Assembly (NCBI GenBank): GCA_903927025.1
Contig: CAIYLG010000043.1
Coordinates: forward strand, 1 to 64,000
From: an uncultured Armatimonadota bacterium
Lineage (GTDB): Bacteria > Armatimonadota > Fimbriimonadia > Fimbriimonadales > Fimbriimonadaceae
Length of the DNA: 64,000 bases
Direction of reading: 5' to 3'
Shown: positions 1 to 64,000 of the stretch, piece by piece
Layout of the letters: each line of letters starts with the position of its first letter
How positions within the stretch are numbered: the stretch's first letter is position 1
Position numbers and translations under genes: made by a program
Notes under the pieces: generated by a model
What the model was told of the DNA's origin: nothing
Databases searched by the model: none
The model's input: only the letters and a program-made list of their open reading frames with translations

Positions 1-138
1 CTCGGAGTTCTACAACAACCGTCGTCCTCACTCGGCACTCGGAGGGCTCTCTCCCGCGACATACAAGGCAAATCTAAAGACTAAAATGGAGGCAGAGGCA
101 CTAACACTCTAGGTGGGTCAGAATCCGGGGACTAGTCA
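1..138 (+). mobile_element. Right end of an IS3-family insertion sequence (left part outside window)
   Basis: The window opens inside a transposase whose last 36 residues match the end of the IS3-family DDE integrase domain. After the stop codon at 110-112 a short non-coding tail ends in TCA at 136-138. Read on the opposite strand, that tail begins TGACTAGTCCCCGGATTC, which resembles the TGA-starting terminal inverted repeats of IS3-type elements. The exact outer end and the target duplication cannot be confirmed without the left end. Confidence 0.75.
2..112 (+). CDS. IS3-family transposase OrfB, C-terminal fragment
   Basis: Frame 2 reads SEFYNNRRPHSALGGLSPAT and runs to a TAG at 110-112. 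The (E/D)xYNxxRPHSALGxLTPxxY stretch is the hallmark C-terminus of the IS3/IS150/IS407-type OrfB integrase, just after the last catalytic Glu. Only the last 36 residues are inside the window, so the catalytic DDE triad cannot be checked. The product would catalyse cut-and-circularise transposition together with OrfA. Confidence 0.8.
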   Translation, partial: SEFYNNRRPHSALGGLSPATYKANLKTKMEAEALTL

Positions 139-186
139 CTCTTAGATTGAAATGGCTCATCCATTTAGGTTCACTTTCGAGGAAGG

Positions 187-870
187 TTAGTTCGTCGTTG
201 AGCACGACTCAAGATTGTTTCGATCCGTGCAGAACCAATAATCTGCTGGAGTCCAGCCAACGTAAAACTGCTCTTTGAGAAATGCCTTGGCATGCCCATC
301 AAACATGCCAAGGTTGTCTTTTGAGAAGTGCCTAAAGCTCGGACGTGCGTCGTAAACATCATTGATGTCGTCGTCTGGCACCACAACCTTCAGCGAGTTG
401 TACACGGGCGTCTTTAGGTCGTCCTGAGTACCGAGCTCAGACATCATGACTGTTTCGGAGGGAAATGCAAAGTCCTCCATCGTGTGGAAGGGGGGGACGG
501 GGCCGGACCAACCGTAAAGATCGAAAAAGACAAGCTGGTTCAACCCGTAAGATATGGACGAATTCTGATCGTCCCCGCAGACCCGCAACTGGGAGCTTTT
601 TAAGTACGGCTGAACAAGGTCAGCCCAGATGGGCGAGTTGGATGGGTAAGCCAACGGAGGCAAAACCTCGTCGAAGTCGCCTGTGTACAGAATCATTCCA
701 AGATTTAGCTGTTTGACGTTGGACAGACAAGCGGTCTTTTTCGCCGCTTCCTTCGCTTGAACGAATACCGGAAATAGAAGTGCCGCGAGCAACGAAATGA
801 TCACCACGATTACCAGGAGCTCAATCAAAGTAAAGCCGAAAGTTTTGACCGTCCTACCGTTGCTCCACAT
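187..870 (-). CDS. Pseudopilin-like secreted protein (prepilin N-terminus, H-X9-DG)
   Basis: A 227-aa protein. It starts with a short basic leader and then [20 protein letters not shown], the type IV prepilin/pseudopilin N-methylation signal cleaved before Phe by a prepilin peptidase, followed by [19 protein letters not shown]. The C-terminal part has H-FSKDNLGMF-DG, the H-X9-DG signature of the DUF1559-type group common in planctomycetes and Armatimonadota. The function of such proteins is unknown; they are thought to be exported through a type II secretion/pilus-like machine. It lies 64 bp downstream of an AraC regulator on the same strand and is one of four such proteins in the window. It has no clear Shine-Dalgarno sequence; a -10-like TAAAAT (minus strand, 881-886) sits 10 nt upstream of the ATG. 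Confidence 0.85.
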   Translation of the reverse strand: MWSNGRTVKTFGFTLIELLVIVVIISLLAALLFPVFVQAKEAAKKTACLSNVKQLNLGMILYTGDFDEVLPPLAYPSNSPIWADLVQPYLKSSQLRVCGDDQNSSISYGLNQLVFFDLYGWSGPVPPFHTMEDFAFPSETVMMSELGTQDDLKTPVYNSLKVVVPDDDINDVYDARPSFRHFSKDNLGMFDGHAKAFLKEQFYVGWTPADYWFCTDRNNLESCSTTN

Positions 871-872
871 AT

Positions 873-887
873 CTAAAACGATTTTAG
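873..887 (-). promoter_or_regulatory. Palindrome overlapping a -10-like box upstream of the pseudopilin
   Basis: CTAAAACGATTTTAG has 6-bp inverted arms (CTAAAA/TTTTAG) around a 3-nt centre. On the minus strand the right arm contributes TAAAAT, 10 nt before the ATG at 870. The site could be a promoter with an overlapping operator for the neighbouring AraC protein. No convincing -35 box is visible. Confidence 0.35.
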
Positions 888-934
888 TGCAGTCTGAGCC
901 AGTTCATGAGTCCACCGGGATTGTTTTGGCAGTG

Positions 935-1723
935 TCACTTTGAATTTAGTGTTGAACGCGTGAGATCACTTGGGAGAATGCCAAGTTCTCGCTTCATCAT
1001 CTCGGTGAATGCACTCGGATTGCTGTAGCCAAGTTGATAGGCAACTTCTGACGCGCTCGAACCTTCCGCAAGAAGCTCCGCCGCAAGGATACACCTCCTA
1101 CGGCGTACCCACTTTCCAAGAGTCAAGTGGGTCTCCCGCTCAAACATTCGTTCCATCGTCCGTCGGCTAAATCCACTCGAGTCGAGCGCTGCTTCAATCG
1201 AGGAGGATGCGTATGATGCCTCCCTGAGAGTCTCCACAAAACCCAGAGTCGCGGAAGACTTCGGTTCAAGAAGGGAGGCGGAAAGAATCTGAGACCGTTC
1301 CAGTTCATAGCATATGAGTTCAAATAGAGCTCGATGCAAGCTGTCCGTTTCTACGAGGGCGCCGATGAGGACAGTTTTCTGGATGAGCTCCCTCAGGAGA
1401 GGGTTTACCGTTACGGCGACACACCGGTCCTGTGGCAGTTGAGACAGAGGCGGCGCAGTTTTCGGAAGATAGATCATCCGAATTGTTAGCACGGTTCGAT
1501 TCCGAAACTCACACCCAAACCCTGCCGGCACCCACAGTCCAGATTGGGGAGGAATGAGCCAACTGGCTCCGCCCGTAACGATGCTTAGAGGCTGGCCAAA
1601 TGAAACGACAAATTGATGCCATTGTTTGGAGGCAGGCGGCAACAAAGTGGGCTGAGAGAAGGTCAACCCGAAGGTCCGCAAAAGAGTTTGCGACTCTGTC
1701 GTAATTTCCGTATCAATTGACAT
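935..1723 (-). CDS. AraC-family transcriptional regulator
   Basis: A 262-aa protein. The first ~150 residues form a probable cupin-like effector domain (RHS-style LIPPQSGLWVPAGFGCEFRN). The C-terminal ~95 residues are a double helix-turn-helix: SSIEAALDSSGFSRRTMERM gives the first HTH and SASEVAYQLGYSNPSAFTEM gives the second, with the typical GYSNPSAFT recognition-helix pattern. It is divergent from a VOC-fold gene (45 bp apart) and upstream of a pseudopilin in the same direction, so either could be its target. The ligand is unknown. Confidence 0.9.
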   Translation of the reverse strand: MSIDTEITTESQTLLRTFGLTFSQPTLLPPASKQWHQFVVSFGQPLSIVTGGASWLIPPQSGLWVPAGFGCEFRNRTVLTIRMIYLPKTAPPLSQLPQDRCVAVTVNPLLRELIQKTVLIGALVETDSLHRALFELICYELERSQILSASLLEPKSSATLGFVETLREASYASSSIEAALDSSGFSRRTMERMFERETHLTLGKWVRRRRCILAAELLAEGSSASEVAYQLGYSNPSAFTEMMKRELGILPSDLTRSTLNSK

Positions 1724-1755
1724 TATTTCGATAAAGCGTCAAGGGCCAGACGCCT

Positions 1756-1761
1756 TACAAT
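1756..1761 (+). promoter_or_regulatory. -10-like hexamer TACAAT, probable leaderless start
   Basis: TACAAT ends 7 nt before the ATG at 1769, so transcription would start at or next to the start codon. There is no Shine-Dalgarno sequence and no recognisable -35 box. The same spacing recurs at several other genes in this window. Confidence 0.4.
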
Positions 1762-1768
1762 ACCGGAC

Positions 1769-2167
1769 ATGGAGACAACTCAGGTCCACGGACAGCTTGC
1801 CCACTTTTCAATAAATGCCGACGATATTGACCGAGCAGCCAAGTTTTACAAGGCAGTCTTTAACTGGGATTTCGAGCCTTATGGCCCTCCAGGTTTCTTC
1901 ATGATCCGATTTCCAAGCGAAGGCCCCGCGCCAACTCTTGGGTCTCTCCAAGGCCGACGGGAGTTGGTGAAGGGCGTCAAAGCAAATGGCTTTGAATGCA
2001 CGGTTGCAGTGAGAGACATCAACGCCGCGATCCTGGCAGTAGAGCAGAACGGCGGCAAGATTCTCATGGCCAAAACGACCCTTCCCGCAATCGGTCATCT
2101 GATCTTTTTGGAGGATCCAGAAGGGAATATGATCGGCGCGATGCAATACGACAGCGAAGCTGTGTGA
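1769..2167 (+). CDS. VOC-superfamily (glyoxalase/bleomycin-resistance fold) protein
   Basis: A 132-aa single-unit VOC protein. It starts QLAHFSINADDIDRAAKFYK, the beta-alpha-beta opening of glyoxalase/dioxygenase-fold proteins in which the His is often the first metal ligand, and ends LIFLEDPEGNMIGAM, the typical DPxGN close with a Glu/Asp ligand. Close relatives are annotated only as glyoxalase-like; the substrate is unknown. The ATG at 1769 lies just after a TACAAT box. It is divergent from an AraC regulator. Confidence 0.85.
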   Translation: METTQVHGQLAHFSINADDIDRAAKFYKAVFNWDFEPYGPPGFFMIRFPSEGPAPTLGSLQGRRELVKGVKANGFECTVAVRDINAAILAVEQNGGKILMAKTTLPAIGHLIFLEDPEGNMIGAMQYDSEAV

Positions 2168-2268
2168 TTGATCATCGGATTTAGCCTGAAATCCGAGTCA
2201 GCCGATAACAGTCATCCGCTGACTCGGGGCAGGCCGCGTGTGCTCAATGATCGCGAATTGGGCATACT

Positions 2269-3690
2269 ATGCGCGTGACGCTGACAGTCCTCGGTGCCGT
2301 TCTCGGCCTTCTTCAAAACAGTGCTCTGGTTCCGGAATCCCGACCGGATTCCTGGTGGATGAATCGACACAACGCGATGGTGGAAGCAGCCCAACCGGGC
2401 GATTCCAGACTCGTCTTTGTTGGAGACTCGATCACCCATGCCTTTGGCGGTGTGCCCGATACCAATGAGGACTTTCACAACCGTGGGGCCGACACTTGGG
2501 ACTACTTTTTCGGTGAGGATAAGCCGCTAAACCTAGGCATCAGTGGCGACCGAACTCAGCATGTCCTCTGGCGTCTTGATCACAGCGAGCTGGGCAAGAA
2601 TCGCCCGAAGGTCGCGGTCGTGATGATCGGGACCAACAACCTTGCCTCGAACACTCCAGCGGAGATCACTGAAGGCGTCGAGGCCGTCTGCTCGAAGATT
2701 CAAAGCCTGACGCCGTCGACGAAGGTTCTGCTGTTGGGCATTTTTCCGCGTGACAAGGCCAATTCACAGAACCGCAAGTCCATTGCCGCGATCAACAAGG
2801 ACTTGGAGGAGTGGGCCCCCCATCACAGAATCAAATTCCTCGATATCGGATACGCATTCCTAGATTCTGCTGGTGAGATTCCGACGGATGTCATGCCGGA
2901 CCTGCTGCATCCGTTTGCCTTTGGCTACCGAAAGTGGGCCATGGCGATGGAGCCGACGCTTGCTCAGCTGATGCATCGCCGTCCAAAGACAAAGCTCGAT
3001 CCGACAAATTCCGCGGTCGTGCCAGTGACCCAGGATCGCGACTACCGCACTTATGACTGGAAGACGAGGTTTGCGCTGACCAAGCAGTATCCCAAGGATC
3101 ACGCCTGTCGGCTCGCGTTCATCGGCGACTCCATCAACCACTTCTACGGCGGGCCACCGCTAGACCGCGGACTCAAGCAGCCAACCCCGGTTTGGCAGAA
3201 ATACTATGGCAACCGTGACGCCGTCGATCTTGGATTTGGGTGGGACCGAACCGAGAATGTGATATGGAGGCTGGAGCAGGGCGAACTGGATAACATGCCT
3301 CTGGAGGCGGTAAGCCTCATGATCGGCACGAATAACCTGTTCATCAATACACCTGAGCAGATTCGGGACGGTGTTCAGGCCATCATTGACAAGATTCACG
3401 AGCAGAAGCCGCACTGCAAGATCCTTCTTCTCGCCGTTTTTCCGCGTGGTGAGAAGCCTGCAGACGCAGGACGACTGGAAGCCACCAAGCTGAACCGACT
3501 GCTGGAGCCTCTTGGCCACCAGCGCAATGTGACGTTCATGGATATCGGTTCTGTATTTCTTGAGCCAGATGGCACGATCTTGCGATCGACGATGGGAGAC
3601 TTTCTCCATCCAACCGCCGAGGGTTATCGACGCTGGGCGGAGGCGGTCGAGCCTTGGATGAAAGTTAATGTGAAGTCAGCGACACCGTAG
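2269..3690 (+). CDS. Tandem-duplicated SGNH/GDSL hydrolase (PAF-acetylhydrolase-like), secreted
   Basis: A 473-aa protein made of two homologous SGNH esterase domains. Domain 1 (about 25-235) has FVGDSI with Ser54, GDRTQHVLWRL, GTNN at 121-124 and DLLHPFAFGY with Asp211/His214. Domain 2 (about 260-465) has FIGDSI with Ser289, GWDRTENVIWRL, GTNN at 353-356 and DFLHPTAEGY with Asp444/His447. Both domains therefore keep the Ser-Gly-Asn-His set and should be active. The closest known group is the PAF-acetylhydrolase beta/gamma-like family, which deacetylates esters including sugar acetates. A short hydrophobic N-terminus (VTLTVLGAVLGLL) suggests export. The last 26 bp overlap the convergent neighbour. 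Confidence 0.88.
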   Translation: MRVTLTVLGAVLGLLQNSALVPESRPDSWWMNRHNAMVEAAQPGDSRLVFVGDSITHAFGGVPDTNEDFHNRGADTWDYFFGEDKPLNLGISGDRTQHVLWRLDHSELGKNRPKVAVVMIGTNNLASNTPAEITEGVEAVCSKIQSLTPSTKVLLLGIFPRDKANSQNRKSIAAINKDLEEWAPHHRIKFLDIGYAFLDSAGEIPTDVMPDLLHPFAFGYRKWAMAMEPTLAQLMHRRPKTKLDPTNSAVVPVTQDRDYRTYDWKTRFALTKQYPKDHACRLAFIGDSINHFYGGPPLDRGLKQPTPVWQKYYGNRDAVDLGFGWDRTENVIWRLEQGELDNMPLEAVSLMIGTNNLFINTPEQIRDGVQAIIDKIHEQKPHCKILLLAVFPRGEKPADAGRLEATKLNRLLEPLGHQRNVTFMDIGSVFLEPDGTILRSTMGDFLHPTAEGYRRWAEAVEPWMKVNVKSATP

Positions 3691-4882
3691 GCGAAAACAT
3701 CAGCACTTCCATCCGGATGGCATCTCCGTCCCAATTCTTTCGAGGAGGAGTGCGGGTGATTTTGTCCGGTTTCGTAGTGTCCAGCACGTTGTGGAACGAT
3801 TGAAAGCTCTCGAAATTAGGACCGGATTGGTCAAAACCCTCCGCCAAGAAATCGGAATTTGGAAGAGCGAAAGCGTTGACTAGGTTGGAAGGGGACTCAT
3901 CAAGAAGCTGGGCCCCGTTGACCATCAAGATCATGTTGCCGGACGCCGGAGTGGAAACACATTCGAGGCGATCACCATACTCCTTTGAAGGGCGAATCTG
4001 GAATTTCTTTCCTTCGGCCACTGCTTCCCAATGGCGAGGTCCCGCCCTGTGAAAGTGAAGGGTAATTGGATTTCCTGGAAGGGTTACCAAACGTCCCCAC
4101 ACCGAAACGTAGTGCTCCCTGTCCCGAGTAAACGGAGAAGGCACAACTCCCTCGTCGGATAAGCCGTCGGTCTGCATCACTTCTTGACCAGCTGTGAATT
4201 CGGTGACTTTGTCTAGCGTTTCATTGGGGTGGCTTTTAACTCGCTGGTAGTGCAGTCGATAAGTTCGCGTGAATCCGTCAGCGATGGGCTGATCCACCTG
4301 CTCGAGCGAGCACTTTACTTCTGAGCTCGGCGGAGCGATACCGTATTCCACGGGGCCAGGTGGTTTGACGCCAATTCGATCCTTCTCGGCGGCCTGATCT
4401 GCCGAGGGGGTCAGTCCGGAGATTTTCCAACGGCCCACCTCTTCTCCTGATTCTCTCGCAACCAGATAAAAGCTTTCACCCGGGCGGACAGATAGAAAGG
4501 CCGCTCCGCTGAAGTTGCCTTGGTCAGGCTGTCCGAACTCAGTGCAGAAATATTCGCCGTCTGCGGTTTGGGCAAGGATAAGTGGAGCTTTGTGTTCTGG
4601 TTGGGCACCGGAGAAAGTGAAGCCAAGCGTGGCGCGGTGCTCCTTATCCGTTGAACTGACGACACCGTTTTGGATGGGATAGGGGTGCATCGGGATCTCG
4701 TCATCCCCTGCCCGTCGATTCACCAGATCTACCACGCCAACCAATTTCAAATTGATGTCTCGGTGGCCACCATTTCGCAGCGGAACTTCTTCAGCCCTCA
4801 CTCGCGGCAATGAGAGCAACACCGCGAAACAAAGCGCCGGAATCACTCCAAAGACAACAGCAAGTCGCCGATTTAGCCGCAT
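3665..4882 (-). CDS. Exported protein of unknown function, paralogue of the next locus
   Basis: I do not recognise the family. The ATG at 4882 gives 405 aa beginning MRLNRRLAVVFGVIPALCFA, a signal peptide or membrane anchor ending near RVRAEE; the longer ORF start 15 codons upstream would place extra residues before the basic region. Recognisable blocks shared with the neighbouring paralogue are PLRNGGHRD, DLVNRRAG, HRATLGF, APLILAQT and GRWKISGL. Its 3' end overlaps the convergent SGNH gene by 26 bp. No catalytic motif or repeat is apparent. Confidence 0.65.
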   Translation of the reverse strand: MRLNRRLAVVFGVIPALCFAVLLSLPRVRAEEVPLRNGGHRDINLKLVGVVDLVNRRAGDDEIPMHPYPIQNGVVSSTDKEHRATLGFTFSGAQPEHKAPLILAQTADGEYFCTEFGQPDQGNFSGAAFLSVRPGESFYLVARESGEEVGRWKISGLTPSADQAAEKDRIGVKPPGPVEYGIAPPSSEVKCSLEQVDQPIADGFTRTYRLHYQRVKSHPNETLDKVTEFTAGQEVMQTDGLSDEGVVPSPFTRDREHYVSVWGRLVTLPGNPITLHFHRAGPRHWEAVAEGKKFQIRPSKEYGDRLECVSTPASGNMILMVNGAQLLDESPSNLVNAFALPNSDFLAEGFDQSGPNFESFQSFHNVLDTTKPDKITRTPPRKNWDGDAIRMEVLMFSPTVSLTSH

Positions 4883-4987
4883 ATCAAGTGCAGTATACGA
4901 CAGTATCTTTGACGAGCAGAAACTCACAATTTCTTCGTCAAACTGGTGACCTCAACCTGTTCCTTTGATTGAAAGGAGGTGCCAAAT

Positions 4988-6184
4988 TCAGAACGAGAAC
5001 ATGCGGCTCTGGATCTCACCCCACTGTCCTGATTTGTTCAACAGCGGCTTCGAAGTGCCAATGACATCTGGCTTTGATGCGTCGACAACTGCCCGAAAGG
5101 TCTCGGTACCTGTGAACGGGGACCCGGTTTGATCGAACCACCCTGCGTCGAAGCTAGCTTCAGGCAACTCAGCAAACACCGAGCCAGATGCCGCATCAAG
5201 CTGCGAAATGAGAGCACCCTGATAGGTGATCAGTTGGGGGATGAGGCCGTCGACGCACTCGTAGTCAAGCTCGTTCCCGTACTTGGGACTGGGTTTGATG
5301 CGGACTTTGCCCCCTCCAAGTGAAGCTTCCCAAACACGATTCCCTTTGAAGCTGAAATGAACTGGATGAGGCCTTCCCGGCAGGGCGACCAAGTTGCCGA
5401 TCACAGAGAAATAGTGGGCGCGATCGCATGAGGAAGAAGGAACGCAGGTTCCTGATCTGCTGAGCATCGATAAAAAGAATCCACTGAAGAAGGCGTTGGC
5501 AATACTCATCTTCTCCAGTTCCTTGGACGGGTCTTGGGTGCGAAGTTCGTAGTGCAGGCGATAACAGCGAGTAAACCCGTCCGCCACCTTCTTCTCCGCT
5601 AGTTCCAGCCGAAGGGAGACGCCTTGGGGAAGTCCTGTAGGATTGGAAGCAGCAGTCAGCGGCGGCTGGGAGACGTGCTTGTCCTTGGCTGCCGCAGCAT
5701 CGTATGAAGCAGATAGGCCGGAGATGCGCCACCTTCCAACTTCTTCACCCAATTCCCACGCGACCAGATAGAAGCTCTCGACTGGGTGTACAGAAAGGCA
5801 GGATACGCCCTGCATTTTTTCATTCTTAACTGGGCCGCACAGGGTTTGTAGATACTCACCAGCCTCCGTCTGAACCAAAATCAGCGGCGCACGCTTTCCC
5901 GAAGGAACTCCTTTGAACACCTATCCTAGAGTCGCTCGGTGATCCTGATCTTCGAACCATGTCGTCGCAACGACTGCCTGGTCAGGCTCCGTAGAGACGG
6001 CGTTGCCTCCGTCGGCACGATTGACGAGATCGATGATCGAATCGAGCCTCAGAGCAGGGTTGCGATGCCCATGGTTTCGCAGAGGGCTTTCTGCAAAGGT
6101 TAGCCTTGTTCGAGTGAACCGAAAGACTGCGACTAGCAGGAGGATTGTCCCGAAAACTATTCCAAGGGGTAGAAGTCGCCGCAT
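4988..6184 (-). pseudogene. Paralogue of the 3665-4882 gene, interrupted by an in-frame TAG
   Basis: Two segments lie end to end in one frame. 5924-6184 encodes MRRLLPLGIVFGTILLLVAV (signal/anchor), then PLRNHGHRN, DLVNRADG and DHRATLG. The stop TAG is at 5921-5923, and the frame continues at once with a GTG into VFKGVPSGKRAPLILVQ and 300 more residues. In the intact neighbour the same place reads HRATLGFTFSG with a Phe at the stop position, so the TAG falls in the middle of a conserved block. The rest is aligned and intact, which points to a recent nonsense mutation or a sequencing error. Restart at the GTG (5918-5920, with AGGA a few bases upstream) is possible but would leave a product without a signal peptide. 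Confidence 0.7.
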
Positions 6185-6260
6185 TCAAGCAGAAGTATAA
6201 GATGTTGAGTCGATTGGGTTCAAAGCTTTTTTGATACCGAATACGGTAGACCGGAATCAA

Positions 6261-7886
6261 ATGAGATCGCACTTATCAGGATTTGTCGTTGGTCTTGCGA
6301 TCGCTGCTGGGGCAACATCTGTGCTCGCTCAAGATTCTTACGTCGCCGGCTACTTGATCCTGCCGACTGGCGAGCGAGTCGACCGTTCCTACAATGCGGG
6401 TTTCAGCATGTACGTGGCTGCCTGGCCATTGCTTCCGTATTATCCGGGCCACCGATACCAAACCGGGTTGCCAGGAACTTGGATGTTTGCTCAATACGAC
6501 GGCAAGGCACCCAAGGACATGTATTCGGACGTTGAAGGCGGCCTCGGCTGGTGGACTGATACTCGTTTTGCAACTCCAACCCCGAAATTCATCATGGGTG
6601 GAGTCGCTCCAAACTTCTCCGAGATTGCGAACGGACCCGCGCATGGAGCGGGCAGCTGGGAGGATCCAAAGGGGCTTTACGGTGTCGCCCAACTGAGCCC
6701 CTGGCTCCTATTTCCCCTTGATGGACTCAACCTTAAGCAGGGAAGCTGTGGCGAACTCTTCGGTTGGGGTTACCTCAATCTTCCGCTTTGTGAAGCGAAA
6801 CAGAAGACAGCCGGCCAGCCGCTACCAACTGGGGGCAACACTTGGACCCTGTTCGTGAACTCGGCCAATTTCAAAGGGCCGGTTGCCTTCTTCTTGCCCT
6901 ATTTCTTTTCCCACTCAGTGCTGAAGGATCCCGCTCTGGCTGGCCAGTTGCTGGATAGCCGACCTTCTGAGCCAAATACCGCGATCCAAATGGAGACGCA
7001 GTACATCCCGTGCCGGATTGCCAAGGATAAGCAGGGACAGACCTATGCCAGAGTCGCCCCAGTAGCGTTTCCAAACAACACGCAAGAAGGTTCTGCACTG
7101 ATGCATCAAAGCACTTCCTACAACCCAGACGCGCTTTGGAAATCGGTGAAAGAGTGGTTCGACGGCGGCAAGCCAAGCTCCGGAAGAATTGACCCGACTG
7201 GATCGTTTGTTCGAACGTTCAATGGCCAAGGCTATGCCACCTGGGAAGTGAGGCAGCCAGGCGAGGACGGCAAAGAGATTCGCCAGGCAATTGATTGGAA
7301 TGCCTTCGCTCAGCAGGTCTCCCTGAACCGGACAACCTTGGGCTACAAGTGGAAAGCTCCTCCAACAACGACTGAATCCGGCAAGCAAAAAAAGGTCGTT
7401 CTGCCTGAGTACTACCGCCTCACAACGGCAACCAATCGGAAGCAAAAGTGGGTTCCCGTCCGAGTCGAGGACGTTCCAAATGAGACCAACCTAAAAGAGA
7501 TCAAATGGCAGACCCCGAAGGAAGACCCTCAGGAGCCGTACGACACACCTCTGTTGCCGGCTACTCCTTGGAAGTGGCCTGGTCCGGCAGCGGGTCCGTT
7601 CAAAGCTCACTTAGGAGATGGCACGGTGGTGACGTACTACTGGTATCGGTTTGCGGATCAACCTGCGCTCCTAAACGCAGACCTTTCCAAAGAAGAGCGC
7701 GAGCGACTTCAGGTCAAAGTCGAAAAGATCCATCGAGCATGGCGAAAGGACCGGGAATACCTGCCGGCGCCAACAATCGGGAAGTTGGCATCCGTGGACC
7801 CTGCTCAGATCGTCCGTCCGCCGAAGGGGCTGGAGATTGGCTATGTTCCAATTGCGGTTCGCCAAGAGCTGCCCACCCAAAAATAG
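6261..7886 (+). CDS. Secreted protein of unknown function
   Basis: Starting at the ATG at 6261 gives 541 aa with a classical signal peptide, MRSHLSGFVVGLAIAAGATS, and a likely cut after VLA before QD. The mature part is rich in Trp, Tyr and Pro with several loop-like blocks (AAWPLLPYYPGHRYQTG, PGTWMFAQYDGK, FLPYFFSH), which suits a surface or carbohydrate-related protein. I do not recognise a family and see no catalytic motif. The gene is divergent from the interrupted paralogue at 4988-6184 and stands alone. Confidence 0.7.
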   Translation: MRSHLSGFVVGLAIAAGATSVLAQDSYVAGYLILPTGERVDRSYNAGFSMYVAAWPLLPYYPGHRYQTGLPGTWMFAQYDGKAPKDMYSDVEGGLGWWTDTRFATPTPKFIMGGVAPNFSEIANGPAHGAGSWEDPKGLYGVAQLSPWLLFPLDGLNLKQGSCGELFGWGYLNLPLCEAKQKTAGQPLPTGGNTWTLFVNSANFKGPVAFFLPYFFSHSVLKDPALAGQLLDSRPSEPNTAIQMETQYIPCRIAKDKQGQTYARVAPVAFPNNTQEGSALMHQSTSYNPDALWKSVKEWFDGGKPSSGRIDPTGSFVRTFNGQGYATWEVRQPGEDGKEIRQAIDWNAFAQQVSLNRTTLGYKWKAPPTTTESGKQKKVVLPEYYRLTTATNRKQKWVPVRVEDVPNETNLKEIKWQTPKEDPQEPYDTPLLPATPWKWPGPAAGPFKAHLGDGTVVTYYWYRFADQPALLNADLSKEERERLQVKVEKIHRAWRKDREYLPAPTIGKLASVDPAQIVRPPKGLEIGYVPIAVRQELPTQK

Positions 7887-7915
7887 CGGCATGGCCCCCG
7901 GTAGACTCCTAGTCA

Positions 7916-8653
7916 ATGGAATTGAAAGACAGCGTCATTATCATGACGGGAGCCTCGTCCGGCATCGGTCTCTGTGCAGCGCGTCATCTGACTGCCTTAG
8001 GTGCAAAGGTAGCGCTAGTAGCGCGATCGACGGAAGCGCTTGAAGAGATTCAACTGGAGCTCCCAGGGAGCTACGCGGTAACGGCTGATATGACGAACTG
8101 GGATTCGATCCGAGCGATGGTGCAGGAAGTTCATGCTCACTACGGCAAGATTGACGGCCTGGTCAACAATGCTGGACGGGCCTACGAAGCCACCATCGAG
8201 CAGATCGATCCTGAGATATTCGAGGAGATCTTTCGTCTCAATGTGCTTGGTGTCATCGTTGCGACTCAGGCGGTCATCCCAATCATGCGCGAGCAGGGAT
8301 ACGGCACCATCGTGAACATCAACTCCGGGACTGCATTCATGCGAGTTCCCGGTTATGCCGTTTACTCCAGCAGTAAGCGGGCCCTCGTGGGAGTCAGCTT
8401 TACCGCTCGTGAAGAGCTTGGAAAGGACGGAATCTTGGTCAGTCAGGTTTACCCAGGCATGACCAATACGAATTTCGGCGTCAACAAGCATGTCGCAGAT
8501 CCCGTGAACGGAGCAAGTGGAAACGGACCTGTTCGGGATTACACCAAAGGCGACCCTCCCGAGATGATCGCTGAACTCATCGCAAAAGCTCTTGTCGAGG
8601 GTGAAGCGGAGTATTTCGCGCATGAGCGAATGCGAACATTGGAAAACCGCTAG
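7916..8653 (+). CDS. Short-chain dehydrogenase/reductase
   Basis: A 245-aa classical SDR. TGASSGIG at 11-18 is the Rossmann dinucleotide site, NNAG at 84-87 the structural motif, and Ser137, Tyr150 and Lys154 (YSSSK) the catalytic set. ARS after beta-2 (Arg37) suggests NADP preference. It should oxidise or reduce a secondary alcohol/ketone; the substrate cannot be inferred. A TAGACT hexamer lies 8 nt upstream of the ATG and there is no Shine-Dalgarno sequence. Confidence 0.92.
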   Translation: MELKDSVIIMTGASSGIGLCAARHLTALGAKVALVARSTEALEEIQLELPGSYAVTADMTNWDSIRAMVQEVHAHYGKIDGLVNNAGRAYEATIEQIDPEIFEEIFRLNVLGVIVATQAVIPIMREQGYGTIVNINSGTAFMRVPGYAVYSSSKRALVGVSFTAREELGKDGILVSQVYPGMTNTNFGVNKHVADPVNGASGNGPVRDYTKGDPPEMIAELIAKALVEGEAEYFAHERMRTLENR

Positions 8654-8821
8654 CCGATTGCGTCTCGCCAATGGGAAACTTCGCGGTCGGCAGATCAGAC
8701 GGCAGAAAGAGAGCTTCTTAACGTCCGCTACATAGTTGATGGAACTTTAAACGTTTGTCGCTTCTTTGGTTTCCGTGAACCACATTGACGCTCAAGTCGA
8801 TGGCACCAAAGAAGAGAAACC

Positions 8822-9910
8822 ATGAAAAAGACAACCCTCATCGCACTCGCCGCTGTCACTCCAGGATTTGCACTCGCAGGTACGAATCACTTCGTTTACA
8901 CCCTCCTGAACCAGTCCTCTGGCAATGCTGTCCAGGTTTACTCCCAAACCGCGGCAGGCAAATTGAAGCTCGTGGGGCAAACTCCGACGGGTGGACTTGG
9001 GACAGGCGCCGGGCTCGGAAGTCAAGGAGCTTTGACGCTCACGCATAGTGGTCGGTACCTTATTGCGGTGAATGCTGGAGACAATACGGTCTCGCTGTTC
9101 TCGGTCAGCCAAGGAAATCTCACACTTCTGGATGTTGAAAAGTCCGGAGGCACTTCTCCGGCAAGTGTCACCGAGAGCGGCGGGCTGGTCTACGTGCTCA
9201 ATCAGGGTACGAAAACTACGCCAGGAAACATCCAGGGCTTTGCAAACTTCTTGGGTGAGCTCATCCCAATTCCTAAAGCCGTCGCCCCAATCAGCGCCGC
9301 AGGTGTGATTCCGGTAGAGGTTAAGTTCACTCCAGACGGCACCGGCATAGTCGTAGCCGAAAAGGTTTCCAACAAGATCGACACCTACAAGCTGGATGAC
9401 CGTGGGCTTCCGACTGAATTCCAGTTTCAGGCTTCAAACGGCCCAACTCCGTTTGGATTCGACTTTGATAGTCGGGGGAGACTCTTCATTACAGAAGCTG
9501 CAGGCGGCGCATCCGGTGCCAGCACCGTGTCGAGCTACTCTCTTGACAAGAACTTGAATTTGAAGACGATCACCCAGAGCATTGCTACCACGCAGTCGGC
9601 AGCCTGCTGGGATGTCGTATCGCCCAACGGGAAGTTTGTCTACACGGGCAACGCTGGAAGCGGCACAGTGAGCGGATTCGAAATCTCTGCACCTGGCAAG
9701 CTATCGATCCTTAAGCCGTCTGGCATCAGTGGCACCACCGGCGGACACACACAGGACATGGCGATTAGCGCCGACGGCGAGTTTCTCTACGTTCTTTCCG
9801 GCACCAATAACCAGATCACCACGTTTCGAATCGGCGGCAATGGTGGCCTGACTTTGGTTGACACGGCCGTCAACCTTCCGGCTGGCACAACCGGCCTCGT
9901 CGTCAAGTAA
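8822..9910 (+). CDS. Secreted beta-propeller protein, lactonase (6-phosphogluconolactonase-like) family
   Basis: A 362-aa protein with signal peptide MKKTTLIALAAVTPGFALAG and a purine-rich AGAAGAGAAACC ribosome site. The mature part is a run of propeller blades of the type FVYTLLNQSSGNAVQVY, LTHSGRYLIAVNAGDNTVSL and VSPNGKFVYTGNAGSGTVSG, typical of the cytochrome-cd1/YVTN-like lactonase group (PF10282). Export argues against a cytosolic pentose-phosphate role; many exported members have no known substrate. A strong hairpin terminator follows immediately. Confidence 0.85.
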   Translation: MKKTTLIALAAVTPGFALAGTNHFVYTLLNQSSGNAVQVYSQTAAGKLKLVGQTPTGGLGTGAGLGSQGALTLTHSGRYLIAVNAGDNTVSLFSVSQGNLTLLDVEKSGGTSPASVTESGGLVYVLNQGTKTTPGNIQGFANFLGELIPIPKAVAPISAAGVIPVEVKFTPDGTGIVVAEKVSNKIDTYKLDDRGLPTEFQFQASNGPTPFGFDFDSRGRLFITEAAGGASGASTVSSYSLDKNLNLKTITQSIATTQSAACWDVVSPNGKFVYTGNAGSGTVSGFEISAPGKLSILKPSGISGTTGGHTQDMAISADGEFLYVLSGTNNQITTFRIGGNGGLTLVDTAVNLPAGTTGLVVK

Positions 9911-9955
9911 ACAGTCAGCTCGGGCGGGTTCACGGAACCCGCCCGAGCTGACTGT
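9911..9955. terminator. Bidirectional hairpin terminator
   Basis: A perfect 20-bp stem (9911-9930 with 9936-9955) closes a 5-nt loop CACGG. It fills the whole space between two convergent genes, starting on the base after one stop codon and ending one base before the other. There is no long T-run, so termination may rely on the stem or on Rho. Confidence 0.8.
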
Positions 9956-9956
9956 T

Positions 9957-10736
9957 TCATGGGAGGAAGTGCTTGTCTTCCATCGCCATTTTGATGTCCG
10001 CCGAGAACAGTGCAAAGTCGTCTGGATCGTATTTCTGTTTGCTGGTGTAGAACTGGGCTAGGGAAGTGAGGCCTGCTTCTTCAATCTCTCTTCTGACCGA
10101 CGGCATCGACATATATCTGGTCCATCCCTTAACCTCTCGGTCACGGTAAGTTTCCTCAATCTCGGCTTCGGAGATCGGACGATACTTCTCCTCGTGGAGG
10201 AACGAGGCGAGGGGCAATCGATCTCGCTGGTTTGGCGCCTCGTCTGGGTACCCCACTACGATCGTGGTAACAGGAAGGCAAGTGTCTGGCAACTCGAGGA
10301 ACTCAGCAATCGCGGATAGCGAGAAGAGGGTGGTCCCCATGTAGCAAATGCCCAATCCTCTCGCCTCAAATCCTAGGCAGACGTTTTGAGCGACAATCAT
10401 GGCGTCGTATGCCGCAACATGATAGCCAACCAAGTTGTTGAAGTTGTCCCGTGCACCTCGGAGCTTGAGCCACTCTCGTGTGCGATGCCAGTCGGCGCAG
10501 AACGTAATCAGCAACGGTGCCTCCAAGATGAAATCTTGTTCAAAGTGGAGCTTGTAGAGGTGTCGTTTGCGCTCCGGATCACGCGTTAGAACCAGCGAGA
10601 AGCTATTCAGGTTGCCGGAAGAGGATCCTCCTGAGATCGCTTCCTGACATACCTCTTCGATAAGCGCCTGATCGATTGGGTCGGACTTGTATTTGCGTAT
10701 CGAACGGTGGCTGGCCAGTACCTCTCGGAATTCCAT
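9957..10736 (-). CDS. Nitroreductase-family flavin oxidoreductase
   Basis: From the ATG at 10736 the protein is 259 aa and begins MEFREVLASHRSIRKYKSD, the HRSxRxY start of the FMN-binding nitroreductase family (NfsA/FRP-like), where the Arg and Ser bind FMN phosphate. Further family blocks are SSGNLNSF (about 37-44) and GLGICYMGTT near the second FMN site, followed by PVTTIVVGYPDE. The longer ORF start would overlap the divergent neighbour. It should reduce nitroaromatics, quinones or flavins with NAD(P)H; the physiological substrate is unknown. It ends on the convergent terminator. Confidence 0.85.
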   Translation of the reverse strand: MEFREVLASHRSIRKYKSDPIDQALIEEVCQEAISGGSSSGNLNSFSLVLTRDPERKRHLYKLHFEQDFILEAPLLITFCADWHRTREWLKLRGARDNFNNLVGYHVAAYDAMIVAQNVCLGFEARGLGICYMGTTLFSLSAIAEFLELPDTCLPVTTIVVGYPDEAPNQRDRLPLASFLHEEKYRPISEAEIEETYRDREVKGWTRYMSMPSVRREIEEAGLTSLAQFYTSKQKYDPDDFALFSADIKMAMEDKHFLP

Positions 10737-10825
10737 CGCAGGATTATGCAGATTCCAAAAGCTAGTCTTAACCACACAGGCAGTCCCCATTGCCAAGTTC
10801 CAAGAATCCTGGCAAGCTGGTAGAG

Positions 10826-11836
10826 ATGACGCCGAAGTCTTTACTGGGGTCCTGGGGACATAGCTCTCCGTTGCTGATCGTTGCCGTTGCGGCTTGCCTG
10901 CTAACGCCTTTGAGCAGCGGGGCTATCCGGAGAAGCGAGGCCCCAGCCGATCCTCATGCGACAAGAGAAGTGCGCCGGATGCTTGATTACCTGCGAGCTC
11001 AAACTGGCAAGCGAATGGTGGGTGGGCAAGTTGACCTCCCCGACCTTAAGTGGGTCGCTGAAAACTCGGGGCGAACTCCGAAAATACTGGGCCTCGATTT
11101 CATGTCCTACACCAGCCAGATGGGAAAACACGTGGAGAACACTCAGATTGCAATTGACTGGGTGAAAAAGCATGGCGGTCTGGTGACCTTTCAATGGCAC
11201 TGGGTTTCACCCACCGGGGCAAAGGATCTCGGCAAGGGTTTTTACACGGGAAGCACAGACTTTGATCTTGCCGCTACCTTGGCCGCGCCGCAATCTGCAG
11301 GCTATCGCGCACTTCTATCGGACATCGACGACGTTGCTGCAGAACTGAAGAAACTGGCCACCGCGAAGGTTCCGGTTCTTTTTAGGCCCCTTCATGAGGC
11401 TCAGGGCCGGTGGTTTTGGTGGGGAGCAAAAGGCCCAGAAGCATGTGTGGCACTCTATCGCCTCATCTTTGACCGCTTCACTCGAGTGCATGGTCTTCAC
11501 AACATCGCTTGGGTCTGGAACGTGTATCCGGCAAGCCAAGACAAAGGGGACCCTGTAGCTTGGTATCCGGGCAACTCTATTGTGGATGTTGTCGCGACTG
11601 ATTACCTTCAGGACGGATTGGCGTATAGGGATTTGGTCCACCTAACAGACGGCCACAAAATCGTTGCGCTAGCCGAGACCATGAACCCGCCTTTGCCTCA
11701 GAAGTCATTCGCAGATGGGGCAATGTGGTCCTATTGGGTTGCGTGGGCAAGGCGAGATTGGAACAAGAACAGTGCCTCCGATATGAAGGCTTCAATGACA
11801 GCGGCAGCGACTGTCACCCTTGAATCCAAACGTTGA
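10826..11836 (+). CDS. Glycoside hydrolase family 26-like enzyme (beta-mannanase type), exported
   Basis: The ATG at 10826 gives 336 aa with a hydrophobic signal (LLIVAVAACLLTPLSSGA). The GH26 hallmarks are present: KRMVGGQ near the first strand, FQWHWVSP, VLFRPLHEAQGRWFWWG with the acid/base Glu191 after His190, WVWN, and the nucleophile Glu284 in IVALAETMNPP. GH26 enzymes cleave beta-1,4-mannan or related beta-linked glycans by a retaining mechanism. The start could instead be 10790. The gene is divergent from the nitroreductase and precedes a pseudopilin gene by about 36 bp. Confidence 0.85.
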   Translation: MTPKSLLGSWGHSSPLLIVAVAACLLTPLSSGAIRRSEAPADPHATREVRRMLDYLRAQTGKRMVGGQVDLPDLKWVAENSGRTPKILGLDFMSYTSQMGKHVENTQIAIDWVKKHGGLVTFQWHWVSPTGAKDLGKGFYTGSTDFDLAATLAAPQSAGYRALLSDIDDVAAELKKLATAKVPVLFRPLHEAQGRWFWWGAKGPEACVALYRLIFDRFTRVHGLHNIAWVWNVYPASQDKGDPVAWYPGNSIVDVVATDYLQDGLAYRDLVHLTDGHKIVALAETMNPPLPQKSFADGAMWSYWVAWARRDWNKNSASDMKASMTAAATVTLESKR

Positions 11837-11872
11837 CACTTCGCTTAACATCTCTGGGTTAAAATCTTCACT

Positions 11873-12628
11873 GTGAAGCGCGGATTCACCCTTATCGAAC
11901 TGCTCGTTGTCATCGCGATCATCGCGATTCTGGCGGCGATCCTGTTTCCCGTATTTGCTCAGGCAAAGGAAGCGGCAAAGAAGACTGCGTGCCTATCCAA
12001 CACCAAGCAGCTTGGGCTAGGCCTTCAGCTGTACTTAGGGGACAGCGACGACACGATGTTCTTCCGATCGGGGTTCAAGAACTCCAGAAGCGGTCTCATT
12101 CCCACCGCAAACAGCAACCGCTGGTGGAACCTTCTTGTCCCGTATGTGAAGAGCACGGCGATATTTAAGTGTCCGAGTGACACCCAGGCAACCGCCAGCA
12201 ATGACATCAATGGCGTTCCCTCAATCCAGCGCTCCTATATCGCGGTGTCCACAGCCGAGAGCCTGAATCTTTCTGTGGTGCCTGATCCAACCGATACGAC
12301 TGTGCTGACTGAGAAGTGGGGGCAAGACTACACGGGCTTGGTTGGGGACTCATGGATAGAGCCGTTCAACGGAGACTTCTCGGTTGACGCTCACGACGCA
12401 ACTCGGACCTATAAGGCGGCAGATCGTCATTCGCATCAAATGAATGGGGTCTTTTTTGACAGCCATGCGAAGTCCGTTTCGGGTGGCTACGTGCGAAGCA
12501 GCAAGGACATTACCGGCTGTTCGCTCCTCTACAACTTTCCGTTTGGGGGCGTCAATCCTCCGACTGTGCTGTCTCAGAGCTCTCAGCCCGGTCAGCCGAA
12601 CGTATGTTCCGCATTCTCCTGGCCCTAG
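11873..12628 (+). CDS. Pseudopilin-like secreted protein (H-X9-D motif)
   Basis: A 251-aa protein starting at GTG with [20 protein letters not shown], a prepilin methylation signal, then [19 protein letters not shown]. The C-terminal H-X9-D motif reads [15 protein letters not shown], with Ser instead of Gly after the Asp. No Shine-Dalgarno sequence precedes the GTG, but TAAAAT ends 7 nt upstream and TTGACA lies 21 bp before that, so the message may be leaderless. It follows a GH26-like gene. Confidence 0.88.
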
Positions 12629-12670
12629 TATTGGCGGCAATTCCGGTTCGTGTTGGGAGAGAATGCTCTC

Positions 12671-13039
12671 ATGCTTGATCACATCACGATTCGAACGACG
12701 CAGATCGAAGAGATGCGCCAGTTCTTTCAGGACCTGCTTGGACTTACGATCGGCTATCGTCCCGCATTCGGGTCGCACGGCTACTGGCTCTATGACGGAC
12801 CCAATCCGATCGTGCACCTGGTTCCCGCGAGCTTAGAGGCTGCAAGCCGTGAGACAGAGGCATACGATCACATTGCCTTCCGCTTGAACGACTATGAAGG
12901 GGCAGTTGAGCATTTGAAACGGCTTGGACTCGAGCTATCCGAATACAAGATTCCAGAACTTGGAGAGCATCGAATCTTTGTCCAAACCCCAACTGGTCTC
13001 CCCATCGAACTTTGCTTTGGCGGATACACCGAAGGATAG
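12671..13039 (+). CDS. VOC-superfamily (glyoxalase-like) protein
   Basis: The ATG at 12671 gives 122 aa beginning MLDHITIRTTQIEEMRQFFQ, with GGGAGAG at 12655-12661 as a plausible ribosome site; a GTG at 12650 is an alternative. His4 opens the fold, YDHIAFRL gives the second His strand, and FVQTPTGLPIELCF the C-terminal Glu, so the usual His/His/Glu metal set can be drawn. Such proteins include glyoxalase I, dioxygenases and resistance proteins. The substrate is unknown. Confidence 0.82.
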   Translation: MLDHITIRTTQIEEMRQFFQDLLGLTIGYRPAFGSHGYWLYDGPNPIVHLVPASLEAASRETEAYDHIAFRLNDYEGAVEHLKRLGLELSEYKIPELGEHRIFVQTPTGLPIELCFGGYTEG

Positions 13040-13119
13040 GTTGGAGCGCTTCCCAGCATGCATGCGGGAAAGTCGTCGGCTGTGATCAGGCTTAATATTC
13101 ACCGAGTATTGTCCCGGCG

Positions 13120-14412
13120 ATGATTTGTATTGGAAGCAGCGCCCTGTTGTTCTTTTCCCTATTCCATTCCCAGGGGAGAATCACGGATGAATTTGACGCC
13201 TATCTCAAGAAGCCGGATTCAGCATGCAAATACAGCTTTTCGAAGGATGGGAATACCACTACCTTTGATCTGACGAGTCAAATCTGGCAGGGCAAGCCTT
13301 GGACCCACACTGTTGTGATGAAGGACACGGATGCTCCGGCGAAACCAGGGCTAGGTCTCATCTTCATTACTGGCAGCGGACCGCGTCCTGGGGATCAGCT
13401 GTTGATGAGCACGGTCAGCAAGGCCGTAAAGCTTCCCAGCGCTTTTCTGTTTTCGATTCCAAATCAGCCGCTGTATGGCTTTGTGGAGGATGATCTGATT
13501 TCCTACACGTTCGATCAGTATCTGCAGACGAAGGATGCCTCTTGGCCTCTTCTGTTTCCGATGACCAAAAGCGTGCTCAGGACCATGGACATGATCGAGG
13601 ATCAGACCAAGCCGTCAAGGAACCCGATTCATGAGTTCATCATCGCTGGCGCCAGCAAACGTGGATGGACGACTTGGCTAGTTGGTGCATCGCAGGATCA
13701 TCGAGTGAAGGCGATTGCACCGATGGTGATCGACAATCTGAACCTTGGCGCCCAGATGCGGCATCAGATGGAGCTATGGGGCAGGTACTCGGAGCAGATT
13801 GAACCTTACACAGCGCGTGGCCTTCAGGCCAAATTCGCTACCGGTGAGGGGCAACATCTGGGCCGGATTGTCGATCCGTATACCTACCGAGATCGAATCA
13901 AAGTTCCAACGCTCGTGATCACCGGCTCAAATGACCCTTACTGGACGGCCGATGCGTCCAGCCTTTACTATCCTGAGCTCAAACAGCCCAAATGGATGGT
14001 TACTGTCCCGAATGTCGGCCACAGCCTAGGCGGCGGTGCTGAGGCGGTCGAAACATTTGGGGCGTTCTGCCAGACAATCGCGGGTAAGGCGAGAATGCCG
14101 CACGAGAACTGGTCGATTACTCGCGGGAGTGGCAAGTCGGTAACGGTGACTTTGAAGTCGCGCGGAGTTCCCGTGAAGAAGTTGACCGCCTGGGTAAACA
14201 AGCGCGCCGACTTTGACTTTAGGCTCGGAAAGTATGAACCCGTGGCAACCGTACTAACGGAGTCCCACGGAACTTGGAAAGCAACTTTCGATTTGCCGGG
14301 AGACGCCAATGTCTCGGTCTTTGGCGAAGCGGTCTACGGTGAAGAATCCACGTATCGCCTTTGTAGCCCAACCAAGGTATATCCACTAAAGCCATTAGCT
14401 CCGGGTCATTAA
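13120..14412 (+). CDS. PhoPQ-activated pathogenicity-related (PqaA-like) alpha/beta hydrolase, exported
   Basis: A 430-aa protein. The first ~20 residues are a hydrophobic signal (SSALLFFSLFHS). The family (PF10142) is recognisable by HEFIIAGASKRGWTTWLVGA with nucleophile Ser179 in GASKRG, APMVIDNLN, PTLVITGSNDPYWTADA for the acid loop and NVGHSLGG for the His. The family is alpha/beta-hydrolase-like but its substrate is not known. A TATTGT hexamer ends 7 nt upstream of the ATG with no Shine-Dalgarno sequence. Thirty-five bases separate it from the next gene on the same strand. Confidence 0.85.
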   Translation: MICIGSSALLFFSLFHSQGRITDEFDAYLKKPDSACKYSFSKDGNTTTFDLTSQIWQGKPWTHTVVMKDTDAPAKPGLGLIFITGSGPRPGDQLLMSTVSKAVKLPSAFLFSIPNQPLYGFVEDDLISYTFDQYLQTKDASWPLLFPMTKSVLRTMDMIEDQTKPSRNPIHEFIIAGASKRGWTTWLVGASQDHRVKAIAPMVIDNLNLGAQMRHQMELWGRYSEQIEPYTARGLQAKFATGEGQHLGRIVDPYTYRDRIKVPTLVITGSNDPYWTADASSLYYPELKQPKWMVTVPNVGHSLGGGAEAVETFGAFCQTIAGKARMPHENWSITRGSGKSVTVTLKSRGVPVKKLTAWVNKRADFDFRLGKYEPVATVLTESHGTWKATFDLPGDANVSVFGEAVYGEESTYRLCSPTKVYPLKPLAPGH

Positions 14413-14447
14413 AGGAATGCCCCGGATATCGAAATAGGAAAGATTCA

Positions 14448-16823
14448 ATGAAAGCAACCGTCACCCTCGGTACATCCATTGCAGTGGTCGCGGCCGCCCT
14501 TGGTTCGGTTCTCTGGCTCGGACCCAGGTTTAACCTGCCCGGCCGGATGGATAAGGATGGAAGCAGCCTGCTTGCCAACGGCGTTCGTATCAGTCCCGTT
14601 GGGAGGATTCACATTCCTCTTCACGGAGACCTGCCGCTATCCATCACGTCTTCGACCGATGGCAACCGCTGCATGGTGGTGACGGGAGGCTTTCACGATC
14701 ATGGGGTTTCGTTTATCAACCTTAGGGATGAGACTTCAGATGTTTACGTGCCTACGACAAAGTGTGCTGGAGGACTTGCTGTCCTTGATGGTGAAAATAG
14801 CCTCATCGCGGCCGGGGATCTCGGGCTGCGGACGGTTCGAGCAACCAGTGACAAGGATAATTGGGCTCCCACAACATACGAGTTCGCAAAGGGTGCTTGG
14901 GTTCAGGCGGTTGCCAAAATTCCGGGACGATCGGTGGTGGCGACGGACTGCAACAATGACGAGGTGCGCTGCTTTCAGCTAGGGAGTTCAAGTCCGACGT
15001 GGACGCTCAAAGTTGGCCACAAACCGAATCGAATCGTCGTCAACTCGACCTCGCACACGATTGCCGTGACCAACTGGGGAGGGTCTAGCATCAGTCTCTG
15101 CGACTTTGGCGGGAAGAATTTCCACGAGGTCGCCGTCGGCGCTCAGCCAAGCGATCTTACCGTTCGAGCTGATGGAACGATTTTTGTCGCAAACTCCGGT
15201 TCTAACTCAGTCTCAGTCATTCGGGGAGATTCCGTGGTGGCAACCGTGTTCACCAGCCTTACTGAAAACGATCTGGTCGGCTCTTGTCCAAGCGCGTTAG
15301 CGCTGAGCCCAGATGGAAAGACCCTATTCGTGGCCAACGCCGGTTCCAATAATGTCGCCGTGATTCGTGTTGAGGAGGCGACCAGCCCCAAGGTGCTGGG
15401 CTTTATTCCTACCGGTTGGTATCCAACCGCTGTTTACGTTCCTGCAGACGGAAAGCGACTCCTCATCGGGACAGCAAAGGGACTTAAGGCAAGCGCCAAC
15501 TATCCAGGGATCAAACCGGAACAGACACTGATGGACAACATGAAACTCCCATACGACTACCTGCCAAACCGGTTGGAGGGGGATCTCATCATCGTGGACC
15601 TTCCAGACTCAGCCGGGTTGAAAAAGTATTCCGACGTGTGCCTGCGAAACGCCCAGCGTGAAATGCCAGCGCCTGAGGTCGCCAAGGAGCAGGCGATGCT
15701 TCCTACACTTCGAAAGATCAAGCACGTTCTCTATATCATCCGCGAGAACCGATCATACGATCAGGTGCTGGGAGACCTAAAGGGCGCGAACGGCGAACCC
15801 AAACTTTGCATGTACGGCGAGAACGTTACGCCGAACGGCCACAAGATCGCCAACACGTTCAAGGCGTTTGACAATTTGTACTGCGACGGTGAGGTGAGTC
15901 AGGACGGGCATCAGTGGTGCTGCTCCTCTTACTGCACCGACTTCACAGAGAAGGTTTGGCCGACGGGGTACGCAGATCGAGGTCGTCCAGATGAAGATGA
16001 AAGCGTGGCAGCCTCACCTGCAGGCTATATTTGGGACAACTGCCGCAAGCACGGCCTGACCTATAGAAGCTATGGCGAGTTTGCCTCGTTTAAAGCCAAT
16101 CGCGGATCGGCTCCAAAATACGAGGGAATCTCGGGTCTTGAAGGGCAGGCGAGCGAGGAATGGTCCACTTCTGGGGGCCGAGACATGGACCGGGCTGACA
16201 TCTTTATTCGCGAAATGAAGCAAGCCGAGGCAAAGGGAACGTGGTGGAATTTCATGGTGATGTCCCTCGGAGAAGATCACACTTCTGGGCGATCGCCTGG
16301 GGAGTACACGCCGTTTTCCAAGGTGGCAAGCAACGATGTTGGCCTTGGGAAAATCGTGGACGCGATCTCTCACAGCAAGTTCTGGGAAGACACCGCGATC
16401 TTTGTGATCGAGGATGACGCCCAAGATGGACCTGACCATGTGGATGGTCACCGGACGGTCGGCTATCTTATCTCGCCCTACGTCCGGCGAGGCGGTGTCG
16501 ATCACACAATGTACAGCACGGCTTCGATGATTCGCACGATGGAACTGATGTTAGGTCTGCCACCGATGACCCAGCATGATCGTCACGCCGTTTCGATGAT
16601 CGCCTCATTGACGGAAACGCCGAATCTCAAGCCCTATCAATACGAAAAAGCGAAGATTGACCTTTCCGCTAGGAACCCTAAGCAGGGCAGTCTGGCTGCG
16701 GAGTCGCTGAAGTTGGATTTCTCTGAGTACGACCGAGCGGACCCGCAGATTCTTAACCGAATTCTTTGGGCAGACGCTAAGCCGGGCATACCGTATCCCG
16801 CCGCTTCACATCTTTCACGATAG
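14448..16823 (+). CDS. YVTN-type beta-propeller fused to an alkaline phosphatase-like phosphoesterase
   Basis: A 791-aa two-part protein. Residues 1-25 are a membrane signal. About 40-380 form a propeller with YVTN-like blades (LSPDGKTLFVANAGSNNVAV, VFVANSGSNSVSVI-like). From about 425, HVLYIIRENRSYDQVLGDL starts a phosphoesterase domain of the phospholipase C/acid phosphatase family (PF04185), with the ENRSYDQ nucleophile region, DGEVSQDGHQW and VIEDDAQDGPDHVDGHR metal-binding blocks. It probably hydrolyses phosphate esters outside the cytoplasm. AGGAAAG is a good ribosome site upstream of the ATG. Confidence 0.87.
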   Translation: MKATVTLGTSIAVVAAALGSVLWLGPRFNLPGRMDKDGSSLLANGVRISPVGRIHIPLHGDLPLSITSSTDGNRCMVVTGGFHDHGVSFINLRDETSDVYVPTTKCAGGLAVLDGENSLIAAGDLGLRTVRATSDKDNWAPTTYEFAKGAWVQAVAKIPGRSVVATDCNNDEVRCFQLGSSSPTWTLKVGHKPNRIVVNSTSHTIAVTNWGGSSISLCDFGGKNFHEVAVGAQPSDLTVRADGTIFVANSGSNSVSVIRGDSVVATVFTSLTENDLVGSCPSALALSPDGKTLFVANAGSNNVAVIRVEEATSPKVLGFIPTGWYPTAVYVPADGKRLLIGTAKGLKASANYPGIKPEQTLMDNMKLPYDYLPNRLEGDLIIVDLPDSAGLKKYSDVCLRNAQREMPAPEVAKEQAMLPTLRKIKHVLYIIRENRSYDQVLGDLKGANGEPKLCMYGENVTPNGHKIANTFKAFDNLYCDGEVSQDGHQWCCSSYCTDFTEKVWPTGYADRGRPDEDESVAASPAGYIWDNCRKHGLTYRSYGEFASFKANRGSAPKYEGISGLEGQASEEWSTSGGRDMDRADIFIREMKQAEAKGTWWNFMVMSLGEDHTSGRSPGEYTPFSKVASNDVGLGKIVDAISHSKFWEDTAIFVIEDDAQDGPDHVDGHRTVGYLISPYVRRGGVDHTMYSTASMIRTMELMLGLPPMTQHDRHAVSMIASLTETPNLKPYQYEKAKIDLSARNPKQGSLAAESLKLDFSEYDRADPQILNRILWADAKPGIPYPAASHLSR

Positions 16824-16935
16824 TTGCGTGCGAAATGTCGATTGGCTCTGATTCGGATCGACTAGTGCTGTAACTTGCTTCGGGGTCCGATCGCTTGATT
16901 GGATGGATCTCGGAGCGGGGGAGAATACCAGACCC

Positions 16936-17295
16936 ATGAAATATCTATGCCTGGGCTACCTCGACGTAGCCGCCTTTGATCAGATTTCAGCCGAAGAGCA
17001 GTCCGCGGTCATGACCAAGTGCTTCGCGCAGTGCAAGCCATTTCGGGCGACCGGCAAGGTTGTTGAGGAGGAGGGGCTTCAAGGTGTCTCCACCGCACGG
17101 AGCCTCCGGACTCGTGGTGGCAAGCTCAGGGTAACTGACGGTCCCTTTGTCGAGACCAAAGAGCAGCTTGGAAGCTTCTTCATCATCGAGGCTGATTCGA
17201 TGGAAGAGGCCATTCAAGTGGCGTCCCTGCATCCTGCTGCCATGTTTGGTGAAGAGTACGGATTCGGCATAGAAGTCCGGCCGATCTCGGAATAA
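16936..17295 (+). CDS. YCII-domain protein (DGPF type)
   Basis: The ATG at 16936, preceded by GGGGGAG, gives 119 aa beginning MKYLCLGYLD. It contains LRVTDGPFVETKEQLGSFFI, the DGPFxExKE signature of the YCII-related family, plus EAIQVASLHP. Members often sit next to ECF sigma factors and may be regulatory or enzymatic; no sigma factor is adjacent here. The ORF could be extended 11 codons upstream but lacks support there. Confidence 0.88.
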   Translation: MKYLCLGYLDVAAFDQISAEEQSAVMTKCFAQCKPFRATGKVVEEEGLQGVSTARSLRTRGGKLRVTDGPFVETKEQLGSFFIIEADSMEEAIQVASLHPAAMFGEEYGFGIEVRPISE

Positions 17296-17302
17296 TTGAC
17301 TC

Positions 17303-17347
17303 AAATCTATTTGGCCCAAGGCAACTTGCCTTGGGCCAAATAGATTT
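17303..17347. terminator. Bidirectional hairpin terminator
   Basis: Two 22-nt arms (17303-17324 and 17326-17347) are exact reverse complements around a single base, giving a long stem with AAAT on one side and ATTT on the other. It lies between the convergent YCII and lipoprotein genes and overlaps the lipoprotein stop codon. The A/T-rich stem ends suit termination in both directions. Confidence 0.8.
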
Positions 17348-17558
17348 ACTTGCTGTCGACCTTCATAAGGCCGTCCCCGTCGCCAACCTTCTTCATTTTG
17401 GCGCCGCCCATCTCAACTTTTACCTGAGCCGGACCGGTCGTCTTTTTATCAGTGGGAGAGGCGCTGGGAGACTTCTCGTTGGCGAGAGACGCGTTCGAAT
17501 CTCGACAGCCGACGAGGAAGACTGAGCCAAGCAACGCACCCAACAGTAGGAATCGCAT
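17346..17558 (-). CDS. Small lipoprotein
   Basis: A 70-aa protein. MRFLLLGALLGSVFLVGC is a lipoprotein signal with lipobox LVGC, so Cys18 would be lipidated. The rest is a Ser/Lys/Thr-rich linker and VKVEMGGAKMKK. Its ATG overlaps the TAA stop of the upstream pseudopilin by one base (TAATG), so the two are translationally coupled. A second pseudopilin in this window (22765-23673) is also followed by a small lipoprotein. Confidence 0.72.
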   Translation of the reverse strand: MRFLLLGALLGSVFLVGCRDSNASLANEKSPSASPTDKKTTGPAQVKVEMGGAKMKKVGDGDGLMKVDSK

Positions 17559-18493
17559 TACTGAGTCGGCCTCGGATTCCAGTGGTACTTGTCCGTTTGA
17601 CCCGGTACAAAGTGGGTGTCATTGCTGTTGATTCCCATGTACCAGGTGGTTCCTGCCGCCAGCTCACCCAGGGCGGGTTTGCTGCAGTGGCCGTCTCCCC
17701 ACACGGTGACTACTTTATTCGCCACGCGAGGAGTGACAAATCCGGTGTCGCCGCCATGGGCATTGTCCAAACCATAGCCTGTGTCCCAAACGCCAGTTCC
17801 CCAGTTCCAGTAGCAGAACACGTTTCCATCCACCTGGTTCGGGTCGGTTCCGCTCAGGTTTGTGTCCCAGCACTCGGGGGCGTCTACCATGCCGTTCTGC
17901 CACCAGTTGCCGTCCCAAACCCAGTTTCCGTCGATCTTGTTGTCGACCCCGTTGCTGTACATTTCCGTAAAGTAGACAGTCTCAGCCGGTTTGGAAACTG
18001 AAGTTGAAGAGAGGCCGATCGGAGCTTGATTCGTGCCATCGTAATACATCGGCGCCATGCCCATGTGGTTGATGCCGAGATTGCCATAAAACATTGCGTT
18101 GAGACTCGGGGCAGAAGAGAGCGCCGGACTCTGAAATATGTTGGAGGCGGTTGGGTCCACGTAAATTTGTGAACTCTTGGTGTACGGGTAGAGCAGAGAG
18201 CGCCAAGAGTTAAAAGGGATGCCGTCCTTGGTGAACTGCTGCCCGTTGATTGGCGCAGTGGCATACCAGCTTTGGGCGATCACCATATGATCGTCATAGT
18301 CACTTGGATACATCAGCGCAGCGGTTGCGATCTGCTTCATATTGCTGACGCAGGCTGTTGCCTTGGCGCTCGCCTTCGCCTGTGCGAAAACAGGGAAAAG
18401 AATGGCGGCAAGGATCGCGATGATCGCGATGACTACGAGCAGCTCAATGAGAGTGAAGGCTTTTTGGGTTCGAAAATGACGGAAATGATTCAA
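17558..18493 (-). CDS. Pseudopilin-like secreted protein
   Basis: A 311-aa protein starting at TTG with a strong GGGAGG ribosome site 6 nt upstream. The basic leader MNHFRHFRTQK precedes [20 protein letters not shown], then [19 protein letters not shown]. The C-terminal motif is KVVTVWGDGHCSK, keeping the DGH but without the usual upstream His. The middle is rich in Asn, Trp and Gly. It is followed by a coupled lipoprotein and is divergent from an AraC regulator that probably controls it. Confidence 0.88.
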   Translation of the reverse strand: MNHFRHFRTQKAFTLIELLVVIAIIAILAAILFPVFAQAKASAKATACVSNMKQIATAALMYPSDYDDHMVIAQSWYATAPINGQQFTKDGIPFNSWRSLLYPYTKSSQIYVDPTASNIFQSPALSSAPSLNAMFYGNLGINHMGMAPMYYDGTNQAPIGLSSTSVSKPAETVYFTEMYSNGVDNKIDGNWVWDGNWWQNGMVDAPECWDTNLSGTDPNQVDGNVFCYWNWGTGVWDTGYGLDNAHGGDTGFVTPRVANKVVTVWGDGHCSKPALGELAAGTTWYMGINSNDTHFVPGQTDKYHWNPRPTQ

Positions 18494-18580
18494 ATGATTC
18501 CTCCCTAGGTTCGCCTGCTAACAGTGCACAGACGGTTCTGACGCGGTCTCTTATTGAAGTTTCATGTGATCTTACGACAG

Positions 18581-18626
18581 TTGACAATAATCGCCGTTTG
18601 ATTGAGAATACATTTGAAAATCAAAC
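18581..18626 (+). promoter_or_regulatory. Promoter and inverted repeat upstream of the AraC regulator
   Basis: TTGACA at 18581-18586 and GAGAAT at 18604-18609 are 17 bp apart, a sigma-70-like arrangement with a perfect -35. An 8-bp inverted repeat GTTTGATT (18596-18603) / AATCAAAC (18619-18626) brackets the -10 box and ends directly at the ATG, so a bound regulator would block transcription. There is no Shine-Dalgarno sequence between the predicted start and the ATG. Confidence 0.5.
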
Positions 18627-19493
18627 ATGGCTAGGCTAAAGCAGGGGATTTCGCTGTTCAGGTATCCGAACACGATGCCGCCGGTGAGCTATGTCGGCAG
18701 TAAGGTCAGCGCAACTGGCGATCCCATTGGAATGCTTCCTCATTCCCACCCTCACAGCTTCGAGGTATGCCTCGTGGTTCGCGGAAATATGGAGTGGTGG
18801 TCTGGAACCGATACTCACGAGCTCAACCCCCACGACGTCTATGTGACCCCTCCTCGAGTTCCGCATGGAGCAGTGGATTCGGCACTTTCACCATGTGAGT
18901 ACCTGTGGGTTCACATCGATGTTCGGCAGGTTTCAGACGCCGTTCGCACGATACTGGACGTTCGAAATCTCTCCGGAGTCCACAGGCAGAGCGACGAAGC
19001 GGGGAAGCTAGTGACACGGCTGTACCAGGAGCACTGTTTGAGGGACAGTTTGAGCCCTGAGGTCTGTCAAAGCATGTGCACGATGCTCGTTGCATCGCTG
19101 GCGAGGACGGGGAATCGCGACGGTGCATCAGGCTTAAGCGAACTGGTTCAACAAGCCCAATCCGCACTCATGGAAGGAGACGGAGGGAAGCAAAGTATTG
19201 CGCACGTTGCTCAATCGCTGTACATCTCCGACGCCTGGCTTACTCGCCGATTTCGGGAGGAAGTGGGTCTGACGCCAGCTGCATGGGTCACCGCCCAAAA
19301 GATGAATGAGGCTAAACGGCTGCTTCGGATGACGGACGAATCCGTCACCCAGATTGCCCTCTCACTTGGATACAGCTCAAGCCAATACTTTGCGACTGCC
19401 TTCCATCGGATCACGGGTAGAACGCCTTCCGCGTATCGCACCCTTTATCCCAGGGTTAGCGGCCCGGCTCGTTTGGTCGAATGGAAGCGGTAA
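18627..19493 (+). CDS. AraC-family regulator with cupin sensor domain
   Basis: A 288-aa protein. The N-terminal cupin contains HSHPHSFEVCLVVRGNMEWW and VYVTPPRVPHGAVDS, the sugar-sensing AraC/RhaS-type barrel. The C-terminal double HTH contains SIAHVAQSLYISDAWLTRRF and VTQIALSLGYSSSQYFATAF followed by HRITGRTPSAYR. It is divergent from a pseudopilin-lipoprotein pair. Its 3' end overlaps the convergent halogenase-like gene by 38 bp. Confidence 0.92.
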   Translation: MARLKQGISLFRYPNTMPPVSYVGSKVSATGDPIGMLPHSHPHSFEVCLVVRGNMEWWSGTDTHELNPHDVYVTPPRVPHGAVDSALSPCEYLWVHIDVRQVSDAVRTILDVRNLSGVHRQSDEAGKLVTRLYQEHCLRDSLSPEVCQSMCTMLVASLARTGNRDGASGLSELVQQAQSALMEGDGGKQSIAHVAQSLYISDAWLTRRFREEVGLTPAAWVTAQKMNEAKRLLRMTDESVTQIALSLGYSSSQYFATAFHRITGRTPSAYRTLYPRVSGPARLVEWKR

Positions 19494-21162
19494 CGGTTGG
19501 ATATTGGTGGTCAATGAGTGGCGCTCCGTCCATGACTTTCCGTTTCACCCAACCATCACGAACCATTGCCTCCAAGGTTTCGGTGATTCGGGCATGAAAG
19601 GCATTGTCGAAGGAAATGCCCTTCTTTTGAACTTCATGGGCGAGGAACGGGATTGCGTGGTCTAGCTGAGCTGAGTGCTTCAGCGCCTCAATCACCCACA
19701 TAAAATATCCATTGAGAGGCAGAACACGGTTTTCCCTCTTTAGGGCCTTGATTCGATGGATTCGGCCCATCTCAAAGCCAGCGAGCGTTACTTCCTCGGC
19801 ATTTTTGAGATTTAGGACGAAGATGTTGTAGCCGTTCAGGCTACTTGTCGGTGGAACGCTTGAAAGGCGGTGCCCGATTTGGTGAACCTGGTCGAGGCGC
19901 AGGGTTGCGAAGCCGGCAACACCCATATCTTCTTCAATGAAGCCACCCGTTCCGAGCCACTGAAATGCCTTTTCGCCATCCAACTCAAGTCCAGCCTCGC
20001 TGGCAATGGTGGAGACGTAGGATCGCAAGTCGTTGAAGTTGCCGTTCCCGGTGTACCAATAGTCGGCAAATTTGATGTGCTGGCGGATTCTGCGTTGATT
20101 TCGAGACTCGTACTGCTCTCTGAGCCAAGCAAAATCACCGCCACGTTCGACGTCCATGAGGATGTAGGCCGCCTCCCGGGCACTCGTATGGGTCAGCGTT
20201 AGGCCCGCTGACAGGATCGGGTCTGCAAACCCTTGGGACTCCCCAACAAGAAGCCAGTTCTCCCCGCTCATCCGGGTTGAGATGAAGGACCAGTCCTTGG
20301 TTGTGCTTAAGTTGTTTTCTCGCTTGGCATCTCGGAGCAGTTCTGAGACTTTCGGTTCCTCAGAAATAGCTTTCAGATAGAGCTCTTCTGGCTTGAGTCC
20401 ACTGTCTCTCAAGTATTCCGCTGGGCACACAAATCCAACGGAAGTGCGACAGTCGCCGATCTGAATGAACCAGATCCAGCCGTAGCCGAGTGACAGCACC
20501 TGAATTCGAGTGCCACCAGTTCCAAGCTGTACGGCCCACTCTGCGTCTGTCCAGTAGTCCCACACCGCAACATTCCTAAGGAGAGCCGGTTCTTCGATCT
20601 GGACTTCCATCTGGCGGCGAATGAGTCCAGCGTGTCCGGTTGCATCGATGTAGTATTTGGCCCGGACCTGGTTGCCACCCTCAAGAATCAGACTGTCAAT
20701 CCGATCTCCATCACGAATGAGAGTACGAACGGGTTCTCCGTAATGAATGTCGCAGCCGAGTTCCGAAGCGAAGTCGGCAAGGACCGTGTCATAGGTTGCT
20801 CGGTCAACTTGGAATGCAGTCGACCGCCTTTGACCGTGAAATTGGGCGGGTCGCGGCTCGGGCTTCAGGTCTCCATGGGGAAGGAAGTTGAAATCCCACA
20901 GGTCAGAAGTATTTCCCCATCGGTACGTTCCACCAACCTTAATTGGAAAGCCGCACGCCTCGATGCGTTCCCAAACTCCTAGCTCATCGAGGATGTTGCC
21001 GACAATGGGGAGGAGACTCTCTCCAACGTGGTCTCGAGGGAAAATGGCCCTCTCAAAGATTGAGACGTGTAGATGCGGGGCATATTTCTTTAGAAAGGCA
21101 CCCATCGTCGAACCGCCGGGCCCTGCACCCACGATTGCAACGTCAGTTTCTATAACGGTCAT
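19456..21162 (-). CDS. Flavin-dependent halogenase-like oxidoreductase
   Basis: From the ATG at 21162 the protein is 568 aa and starts MTVIETDVAIVGAGPGGS, the FAD-binding GxGxxG motif (about 12-18). HVGESLLP follows, then FPIKVGGTYRWG with Lys75 in the place of the lysine that relays hypohalous acid in characterised halogenases (KxGxxxxW). The diagnostic WxWxIP motif is present as WIWFIQ, with Gln for Pro. GFADPILSAGLTLTH matches the FAD-closing block. The C-terminal ~200 residues are an extension of the non-tryptophan type. It may chlorinate or brominate an aromatic substrate, or be a halogenase-like monooxygenase. No biosynthetic genes are adjacent. Confidence 0.78.
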   Translation of the reverse strand: MTVIETDVAIVGAGPGGSTMGAFLKKYAPHLHVSIFERAIFPRDHVGESLLPIVGNILDELGVWERIEACGFPIKVGGTYRWGNTSDLWDFNFLPHGDLKPEPRPAQFHGQRRSTAFQVDRATYDTVLADFASELGCDIHYGEPVRTLIRDGDRIDSLILEGGNQVRAKYYIDATGHAGLIRRQMEVQIEEPALLRNVAVWDYWTDAEWAVQLGTGGTRIQVLSLGYGWIWFIQIGDCRTSVGFVCPAEYLRDSGLKPEELYLKAISEEPKVSELLRDAKRENNLSTTKDWSFISTRMSGENWLLVGESQGFADPILSAGLTLTHTSAREAAYILMDVERGGDFAWLREQYESRNQRRIRQHIKFADYWYTGNGNFNDLRSYVSTIASEAGLELDGEKAFQWLGTGGFIEEDMGVAGFATLRLDQVHQIGHRLSSVPPTSSLNGYNIFVLNLKNAEEVTLAGFEMGRIHRIKALKRENRVLPLNGYFMWVIEALKHSAQLDHAIPFLAHEVQKKGISFDNAFHARITETLEAMVRDGWVKRKVMDGAPLIDHQYPTVTASIRPNEPGR

Positions 21163-21253
21163 AGTGCTCGACAGGATTGTACAGCGTTGGGGGAATAAGT
21201 GGAATCGAGTGTTTATGGTTGACCTTGCATAATGTGCAAAAGAGGACATTCCA

Positions 21254-21281
21254 TTGTCACTATCTCTAAATTAGGTATCCT
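21254..21281 (+). promoter_or_regulatory. Candidate promoter of the GntR/LacI-type regulator
   Basis: TTGTCA at 21254-21259 and TATCCT at 21276-21281 are 16 bp apart. The predicted start would leave a leader of about 55 nt before the ATG at 21342. A short inverted repeat TTGCA-N5-TGCAA at 21225-21239 lies just upstream. Confidence 0.4.
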
Positions 21282-21341
21282 CCTGTTTTCAACGGCCGCC
21301 AGAGAGCAGGGTATTGGTGCCGATTTCGTGGGTTTGAAGAC

Positions 21342-22520
21342 ATGGATCCCAGTAGCTCCCGCTCCGTTAGAATGGCTGTAGAGACGATACGCTCGCAGAT
21401 TCGTCTCGGTAAGATCAAGGCAGGAGCGCCGCTTCCCACAGAGAACAGCCTCGCGGAACTGCTCGACCTCAGCAGGGGAACAGTGCGTCGAGCGATTGAG
21501 GTCCTAGCTCAGTCCGGGGATATCACTCGGAAGCCGTACTCTCGGCCGATTGTCGCCGGCACTAGGTCGGAAACTGGACCGTTTGGATCCCAGGTCCACG
21601 TTTGGATCAGTCATCCGATTGCCGATGACGCGACCCTACAGCTCCTTCGCGGTGTTTCAAATGGTCTGATGGGGACAAGCTTCCGTCTGGTCGTTAGGGA
21701 ACCTAATCGTTTCTATGCGGATTTTGTAAAGTCTGATGAACGCGAGTTCCTGACAGATCTGCTTAACGACGACAGCGCATTTTCAGCGATCATCGAGAGG
21801 GATGCCGACGCCCGCAACGATGACCTCTATAAAATGGTTGTTGAGAAAGGCAAACATCTCGTCTTTGTGGACATTCCGCCGCCACCAGGAGTTGCCGCGG
21901 ACTATGTGGGCACCGCGAACATATCAGCGTCCCGGCGGTGTACGGAACACCTGCTCGAGCTCGGCCATACCAGGATCGCTTATGTTTCAGAGTCTGCAAC
22001 TCCCTACACCGTTCAAGAAAGGGTCAAAGGCTTTTGGCGAGCGCTCAGAATTGCGGGGTTGGAAGGCAGTGGAACTGTGCTGTTTGGAAGTGAGCTTGAA
22101 CCTGCAAACATCAGCAAGGTTCCCAATGGTGGTCTTTACGGTCGTGGAATCAGCCCAAGCGCCTATTACAACGAACTGACACAGCGCCTCGTGAGAGAAG
22201 TACTCTCAATGGACCCACGCCCCACTGCTATAGTGGCCAGCTGCGATGTTTTAGCCCACTGGGTGTGTGCCGTGCTTGAAGATATGGGATTCCAGGTTCC
22301 TCAGAACTTTGCCGTGGTGGGCTTCGACTGGCTGGCAAGGTGGGATGACCCTTCCCGAGACGTCCTGAGCAGTGCCAGTCAGGATTTCGAGGGCTTTGGG
22401 TACCACGCGGCAGAAGTCCTCCTTGATCGCGCTAGTGGCGAGGGACCGACAACACCAAGGCAGATCCTTTTGCCTGCGCCAACTATCGTTCGTGCATCCA
22501 CTGCGGGCAACTCAGCCTAA
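21342..22520 (+). CDS. GntR-type HTH fused to LacI/periplasmic-binding-like sensor domain (AraR-like)
   Basis: A 392-aa regulator. Residues ~5-75 are a GntR winged helix (IRSQIRLGKIKAGAPLPTEN, LAELLDLSRGTVRRAIEVLA). From ~85 the sequence is a type I periplasmic-binding fold: CTEHLLELGHTRIAYVSES, AIVASCDVLAHWVCAVLEDM and NFAVVGFDWLARW are the LacI/GalR effector-domain blocks. This architecture is that of arabinose repressor AraR and relatives, which release DNA on binding sugar. It lies 244 bp upstream of a pseudopilin operon on the same strand that carries a perfect palindrome at its promoter. Confidence 0.9.
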   Translation: MDPSSSRSVRMAVETIRSQIRLGKIKAGAPLPTENSLAELLDLSRGTVRRAIEVLAQSGDITRKPYSRPIVAGTRSETGPFGSQVHVWISHPIADDATLQLLRGVSNGLMGTSFRLVVREPNRFYADFVKSDEREFLTDLLNDDSAFSAIIERDADARNDDLYKMVVEKGKHLVFVDIPPPPGVAADYVGTANISASRRCTEHLLELGHTRIAYVSESATPYTVQERVKGFWRALRIAGLEGSGTVLFGSELEPANISKVPNGGLYGRGISPSAYYNELTQRLVREVLSMDPRPTAIVASCDVLAHWVCAVLEDMGFQVPQNFAVVGFDWLARWDDPSRDVLSSASQDFEGFGYHAAEVLLDRASGEGPTTPRQILLPAPTIVRASTAGNSA

Positions 22521-22607
22521 TAATCGGATCTCCGTTTGGCCTCGACTCCGTCGCGTTGTTTGGAATGTACAAATACAATCTTAGATTGTTCAAAAGTGGC
22601 TCATTTC

Positions 22608-22636
22608 TTGTCACTTTCGTGAACGGTTCGTATAAT
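22608..22636 (+). promoter_or_regulatory. Strong sigma-70-type promoter for the pseudopilin operon
   Basis: TTGTCA (22608-22613) and a perfect TATAAT (22631-22636) are separated by 17 bp. The start of transcription would fall near 22643, leaving a leader of about 120 nt before the ATG at 22765. This is the best promoter in the window. Confidence 0.75.
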
Positions 22637-22642
22637 GAGCGT

Positions 22643-22658
22643 GCGTAAGGCCTTACGC
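22643..22658. promoter_or_regulatory. 16-bp perfect palindrome at the transcription start, probable operator
   Basis: GCGTAAGGCCTTACGC is a perfect palindrome beginning 6 nt after the TATAAT box, over the predicted +1. A dimeric repressor here would block initiation. The GntR/LacI-type protein encoded just upstream (21342-22520) is the natural candidate. Confidence 0.6.
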
Positions 22659-22764
22659 GAGATGAACAAGCTTCATCACTTATCTGATCTCGTTTCCCTT
22701 TCTTGTCAATCTGGCTCGTATTCATTGAACATGAGCCGTGATTTGAACGCTATGCAGATACAAA

Positions 22765-23673
22765 ATGAAACAATCGCCTAAACTTGGTTTCACGCTCATC
22801 GAGCTCTTGGTAGTCATTGCCATCATTGCCATCCTTGCTGCCATCCTTTTCCCAGTCTTTGCACAGGCAAAGGCGGCGGCGAAGAAGACAGCTTGTCTCT
22901 CTAACAATAAGCAGCTTTCGCTCGGGGCTTTGATGTACTCAAGCGACTACGACGACGAGTTCCCGTACCAGGCCGCCGGAGACTCAGGGTTGACCTACTA
23001 CGGCGAGCCGTATATCAACGGCGCCATGGACCCAACTGCCTCCACGAACTGGGATCGCGGTATCTATCCGTACGTCAAGAGCTACGGCGTATTCCTTTGC
23101 CCAGTGGCAACAGACCAGGACGGTTCCGATGGCTGGGGCTGTTTCGAGACGACCGGCGCGCTCAATGGAAAGCCCACGTCCTTTTGCAATAGCTATGGAA
23201 TGAATGCGATTGCCGCTGGTAAATCCAATACGGCAATGCCTGCACCGGCGAACACGATTCTGATGAGCGAACTCACTCAGAAGCAGAAGACGGCGGCAAC
23301 AATCCCATCCTGGCAGGGCTTTGGTGTCAGCTGCACAGGCTACATTGGTGCTCCTGTGCTGAACAGCAGCGGACAGCAGGCGTGTCCAGATGGAAGCGAC
23401 GGTCCCACAACCGGAGTGAACCATGGTGGCGGGAACTGGGGGTTTGCCGATGGGCACTCCAAGTACATGATGAAGTCCCAGATGACGTTTAGCATGTTCG
23501 GCCACACTGGCCCGATCACGATGCACGGCGGCAACCTTACTCCACCTAATATCACGGGCGCGGACGCCACGCTTACCCACTTGCTGGATGTGGATCCGAA
23601 GATGTCGGGTCAGGGCTGTGGTCCGTGGATGTACTGCACATGGAATGCTTTCGGAACCGGAAGCGCGTTCTAG
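22765..23673 (+). CDS. Pseudopilin-like secreted protein (H-X8-DG)
   Basis: A 302-aa protein: [20 protein letters not shown] prepilin signal, then [19 protein letters not shown]. The C-terminal motif is [17 protein letters not shown]. The central part contains several Cys ([22 protein letters not shown]) and could be disulphide-bonded outside the membrane. It is the first gene of an operon with a small lipoprotein and a TPR-sulfotransferase, under the promoter and palindrome at 22608-22658. Confidence 0.9.
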
Positions 23674-23686
23674 ATGACGAGATGCT

Positions 23687-23723
23687 GGTGGGCTGATCGA
23701 CCCTCGTCGGAAGGCAGCCCACC
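23687..23723 (+). other. Intercistronic hairpin between pseudopilin and lipoprotein genes
   Basis: GGTGGGCTG (23687-23695) pairs exactly with CAGCCCACC (23715-23723) around a 19-nt loop. It starts 14 nt after the pseudopilin stop and is not followed by a T-run. It may be a partial terminator or an RNA-stability element that lowers expression of the downstream genes. Confidence 0.5.
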
Positions 23724-23742
23724 CGGCGTTTAGAGGAACAAC

Positions 23743-23964
23743 TTGAATCTGAAGATAACAATTTTCGTTCTAGCCGTTCTCGGGGGGACATCTCTTTGGG
23801 GCTGTGGGCAACCTCTTCCAGAAAAACCCAAGACGACGGGAGGGATGGCGAGCCCTGAGCGCGCGCTTCAGCGCATTAAGGACACGGAAGCGAATCCAAA
23901 GTTCACGCGGGAGCAGAAGGATCAGGTCATCGCCACGATTAAGCAGCGCAATCATATGCAGTAA
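23743..23964 (+). CDS. Small lipoprotein
   Basis: A 73-aa protein starting at TTG; the start is fixed by AGAGGA 5-6 nt upstream. MNLKITIFVLAVLGGTSLWG leads to a lipobox-like LWGC and so to a lipidated Cys. The mature part, PERALQRIKDTEANPKFTRE, is charged and helical. Analogous in position and size to the lipoprotein after the pseudopilin at 17558-18493, but not similar in sequence beyond the signal. It is followed 5 nt later by the sulfotransferase gene. Confidence 0.72.
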   Translation: MNLKITIFVLAVLGGTSLWGCGQPLPEKPKTTGGMASPERALQRIKDTEANPKFTREQKDQVIATIKQRNHMQ

Positions 23965-23969
23965 CGTGA

Positions 23970-25820
23970 GTGAACTCTCAAATCGACTCAGAAATTGATA
24001 TAAGCATCGCCACGGCTGAGCGCCTCTATAATCAGGGGCGCCCGGGCGAGGCGCTTGCCATCCTCCATCGATTGCCGCCCGTACACGGTGCGCTAAGAGA
24101 GAGAGTTCTACTGATCGTCGGTGCCTCCTTTGCTCGAATGAAGCGAAGGGAAGAAGCCAGGCGCGCCTTTCAAGAGCTGCTTCAGCTCAATCCCGACTCC
24201 TTTGAAGCGTTGACATGGGTGGCTGTACTCCTTAGGAATTCTCAGGAGATTGATCAGGCAATCGCCTACGCCAAACGGGCGATCCAGCTTCAGCCAGACA
24301 ATGCCCTGGGCCACAGCTCCCTTGGCTCCTGCTTTCTCTTTTTAAGACAGCCCACTGAAGCCATCCGAGCGTTTCAGCTTGCAGTTGAGCTTGCGCCGGA
24401 TGCGGCTGAGCTCGAACACAATTTGGCCCAGGCCTATCTGATGGACCATCAGCACGGTGAGGCCATACAGCGTTTTCGTCGGGCAATCCTGCTGGCACCG
24501 TTTGACTCACACAGCTACCTGACTCTGGCCCGTGTCTATATGCTTTACGGCATGGCGGGCGAAGCCCTTGAGTGTCTCGAATCGGGGCTAATTGCCCTCC
24601 CAGACTGTGCGGAACTTCATTCGTCTGCCGGAGCAGCGTTTGCAATGATCCGCAACGATGAGGCCGCCGAGCGGCATCACAGGCGGGCGGTTGAGCTTTC
24701 CAATGCTGCGGAGCCTGATTACGCCTCCTGGCTTCTCAACCAAGGGAGGTTCGAAGAAGCGGGATCTCACTTTTTGAATCTGATTCAATCCGACCGAGAT
24801 CCTGCTTTTGGATACTACGGACTGATGCAGACCAAGAAGCTTGCGTCAGGAGACGAGCCATTTGTGGCAGATATGCGGTCGGTCCTCAACAGGCGATCCT
24901 TGCGGAAAGCGAGCCGGATGTACCTCAGCTATGCCCTCGGAAGAGCAGAAGAGCAGCTGAATCATGGAGGCGAAGCAATGAGCCACTTTGACGAAGCCAA
25001 TGCGCTTGCCTTCGAAATCAACCATTCCGCGCACCCCGTTGATCCGAACTCTTTTGTTGAGGATCACGCCCGGGTCCAGGCCCTTTTCGAGCAGTTAAGA
25101 ACGGGAAATTCAATGAGCGACAGTGGCGCTTCCCCGATCTTCATCGTCGGCATGATCCGCTCAGGGACCACCTTGCTGGATCAAATTGTTTCCAGCCACC
25201 CTGATGTAACCAGTGCCGGAGAACTTCGATTCTGGATTGAAGAGGCCCTGCGCCTTGCTGCCACACCCGAGCTTGCAACTCCAGAGAAGCTGAATGATCT
25301 GGCAGAGACGTACTTGCGGTACGGACAGCTTTTGGTTGGAAGCGAGGTTCGGTTTACCGATAAGATGCCTCTCAATTTTGCCTATGTGGGCGTGATTCGA
25401 GCCGCGTTTCCCAATGCGAAGTTCTTGCATATTCGCCGTCACCCAGTGGATACGTGCCTTTCTATCTACACCACTTACTTTGGCAAGGGCGCACTGTTCG
25501 CCTATAAGAAGTCTAACATCGTGGCCTACTTCAAGGCGTATTTAGCTTCAATGGAATACTGGCGACAAAACCTGCAGCCGCAGACGATGTTCGAACTGGA
25601 CTATGAAGATCTTGTGACGGATCCGGATACCGTCATCCCGCAGGTGATTGAATTCTGCGGTCTGCCTTGGAGCGAAGCATGCCTCCGCCATCACGAGAAC
25701 AAAAGCGCCATCAATACTCCCAGCCGGTGGCAGGCGAGGCAGCCGATGTATCTGTCGTCGACCGAACGATGGAAGCGATACGAACCGTGGCTGGGGGAGT
25801 TTACAGAGCTCCTAGCCTAG
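23970..25820 (+). CDS. TPR-repeat protein with C-terminal sulfotransferase domain
   Basis: A 616-aa protein starting at GTG. Residues ~10-345 are TPR-like helical repeats (ALGHSSLGSCFLFLRQPTEA, EHNLAQAYLMDHQHGEAI). Residues ~389-600 are a sulfotransferase fold: FIVGMIRSGTTLLDQIVSSH (391-410) is the 5'-phosphosulfate loop for PAPS, and LHIRRHPVDTCLSIY (486-500) is the 3'-phosphate site. TPR-sulfotransferase fusions resemble tyrosylprotein sulfotransferase-like enzymes; they transfer sulfate from PAPS to a protein or glycan. The gene closes the pseudopilin-lipoprotein operon, which makes a secreted product of that operon a possible acceptor. Confidence 0.88.
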   Translation: MNSQIDSEIDISIATAERLYNQGRPGEALAILHRLPPVHGALRERVLLIVGASFARMKRREEARRAFQELLQLNPDSFEALTWVAVLLRNSQEIDQAIAYAKRAIQLQPDNALGHSSLGSCFLFLRQPTEAIRAFQLAVELAPDAAELEHNLAQAYLMDHQHGEAIQRFRRAILLAPFDSHSYLTLARVYMLYGMAGEALECLESGLIALPDCAELHSSAGAAFAMIRNDEAAERHHRRAVELSNAAEPDYASWLLNQGRFEEAGSHFLNLIQSDRDPAFGYYGLMQTKKLASGDEPFVADMRSVLNRRSLRKASRMYLSYALGRAEEQLNHGGEAMSHFDEANALAFEINHSAHPVDPNSFVEDHARVQALFEQLRTGNSMSDSGASPIFIVGMIRSGTTLLDQIVSSHPDVTSAGELRFWIEEALRLAATPELATPEKLNDLAETYLRYGQLLVGSEVRFTDKMPLNFAYVGVIRAAFPNAKFLHIRRHPVDTCLSIYTTYFGKGALFAYKKSNIVAYFKAYLASMEYWRQNLQPQTMFELDYEDLVTDPDTVIPQVIEFCGLPWSEACLRHHENKSAINTPSRWQARQPMYLSSTERWKRYEPWLGEFTELLA

Positions 25821-25830
25821 AATTGCGCCA

Positions 25831-28329
25831 TCACCGAAGCACAATTCTTCCCTTCGAGTCGTTGCCTCCATCTCCCATGACGTGAAGAATGAGGAAGTAT
25901 TGAGCCTTGGGATCGAGTTCTTTTGCCTTGAGACTGTACACATTGTCGCGAGTAACAATGCCGCTTCGGCCGGGGTGGATATCCACAGCGACGATCCCCC
26001 CATTCACCGCCATATTTGTCTTCTTGGCTAACTCGGCACCGGAGATCACAATCGCGTTGTTGCCGGACTGATACTCAACAGAAACCGAAAATTGCGCTTT
26101 GCCAATACTCTTCAGGCTGTCGGTGACATCCCAAATCAGAGTTTGATTCTTATCTTGTGAAGCACCCAGGGACCAGGACCACCTCTTGGTTTTTTCTTGC
26201 TGTCGTTTCCAGTAACGTACGCCAGCTTTGAAATAGGGGAGATAGCCTTTCCAGAGGGTGCCCGCTATTTCCAGATGTGTAGCCTGCGTCGGATATGTAG
26301 GAGTTGTCCTTTTCTCCCACCCTGCATACGCCGCCGTATTCTTTATCGGCTTGCCGGAAAGTTCGCAGTCCGCAGCGTACAGGAAATCCCACCAGCGGGA
26401 CCAGTAGTAAAAGTCAAATAGACCGTCCCACTGTCGGTAGGCATAATCCGAGAGGTCAGTCCTCGTCGGTGACCAGAGGGTGATGAGCTGTCTAGCTTCA
26501 CGTTCTAACAGCCCCCTTTCTGTATCGTTTGTCCCTTTCGCTCTTGCTTGGGCAATCCATTTTCCTAGCAACGTGTAGTCGCCGCTGGCGAAGACAGTGG
26601 CGTTGCCTTGCAACAGACGGAGGAAATTCCGATAGAGTGGCTTGTACGCGACGAGGTCTTTGCGCGCATACGCATCGGAGAGCTGTTCGTAAAGTTGAAC
26701 GCCGTAGTCATTGAACAGCTGTCGCATCGCTTCGACGCAGTCGCTTCGATAAGTTGCCTGGTTTTGGAACTTGGCGGAGCAGGCAAAAAGCGATTCTCCC
26801 GCCTCAACCATCTTGCTTAGGTCGTGTGTCAGGGTCGCGTCTCCCCAGGAAGAAGCGCTGGTGATGCCCCATTTCGGTTGAGAGCATAAGAGGTTTTCCG
26901 ATTGATGGCCGAGGAGGTCATTGCCCATCAAAGCCCAGAAGCGCTCTGCGTTCTTGTCCACCGCCCCATAGCGACGATGCGCGTATTCCCGTTCCCACTT
27001 GGCAAGGTCTACATCATGACTCTCCCACGCCATATCGCTGAAGAGGTCATAAACGGCGGGGTTCGTATCCAGTCCTTCGTCGAGGATGCCGATTCCAATG
27101 TTGTTCTCTGTGTTGCCCTTCAGCAGATGGCTGGGCATTGTGGCAAGCGTTGACAGCTTTCCTCCCAGGGTCTCATGGCCACCAAAAGTGTTGACCATGC
27201 AGAAGGTCCAAGGTCGCCCGGCGTAGTTTTGGATGGATGCAGTCTGCGGATAGCTTTCGATGTACTGCACCGCAGTGTGAGAGGGGTCGGTTGCCAATAG
27301 CAGCGGCTTGGGTGGGTTGCCGCTCCATCCCTGAAGCACCCAGGTGGCATCCGGGTTGTTTCGCCGCATTTCGCTCTGAACCGATTTGGCGCAGCCAGCA
27401 AGGTCTAGGCCGGCCGTGCGCCCTCCTTCGTGGAACAGATCTCCGCCGTAATAGCGCGCTTTGCCGTATAGTTTTGCGTGCTCCTCGTACCACATCTGGG
27501 CGATTCGACCGAAGTTGGGGTCGAGCGGGCTTAGCACAGAGGGACGCTGGTAGCCTCCCGCCCACTTGCCCTGATCCACGATGTTGGCCCCAGGCAAGTA
27601 GTGGGGAAGGGTGGTTGGAACCACACCATTGAACCCCTGAAGAACTGGCTCCATTCCGTACGACCGCATGCGACGGAGGATCTTCTTGGCAATGTCGCTC
27701 TCCCGTTGGATCAGCGGTTCTGGTACCGGTCCGCCTTCTCCTTCCAGGTTGCCCATCAGCCACCAAGCGGTAAAGGCGCATCCAGGAATGAACTTACTGA
27801 TGTCAGGCTGACTGTATCCAAGGCGCTTGAGCACTCGCTCCCAAACCAGTTCGTTCCCAACGACCATGAGGGGGTTCCGTACGCCGGACATCGCCATCAG
27901 GTCGATCTCCCGCTCCCACTGCTTCCAGTCCCAAAAGGCGGCTGTGTAGCAGAAGGTGCAGTAGTTGAGGAAATTCACCATTCGGTAGGGCGAATCTTTT
28001 CGAATCTTAGCTTGAGGAAGGGGCAGGTTCGACGGTGTCTGATCTCCCCTTCGGCTGAGCTGGCCATTGGCAACATGCCGGAGGTACCAGTTGAAAGCCG
28101 ACGCAAGCGCAACCCCATCGCTGCCGCGCAGGATCACTCTTTGACCCGCTCGATCCACTTCCAGAATCGGGTGCCCGGCCCTGGTGGTCACAGACTCTAA
28201 AACGAAGCGGCTCTCTCTACCTGGGAGCACCCTTGAAATCATTGCCCTCACCGGTGAAGGATCAAACGGTGGGACCGGCAAATGAAGGTTAGTGGCCGAG
28301 ACAAGGAGAGCTACTGTAAGCGTAAGCAT
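25831..28329 (-). CDS. Alpha-N-acetylglucosaminidase (GH89), exported
   Basis: An 832-aa protein with a short signal (MLTLTVALLVSATNLH). It follows the NAGLU/GH89 layout: small N-terminal alpha/beta domain to ~105, TIM barrel with YRMVNFLNYCTFCYTAAFWD, MALSGVRNPL-like MSGVRNPLMVVG, GGDLFHEGG with acid/base Glu301, WVLQGWSGNP, and IGIGILDEGLDTNPAVYDL with nucleophile Glu418, then a helical C-terminal domain. GH89 enzymes release alpha-linked GlcNAc from glycans such as heparan sulfate or gastric mucin. A convergent 10-bp gap separates it from the sulfotransferase gene. Confidence 0.92.
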   Translation of the reverse strand: MLTLTVALLVSATNLHLPVPPFDPSPVRAMISRVLPGRESRFVLESVTTRAGHPILEVDRAGQRVILRGSDGVALASAFNWYLRHVANGQLSRRGDQTPSNLPLPQAKIRKDSPYRMVNFLNYCTFCYTAAFWDWKQWEREIDLMAMSGVRNPLMVVGNELVWERVLKRLGYSQPDISKFIPGCAFTAWWLMGNLEGEGGPVPEPLIQRESDIAKKILRRMRSYGMEPVLQGFNGVVPTTLPHYLPGANIVDQGKWAGGYQRPSVLSPLDPNFGRIAQMWYEEHAKLYGKARYYGGDLFHEGGRTAGLDLAGCAKSVQSEMRRNNPDATWVLQGWSGNPPKPLLLATDPSHTAVQYIESYPQTASIQNYAGRPWTFCMVNTFGGHETLGGKLSTLATMPSHLLKGNTENNIGIGILDEGLDTNPAVYDLFSDMAWESHDVDLAKWEREYAHRRYGAVDKNAERFWALMGNDLLGHQSENLLCSQPKWGITSASSWGDATLTHDLSKMVEAGESLFACSAKFQNQATYRSDCVEAMRQLFNDYGVQLYEQLSDAYARKDLVAYKPLYRNFLRLLQGNATVFASGDYTLLGKWIAQARAKGTNDTERGLLEREARQLITLWSPTRTDLSDYAYRQWDGLFDFYYWSRWWDFLYAADCELSGKPIKNTAAYAGWEKRTTPTYPTQATHLEIAGTLWKGYLPYFKAGVRYWKRQQEKTKRWSWSLGASQDKNQTLIWDVTDSLKSIGKAQFSVSVEYQSGNNAIVISGAELAKKTNMAVNGGIVAVDIHPGRSGIVTRDNVYSLKAKELDPKAQYFLILHVMGDGGNDSKGRIVLR

Positions 28330-28367
28330 CTGTTAAGTGAGATTATGAATCCGCCGCCAGGTTCTCT

Positions 28368-29159
28368 CTACTGCGGGAACGACTTCACGGAATCCCATAG
28401 CTGCTCCATGCTCGCCTGGCTGACATGAATCTGCCCGCGTCTCGGCCGATCAATGTCTAAGATGATGTGGACGAGGATGGCGATGACGACCAGCGGAACA
28501 TATGTTGTTCCCGACGGACGGACTCCGTTGACTCCGGATGCATAGCCCGCGACCCCTGCCGCAGCCAAGAAGACCGCGAATAGAAAGAGCAGGACGTCTT
28601 CCGGGACATGGCGATTGAGGGCAGCCTGGTGGGAACTGTACGAGTCAATCATATCGTTCAGTGCCTGGATAAAGAGCCCCGTTGTCACCGGATTCGGCTC
28701 GGCTTTCGCGGCCAAAGTGGCCTGTTGCCATAGCTTTACCTGATCTGCCTCGGCAGATTTCAGCAGAGTTGTGCGCGTTGAGTCTTCGATCTCCGTCAGG
28801 CTTTCCGCGATCCGTGCTTCGATGTATTCCCGCATAAGCTGTCGCACCGGCGTGCGGATCGACTGTGGCAACAAATCAGATCGCAGGTAGGCGGTCCCGA
28901 TTGCATTGGCCTCGCTAACCACGGCTTCGCTTCGGCTGTCGAAGCGCTGGACGGAAAGAGTAAAAGTGAAACCGATGAGGAGGGCAAGGATGCCAATCAG
29001 GGTTGACGCTGCGGATACCACCTGCCCTTTCGTCACATCTGATGTCTTTGCGCTGTGCTTTCGACCATAAACGAGCCCAACTTCGATTGCTCCAAGGACA
29101 ATCACAAGCAAAACCATGACGATGGCTCGGCTTTCGATGCGGTAAAGGCTCTCGTTCAT
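28368..29159 (-). CDS. Membrane protein, bestrophin-like (DUF4239-type)
   Basis: A 263-aa protein with about four membrane segments: AIVMVLLVIVLGAIEVGLVY (~13-32), STLIGILALLIGFTFTLSV (~52-70), then after a ~110-residue helical loop VLLFLFAVFLAAAGVAGYAS and YVPLVVIAILVHIILDID. The ending DIDRPRRGQIHVSQASM is the LDRPxxGxIxVS signature of the DUF4239 bestrophin-like family. It may be a channel; there is no direct evidence for the transported ion. It stands alone on the minus strand. Confidence 0.82.
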   Translation of the reverse strand: MNESLYRIESRAIVMVLLVIVLGAIEVGLVYGRKHSAKTSDVTKGQVVSAASTLIGILALLIGFTFTLSVQRFDSRSEAVVSEANAIGTAYLRSDLLPQSIRTPVRQLMREYIEARIAESLTEIEDSTRTTLLKSAEADQVKLWQQATLAAKAEPNPVTTGLFIQALNDMIDSYSSHQAALNRHVPEDVLLFLFAVFLAAAGVAGYASGVNGVRPSGTTYVPLVVIAILVHIILDIDRPRRGQIHVSQASMEQLWDSVKSFPQ

Positions 29160-29347
29160 AGGGCGGCAGTGAGTTCATGTGCCGCAGTGATTCCACCGGG
29201 CTTGCCCAGTTTAGTGGATTTGTTTCAGTCCGGTGAACTGATCGATCTCTCACGATCCGAGGGGCGGGATGTTTTCCTTTCGACATACCAGGCTCTCAGA
29301 ACCCACTCGTCCGGCTTCACTGTCCACCGTCCAAAGACACCTGGGAT

Positions 29348-29602
29348 CTACTCACCCCGGTTCTCTTCGCGAGCAAGTGCTTCGCTTTCGGCGGACACGT
29401 AGGTCCAAGCTTTTCGGAATCCCAGGACCAAGCCGACACTAAACAAGACGATTGCCCAACCATGCTCAGTTGCGAAGGCGTTGTCCAGCACTAGCCCAAT
29501 CCCCAGGCCGATGGCGCTTGGGATGGCAAGGGTCCATCCGATAAGGCCCATCATTCCGACGCCGAGCCACACGTCTCCGATGCTGCCGTGAGATCGCGTC
29601 AT
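29348..29602 (-). CDS. AtpQ/AtpZ-like small membrane protein, orphan
   Basis: An 84-aa protein with two membrane hairpin segments: VGMMGLIGWTLAIPSAIGLG and WAIVLFSVGLVLGFRKAWTY. The pattern GxGMxGxxGWxxAxPxxxGxxxGxxLD, then W...LGxxxAWxxV, resembles the AtpQ ('gene 1'/AtpZ-AtpI-like) subunit of N-type ATP synthases, thought to help Mg/Ca supply and ring assembly. Here it is not next to ATPase genes; its ATG overlaps the TGA of a HAD phosphatase gene by 4 nt at the end of a sugar-phosphate operon. Confidence 0.7.
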   Translation of the reverse strand: MTRSHGSIGDVWLGVGMMGLIGWTLAIPSAIGLGIGLVLDNAFATEHGWAIVLFSVGLVLGFRKAWTYVSAESEALAREENRGE

Positions 29603-30375
29603 CGACTGATCCCTCTCGGCATGGGCTGGGTGTCGGTAAGGCAGGCCAACACCGCCTCAATCACCCTTTTGGTTTCGTCTGGATCTTCAACTTCAATCGA
29701 AACGACTCCTGCCTTCTTGGCTGGATAGTCATTCCCCCCAGGGAAGATCGCGTCTCCCACAAAAATCATCTCGTGAATGGCGATATCTAACTCGTCCCGA
29801 AGCTTACGGATTCCATAACCCTTGTCAATGCCGTGGCGCGTGATGTCGATCGAGGTCGTCCCTCCCATCCGAACCGTGAATTCGGGAAGATCGGGGTCGA
29901 GAATCGCTTTGAGTTGCCTTCGCTTTGAGAAATCCGGATCCCACTTCGCCTTCTCCTCGCGCGGCGCCTCTTGTCCTAATGCAGACAGAGTGACTTGGCT
30001 GCCTCGGTCTTCAATGGTCTCTCCCCACGTGTGGTCAATCTTGAAGTTGGCTTTGTTAATGGCGTATTTCAACGAGTCAACAATTTTGTCCCTCTCCTCA
30101 CCCGTGAAGCTTTCGGAGTAAAGTCGCTCCCATTCCGATTCGTATCGGTAGAACTTGGTTCCGCAGGTAGGCAACAGCGAAAGGTTCTTAAGCCTGCTGT
30201 CGGCGGGAAGCTTCATCAGAACCTGGCTTTCAAACTGGGGCCAATCTCCTCCGGAAATAATGGCGACTCGTGCGACATTGAGAAGCGCCCCAAGAAGCTT
30301 CGCCATTTCTGCATCCAACGAGGATTTACTTTCGGCGAGAGTTCCATCTAGGTCGAAGACAATTAGCTTTTTCAT
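29599..30375 (-). CDS. HAD-IIB phosphatase, eukaryotic-type phosphomannomutase-like
   Basis: A 258-aa HAD protein. Motif I LIVFDLDGTLAESK at 4-17 has the nucleophile Asp8 and acid Asp10; VAIISGGDW is motif II. WGETIEDRGSQVTLSALGQ is a cap segment like that of eukaryotic phosphomannomutases, and MIFVGDAIFPGGNDYPAKKA is motif IV with the metal Asps. Its place next to mannose-6-phosphate isomerase supports a role on hexose phosphates, either mutase or phosphatase. Both ends overlap neighbours by 4 nt. Confidence 0.85.
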   Translation of the reverse strand: MKKLIVFDLDGTLAESKSSLDAEMAKLLGALLNVARVAIISGGDWPQFESQVLMKLPADSRLKNLSLLPTCGTKFYRYESEWERLYSESFTGEERDKIVDSLKYAINKANFKIDHTWGETIEDRGSQVTLSALGQEAPREEKAKWDPDFSKRRQLKAILDPDLPEFTVRMGGTTSIDITRHGIDKGYGIRKLRDELDIAIHEMIFVGDAIFPGGNDYPAKKAGVVSIEVEDPDETKRVIEAVLACLTDTQPMPRGISR

Positions 30376-31373
30376 CGAAATGCTCCCTCTGGCAGCGAAA
30401 TCTCCAATACGGTTACCGATTCAGTCGGCTCAATAAAGCAGGAGCCTACTGCGGCGGGGAGCAGGGTTACGTCGCCCTTCCGAACTGGATAATCGGCGAT
30501 TTCGTGCTTAATCTGGCCCCCACCTGCCACACACACAAGCACTCGCGCCTTGTTCATCGCTCCAACCATGAACGGAGAACTTCCTGAGAGCCTCCAAAGT
30601 CCAAAATGTTCGCAATCGAACAGCCGTTCTCTTAAACAGGGAGTTTCGGTTTCAACAACTGGTAAGACGGGCGTCACGGGTCCCTTCGAATAATCGACGC
30701 AGGCAATCGCCTGTTCAACCTGCAGGGCGCGTCGCTTGCCAGTCTTGGGGTCCACTTGATCCCAATCGAACAGGCGGAAGGTCACGTCACTGTTCTCTTG
30801 TACTTCAAAAACGACGACACCCTCTCCAAGTGTGTGAACCGTCCCTGCAGGGATAAAGACACCGTCCCCGATCTTGGGTACGAAGCCAGACAGCAGGTGC
30901 TCAACCGTTCCATCTTCAGCCGCTTGCTTCAAGGCTTCTGGAGTGGTACCAGGAACGAGACCAGCACGGATCATGCTCTTGGGGTCCGCTTCCAAGACCA
31001 CCCATGCCTCAGTTTTGCCATGCTCCCCACGGGGAATGTATCGGGTTTGAGCGTCAGAAGGATGAACCTGAACCGAAAGCCGTTCTCGAGCATCTAGGAA
31101 TTTAAGAAGGAGTGGGAAGCGAGTGTACAAGCCAGCCGCGTCGCCAAGCAGCGCTGCTGGCCACATGAGCATGAGTTGACTCAGGCTAAGTCCCTTTAGT
31201 TCACCATTTGCGACTACGCTGGGGTGGTCATTGCGATCGCTCAGTATCCAAGCTTCCCCAATCGGACCTTCTGGGAGTGGCATGTCGAGAATGTTTTCCA
31301 GTCTCCTCCCGCCCCACACGCGATACTGGTAGATAGGTTCAAATCGCAACGGATAAAGTGGGACGTGGGTCAA
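30372..31373 (-). CDS. manA: Mannose-6-phosphate isomerase, class I
   Basis: A 333-aa cupin-fold isomerase. LRFEPIYQYRVWGGRRLENI opens it, LKFLDARERLSVQVHPSD carries the Gln/His zinc ligands, GKTEAWVVLEADP the Glu ligand, and GDGVFIPAGTVHTLGEGVVV the last His. This is the short bacterial PMI type, which interconverts mannose 6-phosphate and fructose 6-phosphate with Zn. Fructose 6-phosphate is the substrate of phosphoketolase in the same operon. It overlaps both neighbours by 4 nt. Confidence 0.9.
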   Translation of the reverse strand: MTHVPLYPLRFEPIYQYRVWGGRRLENILDMPLPEGPIGEAWILSDRNDHPSVVANGELKGLSLSQLMLMWPAALLGDAAGLYTRFPLLLKFLDARERLSVQVHPSDAQTRYIPRGEHGKTEAWVVLEADPKSMIRAGLVPGTTPEALKQAAEDGTVEHLLSGFVPKIGDGVFIPAGTVHTLGEGVVVFEVQENSDVTFRLFDWDQVDPKTGKRRALQVEQAIACVDYSKGPVTPVLPVVETETPCLRERLFDCEHFGLWRLSGSSPFMVGAMNKARVLVCVAGGGQIKHEIADYPVRKGDVTLLPAAVGSCFIEPTESVTVLEISLPEGAFR

Positions 31374-32089
31374 AAGAGCCTCAGATCTTCGGGCGGCTCA
31401 TTCGAATCCCACTTTGGCGTGCTTTTATCCCAATATGCTTTTCCGCCTGCCATAGCGACCTCGGGAGTGTCCGCCACTGGGAGTTCGTGGCCCATGGCGT
31501 TCCAGTTTTCGACTACTGGAATATCCGGGTGATGATGATCAAAGCTTAAAACGCTGAAAGATGCTGTGTCCAGAGTGAAGTGCATCGCCGATTCCACCGC
31601 GAGACCGATCCATCTTGCGGTGAGGGCACACCCGAACTGGCCGTGCGTAAATAGGGCTATGTTGCCGCTTAGCAATTTGAGGCGCGCGATAACGCGATCC
31701 GCCCGATCAGACAGCTCCTTTGTGCTCTCTCCGTTGGGACAGCCATCAAGGAAGATCTCCCAATCGGGTCGTGCCAATCGAATCTCCTCAGAGCGCTGAC
31801 CCTCGTAGTCACCGTAGTTCAATTCTGCCAAATCCGCGTCAATCACCGCAGCTTGGCCCAACCCGGCGAGAGCGCAAGTCTGGCGACAGCGCTGCCTTGG
31901 ACTTGAAAAAACCTGCGCGAATCGCACCTTTTTGAGGTGACGTCCAAGCTCCTGGGCCTCATGCGCACCATCAGTCGTCAGGGGAACTTCGGTGATGCCG
32001 GTGTGCTGTTGAGTAAGGACCCAGGGTGTTTCCCCGTGGCGAACCAGGTAAAGGTGAAGCGGATTGGATGCCGCGATGGGTTTGCTCAT
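31370..32089 (-). CDS. Histidine phosphatase family protein (phosphoglycerate mutase-like)
   Basis: A 239-aa protein. LYLVRHGETPWVLTQQHTGI carries the RHG with the phosphohistidine, FSSPRQRCRQTCALAG the second Arg, LAELNYGDYEGQ the proton donor Glu, and IALFTHGQFGCALTARWIG the second His. The family holds cofactor-dependent phosphoglycerate mutases and broad sugar phosphatases; RHGET with short length favours a phosphatase. It is coupled by ATGA overlaps to aldolase upstream and manA downstream. Confidence 0.88.
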   Translation of the reverse strand: MSKPIAASNPLHLYLVRHGETPWVLTQQHTGITEVPLTTDGAHEAQELGRHLKKVRFAQVFSSPRQRCRQTCALAGLGQAAVIDADLAELNYGDYEGQRSEEIRLARPDWEIFLDGCPNGESTKELSDRADRVIARLKLLSGNIALFTHGQFGCALTARWIGLAVESAMHFTLDTASFSVLSFDHHHPDIPVVENWNAMGHELPVADTPEVAMAGGKAYWDKSTPKWDSNEPPEDLRLF

Positions 32090-33108
32090 GACTTCTCCAT
32101 GGATGCGTTGTATTCGCCGCGCCTGGCAGATCGATTGCAGCTCGCGCGATGGTTGAGGGCGTGCTGGGCGCCGATAGTGTTGGCCTCATCTCCGCGCCAA
32201 ATGTCTAGCGCAGGCTGTTGAATGGCTCTCGCAAAGGAGAACCCAACTTCCCAGGGCAGGGGAGCCGAAAATTTTTGGTTCATCGCATTCAGGCGAGCAG
32301 AAGCAAGCGTGGCGGTTTGCCCACCCGACAGAAATAGGATCCCAGGTACGGCGGCGGGGACCGAGCGGAGCAGGCACTGTACCGTGGCGTGGCCCACTTC
32401 GTCGATAGACTTTTGCTTGGAACAGGTTAGGCCAGGCAACACCATGTTTGGCTTAAGAAGCATGCCTTCCAGCAGCACTCCCTGTTCAAACATCTGATGA
32501 AAGACGGCATGAAGTACTTCTCCGGTGAATTCTTGGCAGCGCTCCATGGTGTGGTCACCGTTCATCAGAACCTCGGGCTCTACAATTGGAACCATCCCCG
32601 CCTCTTGGCACAGTGAGGCGTAACGCGCGAGGTCCTGCGCGTTCGCCTCAATGCACCCTCGAGTCGGGATTCCTGGTCCAATCGTGATCACAGCGCGCCA
32701 CTTGGCGAACCGAGCACCCATCCGCGCGTACTCATTGAGCCGCTCCCTTAAGCCATCTAGGCCTTTTGTGATTCGCTCACCGGGATGAGCTGAAAGATCG
32801 ACGGCGCCGGTATCCACCTTGATTCCTGCAATCATTCCCGCATCGGCAATGACATTGAGGAATGGTGTGCCGTCCTTCTTCTGCTGGCGAATCGTTTCGT
32901 CGCAGAGGATCACGCCGCTGATAGATGCGGCCAGCCCTGGGGTCGTCAAAATCATCTCGCGATATGCGCGACGAGCTTCGGTGGTCTGTGGGATTCCCAC
33001 ACTGGCAAACCGCTTATTGCAGGTAGGGATGCTCTCATCCATAGCCAAGACACCTTTGTCATTGGCAAGTAGCGCTCGAGCCGTATCCGCCAATTTTCGA
33101 GGACTCAT
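32086..33108 (-). CDS. Class I fructose-bisphosphate aldolase
   Basis: A 340-aa protein from the ATG at 33108. This start, rather than one 15 bases upstream, makes the junction with phosphoketolase an ATGA overlap like all others in the operon. [36 protein letters not shown] (Lys137) and [13 protein letters not shown] with Schiff-base Lys219 identify the animal/plant-like class I family; FLSGGQ binds phosphate. It cleaves fructose 1,6-bisphosphate to triose phosphates. Residues after ~320 are poorly conserved. Confidence 0.92.
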
Positions 33109-35504
33109 TGGGGAAGGTTCCATTTCCAGTTCCGTACCTCTGGCATGTCCTGGCCGTTTTCGTTGATATACAGCCGGTGCTCGATGAGCTTGTCCTTCAC
33201 CATCTGCTTTAGGTAAGCGCCCTTAGCGCCAAGCCCAGGAAGGCGGTCCACGACATCCTCGACCAAATGGAAGCGGTCAAGGTCGTTCTGGACGCGCATG
33301 TCGAATGGCGTGGTGATCGTGCCTTCTTCTTTATATCCGCGCACGTGCAAGTTGCGGTTGGCTCTTTGGTAGGTAAGCCGATGGATGAGCCACGGGTATC
33401 CGTGGAAGGCAAAGATGATGTGCTTGTCTTTGGTGAACAGCGCGTCGTAGTCGATCTCGCTGAGGCCGTGGGGATGTTCGGTGCTGCTCTGCAGCTTCAT
33501 CAGGTCCACGACGTTGACAACTCGAATCTTGATGTCAGGAAGGTGCTCCCGCAGGATGCTCACAGCGGCGAGGATCTCCAGCGTTGGGGTGTCACCACAA
33601 CATGCCATCACAACATCAGGTTCGGCACCTTTGTCGTTGCTGGCCCATTCCCATATGCCGATCCCTTCTGTGCAATGGACAATGGCGGCCTCCATCGATA
33701 GCCATTGGGGCAGGGAATGCTTGCCGGCGACCACCACATTAACGTAGTTTCGGCTGCGAAGGCAGTGGTCAAATACTGACAGCAGGCAGTTGGCATCGGG
33801 AGGGAGATATACCCGTACGATATCCGCCTTTTTGTTGATGACGTGATCTAAAAAGCCAGGGTCCTGATGGGTGAAGCCGTTGTGATCCTGCTGCCAAACG
33901 TGAGAGGCGAGCAGATAGTTGAGTGAGGAAATCTCTCGTCGCCAAGGCAGCTCCATGCAAACCTTGAGCCATTTGGCGTGCTGACTGAACATGGAGTCGA
34001 TGATGCGGATGAAAGCTTCATAGCTGTTGAATAGGCCGTGCCTTCCCGTCAGCAGATAGCCCTCCAGCCATCCTTCGCACTGATGCTCACTGAGCATCGA
34101 ATCCAGAACTTGACCACTCGGGGCAAGTGATTCGTCACTGTCTAGTACACGGGCATCCCATTGACGGTTGGTGACCTCAAAGATGGCGCCGAGGAGATTG
34201 GAGACAGTTTCATCAGGTCCGAAGACTCGGAAGTTGCGACGGTCCTGGTTGAGGTTCACAACGTCTCGCAAAAACTTGCCTAAGACCTTTGTGTCTTGCT
34301 CCTCCACCGCCCCGGGGGTTGGAACGGTGACGGAGTGCAGATGGAAATCGGGCATTCTAAGGTCTTGAAGGAGGCTTCCACCGTTGGCATGAGGGTTGGA
34401 CCCCATCCTTCGATTACCCTTTGGGGCCATTTCATACAGTTCCGGAAAGAGTTTGCCGTCCTCGTCAAAGAGTTCCTGAGGACGGTAGCTCTTCATCCAC
34501 TCTTCGAGAATCGCCACGTGGTCTGGGTGGGCAGCATCGACGATAAGCGGAACCTGGTGAGAGCGAAATGTCCCCTCAATCGGCAGGCCGTCCACCATCT
34601 TGGGACCTGTCCAACCCTTTGGCGATCGAAGCACAATCATCGGCCAACGTGGACGGGTCGTATCGCCGAGGTTGCTTGCGTTCTCCTTGATTTGTCGGAT
34701 CTCGCTGACGCATCGGTCCATGGCCGCCGCCATTGCTTCGTGCATCAAGTCCGGTTTGTCTCCCTCCACAAAGATCGGGTTCCATCCGTTGCCTCGGAGG
34801 AATTGCTCCAATTCCTCATGCTCAATTCGTGCGAGAACAGTTGGGTTGCTGATCTTATAGCCGTTCAAGTGGAGAATTGGGAGGACCACGCCATCGGTGA
34901 TCGGGTTGAGAAACTTGTTGGACTGCCACGCGGTGGCAAGCGGGCCCGTTTCTGCCTCGCCGTCTCCCACCACACAGGCCACGATGAGGTCGGGGTTGTC
35001 GAACGCCGCGCCGAAGGCGTGGCTAAGCGAGTAGCCGAGCTCTCCCCCCTCGTGAATGCTGCCTGGGGTGGTAGGAGCGACGTGACTGGAGATGCCGCCA
35101 GGGAAGGAAAACTGCTTGAACAGCTTTTTGAGCCCGGCGAGGTCTTGTCCGACATTGGGATAAACCTCGCTCCATGTCCCCTCAAGGTAGACGTTCGCCA
35201 CGATAGCAGGGCCGCCATGGCCGGGTCCCGCAATGTAGAACATATCGAGGTCGTAAAGCTTGATTGCCCGGTTCAGGTGAACGTAGATAAAGTTCTGACC
35301 TGGTGTGGTTCCCCAGTGTCCCACGACGATGGGCTTAATGTGCGCTAAAGTCAGCGGCTCGCTTAGCAGCGGGTTGTCGAAGAGGTAAATCTGGCCAACG
35401 GCAAGATAGTTGGCCGCGCGCCAGTAGGCGTTGATCGAGCGAAGCTGCTCATCAGTGAGTGTTCTCTGAATAAGCGCGGGTGGGGAGACTACGGATGCAT
35501 GCAC
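33105..35504 (-). CDS. xfp: Phosphoketolase (xylulose-5-P/fructose-6-P)
   Basis: A 799-aa thiamine-diphosphate enzyme with normal family length. Signatures include [60 protein letters not shown] and [15 protein letters not shown] for the ThDP/Mg site, and the C-terminal [20 protein letters not shown]. It splits xylulose 5-phosphate or fructose 6-phosphate with phosphate to acetyl phosphate and a shorter sugar phosphate. It is the first large gene of a coupled six-gene set and its start overlaps a 78-aa ORF by 16 nt. Confidence 0.95.
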
Positions 35505-35725
35505 GGGGCATCCTCCTGCGGCTTTGGGGGTGCGGGGACTCCATCCGGGTAGGGAGACATCTCGGGTTCATCCGGCATTGGACCCCACAATGGCTCGTCT
35601 GGACTCGGGCGAACCAAAGTGGCACGAATCGATTCTGCGATATGGCACCGGAGCGCGGTATCCATTAGGTTGACCGTGTTCAGTGATGAAATTTCGTCGG
35701 CAAAAATATCGATTCGGTGCGACAT
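35489..35725 (-). CDS. Small protein upstream of phosphoketolase, unknown
   Basis: A 78-aa ORF; I do not recognise it. The first half, [20 protein letters not shown], could be helical; the second half is rich in Pro, Asp and Glu ([20 protein letters not shown]). It overlaps the xfp start by 16 nt and so could couple its translation. AGGAG lies 13 nt upstream of the ATG, a little far. It might be a regulatory leader peptide or simply a conserved small protein; coding status is uncertain. Confidence 0.45.
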
Positions 35726-36101
35726 ATTGGTGTGAGGGCTCCTTCCGCTTGATCCGCCACCTCAAAGACCCGCCGGCCACTCTCCGCCTTGAAGTGGGAG
35801 CAGGCTGAGCTGTTCGAAGTAGCAATAGCTTCCCCCAAAGGCAGAATTGATGAAAGTCCGATTCTGCACTGACAACTATTCAGCGTCCACGGTGAGGCAG
35901 GGGTAACGCTAAACGAGCAGAGTGGGTGGGTTATCGCTAATCAGGTTCCAATAATCTGGGGAGTGCGGAATTTATCACGCTTGCTGCCTGGAATTTCTAT
36001 CCAGGTCCTTATGCCGTGAACCTGTTGTCATCTCCAGGATTAGGACCGACCGTCGTTAAAAAATTGTAAGATGTGGCTCATATCGCAACGGCGATTCCGC
36101 G
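35726..36101. other. Divergent intergenic region (376 bp)
   Basis: No gene is apparent. It should hold the promoters of the phosphoketolase operon (minus) and the SARP-AAA gene (plus). An inverted repeat GCAGAAT (35841-35847) / ATTCTGC (35861-35867) and a copy of an interspersed repeat (35961-36005) are the only clear structures. No confident -35/-10 pair was found. Confidence 0.6.
35961..36005 (+). repeat. Interspersed repeat, copy 1
   Basis: The first 32 nt (35961-35992) match 31 of 32 bases of the reverse complement of 53336-53367. Both copies then carry a CCTGGA/TCCAGG stem with a 7-nt loop, but the loops differ, so the stem is kept while the loop varies. The repeat is outside genes in both places. 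Confidence 0.75.
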
Positions 36102-37913
36102 GTGGATTTGGACACGTCGAAGCAGCAGATTTGGATTCGAATGTTGGGTGAATTCAGGGTTTGCCTCCCTGAAGCAGACACTCTTCTGCATAAATTTAGG
36201 TCGCGAACCGCCGAAGCGCTTGTTGCTGCACTTGCGCTTCGCATAGGAAGAACCATGAGTCGAACGGAGCTCATGGATATGTTGTGGCCCGAAAGCGACG
36301 GAGATCGGCAAGCTCAAAACCTCCGCAGAGCCGTGGCCGATGCCAGGATGGCGCTGGCGGATGAGGGCCGCGCGCCCACCATTCTGCTATCACAAGGCGA
36401 CCGCTTCTGGCTGAATACGGAACGGGTCGATACTGACGTTTCTCAATTCAAACTCGCGACTGACGCAGGTCTAGCGGGCAATGATTCGGAATCCAATCTT
36501 CGATCGGCGGTGGAACTGTATGAGGGCCCTCTTTTGGGCGGGCTCCAGGAGGGAGGACTTCAGGTCTATCGAATGGAGCTGGAGGAGCGGTTCGGTCAAG
36601 CTGTTCAGCGGCTGATTGGGCTGTTGCTTGAGAGCGAAAGGTTTGGCGAAGCGCTTTTGATTGGCAGAAGAGCCATTGTCGCGGCACCGCTTCGGGAGGA
36701 TGTCCACTTGGCGCTGTCCTGTGCGTATGCATCGGCTGGGCTCCGGGCGGAGGCCATCCGGCAATTTGAGGAGCTAGAGACCTTAATGCAGGATCAGTGG
36801 GGCGAGTCGCCTTCGCAGAGGAGTATTTTGGCGTTCGAGCAGTTTTTTGCCCAATCCCAAGAAATTGCTGCTGATCCAGGATTGGCAGAGCGCGCCGTAG
36901 TGATCGAACCTTCGGGAGGTGCCGTTCCCGCAAACTCAACGTTTTATATTGAGCGCTCATGCGACGAACTAGTTAGGCAGGCGCTTCATCGTCAAGAGCC
37001 GACGGTGCTTGTTCAAGGGGCGCGTCAGAGTGGCAAGACATCGCTCTTGTTGAGGTCCTTGAATCGGTTCTCCAAAGCCGAAGCCCGGGTTGCGATGACC
37101 GATCTTCAGGTGCTCAATCGCTCTCAGGTCTCCAACGCAGAAGCTTTTTGCCGTGCCCTTGCCTACGGCTTTTCGCAGCAGAGCGGACTGAATCTGGACT
37201 TGCCGCGACTTTGGAACGAGTGGCTCGGGCCGAACATGAATCTGCATTCGGTGGTCGAAGAGGTTCTCCGTCAATCCGATCAACCTGTGATCTGGGCGAT
37301 TGATGAAGCGGATCGGTTGTTTGGTACAGACTTCGGCGACGACTTTTTTGGACTCATTCGGAGTTGGCACAACTTGAGGGCAAGCCAGACCGCAGGCGAA
37401 TTCTCGCGGCTCACGATCATGATTTCTTACGCGACGGAGGCTCATCTCTTTATTCAGGATATCAATCAGTCCCCCTTCAATGTTGGCGTACGGGTCATGC
37501 TCAATGATTTTGGAGAAGAGGAGATTGCCGAGCTGTCGCGCAGATACGGCCTCAGCGCTTCGAGGGCTGAGGTACTGCGGATCCTAGAACTCACCGGTGG
37601 GCAACCCTTTCTTGCTCGAAAGGCACTCGACTCGATTGTCCACGGCGGTCTCCGCGTTGAGGATCTCAGTGACCAGGCTACTTTAGAGGATGGACCCTTT
37701 GCGGAGCATTTGCGGCGCTTGCTTTTTGTTGCATCGCGTGATCCTCTCATGAAAAATGAGGTTGTTCACTTTCTAAACGGAGAGCCATTTGAAGACTCCA
37801 AAACGATCTTCCGACTGATTGCCGGAGGTGTATTGGTCCGCAAAGTCGGAGGGAAGCTCGATTTTAGAGTGCCTGCCTACCGAGAATTCCTCTCGAAATA
37901 CCTCAGAGCCTAG
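36102..37913 (+). CDS. SARP/BTAD-type regulator fused to AAA-like ATPase domain
   Basis: A 603-aa protein starting at GTG. Residues ~10-105 are a winged-helix DNA-binding domain (WIRMLGEFRV, LALRIGRTMSRTELMDMLWP), ~112-250 a helical bacterial transcriptional activation domain, and ~278-600 an AAA-like ATPase related to PF14516, with Walker A GARQSGKTS (306-314), Walker B VIWAIDEAD (396-404) and SPFNVGVRVMLNDF. This is a large signal-integrating transcription factor. It ends 11 bp inside a convergent gene that carries the same ATPase type, and it may sense a shared signal. Confidence 0.85.
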   Translation: MDLDTSKQQIWIRMLGEFRVCLPEADTLLHKFRSRTAEALVAALALRIGRTMSRTELMDMLWPESDGDRQAQNLRRAVADARMALADEGRAPTILLSQGDRFWLNTERVDTDVSQFKLATDAGLAGNDSESNLRSAVELYEGPLLGGLQEGGLQVYRMELEERFGQAVQRLIGLLLESERFGEALLIGRRAIVAAPLREDVHLALSCAYASAGLRAEAIRQFEELETLMQDQWGESPSQRSILAFEQFFAQSQEIAADPGLAERAVVIEPSGGAVPANSTFYIERSCDELVRQALHRQEPTVLVQGARQSGKTSLLLRSLNRFSKAEARVAMTDLQVLNRSQVSNAEAFCRALAYGFSQQSGLNLDLPRLWNEWLGPNMNLHSVVEEVLRQSDQPVIWAIDEADRLFGTDFGDDFFGLIRSWHNLRASQTAGEFSRLTIMISYATEAHLFIQDINQSPFNVGVRVMLNDFGEEEIAELSRRYGLSASRAEVLRILELTGGQPFLARKALDSIVHGGLRVEDLSDQATLEDGPFAEHLRRLLFVASRDPLMKNEVVHFLNGEPFEDSKTIFRLIAGGVLVRKVGGKLDFRVPAYREFLSKYLRA

Positions 37914-40900
37914 ACGGGGTCATTGGGCCAGACTGCCAGATGCGAAGCGTGTGATCTTCTCCGCACGAAAGGATCGAATTTCCGTCTGGAGTAAAAGTAA
38001 CTCCCAGCACAAAGCCAGTGTTGCCCCGGAGTTTCAAGAGTTCAAACCCGTTCTCGGGTGCAAACACTCGAATGAGGTGATCGGCGCATCCGGTCACAAT
38101 CCTCCGCGAGTCCGGTGACCATTCGGCTGAGGACACCCACGAGTCGTGCTGCAGAATCGATACCGTTTTGCCTGTTGCGGTGTCCCAAACCCTGGCGGTT
38201 CCATCAAATGAATTTGTCAGAATCCATTTTTCGTTTGGCGAGAATCGAGCCTGCCATATTCGAGACGTGTGGCCGGATAGGACTTTGACCTCGCCCAATG
38301 AATCTAGGTTCAAGAGACTTGCAGTACCGTCTCGTGACGCGATGGAGAGGACATGGCCGCTAGGTGAGAACTCGACCCCTGTAATGTAGGCAGAGTGGAG
38401 CTGGCGCTTATAGATCACCTTATCTGACCTGGTGTCCACCAGAAAAACGGAGCCATCTTGTCCTCCCAAAGCTAGCATGTTGCCGTCCTTTGAGAGTGCC
38501 GCTCTAGAGAACGATCCCTTCACACTGCTGAGTGTCCGCAGATTGCCTTTCCAGCTATCCATGAGCAGAACGCCACTGTCACGAAGGGTCAGAGCTATGT
38601 TTCCACTTGCAGAGATAGCAACGGAGTATGGGCGGCCATGGGACCAAGCAATCTTTCTGAGGATTCGCCCATCAAATGGGTTGGCAAAGAGAATATTCCC
38701 ATCTGAACAGACCATGAGCAGAATCTTTCCGTCCGGTGAGAAGACGGTCGCCGGAGCCTCCGGAAATTTTCCGATCGGGATGTGTGCAATCGGAGTTCCG
38801 GTCTTGAGGTCGATCATCCCAACCATTCCGTTTTGAACATAACCGATGCATCGACTGCCATCTGGAGAAACCTTGATTGAGCTGATTTCTGCTGCGTCGG
38901 TGGTCAGTACCCTCGCTTCATGTTCCCGCGTTACTGGCCAGGAAACGAGGGAGCCATCCATCGTGACATAGAAAATCGATCGCTCATCGGGGCTTAAACT
39001 GATGGAGGCGCCAGGCTTATCCGAAGCGTAGACTGCCAGTTCACGACCTTCTTTTACGTTCCACACGCGCACAGTGTGATCGTGCGCACAGGTCACTAAT
39101 CGGGTTTCGTCTGCAAACCAGATTGCTTGCGAAGGAGGAGCAGTGTGACCTTTAAGTTCCGAAACCAAAGAATTGTCATCTACGCGCCTAACTTGAATCT
39201 TTGAATCCGCAAGCTTCACAACCAGCATGTATTTGGCTTTTGGACTGGGCCAAAGGTTGTAGGGAATCCATAACTTTTTGACAAAGTCGTATGTCATTTG
39301 ACTGTCTAAACCACGAATTGATAGGAATCGACCGTCGCCGGAATAGCTGACGTCGTAGGGCCGAGTAGGACTCTGGAGGACCTTGGTGGTTCCGGTTTCG
39401 ACATCGCGGAGTTCAATTTGATTGGTGGTGCCAACAATAACGGCAACTTGCTTGGCATCCGTTCGAATCGCATACAAATTCTTTGGAGATGTTGCCAATA
39501 GTTGGGTGATGGTCCGATATCGAGCATCCAGTGACGCACGGTCTTTTGTGGCCCAGAGCCACGAGACGCCATAGGAAGCAGCGTGGCTGTCTTGAAATTT
39601 GCCAATAAACCGACTTCCTAGAAAGAGGCTCCCTGAGCGCACGGTTGCCAAAGAACCGCGCTCAAGCCATGCATATTGGATTGGATTCCGGAGTCCGCTC
39701 ATGGGACTTGGAGGAATGATCTCGGTTGGGTCAGGGAGACCGTATTTGAGGTAGTTCCACTCCCAACCGCGAAGCGAGGCATCTGTTTGACCTCGGAGGA
39801 GTGCCAATGCCTTCAGCTGATTCCCTTCCCGAAGGGTTTCTGAGGCCAGCGCGATAGACGTTTGGTAGGCAATCACCGACCGATCCGCGCTCTGCCTTCT
39901 GCTCTCAGCAAGGGCACGATCCCGTGAAGAGGCGAGGAGAATGAGCCAGACAACGAAACAGGCCAGCACCGCAAAGCAGGCGGCAGAAATCCAAACTGCC
40001 CGAAGCGCTCCCCTAAAGGAAGCAACTCGCTGACGCTGGGCTTCTGCGTCCGGCAGACTGTTCCGTCGCCATCTTTCATCGAACAAGGTTCGATAGAGTC
40101 GGTTGCGGAATCTGAGGCTACCGGCTTCTTCGATTGCAATCCCTGACAGGAGCATTGCCAGCACCGCAGGTTCATCGTGCCGAGCAGGGACGAGGGAATT
40201 AGTGAGCATGAGGGCGTGAAGCTCAAGGATTTGGCTTCGAGATTCGTCCGCAGATTGGTTTGGAAGCCTCGTTTGGAGCAGCCGGCGCTCTGCGTCTGCA
40301 ATGTTGGGCTCCCTTTGCCTTGATTCGGCGCTGAACAGAGTCGTCCGGACGTACGCATCAACGTCTGCCGGATGCCGAATTTCAGCACGTGCAGCCACGC
40401 CCCCTGCCAGCACTTGGGTGAGGTAAGGGTGACCGCTCACCCAGTAGAAAATTCTGTCAACAAGCTTCTTTCCATTTCTTCCCGATCGTGCAATCTCAAC
40501 CCCATAGGGTTCGATTTCCTCTCGCGTGAAGTCGGTGACTTCAACGCGTCTGCCCACATTGAAAGGGGTGACGTCTTGGTTGTTGATAAGCTGGCTGGGA
40601 GATGCGACGCCAACCAGGCAAAAGGTGACCCTTTCGAAATCAGTCGATTCAGACCGACGGTTGTAGAGCTGCCTGATTCCAGCAAAGAATTCATCGACGG
40701 AGAAGGGAAGCGCCTGGCAGAAGTCGACTTCATCGACGAAGATCACCAACGGTTCCGATGTGCCTTGGATAAGAACCGCTTCGATGGCAGCGAAGAATCG
40801 AAATGCGGGGCCGACCACTAGATTGCTTTTCCAGAACTCGAACAGCTCTTCGGTTTTGCCCAGTTCCTGGCCGATAGAATGAAGAAGTCCCGCATACCAC

Positions 40901-41151
40901 TGTTCTGGCAGGAGGTTATTTCCCAGTCGTTGAAAGTCGATTCGAGCGGTTCTGACGCCCCTAACCTTCAGGTCAGCGATCGCGCGCACGATGAGGGATG
41001 ACTTTCCCTTTTGACGAGAATCTAGGACATAGACCAGCTCCGACTTGAGGAGAGCCTTCAGGATCTCCTCATCCGCCTTTCGACGAACGTAGCTTGCCGA
41101 GTTGGGTGGAAGGGTTCCTCCGGGAGTGAAGAATGAATCCCTTGCAAACAC
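37903..41151 (-). CDS. AAA-like ATPase, membrane segment and WD40 propeller
   Basis: The GTG at 41151 gives 1082 aa and starts exactly before the family block FFTPGGTLPPNSASYVRRKA; the long ORF upstream of it is unlikely to be coding. A TACTAT hexamer lies 6 nt before the GTG. Walker A SRQKGKSS is at 45-52, Walker B LVIFVDEVD at 135-143, and TPFNVGRRVEVTDF at 195-208 (PF14516-type). A single membrane span lies at 384-407 and WD40 repeats fill ~450-1080 (VRVWNVKEGREL, ARVWDTATGKTV, LRIWQSGPM). The propeller would be on the far side of the membrane from the ATPase, or the span anchors it. Similar proteins are signalling ATPases of unknown output. Confidence 0.85.
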   Translation of the reverse strand: MFARDSFFTPGGTLPPNSASYVRRKADEEILKALLKSELVYVLDSRQKGKSSLIVRAIADLKVRGVRTARIDFQRLGNNLLPEQWYAGLLHSIGQELGKTEELFEFWKSNLVVGPAFRFFAAIEAVLIQGTSEPLVIFVDEVDFCQALPFSVDEFFAGIRQLYNRRSESTDFERVTFCLVGVASPSQLINNQDVTPFNVGRRVEVTDFTREEIEPYGVEIARSGRNGKKLVDRIFYWVSGHPYLTQVLAGGVAARAEIRHPADVDAYVRTTLFSAESRQREPNIADAERRLLQTRLPNQSADESRSQILELHALMLTNSLVPARHDEPAVLAMLLSGIAIEEAGSLRFRNRLYRTLFDERWRRNSLPDAEAQRQRVASFRGALRAVWISAACFAVLACFVVWLILLASSRDRALAESRRQSADRSVIAYQTSIALASETLREGNQLKALALLRGQTDASLRGWEWNYLKYGLPDPTEIIPPSPMSGLRNPIQYAWLERGSLATVRSGSLFLGSRFIGKFQDSHAASYGVSWLWATKDRASLDARYRTITQLLATSPKNLYAIRTDAKQVAVIVGTTNQIELRDVETGTTKVLQSPTRPYDVSYSGDGRFLSIRGLDSQMTYDFVKKLWIPYNLWPSPKAKYMLVVKLADSKIQVRRVDDNSLVSELKGHTAPPSQAIWFADETRLVTCAHDHTVRVWNVKEGRELAVYASDKPGASISLSPDERSIFYVTMDGSLVSWPVTREHEARVLTTDAAEISSIKVSPDGSRCIGYVQNGMVGMIDLKTGTPIAHIPIGKFPEAPATVFSPDGKILLMVCSDGNILFANPFDGRILRKIAWSHGRPYSVAISASGNIALTLRDSGVLLMDSWKGNLRTLSSVKGSFSRAALSKDGNMLALGGQDGSVFLVDTRSDKVIYKRQLHSAYITGVEFSPSGHVLSIASRDGTASLLNLDSLGEVKVLSGHTSRIWQARFSPNEKWILTNSFDGTARVWDTATGKTVSILQHDSWVSSAEWSPDSRRIVTGCADHLIRVFAPENGFELLKLRGNTGFVLGVTFTPDGNSILSCGEDHTLRIWQSGPMTPSRL

Positions 41152-41172
41152 ATATGTATAGTAGCGCCACAG

Positions 41173-41236
41173 GTGTGACGAGATCGTGCCCGTCCACCAT
41201 AGGCGCAATTCCCCACGACTCACAATCTCGTCACAC
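41173..41236. promoter_or_regulatory. 12-bp inverted repeat in a divergent promoter region
   Basis: GTGTGACGAGAT (41173-41184) and ATCTCGTCACAC (41225-41236) are exact reverse complements 40 nt apart, inside the 148-bp gap between the AAA-WD40 gene and the divergent secreted-protein gene. This spacing suits two half-sites for a looping or dimer-of-dimers regulator, or a weak RNA stem. Confidence 0.5.
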
Positions 41237-41260
41237 TTAGCTTCGTAAAGTCTCCTCACA

Positions 41261-41286
41261 AGCTTTTGCACGTTATTGCAAAAGCT
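41261..41286 (+). promoter_or_regulatory. Hairpin directly upstream of a ribosome binding site
   Basis: AGCTTTTGCA (41261-41270) pairs with TGCAAAAGCT (41277-41286) around a 6-nt loop CGTTAT. AGGAG follows 4 nt later and the ATG is at 41300. It could protect the 5' end of the message or modulate access to the ribosome site. Confidence 0.5.
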
Positions 41287-41299
41287 CAAAGGAGAAAGA

Positions 41300-42988
41300 A
41301 TGAACTTAAAAGTAGCTGCCTTCAGCAGGCTTAGCCTGCCGTGGCAAAAAGGTGACCGCAAATGGCCCCATGTATCCGTGTTCAAAGGGCAGTTGACCCG
41401 CGGACTCGTGTTGTCGCTCGCCGCTTGCGTTGCCTCAGTGCAGATTGCCAGCGCGCAGCCTGCTCTCACCGGTAGTGGAAACCTAGGTTCGGTGGCATCC
41501 AGTCTCGGGCCGCCCACGTTCTATGGCGCAGCGCCTGGGACCACCATGTCATTCGCACCCGGGCGACATTCTGATTGGGCGGGAACGTTTACTCGTTCTG
41601 GGCCCGGCACTTCGAGCCCAAATATCGGCACGTCCACGTACATCTTTACGGGGCTCGCCACCGGCTGCTTGCCGCCAGGGACCTATGTTACGTTCAGTGA
41701 CGTGGACCAATCGGGTGAGACGTTTAATATCAAGGCTTATGCAAGCAACGGTAGTCAAATCACGCTGCCCTGGCTCGACGGCCCCGTTGTGAAATGGGGA
41801 AATCCAAGCTCCTATCCACTACCGGACTACACTTATTCGGGAGGCGTTTACACGTTCGATGGCGGCATTGTACAGAACATCACCGCGAACGTTGCCTACT
41901 GCCTTCGGACGAATGTGCAGATCTACAAGATCATCGTGGTGAAGGCCACCAACAACTATGGGATGGGTTTTGCCGCTCCTGCCCAAGACATCGAACATCC
42001 ACCGGTCTGTTGCGCAGGTAGGAACTTCGTTGGCAACGGGAGCTTTGATGCTGGATTCACCGCGTTTACCAGCCAGTTCGCATGGAACCCTGGACCCTTT
42101 CCTCCTACACCGTTTATGCCCGGCCAGATCACGATCGGCAACGGCGCGATCGCCAGTCAGATCAATTCAACCTGGTCGGTTTGGGACCAAGCGACTCAGA
42201 ATCCCTACTTCGGTCACTTCTTGATCGCCAATCTGTCTGGCCGACCGAACCAGATGGTTTGGAGTCAGACGTTTGACTTGCCCAACAAAGCGGTCTGTTC
42301 GCTCTGTGCCAGAGTTAAGGCGTTGGGCAACTCCCCCGTCTCCGTGACTCTTCAAGTCAACGGCGTCAACTTGCCTCCCATCGTGGTGACTCCTAACGGT
42401 TTACCCGGCGTCTGGCAAGATCTGTCCGCATCGATCGGACCCGTCGGCGGCGCGGTGACTATCAAGATCTTCGCTACGGGTCACGGTGGACTTGCTATCG
42501 ACAACATTGCGGTGATCGAAACGACGACTCCCTCGCCGGCAGCCTACGCCAGCATTGGCGTGTCTACATCGGTTCCCAGTGGAGGCACCTTCACCGTTAC
42601 CGCAACCGCTCCCGCACTTCCTCCCGCCTACGGCTACTACTGGTCCGTCACCGACGTCACCACGAACCATCAGGCTGCGAACCCGCCTGCCTGGTGGCTT
42701 GCGACTTCGACTGGCCAAACCCTGAACTTCCCGGGCTTCCACAGCAACTCCAACACCCTATCTGGATCATCTGCGGGGGTGTTCAACGTGGGTGACCACT
42801 ACATCATCAGCTATGGCGTGTGGAGCAAGTGCACGCTTTGGAGGGCGAGCCGATGGGATATCACGTTCACCCAGGATCTAAAGAGCAGGAACAGCAAGCC
42901 GGTTATCAGGCAGCTCCCCGATTCGGAGGGCATCGAGATACCGATCGTTCGTGCGGTCCAAGGTTCCGGAAAGGGAACTGATAAGTGA
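41300..42988 (+). CDS. Large secreted protein with jelly-roll-like module, unknown function
   Basis: The ATG at 41300, 6 nt after AGGAGA, gives 562 aa. The signal is unusual: about 30 residues precede the hydrophobic core GLVLSLAACVASVQIASAQP. The body has low-complexity Gly/Ser/Pro stretches, Cys pairs (PPVCCAGRNF, CSLCARVK) and a GNGSFDAGFTAF ... GGLAIDNIAVIE pattern, like carbohydrate-binding jelly-roll domains in secreted proteins. No catalytic domain is recognisable. It is divergent from the AAA-WD40 gene. Confidence 0.7.
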   Translation: MNLKVAAFSRLSLPWQKGDRKWPHVSVFKGQLTRGLVLSLAACVASVQIASAQPALTGSGNLGSVASSLGPPTFYGAAPGTTMSFAPGRHSDWAGTFTRSGPGTSSPNIGTSTYIFTGLATGCLPPGTYVTFSDVDQSGETFNIKAYASNGSQITLPWLDGPVVKWGNPSSYPLPDYTYSGGVYTFDGGIVQNITANVAYCLRTNVQIYKIIVVKATNNYGMGFAAPAQDIEHPPVCCAGRNFVGNGSFDAGFTAFTSQFAWNPGPFPPTPFMPGQITIGNGAIASQINSTWSVWDQATQNPYFGHFLIANLSGRPNQMVWSQTFDLPNKAVCSLCARVKALGNSPVSVTLQVNGVNLPPIVVTPNGLPGVWQDLSASIGPVGGAVTIKIFATGHGGLAIDNIAVIETTTPSPAAYASIGVSTSVPSGGTFTVTATAPALPPAYGYYWSVTDVTTNHQAANPPAWWLATSTGQTLNFPGFHSNSNTLSGSSAGVFNVGDHYIISYGVWSKCTLWRASRWDITFTQDLKSRNSKPVIRQLPDSEGIEIPIVRAVQGSGKGTDK

Positions 42989-43025
42989 GGCCAATTGGGC
43001 AATAGCTAACTCTGAAATGGCAATT

Positions 43026-43053
43026 CGTGATCTCGCCTTGGTGCGAGATCACG
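43026..43053 (+). terminator. Hairpin after the secreted-protein gene
   Basis: CGTGATCTCGC (43026-43036) pairs with GCGAGATCACG (43043-43053) around a 6-nt loop, followed by ATTTC. It lies 38 nt after the stop at 42988. The short T-run makes it a moderate intrinsic terminator. Confidence 0.65.
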
Positions 43054-43188
43054 ATTTCAGCGTAGGTTCCATGACAGTTGGATCGTTGACAGAGAATTTC
43101 CTGACTTGCGCAGTTGTTGAGCTGACTCGCAAGCTGTTAGGGCAACCCCAACGCGGGAAGGGTGGACTGACACATCCGCCATTCCCTG

Positions 43189-45738
43189 TTGGGCTGCGAT
43201 TTGCCCGACGGCAATGGATGGCGTTTGGTACCAGCGAGGACGCCAACTTCGAAAACAGAACACCCGTCAAAGACCAAGCCGATCAAGAAGGGAAGTCCGG
43301 CCCCGCCTGAGATTGCCTCTCTTTCGGTGCCCGAGCTTCTTGCCAAACTCGATGTTAATCCTGAGAGTGGGCTCTCGAAGGCTGACGTCGACTTGCGCCG
43401 CGTGAAGAGTGGTGCGAATGAAGTGGCTGAGGTCAAGGCACATCCACTCAAGCAGTTCCTGCTCAAATTCTGGGGAGTCTCCGCTTGGATGTTGGAGCTC
43501 ATCATCGTTGTATCTGCGGTACTGGGCAACTATCCCGATCTCGCGGTTGTTGGCGTTCTCCTTGTGATGAATGCCGTGCTTGGCTTTCTTCAGGAGCGCA
43601 GGGCAGAGGGGGTGGTTCAGGCTCTGCAGAAGCAGCTTCAAGTGAGCGCGCGTGTGCTGCGAGACTCCGCCTGGAGTGTGATTCCCGCCCGCGAGCTGGT
43701 GCCGGGGGACATCCTCCGAATACGTGGTGGAGACATCGTTCCAGCGGATATCAAGCTCCTGACAGGGACATTGTCGGTGGATCAATCTGCGCTTACTGGC
43801 GAATCCAAGGATGTAGCGATCACCGAGGGTGGTGTGGTCTCGTCTGGCTCGGTCATCCGGCGTGGAGAGGGGAATGGCCTCGTGATGCTCACCGGCGCGA
43901 ATACATTCTTCGGCCGGACCACTCAGCTTGTCCAATTGGCCCGCCCGAAGCTTCACATAGAGGCCGTTATTGGCCAGGTGGTGCGCCTACTGTTCGGCAT
44001 CGTCAGCACCTTGTTGGCCGTTATCGTCATTCTTTCTCTTGCTCGGGGAGAATCGCTCCTTAAGATATTGCCGCTCCTCCTTGTCCTTCTTATGAGTGCG
44101 GTGCCGGTGGCCCTGCCTGTGCTGCTGACCATTAGCATGGCGGTGGGTTCGAAAGAGCTGGCGAAGCAGGGCGTGCTGGTCACCCGACTCAGCGCCTCGG
44201 AAGATGCCGCCACGATGGACGTGCTGTGCGTGGACAAAACGGGCACCATCACGATGAACCAGCTTGCGGTGATGGACGTGATGCCGCAGGACAAGGCTAG
44301 CGAAAGCGATGTGCTGTTTGCGGCCGCGTTGGCTTCAGAAGAATCGAACCAGGATCCGATTGATCTTGCGTTTCGGGCTGCCGCAAAGGATAGGGACGCG
44401 TTTAAGGGCAGGGGAACCGCCACTCCAATCTCCTTTGTTCCGTTTGATGCTGCTACGCGCAGGACGGAGTCGGTGGTCGAAGTCGGCGGCAGGCGAATTC
44501 GGTCGATGAAAGGTGCTGTCGAAACCATTGCGTCAGCCTGCGGTCTTGATCCTGCCGCAGTAGCTTTGATCTCGTCAAAGGTCACAGCCGCCGCTGCAAA
44601 GGGTTACCGCACCTTGGCCGTTGCCAGTGGGCCAGAAGCGGGACCGATAGCGCTGCTTGGGCTCGTTTCGCTCTATGATCCCCCGCGGCCAGATGCAAAG
44701 GAGCTGATTGCAACCCTTAAAGATCATGGGATTGCAGTGAAGATGCTGACAGGAGATGCTCTTGCAGTGGCGGCCGAAATTGCCGCCGGAGTCGGTCTCA
44801 GCAACATACGCCGAATGCCAGGAGGGGCTGATGCAGAGACAAAGAAGAAGACGATTGCTCTGCTTGAGGTGTCAGACGGGCTTGCCGAGGTTTTTCCCGA
44901 GGACAAATATCTTGTCGTGAAGACGCTGCAGACTGCGGGACACATTACGGGAATGACTGGGGACGGTGTAAACGATGCCCCCGCCCTGCGCCAGGCGGAG
45001 GTGGGCATAGCCGTGAGCACGGCAACCGATGTGGCAAAGAGTGCGGCGAGCGTCGTTTTGACCGAAGCCGGACTAACCAATATCGTTTCTCTGGTCCAGC
45101 AGGGACGCACGATCTATCAGCGCATTCTCACCTGGATTGTGAACAAGATCAGCCATACCATCCTGAAATCGGTGTACGTGTCGGTTGCCTACCTGGTGAC
45201 CGGTAAGTTCGTAGTGACGGCACTGGCGATGCTTGTCCTCACCTTTATCATGGACTTTGACACCATCACACTCTCTACCGACAACGTGCGGCCCTCCAAA
45301 ACACCGGAGACGTGGAAGATCAACGGTCTCATCGCGGTTGCTCTTGTTGCGGGGACGGCGATGGTGGTTGAATCGCTCCTGCTTCTGTGGTTCGGTTGGA
45401 CTCGATTTGGGCTTAGTCATAACCCAGCCGCGCTGTGCAGCTTCAGCTTCCTGCTGTTGCTTTACTTCTCAATCTTCTCGACACTGTCTTCCCGCGAGCG
45501 ACAAGCCTTCTGGGCCAGCACGCCCAGCCTCCCCCTGCGCGTCTCCTTGAGTATCGTCGCCGTCATCGGCACCATCCTCACATGCATCGGCCTCCCCGGC
45601 CTTTCCACTCTTCCATGGCCGGTGATCCTAACCCTCTTTCTCACCGCCATCCTTTCCTGCCTGGTGGTGAACGACCGCCTGAAGGTGATTCTGATCAGAA
45701 AGCTACTCCCTGCGATGCGAGCTGAATTAACGAATTAG
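43189..45738 (+). CDS. P-type H+-ATPase (plasma-membrane type, P3A)
   Basis: An 849-aa P-type ATPase. The actuator TGES is at 203-206, PVALP (306-310) in M4 is the H+-ATPase/PM-type ion site, DKTGTIT begins at the phosphorylated Asp349, and MTGDGVNDAPALRQAEVGIA lies in the hinge. The overall sequence resembles eukaryotic and archaeal proton pumps rather than Ca or heavy-metal pumps; there is no N-terminal metal-binding domain. The TTG start at 43189 has no Shine-Dalgarno sequence and is uncertain (another TTG is at 43225); about 40 N-terminal residues are not conserved-looking. Confidence 0.88.
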   Translation: MGCDLPDGNGWRLVPARTPTSKTEHPSKTKPIKKGSPAPPEIASLSVPELLAKLDVNPESGLSKADVDLRRVKSGANEVAEVKAHPLKQFLLKFWGVSAWMLELIIVVSAVLGNYPDLAVVGVLLVMNAVLGFLQERRAEGVVQALQKQLQVSARVLRDSAWSVIPARELVPGDILRIRGGDIVPADIKLLTGTLSVDQSALTGESKDVAITEGGVVSSGSVIRRGEGNGLVMLTGANTFFGRTTQLVQLARPKLHIEAVIGQVVRLLFGIVSTLLAVIVILSLARGESLLKILPLLLVLLMSAVPVALPVLLTISMAVGSKELAKQGVLVTRLSASEDAATMDVLCVDKTGTITMNQLAVMDVMPQDKASESDVLFAAALASEESNQDPIDLAFRAAAKDRDAFKGRGTATPISFVPFDAATRRTESVVEVGGRRIRSMKGAVETIASACGLDPAAVALISSKVTAAAAKGYRTLAVASGPEAGPIALLGLVSLYDPPRPDAKELIATLKDHGIAVKMLTGDALAVAAEIAAGVGLSNIRRMPGGADAETKKKTIALLEVSDGLAEVFPEDKYLVVKTLQTAGHITGMTGDGVNDAPALRQAEVGIAVSTATDVAKSAASVVLTEAGLTNIVSLVQQGRTIYQRILTWIVNKISHTILKSVYVSVAYLVTGKFVVTALAMLVLTFIMDFDTITLSTDNVRPSKTPETWKINGLIAVALVAGTAMVVESLLLLWFGWTRFGLSHNPAALCSFSFLLLLYFSIFSTLSSRERQAFWASTPSLPLRVSLSIVAVIGTILTCIGLPGLSTLPWPVILTLFLTAILSCLVVNDRLKVILIRKLLPAMRAELTN

Positions 45739-46162
45739 GTCACCAAGGCTGCCTGCCAATACTGTCAAGCGAAGGTTCCAAAACCTCAGCTACCCTCGGC
45801 CAGTGTGAGCATCTGGCCCAGGGCAGCGATGTCTTGTCTTCCGTACTTGTCCTCAAGGTTTTAGAGATGACCAGCTTCCACGTACTTTCCCAGGGCGGTT
45901 TTCATCCCGGGGAAGCACATGGATCGCAACTAATGCTATTTGCCGCCCTCCTTGATGAGCAGAAGGTCGGCCTGGGCAGGCAGGGCGACGGGATGTGGCG
46001 GAGGAGAGCTGCTTCTAACTCGAACGAGATACTATAATATTGCAATAGTATTGTGTATGCAGTCGTTTAACGGCGTTTATCGGGTGCCGGTCAGGGAATG
46101 CCTGTGTTGCTGGACGGTGATTCTCCTGGGGTTCCATTCGGTACCCCAGGAGTTAAACTATC
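45739..46162. other. Intergenic region (424 bp) with a degenerate ORF
   Basis: No intact gene is seen. On the minus strand, 45786-45920 reads MCFPGMKTALGKYVEAGHL, a TAA at 45861-45863, then NLEDKYGRQDIAALGQMLTL in the same frame, suggesting a decayed small gene. Around 46030 there is an A/T-rich near-palindrome (ATACTATAATATTGCAATAG), and a hairpin lies at 46123-46152. Confidence 0.5.
46123..46152 (-). terminator. Hairpin terminator of the outer-membrane-type gene
   Basis: CTCCTGGGGT (46123-46132) pairs with ACCCCAGGAG (46143-46152) around a 10-nt loop. It lies 10 nt beyond the stop of the minus-strand gene at 46163. It has no strong T-run. Confidence 0.55.
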
Positions 46163-47287
46163 TTAAAAGTTTAGGCCAGCCGTGATCATAAAGCGATTTT
46201 GCCGTGTCTTTGGGTCAGACCAGGCAAAGCCATTCTCATATCGGAACTCAAGGCTGGACCGTGCCTTTGTTCCATAGTCGTTCCACAGAGTGAAAACTGC
46301 GGCGACCATTGGTTTCCACCTTGGGCCGTTGGGCTCTCCGGCGAACGTGTACCAGTTCTTGGTCTCAACTCCGAGGGTGTATGACGGAACCTTAAGGTAC
46401 TTGTCGAGCAACAGCGTGTATTCTTCGTTGACGACCTTCTTGTACCTTTCTGCCGACACGGTTTCGGGATGAGCTCGCTCATCGTCGGTAAAGCCACTGT
46501 CTCCAGGATGCACCTGATGTGCTCCTCCAACGGTTAGCGCGAAAGCATCCATCGGTGGAGCATTTCGCTTTCCCGAAATCAGATCGCTCATGGCATCTCC
46601 GAGAGCCTTGAAGGTTGGATACTTGGCCAAATAGTCCTCCTGTGCAAACTGAGGCTGCATTGTTTTTGTATGCACATAACCCCAGGCTTTACCTAGGAAG
46701 CCACGCAAGGTCGCGATACCAACGCCGGGAGTGGACGGTTGCCCGTTTGTCCATGCTTCTGCAGCGGCAACACCCGGAATCAGCCAATTCGCCAATTCAG
46801 TGTTCTTTAGCCCGAGGTCCCGCAAATTGAATGGGAAGTGTTCAATTCCTACCTGTCCATTCAATGATTTGCCGTCCATCGATCCGGCAATGTCAGACTG
46901 AACCATGAAAGCCGGACCAAGATTGATCCGCGGAATCGCGAAACTTTGGAGGTTGCTGCCCTCGAATGCAGTTCCAGCCAGCCCACCGGTTCCCTGGAAA
47001 ATGTCTAATTGAAATCCGGGAACAGTTGCCGTAGATCCACTCTTGTCGCCCAAAGAGAAGGCACCTGAAGCATCTAATGCCGCTGGAGCAGCCCCGGCGG
47101 CCAACAGTTGATTACCCTTGTACGTGATCTTGTACCAAGTCGTCGTCGAACTGGGATGGTAGAACATATCCAGACCACCGTTAAACGAAAACCCCTCGTA
47201 CGGGCTCATCTTTGGCGGAGTGGCTTGGTCCCCAAATACCACAGCGGCGACAGAGAGCACAGATATAGAGATCAGCACCTTCTTCAT
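46163..47287 (-). CDS. Exported protein with an outer-membrane-type C-terminus
   Basis: The ATG at 47287 gives 374 aa with signal MKKVLISISVLSVAAVVFGD. The body alternates Gly/aromatic-rich strands and ends RFMITAGLNF, with a C-terminal Phe as in outer-membrane beta-barrels recognised by the Bam machine. It contains FNGGLDMFYHPSSTTTWYKI and FGLTVGGAHQ-like strands. The function is unknown. The start overlaps the stop of a 121-aa gene by 4 nt (ATGA), so the two are coupled. Confidence 0.65.
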   Translation of the reverse strand: MKKVLISISVLSVAAVVFGDQATPPKMSPYEGFSFNGGLDMFYHPSSTTTWYKITYKGNQLLAAGAAPAALDASGAFSLGDKSGSTATVPGFQLDIFQGTGGLAGTAFEGSNLQSFAIPRINLGPAFMVQSDIAGSMDGKSLNGQVGIEHFPFNLRDLGLKNTELANWLIPGVAAAEAWTNGQPSTPGVGIATLRGFLGKAWGYVHTKTMQPQFAQEDYLAKYPTFKALGDAMSDLISGKRNAPPMDAFALTVGGAHQVHPGDSGFTDDERAHPETVSAERYKKVVNEEYTLLLDKYLKVPSYTLGVETKNWYTFAGEPNGPRWKPMVAAVFTLWNDYGTKARSSLEFRYENGFAWSDPKTRQNRFMITAGLNF

Positions 47288-47649
47288 CCGAGTCCACCCC
47301 AAATGATTACGGACGCAAAAACTTGGTCTAGGGTGTCGGTAACCATCGGGTCCGGTATGGTTCCCGGGGGCATCGGGCGATTGTTTTCGTTGTGTGCCCA
47401 CCACTGCGTGGCGACAGAATTCAGCTTCTTGCCCAGAAACGCCAGAATTCCCGACAACGCGCTGGCGTCCCCGGCGGCGAAATCAACCAGTTTGATACCG
47501 GTCACCTGATCGACGTTACTCTGATCACCGACACCTTGCCTTAGTGGGCGAAAGTTGGCCGTATCGGATCCATCGTTATCTGTAATTGCGTAAATTGCCG
47601 CCGCTGCGATTCTCGCAGCGTCAACATCACTAAGAATTGGAAATGGCAT
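47284..47649 (-). CDS. Small protein of unknown function, coupled to the outer-membrane-type gene
   Basis: A 121-aa protein; I do not recognise it. It lacks a signal peptide. The N-terminal half, LSDVDAARIAAAAIYAITDN, is helical; the rest includes GIKLVDFAAGDASALSGILA and WWAHNENNRPMPPG. GGAGGG 6 nt before the ATG is a strong ribosome site, and a good promoter lies at 47684-47712. It overlaps the next gene by ATGA. Confidence 0.7.
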   Translation of the reverse strand: MPFPILSDVDAARIAAAAIYAITDNDGSDTANFRPLRQGVGDQSNVDQVTGIKLVDFAAGDASALSGILAFLGKKLNSVATQWWAHNENNRPMPPGTIPDPMVTDTLDQVFASVIIWGGLG

Positions 47650-47683
47650 AAGGTCCCTCCAGACGTTCTATCGAAGCAAAAGC

Positions 47684-47712
47684 ACTATATCAGGTCACAT
47701 AAAGTAACGCAA
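47684..47712 (-). promoter_or_regulatory. Promoter of the two-gene operon at 46163-47649
   Basis: On the minus strand TTGCGT (47707-47712) and TATAGT (47684-47689) are 17 bp apart. The start of transcription would be near 47677, giving a leader of about 28 nt that carries the GGAGGG ribosome site. Confidence 0.55.
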
Positions 47713-47963
47713 GTGGATTCATGATTGTCGTATGAGAGCGGATCCCGCGCGTCGCGGTCAGGATAATGTATCGTCTTGTGATGCTTCCGTAGTAATATTT
47801 GCGTGGATTATTGTGCCAAACGAAACGCCAAAAGCTAAGCAATGTCTCTTTCACGCTACAAAATAGGTTTGGAAGTCACGCGGTATGTAATCAAGGGGTC
47901 TGACTGGAACTGTCGCTTCTCGGGGGGCTGGGTCCCACGGACTCTAACGGCGAGATGCTAGGT

Positions 47964-48320
47964 ACTAGGGTTGTGCTCGCTTTGCGAGCACAACCCTAGT
48001 AAAACAATCCCATTGGGATTTTTGCTCGTCTGATCTAGCTGACTGCGGCGGATCGGGTTTTGGGTGTGCCCCAAGGGGGCTGTTGCTGCGAAGCGAAGCG
48101 ATGCGCTCGTGCAACGAGGGCTTCCCTGGGAATGACGGCGCACCGCCGAACCGGTACCGCAACGCGGTTGATGTCGCGCGACCCGCGCGGGCCTCCGATT
48201 CCGGGTTCGCGGGGAAACAACGCCCTTGGCGTTGGACATCAATATTCACGTGCCTTACCAGGGTAGACCGAGCTTTGCTCGTCTAACCCTTCGCTCTGTT
48301 AAGCAATCCCTTTGGGATTG
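47964..48320. repeat. Palindrome-rich intergenic block with a repeated two-hairpin unit
   Basis: Part of a 688-bp non-coding gap (47650-48337). A 17-bp perfect stem with TTT loop (47964-48000) is followed by AATCCCATTGGGATT (48006-48020). At the other end a similar stem AGGGTAGAC..GAGC-TTT-GCTC..GTCTAACCCT (48260-48290) is followed by CAATCCCTTTGGGATTG (48304-48320). So a large hairpin plus a CAATCCC hairpin occurs twice in the same order, around ~240 bp of GC-rich DNA with further small palindromes. It looks like a MITE-like or REP-like element; the last hairpin may also end the neighbouring minus-strand gene. Confidence 0.65.
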
Positions 48321-48337
48321 TTGGAGATGGTTCGAAA

Positions 48338-51328
48338 TTAGTCTTGCGACACGGTCAGGAGCCAGCCTTTGCCTGGCTCGACCGTGATTGGCTCTCCCAC
48401 TTTGAACGTGGCACCTGTCTGGAATTTGTCGATGGGCTGGGCTTCGATCTTTGCTTTCTTGGGATCGATGCCGAGGGCCCTCCAGTTGATCTTTAGCTTT
48501 ATGCTCGTCGCTCCTGGTGCCCATGAGGCGAGGGCAATCAGAGCTGAGCCGGGGCGCTTGTACACGGTTGCCAGCACGTCCTTGTCGGATGTGGTCACGG
48601 GGCAGTCGGCCCACCAGCCGATCATTTCGGATTCTTTGATACCAAATTCATCCCAGGCTTTCCACAGCGGACGCGGATCGCCGCTCCAGGGGCGGCGGGC
48701 GGTCATGCCGAAGAGCATGCCTCGCCAGGGGTTGCCGCCGTCTTGGAGCATTTCGCCCATGAGACCGTACGGAATGCCGGAGATCTCCACGAGCCAATAG
48801 TCTGGGCTCTTGGTGTAGTCGAAGTACTCGCCGAACCAGAGGCGGTCCAAGAAAGGCATAAGGTCGGCGTAGAGCAGGGCGCTGTTATTCCAGCCGTCGT
48901 TCGGGTTGTGCTGATTGGCGCTGTGCAGGTCGAGCACGGGGGAACCGCCCTCTCCTCGTTCTGCGATCCTCCTGGCAAGGACCTTTCGAACGCGGAGCAT
49001 CGTCGTCCGATCGAAGGCGACGTCGTCTAGGTAAAGACCGTCAATTCCCACATTGCGGGCGAGCCAATCCAGGCCCTCCACGTAGTAGTTGTGCCACCGG
49101 CTCATGCCGGAGTCGATGATCGCGGCATCGCCCACCTCGGTGGCGTGCCATGCCGAGATGTAGTTATCGTCCAGATGCTCGCGCAGCCAGGAGCCTCCGC
49201 CGCCCTTGCCCTCGCTGAACACCTCGTTCCCCAGGCTCTTCAGCATGAACAGCTCCGGAGCGCGGTTGGTGAGTTCCCGGATTGTGTCGTAAATCTTCAC
49301 CTTCATCCCACGCTTGTGGGCATCGGTGATATAGGCTTTCATCTTCGCGCTGGGTCCGTTGTCAAACCCGAGGAACGGGTAATTGATCCAAGGGTTGATC
49401 TCGGTGGCATGGTGCACGTTGACCACGTTGGCACCATCTCGCTGAATCGCGGAGAGTGGCTTGAACGAGTGGTAGTACCTCTCGCTGAACTGCCGCGCAG
49501 GCTGAATCGGCTTAGACGGCGTCAGCATCATGTGCACGTTGAAGTGGAGGATCTCTCCCTTCTTCATGGTGCGGGGGCCGGAGTAACAGGTGACTCGGTA
49601 GACCTCGCCTTCCGTTTGGATGCGGATACCGCCGCTGCCGCTGTTGCACCACGAAGAGGGAAGGATCAACGGCTTCTCGTGGTAGAAGTTTGTGTTGAGC
49701 GGACGAACATACCGCTCGTCCCGAAGGGCGAACAACAGCCCGCAGTTCACCGCGCCGACCCAAGCTCCTTCCTGGTTGTTCTCCACGTTCCACTTCCAGT
49801 CGAGTGCCTCCGGGGCGGTGCCGCCTGTGCGACCCAGCCCCATGAAGTACTTGGCCACGTCTCGGCGCAGTGGAAGCTCGAGGCGGATATCTTTTAGGCT
49901 GCAATCTTCACTTGCGGTGAGCTGGACCTGGAACTCTGCAGTGCCATCGAACTGCAGACTCCCGGTAAGGCTCTTGATGAGGGGGCCAAGAGTTGACTTC
50001 TGGCTCCATGTCACGCCGTCGGCGCCGGTGCGTTTCTTCTTGGGCTTCGCCTCTACCTTCTCGGTTGGGGTCCCTTCGGTCGTCTCCACCGTCAGCCGCA
50101 TTGGCTGGGCCAATAGCTTGGCGCCGCGGGAGGACTGTCCGTCCATTCGAGTGGTGAAATTACGGCTGACTTGAGCAAAGAACCCGCCCTCGCTCAGTTC
50201 TGTCTTGCTGGCAAGCGGACCCTCCGCACTGAACGGCTGGACAATCTCGTGATCTTGGCCAAGCCTGCTGTTCAGCCACCGAAGGCGGGTCATATCTTCC
50301 GGATGGTCGTCTCCATGATCCTTCGCGATCTGGTTGGTAATGGTCAGGGAGAGCGGAATCTGTGTTTCGACGAGGCCGCGTCCGGTGATGGTAGCCGTCC
50401 CCGAGTAGACACCCGGCTTGGTGTCGACGGGAATATCAAAGCCGCACCAAAGCGGCTGAACTTTGCCAACTTGCACGTTCAGTTGGATCTGAAACGGCTT
50501 GCCTTTATAGTCGACACCGTCGGTGTTGAAACAGGTGAACGCCTTGCTGGTTATCACGCTTTTGCCACTAGTGAGGTTCGATACAGAGACCTGCACCGAA
50601 TCGAGCGACTGCTTGGCCGCCCACACCCCGAGTTGGAATGCGTAGTACTCGCCGCGCTTGGCCGAACCCTCAAAGGGAGTGTTGGCCCCACGCTGTGCCC
50701 AACGTGCGGGGAGGTCGTCCCACATTCTGATGCTGAGGTGTCGGTCTTCCGGGAAAACGAGATACGAAGCCAGCGGATTCTGGGCGAGGATGCCGGCGAC
50801 CTCCGAATGTGTGGCGATCACCTCCATCGGACTGTAGGCGTCTAGTTCACTTACCGATTCAAACTTTTCCGCGATCGCTTCGGGGAGGCTGTCCCAACCC
50901 GAGGCTGCCTTTTGTTCCCATCCTTTGTCGGCTGTTTCAACCGGCGGGGTGTAGACGACGCTTGGGTAGTAAGAGCCATGGGTCAAGTGGGGCAAGTGAT
51001 ACAGGTAGTAAGTTCCCGTGCCGGCAGTGGGCTCAAATGCGATGTCTCCAAATTCTCGGTTGATCTCACGTCGGTAGACGCGGAGAACTCGATGCCCAGC
51101 CGCATCGGTGACTACAGTGTCAATGTGCTCAGGGTGCCTATCTCGCCTGCGCCATGGGATGTGAACCTTTACCGCCGAAGCAGCGGTCGGAACAGAGATC
51201 ACAGTGCGGTGGTTGCCCAGCGTCGTCGGATCCCAGGTGCCGATGCCGCGCGGTAGTTCGGTGGAGAGGGAAGGTGCGGATACGGTCATAGCGGCAAGCA
51301 AAGTGGCAACCCACATAGTTGGTCGCAT
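48338..51328 (-). CDS. Large exported putative glycoside hydrolase (DUF6067-like)
   Basis: A 996-aa protein with signal MRPTMWVATLLAAMTVSAPS. The N-terminal ~560 residues are beta-sandwich-like (VKVHIPWRRRD, GVYSGTATITGRGLVETQIP). A TIM-barrel-like part from ~640 has NVVNVHHATEINPWINYPFL, KVKIYDTIRELTNRAPELFM, GIDGLYLDDVAFDRTTMLRV, LDLHSANQHNP and LWFGEYFDYTKSPDYWLVEI. The LYLDDVAFD block resembles catalytic Asp loops of GH-clan D/GH-H-like families and proteins named DUF6067. A glycosidase role is an inference. It lies 14 bp downstream of a CDF transporter gene on the same strand. Confidence 0.68.
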   Translation of the reverse strand: MRPTMWVATLLAAMTVSAPSLSTELPRGIGTWDPTTLGNHRTVISVPTAASAVKVHIPWRRRDRHPEHIDTVVTDAAGHRVLRVYRREINREFGDIAFEPTAGTGTYYLYHLPHLTHGSYYPSVVYTPPVETADKGWEQKAASGWDSLPEAIAEKFESVSELDAYSPMEVIATHSEVAGILAQNPLASYLVFPEDRHLSIRMWDDLPARWAQRGANTPFEGSAKRGEYYAFQLGVWAAKQSLDSVQVSVSNLTSGKSVITSKAFTCFNTDGVDYKGKPFQIQLNVQVGKVQPLWCGFDIPVDTKPGVYSGTATITGRGLVETQIPLSLTITNQIAKDHGDDHPEDMTRLRWLNSRLGQDHEIVQPFSAEGPLASKTELSEGGFFAQVSRNFTTRMDGQSSRGAKLLAQPMRLTVETTEGTPTEKVEAKPKKKRTGADGVTWSQKSTLGPLIKSLTGSLQFDGTAEFQVQLTASEDCSLKDIRLELPLRRDVAKYFMGLGRTGGTAPEALDWKWNVENNQEGAWVGAVNCGLLFALRDERYVRPLNTNFYHEKPLILPSSWCNSGSGGIRIQTEGEVYRVTCYSGPRTMKKGEILHFNVHMMLTPSKPIQPARQFSERYYHSFKPLSAIQRDGANVVNVHHATEINPWINYPFLGFDNGPSAKMKAYITDAHKRGMKVKIYDTIRELTNRAPELFMLKSLGNEVFSEGKGGGGSWLREHLDDNYISAWHATEVGDAAIIDSGMSRWHNYYVEGLDWLARNVGIDGLYLDDVAFDRTTMLRVRKVLARRIAERGEGGSPVLDLHSANQHNPNDGWNNSALLYADLMPFLDRLWFGEYFDYTKSPDYWLVEISGIPYGLMGEMLQDGGNPWRGMLFGMTARRPWSGDPRPLWKAWDEFGIKESEMIGWWADCPVTTSDKDVLATVYKRPGSALIALASWAPGATSIKLKINWRALGIDPKKAKIEAQPIDKFQTGATFKVGEPITVEPGKGWLLTVSQD

Positions 51329-51342
51329 TATGGAGTTGGGGT

Positions 51343-52311
51343 CTAAAACTTCGCTTTTCGAATTGGGCGGCGAACTCGTCTCAATCTTGCAAGCGGCACC
51401 GGAGTCAAGTAGACGAACTCAATCGAGGGCCATCGGCTCCTCAGTGCAGCCGTGACCTGAATGATGGCTAGTTCCACAGCCGAGACCGTGAGTCCTTCTG
51501 CAAACAGCACATCGCCATTCACGATGATGCTGGAGGGCCCGACAAAAACCGCAAACAAGTCTGGTACCCCCGCGACTCCTGCTTGCGCGGTAACGATGTG
51601 CTTCATCTCGGCCAGGGTTGCGCTGGAGACTCCTCGGCCTGTCAGCAATTCTCGGTTGGTTTTCAGAAGAAAAGCAGAAGTTGCAAGGAGGAGCAGACCG
51701 ATGAGTCCACCCGCCAACGAATCGGGGAGGGTGCTGCCGGTGAACTCGCTCAACAGCAACCCAACCATCGCGACAAATCCGCCTAGGATGGCGCATCCCC
51801 CGCTTACCACCACCGTGGTGAGAGCGGGGTCGGAGTTGCGCCTCAAGTGCTCTCGAATTGTTAGGTGTCGGTCCAAGGCTTGTTGCCGCAGCGGAGGAAT
51901 TGACACGAAAAGCGCGATCGAATCAAGAAGTACGGTAACCCCCAGCACCAAGTAGGATACGGAGTACGACCCGATGGTTGCTGGCTTGATCGCGGATTGA
52001 AGCGCACCTTCCAGCGCTAGTCCACCGCCTCCCACGAAGATTCCAAGCGCGGCAAAGAGGGACCAGAAGAACAGCTCCCGTCCGTAGCCTAAGGGGTGAG
52101 TGTCATCCGTTGGTCTTGCGCTTGAAAACACTCCGATGCACAGGAACAAACCCACAGCGGACGCCGCAACATTATCTGCGGCCTGGGCGCGAAGGCCAAG
52201 TGAGCCGCTTAAGGATGCGGCAATTCCGAGTCCGAGCGCTTCGATGAGGTTGATGGAAACAGAAATGAGGACGCTTCGACGTGTGCCCCGCGCTTCGGAT
52301 TGGTCCACCAT
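51343..52311 (-). CDS. Cation diffusion facilitator-like transporter with altered metal site
   Basis: A 322-aa protein with six predicted membrane segments. LRAQAADNVAASAVGLFLCI and HPLGYGRELFFWSLFAALGI are the CDF signature (HPxGYGRE). In the ZnT9-like part the usual block D-P-x5-V-L-x-E-D-x-A reads DPALTTVVVSGGCAIL, so the acidic E-D pair is Ser-Gly. The C-terminal domain (GVAGVPDLFAVFVGPSSIIV) is the CDF cytoplasmic alpha/beta dimer domain. It is probably a cation/H+ antiporter of changed specificity, or inactive in transport. Confidence 0.82.
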   Translation of the reverse strand: MVDQSEARGTRRSVLISVSINLIEALGLGIAASLSGSLGLRAQAADNVAASAVGLFLCIGVFSSARPTDDTHPLGYGRELFFWSLFAALGIFVGGGGLALEGALQSAIKPATIGSYSVSYLVLGVTVLLDSIALFVSIPPLRQQALDRHLTIREHLRRNSDPALTTVVVSGGCAILGGFVAMVGLLLSEFTGSTLPDSLAGGLIGLLLLATSAFLLKTNRELLTGRGVSSATLAEMKHIVTAQAGVAGVPDLFAVFVGPSSIIVNGDVLFAEGLTVSAVELAIIQVTAALRSRWPSIEFVYLTPVPLARLRRVRRPIRKAKF

Positions 52312-52543
52312 GTTTTGAATCCACCGATACTCCTACATCATCACGTTACCGCACGTTTTTGAGTGCATTTGGATACGTACTTCTCCCTGACAGTCGGTTT
52401 GCTGACAGGAATATGTTCGACTTGTAACCAAGGGCGTAACGGCCCCATCCTCAGGTTGTAACTCCAGCTCCGACGAACCCAAGCCGCGCTTGGAAATTTC
52501 GGCTCTGGCTTGCCGCGGATACCGCGACAAAGGAGAGTTCACA

Positions 52544-53230
52544 GTGATTACAGCAGTCAAAAAGAAAATCAGCGATGAAGATCTTCAGAACGACATTATT
52601 TCCGAGCTCAAGTACGAACCAAGTGTGACGACGAGCGACATCGGGGTTCTTGTGCATGATGGCATCGTTACTCTGAATGGGTACACGTCTAGCTATTTTG
52701 AAAAGGCAAATGCGGTTAAGGCCGCCAAGCGCGTGGTAGGGGTGAATGCAATCGCAGATGACATTCAGATTAGGCTAATTGGCTCTGCAAGCCACGACGA
52801 CGGAGATATCGCGATGGATGCCAGCCGAGTGCTGAAACACTCGCCATCCGTACCAGCAGAAGTGAATCTCGTCGTTCGTGAGGGCTGGATAACCCTGGAA
52901 GGACAGGTCGAGTGGTGGTATCAAAAGAATGCGGCAGAGGAATCCGTTGCTTACATCAACGGCGTGAAGGGAGTCTCCAACCTCATCACGATTCATCCAA
53001 AGCTTTCCGCAGCGGCGATTGAGACGGACATTAAAGAGGCGTTCGAGCGAAGTGCGATGTTGGATGCGGATGACGTAAGCGTCGTCACATCCGGCAACCA
53101 TGTCACCCTGAACGGAGAGGTCAAGACCTACTCCGAAAAGGAAGAAGCCGAGCGAACCGCGTGGGATGCTTCTGGTGTGAAGACTGTGGACAACAACATC
53201 ACCGTCAACTGGTCTTGGGTCGGCGACTAG
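52544..53230 (+). CDS. Triple BON-domain protein
   Basis: The GTG at 52544 is fixed by AGGAG 8 nt upstream and gives 228 aa. Three BON domains of about 65 residues follow one another: IGVLVHDGIVTLNGYTSSYF ... VGVNAIADDIQI, LVVREGWITLEGQVEWWYQK ... GVSNLITI, and VVTSGNHVTLNGEVKTYSEK ... VDNNITV. BON domains bind phospholipid or membranes; triple-BON proteins such as OsmY-like ones respond to osmotic or envelope stress. No signal peptide is seen with this start, unlike OsmY. A strong terminator follows. Confidence 0.9.
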   Translation: MITAVKKKISDEDLQNDIISELKYEPSVTTSDIGVLVHDGIVTLNGYTSSYFEKANAVKAAKRVVGVNAIADDIQIRLIGSASHDDGDIAMDASRVLKHSPSVPAEVNLVVREGWITLEGQVEWWYQKNAAEESVAYINGVKGVSNLITIHPKLSAAAIETDIKEAFERSAMLDADDVSVVTSGNHVTLNGEVKTYSEKEEAERTAWDASGVKTVDNNITVNWSWVGD

Positions 53231-53247
53231 TCGCGGACGTCAGTTAG

Positions 53248-53288
53248 AAAGAAGGGCGCGGAGCTTAAGCTTCCCGCCCTTCTTTTTT
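53248..53288 (+). terminator. Rho-independent terminator of the BON gene
   Basis: AAAGAAGGGCG (53248-53258) pairs with CGCCCTTCTTT (53275-53285), with GGAGCTTAAGCTTCC refolding inside, followed by a run of six T. It begins 18 nt after the stop at 53228-53230. Confidence 0.88.
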
Positions 53289-53322
53289 GTGCGCGGATAT
53301 GTGAGGCGACGTGGAAAGATGG

Positions 53323-53367
53323 CCTGGAATAAAAATCCAGGCAGCAAGCGTGATAAATCCCGCACTC
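53323..53367 (-). repeat. Interspersed repeat, copy 2 (inverted relative to copy 1)
   Basis: On the minus strand, starting at 53367, it reads GAGTGCGGGATTTATCACGC and so on, matching copy 1 (35961-35992) at 31 of 32 positions, then a CCTGGA/TCCAGG stem-loop. The loop differs from copy 1. It lies downstream of the BON terminator. Confidence 0.75.
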
Positions 53368-53807
53368 GCCGGATAGCTGCCGACTAAAGGCGTGCGTGCT
53401 TCAACCTAATGCCATCCAATTTGAGATTTGAAGCTGGTGCGTCTCCCTGCACTTAGGTTCGAGCGACCCAGTCTTTGGGAGCGACTCCTTCTCCTGCCGA
53501 ACCTGGAGGCAAGCAAGGAGGGTTGAGAATGGTGCTGTTAGGCGCGCCCTGGCACCTTGCTGAATCTGGGAACCTGGAGAGAAGCCATTCAAAGTGCGGA
53601 GCAGATGAACCCGATCTCTTCTCCCATAACCCGCACCCAATGTGATGCAAGGCAGTTCAGATTCGAATGTTGCGGGTTTCCATACCAATAATGAGCCAGG
53701 CTTCAGCACGCCTGTGTCCCGGGTTTTCAACGCGGGGGTCGGTTGACATGGCAACAGGTTCAATGCAAAAGGAACTGGACTGAACGTTCATGCCGCACAC
53801 GTGAAGG

Positions 53808-53851
53808 AGCCCGCACTCCTCGGGTGGGGGACACCCTCTAGAATGCGGGCT
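53808..53851 (-). terminator. Branched hairpin downstream of the aldehyde dehydrogenase gene
   Basis: AGCCCGCA (53808-53815) pairs with TGCGGGCT (53844-53851); inside, GGGTG (53822-53826) pairs with CACCC (53832-53836). It lies 19 bp past the stop of the minus-strand operon and may end it. There is no T-run. It shares CCCGCACTC with the interspersed repeat. Confidence 0.5.
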
Positions 53852-53869
53852 ACGGCACGGGAACCAGCA

Positions 53870-55285
53870 TTAGGCAGGCGCTTTGATGTTTGCAACCCGG
53901 ATCAGCTTCTTGTTGACGAATTCCTGGATTCCGAGGCTGGAGAGCTCTCGGCCGTACCCAGAATTCTTGATGCCTCCGAAGGGAAGGTCGGCGGCTGTCC
54001 AGGTTGGGTGATTGATGAACATCATCCCCGTTTCCACGGCATTGGCCACACGCTTGCCTCGCGAGTCGTCGTTGGTGAAGACGCAGCCGCCAAGACCGAA
54101 GTCAGAATCGTTGGCAAGGTCAATGGCCTCGGCTTCACTCTTCACACGGAAGAACAGAGCGACTGGGCCGAAGAACTCCTCGCGGAAGGCGGGATTGGTC
54201 GGCTTGATGTCAGTGATGATGGTCGGTGACATGAAAGCGCCTGGTCGATTGATCCGCTTGCCGCCCATGATGATGTTGGCGCCGTTGGCAACAGCGGCGT
54301 CAACCTGGCTAAGCAGGTGGATCAGAGCGGCCTCCGTGGACAATGGCCCAAGCGTCGTGTGCCGGTCCATCGGGTCGCCTGGCTTAAGTCCCTCGAGTGC
54401 AACCTGGAACTTTTGAAGGAAGACATCCGCGATCTCGTCCATCACGATAATTCGCTTCGCGGCGACGCAGCACTGGCCGGTGTTGTTCATCTTCCCCCAA
54501 AGCGCCCACTGCACGGTCCTATCGATGTCCGCATCCTCCAGAACGATGAACGCATCGCTGCCGCCAAGCTCCATCGTGGTCTTCTTGAGATTCTTTCCGG
54601 CTTGGCTGGCAACCGATTTGCCTGCTTCGACGCTGCCCGTAAGGGCAACACCCATGATTCGGGGGTCATCAATAACGTGCTTCACCTGGTCGTGTGAGAT
54701 GAACAGATTTGTGTAGGTACCGATTGGAGCACCCGCATCCGTCCATAACTTCTCAAAAGCCATAGCGCACTGGGGGACGTTGGAGGCGTGCTTCACCATG
54801 ACCACATTGCCAGCCATGATGTTGGGTGCGGCAAAGCGAGCAAGCTGGTAGTACGGGAAGTTCCAAGGCTGAATACCAAGGAGGACGCCAGTTGGGCTGC
54901 TTACAATTTCTGCGTGGCCACCTGATTTAGGGTGCAGTCTCTGCGGAGCGAGGAACTCCTCGGCGTTCTCGGCATAGTATTCGATGATGTCGGCGCTTAG
55001 CTCGACCTCACCTTGGGCTTCTGCGTATAGCTTCCCCATCTCCAAGGTGACCAATCGTGCGAGTTCCACGGATCGGTCTCGCATGAGCTGGGCAACTTGG
55101 CGAACGACGACGGCTCGCTCGTCAAAGCTCTTTTGCTTCCAAGTGGCATAGCAAGCGTGTGCAACTGCGGTTCGCGTCTCAAGTTCTCGATTGTTGATTT
55201 CATCAAAGCTATCGATCAGCTTGTTGTCAAACGGGTTGATGCTTTGGAATGCGGTTGTTTTAGTGGTTGTTGTCATTGCGTTCAC
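53870..55285 (-). CDS. NAD(P)-dependent aldehyde dehydrogenase, succinate-semialdehyde type
   Basis: A 471-aa ALDH. GIQPWNFPYYQLARFAAPNI (138-157) binds the cofactor, GSVEAGKSV follows the Rossmann turn, MELGGSDAF gives the general-base Glu239, and NTGQCCVAAKR the catalytic Cys273. EEFFGPVALFFRV and LPFGGIKNSGYGREL complete the family. The closest named group is the SSADH/GabD-like family with short N-terminus. The start overlaps the stop of the alcohol dehydrogenase gene by 4 nt, so the aldehyde made by that enzyme may be its substrate. Confidence 0.9.
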   Translation of the reverse strand: MNAMTTTTKTTAFQSINPFDNKLIDSFDEINNRELETRTAVAHACYATWKQKSFDERAVVVRQVAQLMRDRSVELARLVTLEMGKLYAEAQGEVELSADIIEYYAENAEEFLAPQRLHPKSGGHAEIVSSPTGVLLGIQPWNFPYYQLARFAAPNIMAGNVVMVKHASNVPQCAMAFEKLWTDAGAPIGTYTNLFISHDQVKHVIDDPRIMGVALTGSVEAGKSVASQAGKNLKKTTMELGGSDAFIVLEDADIDRTVQWALWGKMNNTGQCCVAAKRIIVMDEIADVFLQKFQVALEGLKPGDPMDRHTTLGPLSTEAALIHLLSQVDAAVANGANIIMGGKRINRPGAFMSPTIITDIKPTNPAFREEFFGPVALFFRVKSEAEAIDLANDSDFGLGGCVFTNDDSRGKRVANAVETGMMFINHPTWTAADLPFGGIKNSGYGRELSSLGIQEFVNKKLIRVANIKAPA

Positions 55286-56376
55286 TGACAGTCAAGGATC
55301 ACTTTCATGGCGCCGGTCTTTTGCGCGTTTCCGAATGTGTCGTAGGCCTCGAGGATCTGGTCGAGCTTGAAGTGGTGGGTGACCAGCACGGTTGGGTTGA
55401 TCTTTTTGGACTGAACTGAGTTGAGGAGGGTGGGGGTGGTGACGGTATCCACCAACCGGGTGGTGATGGAGATGTTCCGGTCCCACAGCTTCTCAAGATG
55501 GAGAGTAACGGGATGCCCATGCACTCCGATGTTGGCAATGGTTCCGCCGGCACCGATAAGCATCTGACATAGCTCGAAGGTTGGAGGAACGCCTACCGCC
55601 TCGATTGCCGTGTCCACTCCCTTGCCATCGGTAATCTCGAGAACCTTGGCCACAGCGTTTTCGGAGCTGTTGTTGATCGTATGGGTTGCCCCTAGGCGCT
55701 TGGCGACCTTCAACCGATTGTCATCCATGTCGATCATGATCAGTTGGGCTGGAGAGTAAAGCTGGGCGGTAAGGAGGGCGGCGAGGCCGACGGGGCCGCT
55801 GCCGACGATGGCCACCGATGAGCCAGGGGATACCTTTCCATTGAGGACGCCGCATTCAAAACCGGTAGGCAGGATATCACTGAGCATGACAAAGGCATCT
55901 TCGTCTGCCCCAGCCGGCATGTTGTAAAGGCTGGTATCTGCATGAGGAATGAGGACGTATTCCGCTTGAGTGCCGTCGATGGTGTTGCCAAGAATCCAAC
56001 CGCCGGTGGTGCAGTGGGAGAACATTCCTCGTCTGCAGTATTCGCATTTCGAGCAGGCGGTGATACAGGAGATCAGAACTTTGTCTCCGGGCTTGAAGCT
56101 GGCTACGCCCAACCCTACCGATTCAACAATTCCGATGCCCTCGTGTCCGAGGATTCTGCCAGCGACGCAAGTCGGTACGTCTCCTTTCAGGATATGAAGG
56201 TCGGTTCCACAGATTGTCGTCTTGATCATTCTGATGACGGCATCACCAGCGGCATTTACCATTGGCTTTGGGCGAGCTTCGAGGGACATTTTTCCCGGTC
56301 CGCCGTACACGAATGCGTTCATCATCCCACTTGCCAGGTCGGTCAGCGATTCCGAATTGGGCTTGGTGGCGATCAT
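55282..56376 (-). CDS. Zinc-dependent alcohol dehydrogenase (MDR family)
   Basis: A 364-aa medium-chain dehydrogenase. ICGTDLHILKGD holds the catalytic-zinc Cys and His, GRILGHEGIGIVESVG the Glu/His, CITACSKCEYCRRGMFSHC the four structural-zinc Cys, and VAIVGSGPVGLAALLTAQLY the NAD(P) Rossmann motif. It is of the type oxidising primary or secondary alcohols (threonine dehydrogenase/ADH-like group). It is coupled by ATGA overlaps both to the small upstream gene and to the aldehyde dehydrogenase. Confidence 0.92.
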   Translation of the reverse strand: MIATKPNSESLTDLASGMMNAFVYGGPGKMSLEARPKPMVNAAGDAVIRMIKTTICGTDLHILKGDVPTCVAGRILGHEGIGIVESVGLGVASFKPGDKVLISCITACSKCEYCRRGMFSHCTTGGWILGNTIDGTQAEYVLIPHADTSLYNMPAGADEDAFVMLSDILPTGFECGVLNGKVSPGSSVAIVGSGPVGLAALLTAQLYSPAQLIMIDMDDNRLKVAKRLGATHTINNSSENAVAKVLEITDGKGVDTAIEAVGVPPTFELCQMLIGAGGTIANIGVHGHPVTLHLEKLWDRNISITTRLVDTVTTPTLLNSVQSKKINPTVLVTHHFKLDQILEAYDTFGNAQKTGAMKVILDCQ

Positions 56377-56561
56377 CGACTCACGTTCTCCTGATTGTTT
56401 GTATTGGCTCGCGTTGACACACTGAGTGATAGGAACCTTTCAGGTGATAGCCCATCAAAGTAGGATGCGGTGAGGAGGTCGTGAGAAGAGTGACAGGCTT
56501 GAATCTCCGCTTCGTTTTTGCAGACGCAGTCAAGGTTGTCCATCCATTTCGCAAGGTTCAT
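56373..56561 (-). CDS. 62-aa Cys/His-containing protein coupled to alcohol dehydrogenase
   Basis: The ATG at 56561, 9 nt after GGAG, gives 62 aa: MNLAKWMDNLDCVCKNEAEI and then QACHSSHDLL. The Cys at 12 and 14 with CHSSH could form a small metal site. I do not recognise a family. The stop overlaps the alcohol dehydrogenase start by 4 nt (ATGA), so it is the first gene of the operon and is very likely translated. It might modulate or assemble the dehydrogenases, but that is a guess. Confidence 0.65.
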   Translation of the reverse strand: MNLAKWMDNLDCVCKNEAEIQACHSSHDLLTASYFDGLSPERFLSLSVSTRANTNNQENVSR

Positions 56562-56777
56562 AGTGAAGTTCTCCACGCAAGCTCCCAGAGTCACAGCCCA
56601 GAAAGTTCTGGATCGGAACGAGAGGTTGCAACGTGTTCATCCTTGCGCGGATGGGGCCGGAGTGTCACGTCGCGTTATTCGTAGTCGGTGGAGTTTAGGA
56701 CAGCCAAATCAGGGACAGCTGAAGGGCTGCAACGTTGTCATTTGGCTAGTTCCATCCGCTCCTTGCTATCATTGACA

Positions 56778-58661
56778 GTGCGCCGGCAAACGCAATCCGT
56801 CTTACTCCTGACCTGTATAGGGCTCCTTCTGTCGTGCCAGGCTGGGCTCGCTCGGGACCCATCGGCGTCAAGCGGCGAATTCCTTCCCGCAGACTTGTAT
56901 CCAACCGTTGACGTCCTTGTACCTTCACCTGGCGACAGCACCTATTTCGTAGACCCGATTCACGGTTCTGACGCCAACAGCGGGATCGCTGCAGACAAGC
57001 CATGGAGGACTTTGGCAAGGCTCAACCAGCTCCAACTGGCCCCGGGGGACAAAGTTAGAATTTCTCCTGGTGTCCTGGATATCTCGCTGATGCCCCACGG
57101 CAAAGGAACTGCTGAGAATCCCGTTGTGATCCGGTTTTTAGCCGGAATTCATGAGTTTCGGTCCACCCGCGCGGCACGGGTGTGCCGATTTGTTTCCAAT
57201 TCCGCTGATGCCCCATACACCGCCCAACCCGTGGGAGTGCTTGTGAACCATTGCAGCCACTTCCGTGTTGAGGGAGCTCAAGGAGCTGAGCTCATTTACG
57301 CGGATCGAATGACCCAGTTCATCAATGAGTACTCGGACCACATCACCTACCAAGACTTGACCTTCGATATGGCTCGCCCCACCGTATCGGAGTTTAGAGT
57401 GGTCGCGACGAGCAAAAACTCTGCGACGATCCGAGTTGCCGAAGGGTCCACATATGGCATAAGCGACGGGAGATTTAAGTGGTCGGGGGACCTTGGCAGC
57501 GGCTGGACAATGGCTCAAGAAGCGATTCCAGATACCGGACGCTGTTTTCGCTTGGGGAAGTGGGATCCCTTCCTATCCGCCCACGCGGAACAACTGGCAG
57601 ATGGAACCGTACGGCTCACCTACAAGGGAGACAACATAGGCCTGAAGGTGGGACATCAGTATCAATTTCGAAACACGCAGCGAGACACGGTTAGCGGTGT
57701 CAACGCCCGGTGTCGAGATTTAGCGTTTTTCAACTGTCGTTTCTACGCTCTTCCAGGGATGGGCGTGGTCAGCCAGTTCACGGAGAATCTCACATTCCGC
57801 GGAGATGCGGTTGTGCCGAAGCCTGGGACACTTCGCACCTGCCCAGCTTGGGCCGATTGCTTTCACTTTTCAGGCTGTGGCGGAAAGATTTTGGTGGAGA
57901 GCTGCCGGTTCTCAGGGACTCAGGATGACCCGATCAACGTTCACGGGACCTTCCTTCAACTCGTAGACAGAGTTTCGCCAAACGTCGTCACAGTTAGGTT
58001 CATGCATCCTCAAACCTTTGGGTTTGCCGCATTTCAGCCAGGGGACTCGATCGAATTCGTGAGCCACGTCAACCTGCGCCCATTCCATCGGAACAAGGTT
58101 CGCTCAGTTGCGAAGCAGACGGATAAAGAGTGGCGTTTGACGTTGGATTCACCAGTCGCGTCCTTTGCGCAAGGTGATGTCATTGACAATATCTCCTGGT
58201 ACCCAGACCTTACGATCCGAGGCTGCGCTGTGACAATGGATTCTTGCCGTGGTTTTCTGATCACTACTCGCGGCAAGGTCCTGGTTGAGAACAACACGTT
58301 CACTCGTACAGAGATGAGCGCTATCGACATCGCCGATGATGCCAACTCCTGGTTCGAGTCAGGCGGGGTGCGGAGTGTGACGATACGCAACAATCGCTTT
58401 GTCGAGTGCGGCGAACCAGCGATCTTCATCCATCCGGAAAACCAAACGCAAAACCCGAATGAGCCGGTTCACGAGAACATCCAGGTAGTGGGGAATATGT
58501 TTCTCTTGAACGGAACCGCGGGAATCTCTGCAAGGAGCGTACGGAACCTTCTCATCCAGGACAACCAGTTTTCGACCACCTCACTGCCTGTAATCACCTC
58601 TGCGTGCACGGAAGTGACGAAGAAAGGGAATCACTTGGGAGCAAGTGGTGGCCTGAAATAG
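56778..58661 (+). CDS. GH110-like alpha-galactosidase, parallel beta-helix lipoprotein
   Basis: The GTG at 56778 gives 627 aa with signal VRRQTQSVLLLTCIGLLLSC and a lipobox-like LLSC, so it may be a lipoprotein; a GTG at 56688 would extend it by 30 codons. STYFVDPIHGSDANSGIAAD starts a right-handed beta-helix. CFHFSGCGGKILVESCRFSG and TQDDPINVHGTF are the Asp-Asp and Asn-Val-His-Gly block of family GH110, which includes blood-group-B alpha-1,3-galactosidases. Repeats such as VENNTFTRTEMSAIDIADDA and IRNNRFVECGEPAIFIHPEN continue the helix. The specificity within GH110 is not fixed by the sequence. Confidence 0.78.
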   Translation: MRRQTQSVLLLTCIGLLLSCQAGLARDPSASSGEFLPADLYPTVDVLVPSPGDSTYFVDPIHGSDANSGIAADKPWRTLARLNQLQLAPGDKVRISPGVLDISLMPHGKGTAENPVVIRFLAGIHEFRSTRAARVCRFVSNSADAPYTAQPVGVLVNHCSHFRVEGAQGAELIYADRMTQFINEYSDHITYQDLTFDMARPTVSEFRVVATSKNSATIRVAEGSTYGISDGRFKWSGDLGSGWTMAQEAIPDTGRCFRLGKWDPFLSAHAEQLADGTVRLTYKGDNIGLKVGHQYQFRNTQRDTVSGVNARCRDLAFFNCRFYALPGMGVVSQFTENLTFRGDAVVPKPGTLRTCPAWADCFHFSGCGGKILVESCRFSGTQDDPINVHGTFLQLVDRVSPNVVTVRFMHPQTFGFAAFQPGDSIEFVSHVNLRPFHRNKVRSVAKQTDKEWRLTLDSPVASFAQGDVIDNISWYPDLTIRGCAVTMDSCRGFLITTRGKVLVENNTFTRTEMSAIDIADDANSWFESGGVRSVTIRNNRFVECGEPAIFIHPENQTQNPNEPVHENIQVVGNMFLLNGTAGISARSVRNLLIQDNQFSTTSLPVITSACTEVTKKGNHLGASGGLK

Positions 58662-58721
58662 CCATCCCAGGCAATTCGCCTTGGTGGTTTTGTTGTTACA
58701 ATAGGCCAGAGAAGATTGAAG

Positions 58722-59222
58722 ATGGCTTTGACTAAACACCGTGTGATTCAGTGGTCGCTGATATCCGTGTCTGGCGTGGCCGCGTTTGGCCTGTTCTCAG
58801 CGGCGGTAGCCATCTACCGACTGCCTGAGCTGGGTTCGGAACTTCACTCCAACGCGCAGGAGGTTATGGGCAAGCGCATCGTGTTGCCTGGAGAGTCTGG
58901 CTTCTGGGTTCTTTATCCCACTCGATCAGTTTTCCCGGCAAGCGCCGGCGGTGGCGGAAAAATCACTTGGCAAGCAAGGAAGGGAATGGTGCCGACCCTT
59001 TGCGAACAGGAGCCCAATTTTGACTACTGTTGGGGCTTCAAGCTCTCTACCATTGAGGGCGGTAACTGGAAGGTTGACAAAAATAACTACCGGATGGTGG
59101 GCAGACTCTACTTTCACTACAAGCCAGTCGCAAACGGCACGCCAGGTGCGGTTCCGTTCGAAGGCAAGATGTTTGTGAAGGACGGCGCATCATGCGCTGG
59201 GGACTTCACAAAAGCGGGCTAG
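58722..59222 (+). CDS. Membrane-anchored protein of unknown function
   Basis: The ATG at 58722 (a TTG at 58716 is possible) gives 166 aa. A single membrane segment, VIQWSLISVSGVAAFGLFSA, is near the N-terminus with the rest outside. KITWQARKGMVPTLCEQEPN and NFDYCWGFKLSTIEGGNWKV carry the first two of three Cys; the third is near the C-terminus. No family is recognised. A TACAAT box at 58697-58702 leaves a short leader. Confidence 0.6.
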   Translation: MALTKHRVIQWSLISVSGVAAFGLFSAAVAIYRLPELGSELHSNAQEVMGKRIVLPGESGFWVLYPTRSVFPASAGGGGKITWQARKGMVPTLCEQEPNFDYCWGFKLSTIEGGNWKVDKNNYRMVGRLYFHYKPVANGTPGAVPFEGKMFVKDGASCAGDFTKAG

Positions 59223-59254
59223 AGTTGGGCGAGGCAGATCGCCCCGCCTAAACA

Positions 59255-59434
59255 TTACTTCGAAGCTTTTCGAACGGCGTCTTTCGCCTTCCCGTACTGC
59301 TCCTCAACTTTTCCTTCGACGACTTTAGCCTCGCCGACAATCTTGTCGCTCTTGGAGTGGGTCAGTTTGCCTTTGGCCTTCTGAAGCTCCCCTTCAATCT
59401 GCTTGACTTTGCCTTTAATCCGATCTTTGTCCAT
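59255..59434 (-). CDS. CsbD-like stress protein
   Basis: The ATG at 59434, about 9 nt after GAGGAG, gives 59 aa: MDKDRIKGKVKQIEGELQKA, then VGEAKVVEGKVEEQYGKAKD. This is the CsbD repeat (KxKGxxxxxxGxxxx) typical of sigma-B or envelope-stress-induced small proteins. The longer ORF start adds unrelated residues. It forms charged helices; the molecular role is unknown. Confidence 0.88.
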   Translation of the reverse strand: MDKDRIKGKVKQIEGELQKAKGKLTHSKSDKIVGEAKVVEGKVEEQYGKAKDAVRKASK

Positions 59435-59804
59435 TGGTTTTGACTCCTCTGATGTGGAAACTTCACGGTCCGCGTCTGAATTCTTCTGACTCCGTCTTAT
59501 CGGTGCGGCGTTTCTATCGCTTCTCTGCAAGGATTCGAAAGGCACCTTTAGTCCCCTTCGGCCGCGTCAGCAGAATGGTTTCCATCAATCGGACTGTAGC
59601 CGTGTGAGCAGAGCAATTTCGAGCCCGCTCTTTTGCGTCCGTGTCTGCGCTGACACTGTGTCAAGGGACAGTGTCTGTTCGGTACCCCCTCCCTGGCCCT
59701 CCGCTCGCCACGGAAATGGAGGTGGAGGGAACCTGGGTTACCGCGTTACTTGCATCGACTAAGAGGTTGGAATTTAAGATTCTGCCAACCTAGACAAGAT
59801 TCTC
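59435..59804. other. Intergenic region (370 bp)
   Basis: No gene. It must hold the CsbD promoter on the minus strand and the end of the anti-sigma gene. A hairpin GACACTGT (59652-59659) / ACAGTGTC (59668-59675) and a GGAGGTGGAGGG purine stretch near 59718 are the only structures seen. Confidence 0.5.
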
Positions 59805-61364
59805 CTAGAGCCCCTCTTTCTTCATAAATGTCACCACTTCCGGCGGCGAGCTGGGCTCGTTGGAGGCCATCTTTAGCCAGCGGATGGCTTCACTGTGATT
59901 CCCCAAGTCGCGGTAGGCGCGATACATTTTCACGTACAGGTCCCCCATCGCCCAGGGCCCTATGCCTTTAGATTCCATCTGATGCCGAAGGCCGATTTCA
60001 GCTTTGACCGTTTCGATAACCCCGTTGTTATCCTTTGCTCTCTCGAGCTCCGGCTCACGGGTACCAAGCTCTTGGAGAAGTACGTCTTCGTCATTCAATG
60101 GGCCCATTCCCATAAGGGGTGCCCAGTCAGGCGTCAGCGGCGTCGTAGGACGTTCAAATTTCCACTGGAATCGATTGCCGCTGACATTGAAGGTTACAGC
60201 AACGGACTTTCCGGTGAGACGATTCCGGGGAATGAGCCACAGTCCCTCCAAAACCTCACCATTTCTAAGCACGACCCCCTTAGCGAATTTTTCGCTAGGC
60301 CCAGTGATGTATGGCTGTAGGCTTCCACAGGACAAGTAGGCTACTCCGTCAGATCCGGTGACTTCAATGCTTGGATGCGATACATAAGGGACGACTACTT
60401 TGTGAGGCATTCCGTCATGCGGAAAAGCGAGCACTGCATCCGCATCACGTTGACGCTGCGCCTTTGTCTCCCCATCGGAATACATCAAGAAAATGTCTCC
60501 ATTCGGGTTCATGTCGATGACTCGAATGGCAACCACCCTGTTCTCCCAATTGAAGGATTTGATCGGCTTCTCGATACCCGCGAGGAAGGCGATTTTCTCA
60601 TTGTCGAGGTCGACAACAGGCATCGATGAGTCGAACTTTGGAGCAAAAAGCGCTGGATCAAGAGGCTTGTCATACGAAGCTCTTGCCACTGCGCTTTGAT
60701 GCCATCCATTTGGCGTATTGCCCTGCATCAGGAAGGCGATTGGCATTGAGGTGTTTCGGTCTGCCATCAGGACCAGCCTTTCTTTTTCACCCGGTTGGGT
60801 GATCGTGACTCGGGTTACTGGAATACCCTCAAACTCATCCGACCCAACTTCGATCTTGTCTCTCCAGTTCCAGCGGGTTAAGTCGGCGATCATCGCCTTC
60901 GCGCTGAATCCGCTTGGATTGTAGGTGAATGGACCCTCTGGTGCAGATTTAACCGTGACACGCTTGAGGTCTGGTTCAACCTGCCAGCTCTTGCCAGAAT
61001 TCCAGATCTGGTAGCTCGTTCCTCGCTCCATCCTCCACCGGCCATGGTCATACAGGGTGCGGGCGCTGATTGCGGTTTTCCCGCTTGGTTGGGCCGAGTA
61101 GACCGTGATCTCCGCAGTTTGAGCATCACTCACGGCACCTTCGATTTGATGAAGCCGATACAGGCCGTAAGCCTTTGGTCCAAAGGAAATGGAAAGGGCA
61201 CCCACCGCGAACGCCGAAGTCGCGACAACGAAAGTGCGTCTGTTTCGCTGCTTCCTGATGATCTGTCCTTTTCGGATTTTGATGGAGGTCCAGGCAGATT
61301 GTCTCGCTTCCTCATCAGGGGCGAACCCTGGATAGGCGTTTGAGAGTTCTTCGTTTAAGTTCAT
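59805..61364 (-). CDS. Anti-sigma factor-like membrane protein with large extracytoplasmic part
   Basis: A 519-aa protein. A short cytoplasmic part precedes one membrane segment (TFVVATSAFAVGALSISFGP, ~44-63). The outer ~200 residues contain YDHGRWRMERG, YQIWNSGKSWQVEPDLKRVT and VSDEFEGIPVTRVT-like strands that resemble RseB/LolA-fold lipid-sensing domains; the C-terminal part has VTFNVSGNRFQWKFERP and a TPR-like helical end. The ATG overlaps the sigma-factor stop by 4 nt, which is the main reason for calling it the cognate anti-sigma factor. The sigma-binding segment is short, so this is moderately sure. Confidence 0.65.
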   Translation of the reverse strand: MNLNEELSNAYPGFAPDEEARQSAWTSIKIRKGQIIRKQRNRRTFVVATSAFAVGALSISFGPKAYGLYRLHQIEGAVSDAQTAEITVYSAQPSGKTAISARTLYDHGRWRMERGTSYQIWNSGKSWQVEPDLKRVTVKSAPEGPFTYNPSGFSAKAMIADLTRWNWRDKIEVGSDEFEGIPVTRVTITQPGEKERLVLMADRNTSMPIAFLMQGNTPNGWHQSAVARASYDKPLDPALFAPKFDSSMPVVDLDNEKIAFLAGIEKPIKSFNWENRVVAIRVIDMNPNGDIFLMYSDGETKAQRQRDADAVLAFPHDGMPHKVVVPYVSHPSIEVTGSDGVAYLSCGSLQPYITGPSEKFAKGVVLRNGEVLEGLWLIPRNRLTGKSVAVTFNVSGNRFQWKFERPTTPLTPDWAPLMGMGPLNDEDVLLQELGTREPELERAKDNNGVIETVKAEIGLRHQMESKGIGPWAMGDLYVKMYRAYRDLGNHSEAIRWLKMASNEPSSPPEVVTFMKKEGL

Positions 61365-61888
61365 AACATCTCCTCGTCTGCAATTCGGCTCTCGTGCCTA
61401 ACTTTGTCTTTCGCTCTTTGTATCAGTGCCTTTACGCTCCCTTCAGATCGCCGCATGATATGGGAGATCTCACGGATGGATAGTCCTTCCAACACTTGGA
61501 GCAGCAGAGCTTCCCGCTGAAGATTCGGTAGGGAATCGATGATGGCGCGCAGGGTAGCTGCGGTCTCTGCACTTCGCGAATCCGGTTGCTTGGGTGCGGG
61601 TTTTGAGACGCGTTTCGTACGGCGGAGGTGATCCACAAGCTTGCGTCGCGCGATTCCGTAAAGCCAGCTAAGGGGCTCCACGCCTTTCGGAACCTTGGCA
61701 CCGAGAGTGGCGGCAAATGTTTCTGCCGCTAGATCTTTAGCGTCCTCCTGGGAAGACACTCGACGGGAGAAGTACCGATACACCGCTTCAAAGTGAGCGG
61801 CAAACAGCTCTTCCGAGGTCTGCGGATCACGCCGGACGCGTGGTGCCGGGAGCTCGATTTCTGCTTCGCGGGAACGAGAGGTCAGCAT
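61361..61888 (-). CDS. ECF-type RNA polymerase sigma factor
   Basis: A 175-aa sigma factor. Region 2 is AHFEAVYRYFSRRVSSQEDA-KDLAAETFAATL with LYGIARRKLVDHLRR for promoter melting; region 4 is LQREALLLQVLEGLSIREIS followed by HIMRRSEGSVKALIQRAKDK, the HTH for -35 recognition. Length and layout suit ECF or sigma-70-family group 4. It is coupled to the anti-sigma-like gene by a 4-nt overlap. Confidence 0.92.
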   Translation of the reverse strand: MLTSRSREAEIELPAPRVRRDPQTSEELFAAHFEAVYRYFSRRVSSQEDAKDLAAETFAATLGAKVPKGVEPLSWLYGIARRKLVDHLRRTKRVSKPAPKQPDSRSAETAATLRAIIDSLPNLQREALLLQVLEGLSIREISHIMRRSEGSVKALIQRAKDKVRHESRIADEEML

Positions 61889-62038
61889 TGTTCAAAGCTC
61901 TTATTCGCCTAGGACTGGGGATCGGACCGCCCGCGCACTGAATATATCGGAAATTGTTCGATTTCGGGGTTGATCAACAGCTTCCTAGTGTTCCGCGCCA
62001 GGTACACGTAATTTCACCGAGGCACTCACGTGGCGTCT

Positions 62039-62044
62039 TATAAT
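62039..62044 (+). promoter_or_regulatory. -10 box TATAAT close to the start codon
   Basis: A perfect TATAAT ends 10 nt before the ATG at 62055. The transcript would begin about 3 nt upstream of the ATG. There is no Shine-Dalgarno sequence and no clear -35. Confidence 0.45.
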
Positions 62045-62054
62045 CCACCTATCC

Positions 62055-63356
62055 ATGCAATGCCTTCTTTTCATGCTCACCGTTGGAATCGCGCCTGTCC
62101 AAGCCGTTCGAGCCTCCGATTTTCTTGAGAGCATCGGAGTCAACTCCGCCATCAGCGTTCGAGGTGAGAGCCTTACGCGGACCATCGAGTGCGCCAAATA
62201 TTTGGGTATGGGATGGTTTCGCACCGGATACGAGAGTGGGGTGACCACAGAAGATCAGCTTCGCCTGCACCGAGAGGCGGGGGTTCGTTTTAGCTACGGA
62301 CTTGGGAGTGGTGGGAACGATATCGCTCGTCTGCTTGCAGGGCCGCGTGTTTTGGCGCAGGCCGATGCGCTGGTGGCGATTGAGGGGCCCAATGAACCGA
62401 ATAACTGGGCAATCACCTACAAGGGTGAATCTGGCGGCGGCAGCAAGAGCTGGAAGGCGGTGGCCGCCCTGCAGCAGGACGTCTATTCTGCAGTAAGGAG
62501 TGATCCGATCTTAAAGACGGTCCCGGTTTGGGGGCCAAGCGAGGTCGGAGCCATGGTCGACAACGTCGGGCTACAGTTCCTCGTGGTACCCCAGGGTGCG
62601 GGCACCCTGGTGCCGGCGGGGACTCGCTATGCCGACGCGGTTAATGTTCACAACTACATCTATCATCCCAATTCTCCAGGGGTGGAAGACAATAAAACGT
62701 GGAACGCTTCGGATCCCTCACCGGCTTGCCGGATCGACGGCCTCTATGGCAACCATGGCTTGACGTGGGGGCGCAAGTATCAAGGCTATTCGGTTCCTGA
62801 GTTGGAGAAGCTTCCGAAAGTGACTACGGAGACCGGTTGTGCCATCGATGGAGCGATTACGGAGGAGGTTCACGGTCTTAATCTCCTCAGCCTTTACCTC
62901 GACCAATTCAAGCGTGGCTGGAGCCACACAGCCGTTTATCTGCTGCGGGATCGCGTCGATGAAGGCGGGAACCAGCAGTATGGGTTCTACAAGCCAGACT
63001 ATTCGCCGCGAAAGGCGGCGATGTACCTACATAACCTCACAACGATTCTTGCCGATAGGCAGCGCTTTTCTGGCAGGCCCGGGGAGCTGGCTTACTCGAT
63101 CGTGCATCAGGATCCGACCGTCCACGATCTTCTGCTTCAACGGGGAGATGGAAACCTCTCATTGGTGATTTGGTCCGAGAAAGTGAAGGGAGGCAACGAA
63201 GTCTTGGTGAAGTTTGCAAAACACATTCAAAAGACGGTGATCTTCGATCCGACAATCGGGACGTCTCCCGTCCATAAAGTTGGCTGGACGGATGCGATCC
63301 GCTTAAACCTCACTGACCATCCTGTCGTATTGACGTTTGGTTTCGGGGAACGGTAA
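62055..63356 (+). CDS. Secreted glycoside hydrolase-like protein, clan GH-A type
   Basis: A 433-aa protein with a short signal (MQCLLFMLTVGIAPVQAVRA). The TIM-barrel signs are LESIGVNSAISVRG at strand 1, GMGWFRTGYESG, VAIEGPNEPNNW with the Asn-Glu pair of a clan GH-A acid/base, and LPKVTTETGCA with a possible nucleophile Glu. GYGLxxG-type and VYLLRDRVDEGGNQQYGFY strands finish it. It resembles GH39/GH5-like glycosidases but I cannot assign a family. Confidence 0.7.
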   Translation: MQCLLFMLTVGIAPVQAVRASDFLESIGVNSAISVRGESLTRTIECAKYLGMGWFRTGYESGVTTEDQLRLHREAGVRFSYGLGSGGNDIARLLAGPRVLAQADALVAIEGPNEPNNWAITYKGESGGGSKSWKAVAALQQDVYSAVRSDPILKTVPVWGPSEVGAMVDNVGLQFLVVPQGAGTLVPAGTRYADAVNVHNYIYHPNSPGVEDNKTWNASDPSPACRIDGLYGNHGLTWGRKYQGYSVPELEKLPKVTTETGCAIDGAITEEVHGLNLLSLYLDQFKRGWSHTAVYLLRDRVDEGGNQQYGFYKPDYSPRKAAMYLHNLTTILADRQRFSGRPGELAYSIVHQDPTVHDLLLQRGDGNLSLVIWSEKVKGGNEVLVKFAKHIQKTVIFDPTIGTSPVHKVGWTDAIRLNLTDHPVVLTFGFGER

Positions 63357-63413
63357 TAATGCCGGCCCTGGCCGAGTTAAGTTAGGTATCGAATCCAGTC
63401 AGTCAAACAGCAA

Positions 63414-63941
63414 ATGAATGCAATGTCTGCCGCTCCCCTGAAAATGAACGTCGTGCGCTCGATTAACGGCGTTGGTATCGTCCTCGCGGTTATTCTTGGA
63501 GTGATTCTTGCGATACCAAATACGCCAGATGCACCCCCCGGTTTCGCGGATACCCAGCACTTTTTTTACTATCTGCTGCCGATTCCTGTGCTGATGATTC
63601 TTTCATATAAGCGGGTTTTGATCGATCCGTCGTCAAAATGCGTTCAGTTCACTGCAGGGCTCTTGCCGATTGTGTTCAAGTGGAAAATTCCGTACGAAGA
63701 TTCGCCCAAGGTGCTCTTGGATGCGATGCGGTTAAAGTACGGAAACTCCTATTCGGCAGAGATGGTGTTGCCTAGCGAAAAGAAGCCCCTTGCGCTACAA
63801 GTGGGCGGGGACGAAAGCCAACTCAGAGAGATTGTGAATTTCGCTGAGAAAGCAGGATTTCCCATGACCTCCAAGAAAGGCATGAAGCAGCTTGCCCCTG
63901 CCTGGCTGAAGCCGAAAATAGCGGACCTCAATGAGGTTTGA
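63414..63941 (+). CDS. Membrane protein of unknown function
   Basis: A 175-aa protein with two hydrophobic segments, GVGIVLAVILGVILAIP (~19-35) and FFYYLLPIPVLMILSY (~50-65), and a soluble C-terminal half (YEDSPKVLLDAMRLKYGNSY). It looks like a small PH-like or DUF-type membrane protein. ATG alternatives 3 and 10 codons downstream exist. No family is recognised. Confidence 0.65.
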   Translation: MNAMSAAPLKMNVVRSINGVGIVLAVILGVILAIPNTPDAPPGFADTQHFFYYLLPIPVLMILSYKRVLIDPSSKCVQFTAGLLPIVFKWKIPYEDSPKVLLDAMRLKYGNSYSAEMVLPSEKKPLALQVGGDESQLREIVNFAEKAGFPMTSKKGMKQLAPAWLKPKIADLNEV

Positions 63942-63947
63942 GGCTCC

Positions 63948-64000
63948 TCATCTTCGAATCATCTTCAGGCCGCGGTAAATACCGAGGACGCCAATTCCGA
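63948..64000 (-). CDS. Possible 3' end of a convergent membrane-protein gene, partial
   Basis: On the minus strand the last bases of the window read GIGVLGIYRGLKMIRR and then TGA at 63948-63950. Gly-rich hydrophobic residues followed by a basic tail suit a membrane protein C-terminus, 6 bp from the convergent stop. Too short to be sure. Confidence 0.3.
   Translation of the reverse strand, partial: GIGVLGIYRGLKMIRR

Follow-up and report, generated by a model that had tools for sequence, protein, structure and literature searches.

A transcription factor and a membrane WD40 protein with matched AAA_35 ATPases as a predicted membrane-to-DNA signalling pair in Fimbriimonadaceae

Two convergent genes, here called A and B, in a 64,000-nucleotide stretch of DNA (the window) from a soil-type bacterium encode proteins that in our judgement probably form a split membrane-to-DNA signalling system. 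The architecture of the two proteins, their co-conservation, the swapping of output modules among their relatives and the promoter sites associated with them are established by computation. Contact between A and B, ATP-dependent switching, activation, membrane topology and the ligand are inferred, and no expression, binding or interaction data stand behind the signalling role. The features concerned are the following.

36102..37913, + strand: gene A, a SARP (OmpR-type HTH plus BTAD) fused to an AAA_35 STAND-like ATPase; 603 aa, no membrane span
36213..36818, + strand: SARP module of A; Trans_reg_C-like HTH at aa 38-94 (below the Pfam cut-off), BTAD at aa 130-239
36918..37895, + strand: AAA_35 ATPase of A; full model 4-330, Walker A GARQSGKTS, SPFNVG block
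37903..37913, no strand: tail-to-tail overlap of A and B; 11 bp, with both stops inside
37903..41151, - strand: gene B, AAA_35, transmembrane helix and WD40 propeller; GTG start at 41151
37936..38745, - strand: WD40 propeller core of B, predicted outside the cytoplasm (WD40 match; positive-inside charge pattern)
39934..39990, - strand: single predicted membrane span of B, ISAACFAVLACFVVWLILL; hydropathy 2.78
40411..41124, - strand: AAA_35 ATPase of B; model 2-238, P-loop DSRQKGKSS, Walker B VIFVDEVD, TPFNVG block
41158..41163, - strand: -10 hexamer of the B promoter, TACTAT; spaced 11 nt from the preceding TCAC and 6 nt from the GTG that follows; mRNA predicted leaderless
41175..41189, - strand: GCAC-N7-TCAC, a SARP-type box for B; repeat of 11 bp whose first copy has one mismatch
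41220..41234, + strand: SARP-type box TCAC-N7-TCAC facing the secreted gene; 11-bp direct repeat
41246..41251, + strand: -10-like hexamer TAAAGT, 11 nt after the second TCAC
41300..42988, + strand: divergent secreted protein, predicted target of A; 562 aa, signal peptide, no Pfam match, ATG at 41300

The first-pass annotation had proposed that both proteins carry the same type of ATPase, and this held: AAA_35 (Pfam PF14516, curated cut-off 27) was matched above the cut-off in A (208.6 bits) and in B (94.4 bits), with the motifs it quoted present in both. The match in B spans only positions 2-238 of 331, and the P-loop of B (DSRQKGKSS) lacks the first glycine. The two domains are 31% identical over 245 aa (E 9e-29), and profile-profile comparison gave E 4e-42; judged by their sequences, A and B have an ATPase type in common and the resemblance is not due to chance. 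They are the sole AAA_35 domains in the 5.25-Mb genome and lie side by side. The DNA-binding SARP/BTAD module claimed for A is supported by a BTAD match over the cut-off (54.1 bits) and a Trans_reg_C match just under it (23.9 bits, cut-off 26.2), and A meets the membership feature of SARPs, a BTAD domain after an OmpR-type winged HTH. The membrane span and WD40 propeller ascribed to B (one span was predicted) and the 11-bp overlap of the gene 3' ends were likewise recovered. Elsewhere in the window, a 616-aa ORF (23970-25820, + strand) is weakly similar to the SARP module of A (20.5 bits).

The ORF of B is open upstream to 41517 (37903-41517, - strand). On sequence grounds the GTG at 41151 is the likely start of B, because it lies five codons ahead of the AAA domain and because, among the 12 loci where a SARP promoter was found on the B side, most have their start at this same position, 6-8 nt after the -10.

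A direct search for sequence relatives in the PDB returned none that were useful. AlphaFold modelling of A reached a pLDDT of 41 from the single sequence and of 86 from an 18-sequence alignment, with a pTM of 0.56 at which the orientation of the domains is unreliable. In the latter model the SARP part superposes over 240 residues on the SARP domain of AfsR (Z 17.9) and on EmbR (Z 18.5), and residues 263-603 align with the archaeal STAND-like protein 2qen (Z 22.4) and with CED-4 and NLRs (Z 17-18). The modelled A also has the STAND feature of a NOD plus a winged-helix fold.

The expectation that the two genes would be conserved together was strongly met, the pair recurring in the family, elsewhere in the Armatimonadota and in other phyla. 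The search took in 121 genomes, counting that of the window; 28 of them have AAA_35, and almost all of the 28 possess both the A and the B type, mostly adjacent; the genomes with the system include G007, and in G059 only A was seen, its partner gene running toward the contig end. In two genomes, the SARP-type G004 and the TIR-type G050, both partners are kept unlinked, separated by a long distance or located on different contigs. Among named genomes, a search also recovered the pair from Acidobacteriota, Verrucomicrobiota, Gammaproteobacteria, Planctomycetota and Chloroflexota, for the most part in tandem; in a number of these loci, B was not found within the DNA fetched. The two proteins are cleanly separable by sequence, with G.RQ.GKTS and SPFNVG in most A, and [DT].RQ.GKSS and [ST]PFN[VI]G in B. 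A further expectation, that the two ATPases would be closer to each other than to other paralogues, fails if taken literally: the ATPase of A is 39-62% identical to that of most other A proteins, 28-32% to the two most divergent A proteins and 31% to B. Such closeness was the wrong test, since A and B represent two old subfamilies that accompany each other, as indicated by the correlation between the distance matrices of 73 A/B pairs (mirror-tree r 0.84; permutations at most 0.27). Co-evolution of A and B beyond co-inheritance was not demonstrated, since a mirror-tree correlation can arise from co-inheritance alone. A same-genome swap test was weak (64%), so that co-inheritance is shown but tight co-evolution is not, and the loci are not phylogenetically independent.

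A and B are convergent in 21 loci, in 17 of which the 3' ends overlap by 4-65 bp; gaps take the place of the overlap in L038, L040, L043 and L047. No conserved flanking genes besides the pair were found, other than among closely related loci. In L040 (1095-7965 and 9012-10793) two tandem B genes face one SARP-type A, with boxes upstream of the outer B, and in L068 (G112:C3, 5145-13486) one B lies between two A proteins, one divergent and one tandem.

The N-terminus of A is exchangeable. Across 65 relatives we identified TIR (42), kinase (17), BTAD (11), cyclase (7), trypsin (3) and caspase (1) N-termini. By comparison, 24 of 37 B C-termini were WD40, and 65 of 73 B proteins have a transmembrane segment after the ATPase, in the same place as in the window, as against any transmembrane segment in 3 of 73 A proteins. 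The mean charge beside the span of B is +3.6 on the AAA side and +1.1 on the propeller side. B, the inferred membrane sensor, mostly retains the order AAA_35, membrane span and propeller, while the N-terminus of A varies between TIR, kinase, cyclase-like, trypsin, caspase and SARP modules. In four convergent loci (L032, L036, L234 and L235) A begins with a diverged class-III-cyclase-like module, which was recognised by a profile of our own (97-118 bits) and has no Pfam match. The gene divergent from B in these cyclase-type pairs is of the cNMP-binding/Crp type (L032 8051-8689, L036 8699-9337, L234 5862-6707, L235 5847-6692), an assignment confirmed by Pfam for L032 and made by sequence resemblance for the other three; given this gene beside the cyclase-type pairs, the module and the receptor seem to fit the type of output. 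In some loci (L037/L074, L045/L076 and L041) a SARP module and a TIR domain both precede AAA_35 in one A, the SARP part of L041 lying partly in a neighbouring frame. L229 was considered as an A/B fusion and rejected, as its SARP-AAA_35 portion is followed by a second STAND-like module and not by B. It encodes a single 1194-aa protein (1673-5257, + strand) with SARP-AAA_35, the second STAND-like module and repeats, and two TCAC-N7-TCAC boxes lie directly after its stop.

No consistent periodicity emerged from an initial repeat scan that used generic shuffles; the motif TCAC-N7-TCAC came to light when enriched k-mers were sought upstream of B in SARP loci. This motif was present in 14 of 18 SARP-convergent B upstream regions (L037 and L042 are among those without it) and at the unlinked B of G004, and in none of 33 TIR-tandem or 4 other-convergent B upstream regions, one of these 4 being from the window's genus. 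Nor was it found upstream of A itself in any of 25 SARP-type A genes. When repeat spacings of 5 to 24 were scanned, only 11 stood out, with otherwise one or two hits at 14 and 15. A -10 hexamer NANNNT lies exactly 11 nt after the second TCAC in 17 of 21 sites (p about 1e-17), and TCAC-N10/11-TANNNT occurs on the B side in 12 of 18 SARP-convergent loci compared with 0 of 32 TIR-tandem loci. As a start codon follows the B-side -10 by 6-8 nt in 11 of these 12, the B mRNA is predicted to be leaderless. In the window the B promoter reads GCAC-N7-TCAC-N11-TACTAT-N6-GTG, from 41189 down to 41149, and the promoter of the secreted gene TCAC-N7-TCAC-N11-TAAAGT (41220-41251). The secreted gene also has, in the stretch from its predicted -10 to its ATG, a perfect 10-bp inverted repeat with a 6-nt loop (41261-41286, AGCTTTTGCA/TGCAAAAGCT), possibly a leader hairpin. 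The published rule for SARP targets is that of 11-bp direct repeats whose 3' repeat, a heptamer, lies 8 bp from the -10 (PMC10936776), and the same heptamer logic appears in PMC5930380. TCAC-N7-TCAC-N11-NANNNT satisfies the rule of 11-bp repeats at a fixed -10 distance in SARP-type loci, with no binding data. New here is that SARP-type loci carry 11-bp direct repeats and a -10 at the published SARP distance at the promoters of B and of the divergent gene; such boxes are absent from TIR- and cyclase-type loci. The first-pass annotation had suggested looking for a SARP repeat upstream of 41300 and had regarded the divergent secreted gene as a possible output. The repeat was found at 41220..41234, and the output idea gained direct sequence support, with SARP-type promoters facing both the 41300 gene and B.

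Genome-wide, the composite site is enriched only in genomes with a SARP-type A, with 74 matches against 12 for the reversed control in 16 such genomes and 102 against 133 in 105 other genomes (difference p 2e-12). Genes behind strong-consensus sites have a signal peptide, by a crude home-made rule, in 28 of 34 cases compared with 85 of 200 in the background (p 1e-5), and are mostly secreted proteins or lipoproteins. In the window genome, two more good sites were located, one ahead of a secreted protein of 876 aa (C33) and the other ahead of a pseudopilin-like protein (C51); in G004 a matching site precedes a very similar protein. The divergent gene beside B is secreted in 11 of 21 convergent loci (one judged by eye) and in 1 of 17 other B loci. 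A homologous partner common to the loci was ruled out: the divergent secreted proteins mostly bear no relation to one another, ranging from subtilase and M43 protease to PD40 propeller, PEP-CTERM and proteins without a match; the one in the window resembles its L033 counterpart only at E 0.002.

Not all of these sites need belong to A. In G068, which lacks any AAA_35, the same SARP-type boxes precede four secreted or lipoprotein genes around a different large SARP with a frame of about 1000 aa (G068:C13, L225-L227, L237), and other SARPs may share the box. With several BTAD proteins per genome (8 BTAD matches in the window genome), one could suppose that a different SARP binds the boxes in each genome and that the real targets of A lie elsewhere. 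We doubt this strongly: BTAD proteins are found almost everywhere, whereas box enrichment tracks the presence of SARP-AAA_35, and in G045, where one of only two BTAD matches is A, the B promoter accounts for both of the genome's two composite sites. It is also conceivable, if unlikely, that A and B make no contact, B being merely one target gene of A and the ATPases independent paralogues kept together by the control of A over the B promoter. That promoter does bear a SARP box, and the within-genome test of co-evolution was weak. However, the same pairing holds where A has a TIR, kinase or cyclase, with no SARP and no box, so promoter control cannot explain it, and the unlinked partners persist in the TIR genome G050 too.

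The sister architectures with TIR, caspase, trypsin and kinase are typical of the conflict systems of PMC7159879 and PMC8195603, and the ATPase of A has an NLR-like fold. The pair might thus be an immunity or regulated-death system like other STAND pairs, its SARP version triggering a transcriptional defence programme, a reading that we consider improbable without setting it aside. PADLOC returned only weak ATPase or propeller matches, the targets predicted here are secreted proteins of a structural or enzyme-like kind rather than killers, and the flanks of the pair have no conserved defence neighbours. Least credible to us is that the tail-to-tail overlap is the functional core, antisense transcripts balancing A and B. 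The 3' overlap is frequent among convergent pairs, but four of them have gaps, TIR pairs are commonly arranged in tandem and some partners are unlinked.

For the split signalling system that we favour, the following mechanism is proposed. B would span the membrane, exposing the WD40 propeller on the outer side and keeping the AAA_35 ATPase on the inner side; it would sense an extracytoplasmic state or ligand and would switch A between silent and active forms through AAA_35-to-AAA_35 contact. STAND ATPases undergo silent/active switching within one chain. Active A would bind through its SARP module, as a side-by-side dimer, to the 11-bp direct repeats in the -35 region and recruit RNA polymerase to the divergent promoters. 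Activation of the B promoter, with its predicted leaderless mRNA, would close a feedback loop, and the secreted gene at 41300 would be activated together with a few other secreted-protein genes.

AfsR, a large SARP of Streptomyces in the STAND class, resembles A in having a SARP module gated by a STAND/NOD ATPase, and its sites resemble those of A loci in their 11-bp direct repeats at -35 and fixed -10 spacing (PMC10936776). It differs in that its TPR sensor is on the same chain, whereas the predicted sensor for A is another protein, membrane-bound and equipped with an ATPase itself; A and B also differ from AfsR in that their ATPase is AAA_35. MalT, CED-4/Apaf-1 and NLRs share the ATPase core fold of A but are single-chain receptors, whereas A and B divide sensor and output between two AAA_35 proteins. 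The single-chain criterion for STAND receptors, sensor repeats and effector on one chain, is not met, A having no repeats after its ATPase and B no effector; with sensor and effector on separate chains, the pair works like a STAND receptor without being a member in the single-chain sense. As in two-component and anti-sigma systems, a membrane sensor is co-conserved with a DNA-binding partner controlling the sensor gene and surface or secreted genes, but there is no kinase/receiver or sigma factor, and the link is predicted to run through the shared ATPase modules.

Among described two-gene STAND pairs, the closest precedent is the nSTAND2 two-gene operon (PMC8195603), which likewise has a related STAND NTPase in both genes and variable effector modules in one, and for which a hetero-multimer was proposed. 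It is described there as a different NTPase family with GT4 or HEPN effectors, and the section of that paper on GT4 domains, unlike the present pair, describes no membrane WD40 sensor or transcription factor. Pfam scans of A and B gave, besides AAA_35, only weak matches to other nSTAND models; the nSTAND2 sequences of PMC8195603 were outside the comparison. In the literature searched, from which most subscription literature was excluded, no paper named PF14516 and no SARP-WD40 pairing was found.

STAND ATPases underlie NLR immunity and apoptosis and are normally one-chain receptors. The present system assigns sensor and output to separate proteins whose ATPases are sisters, and in one lineage a transcription factor occupies the position that death- or immunity-type effectors hold in relatives. 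We lean towards regarding the pair as a chassis, a membrane receptor and an intracellular partner with matched AAA_35 STAND ATPases, in which the partner can carry any of several output devices (TIR, kinase, caspase, SARP, or a nucleotide cyclase accompanied by a neighbouring Crp-type regulator) and which in Fimbriimonadaceae became a transmembrane gene switch for secreted proteins. Toxic activity is otherwise the end point of the pathway, and the gene switch would allow it to be read out as transcription; as the predicted promoters are precise, ATPase-to-ATPase signalling could be measured with a reporter.
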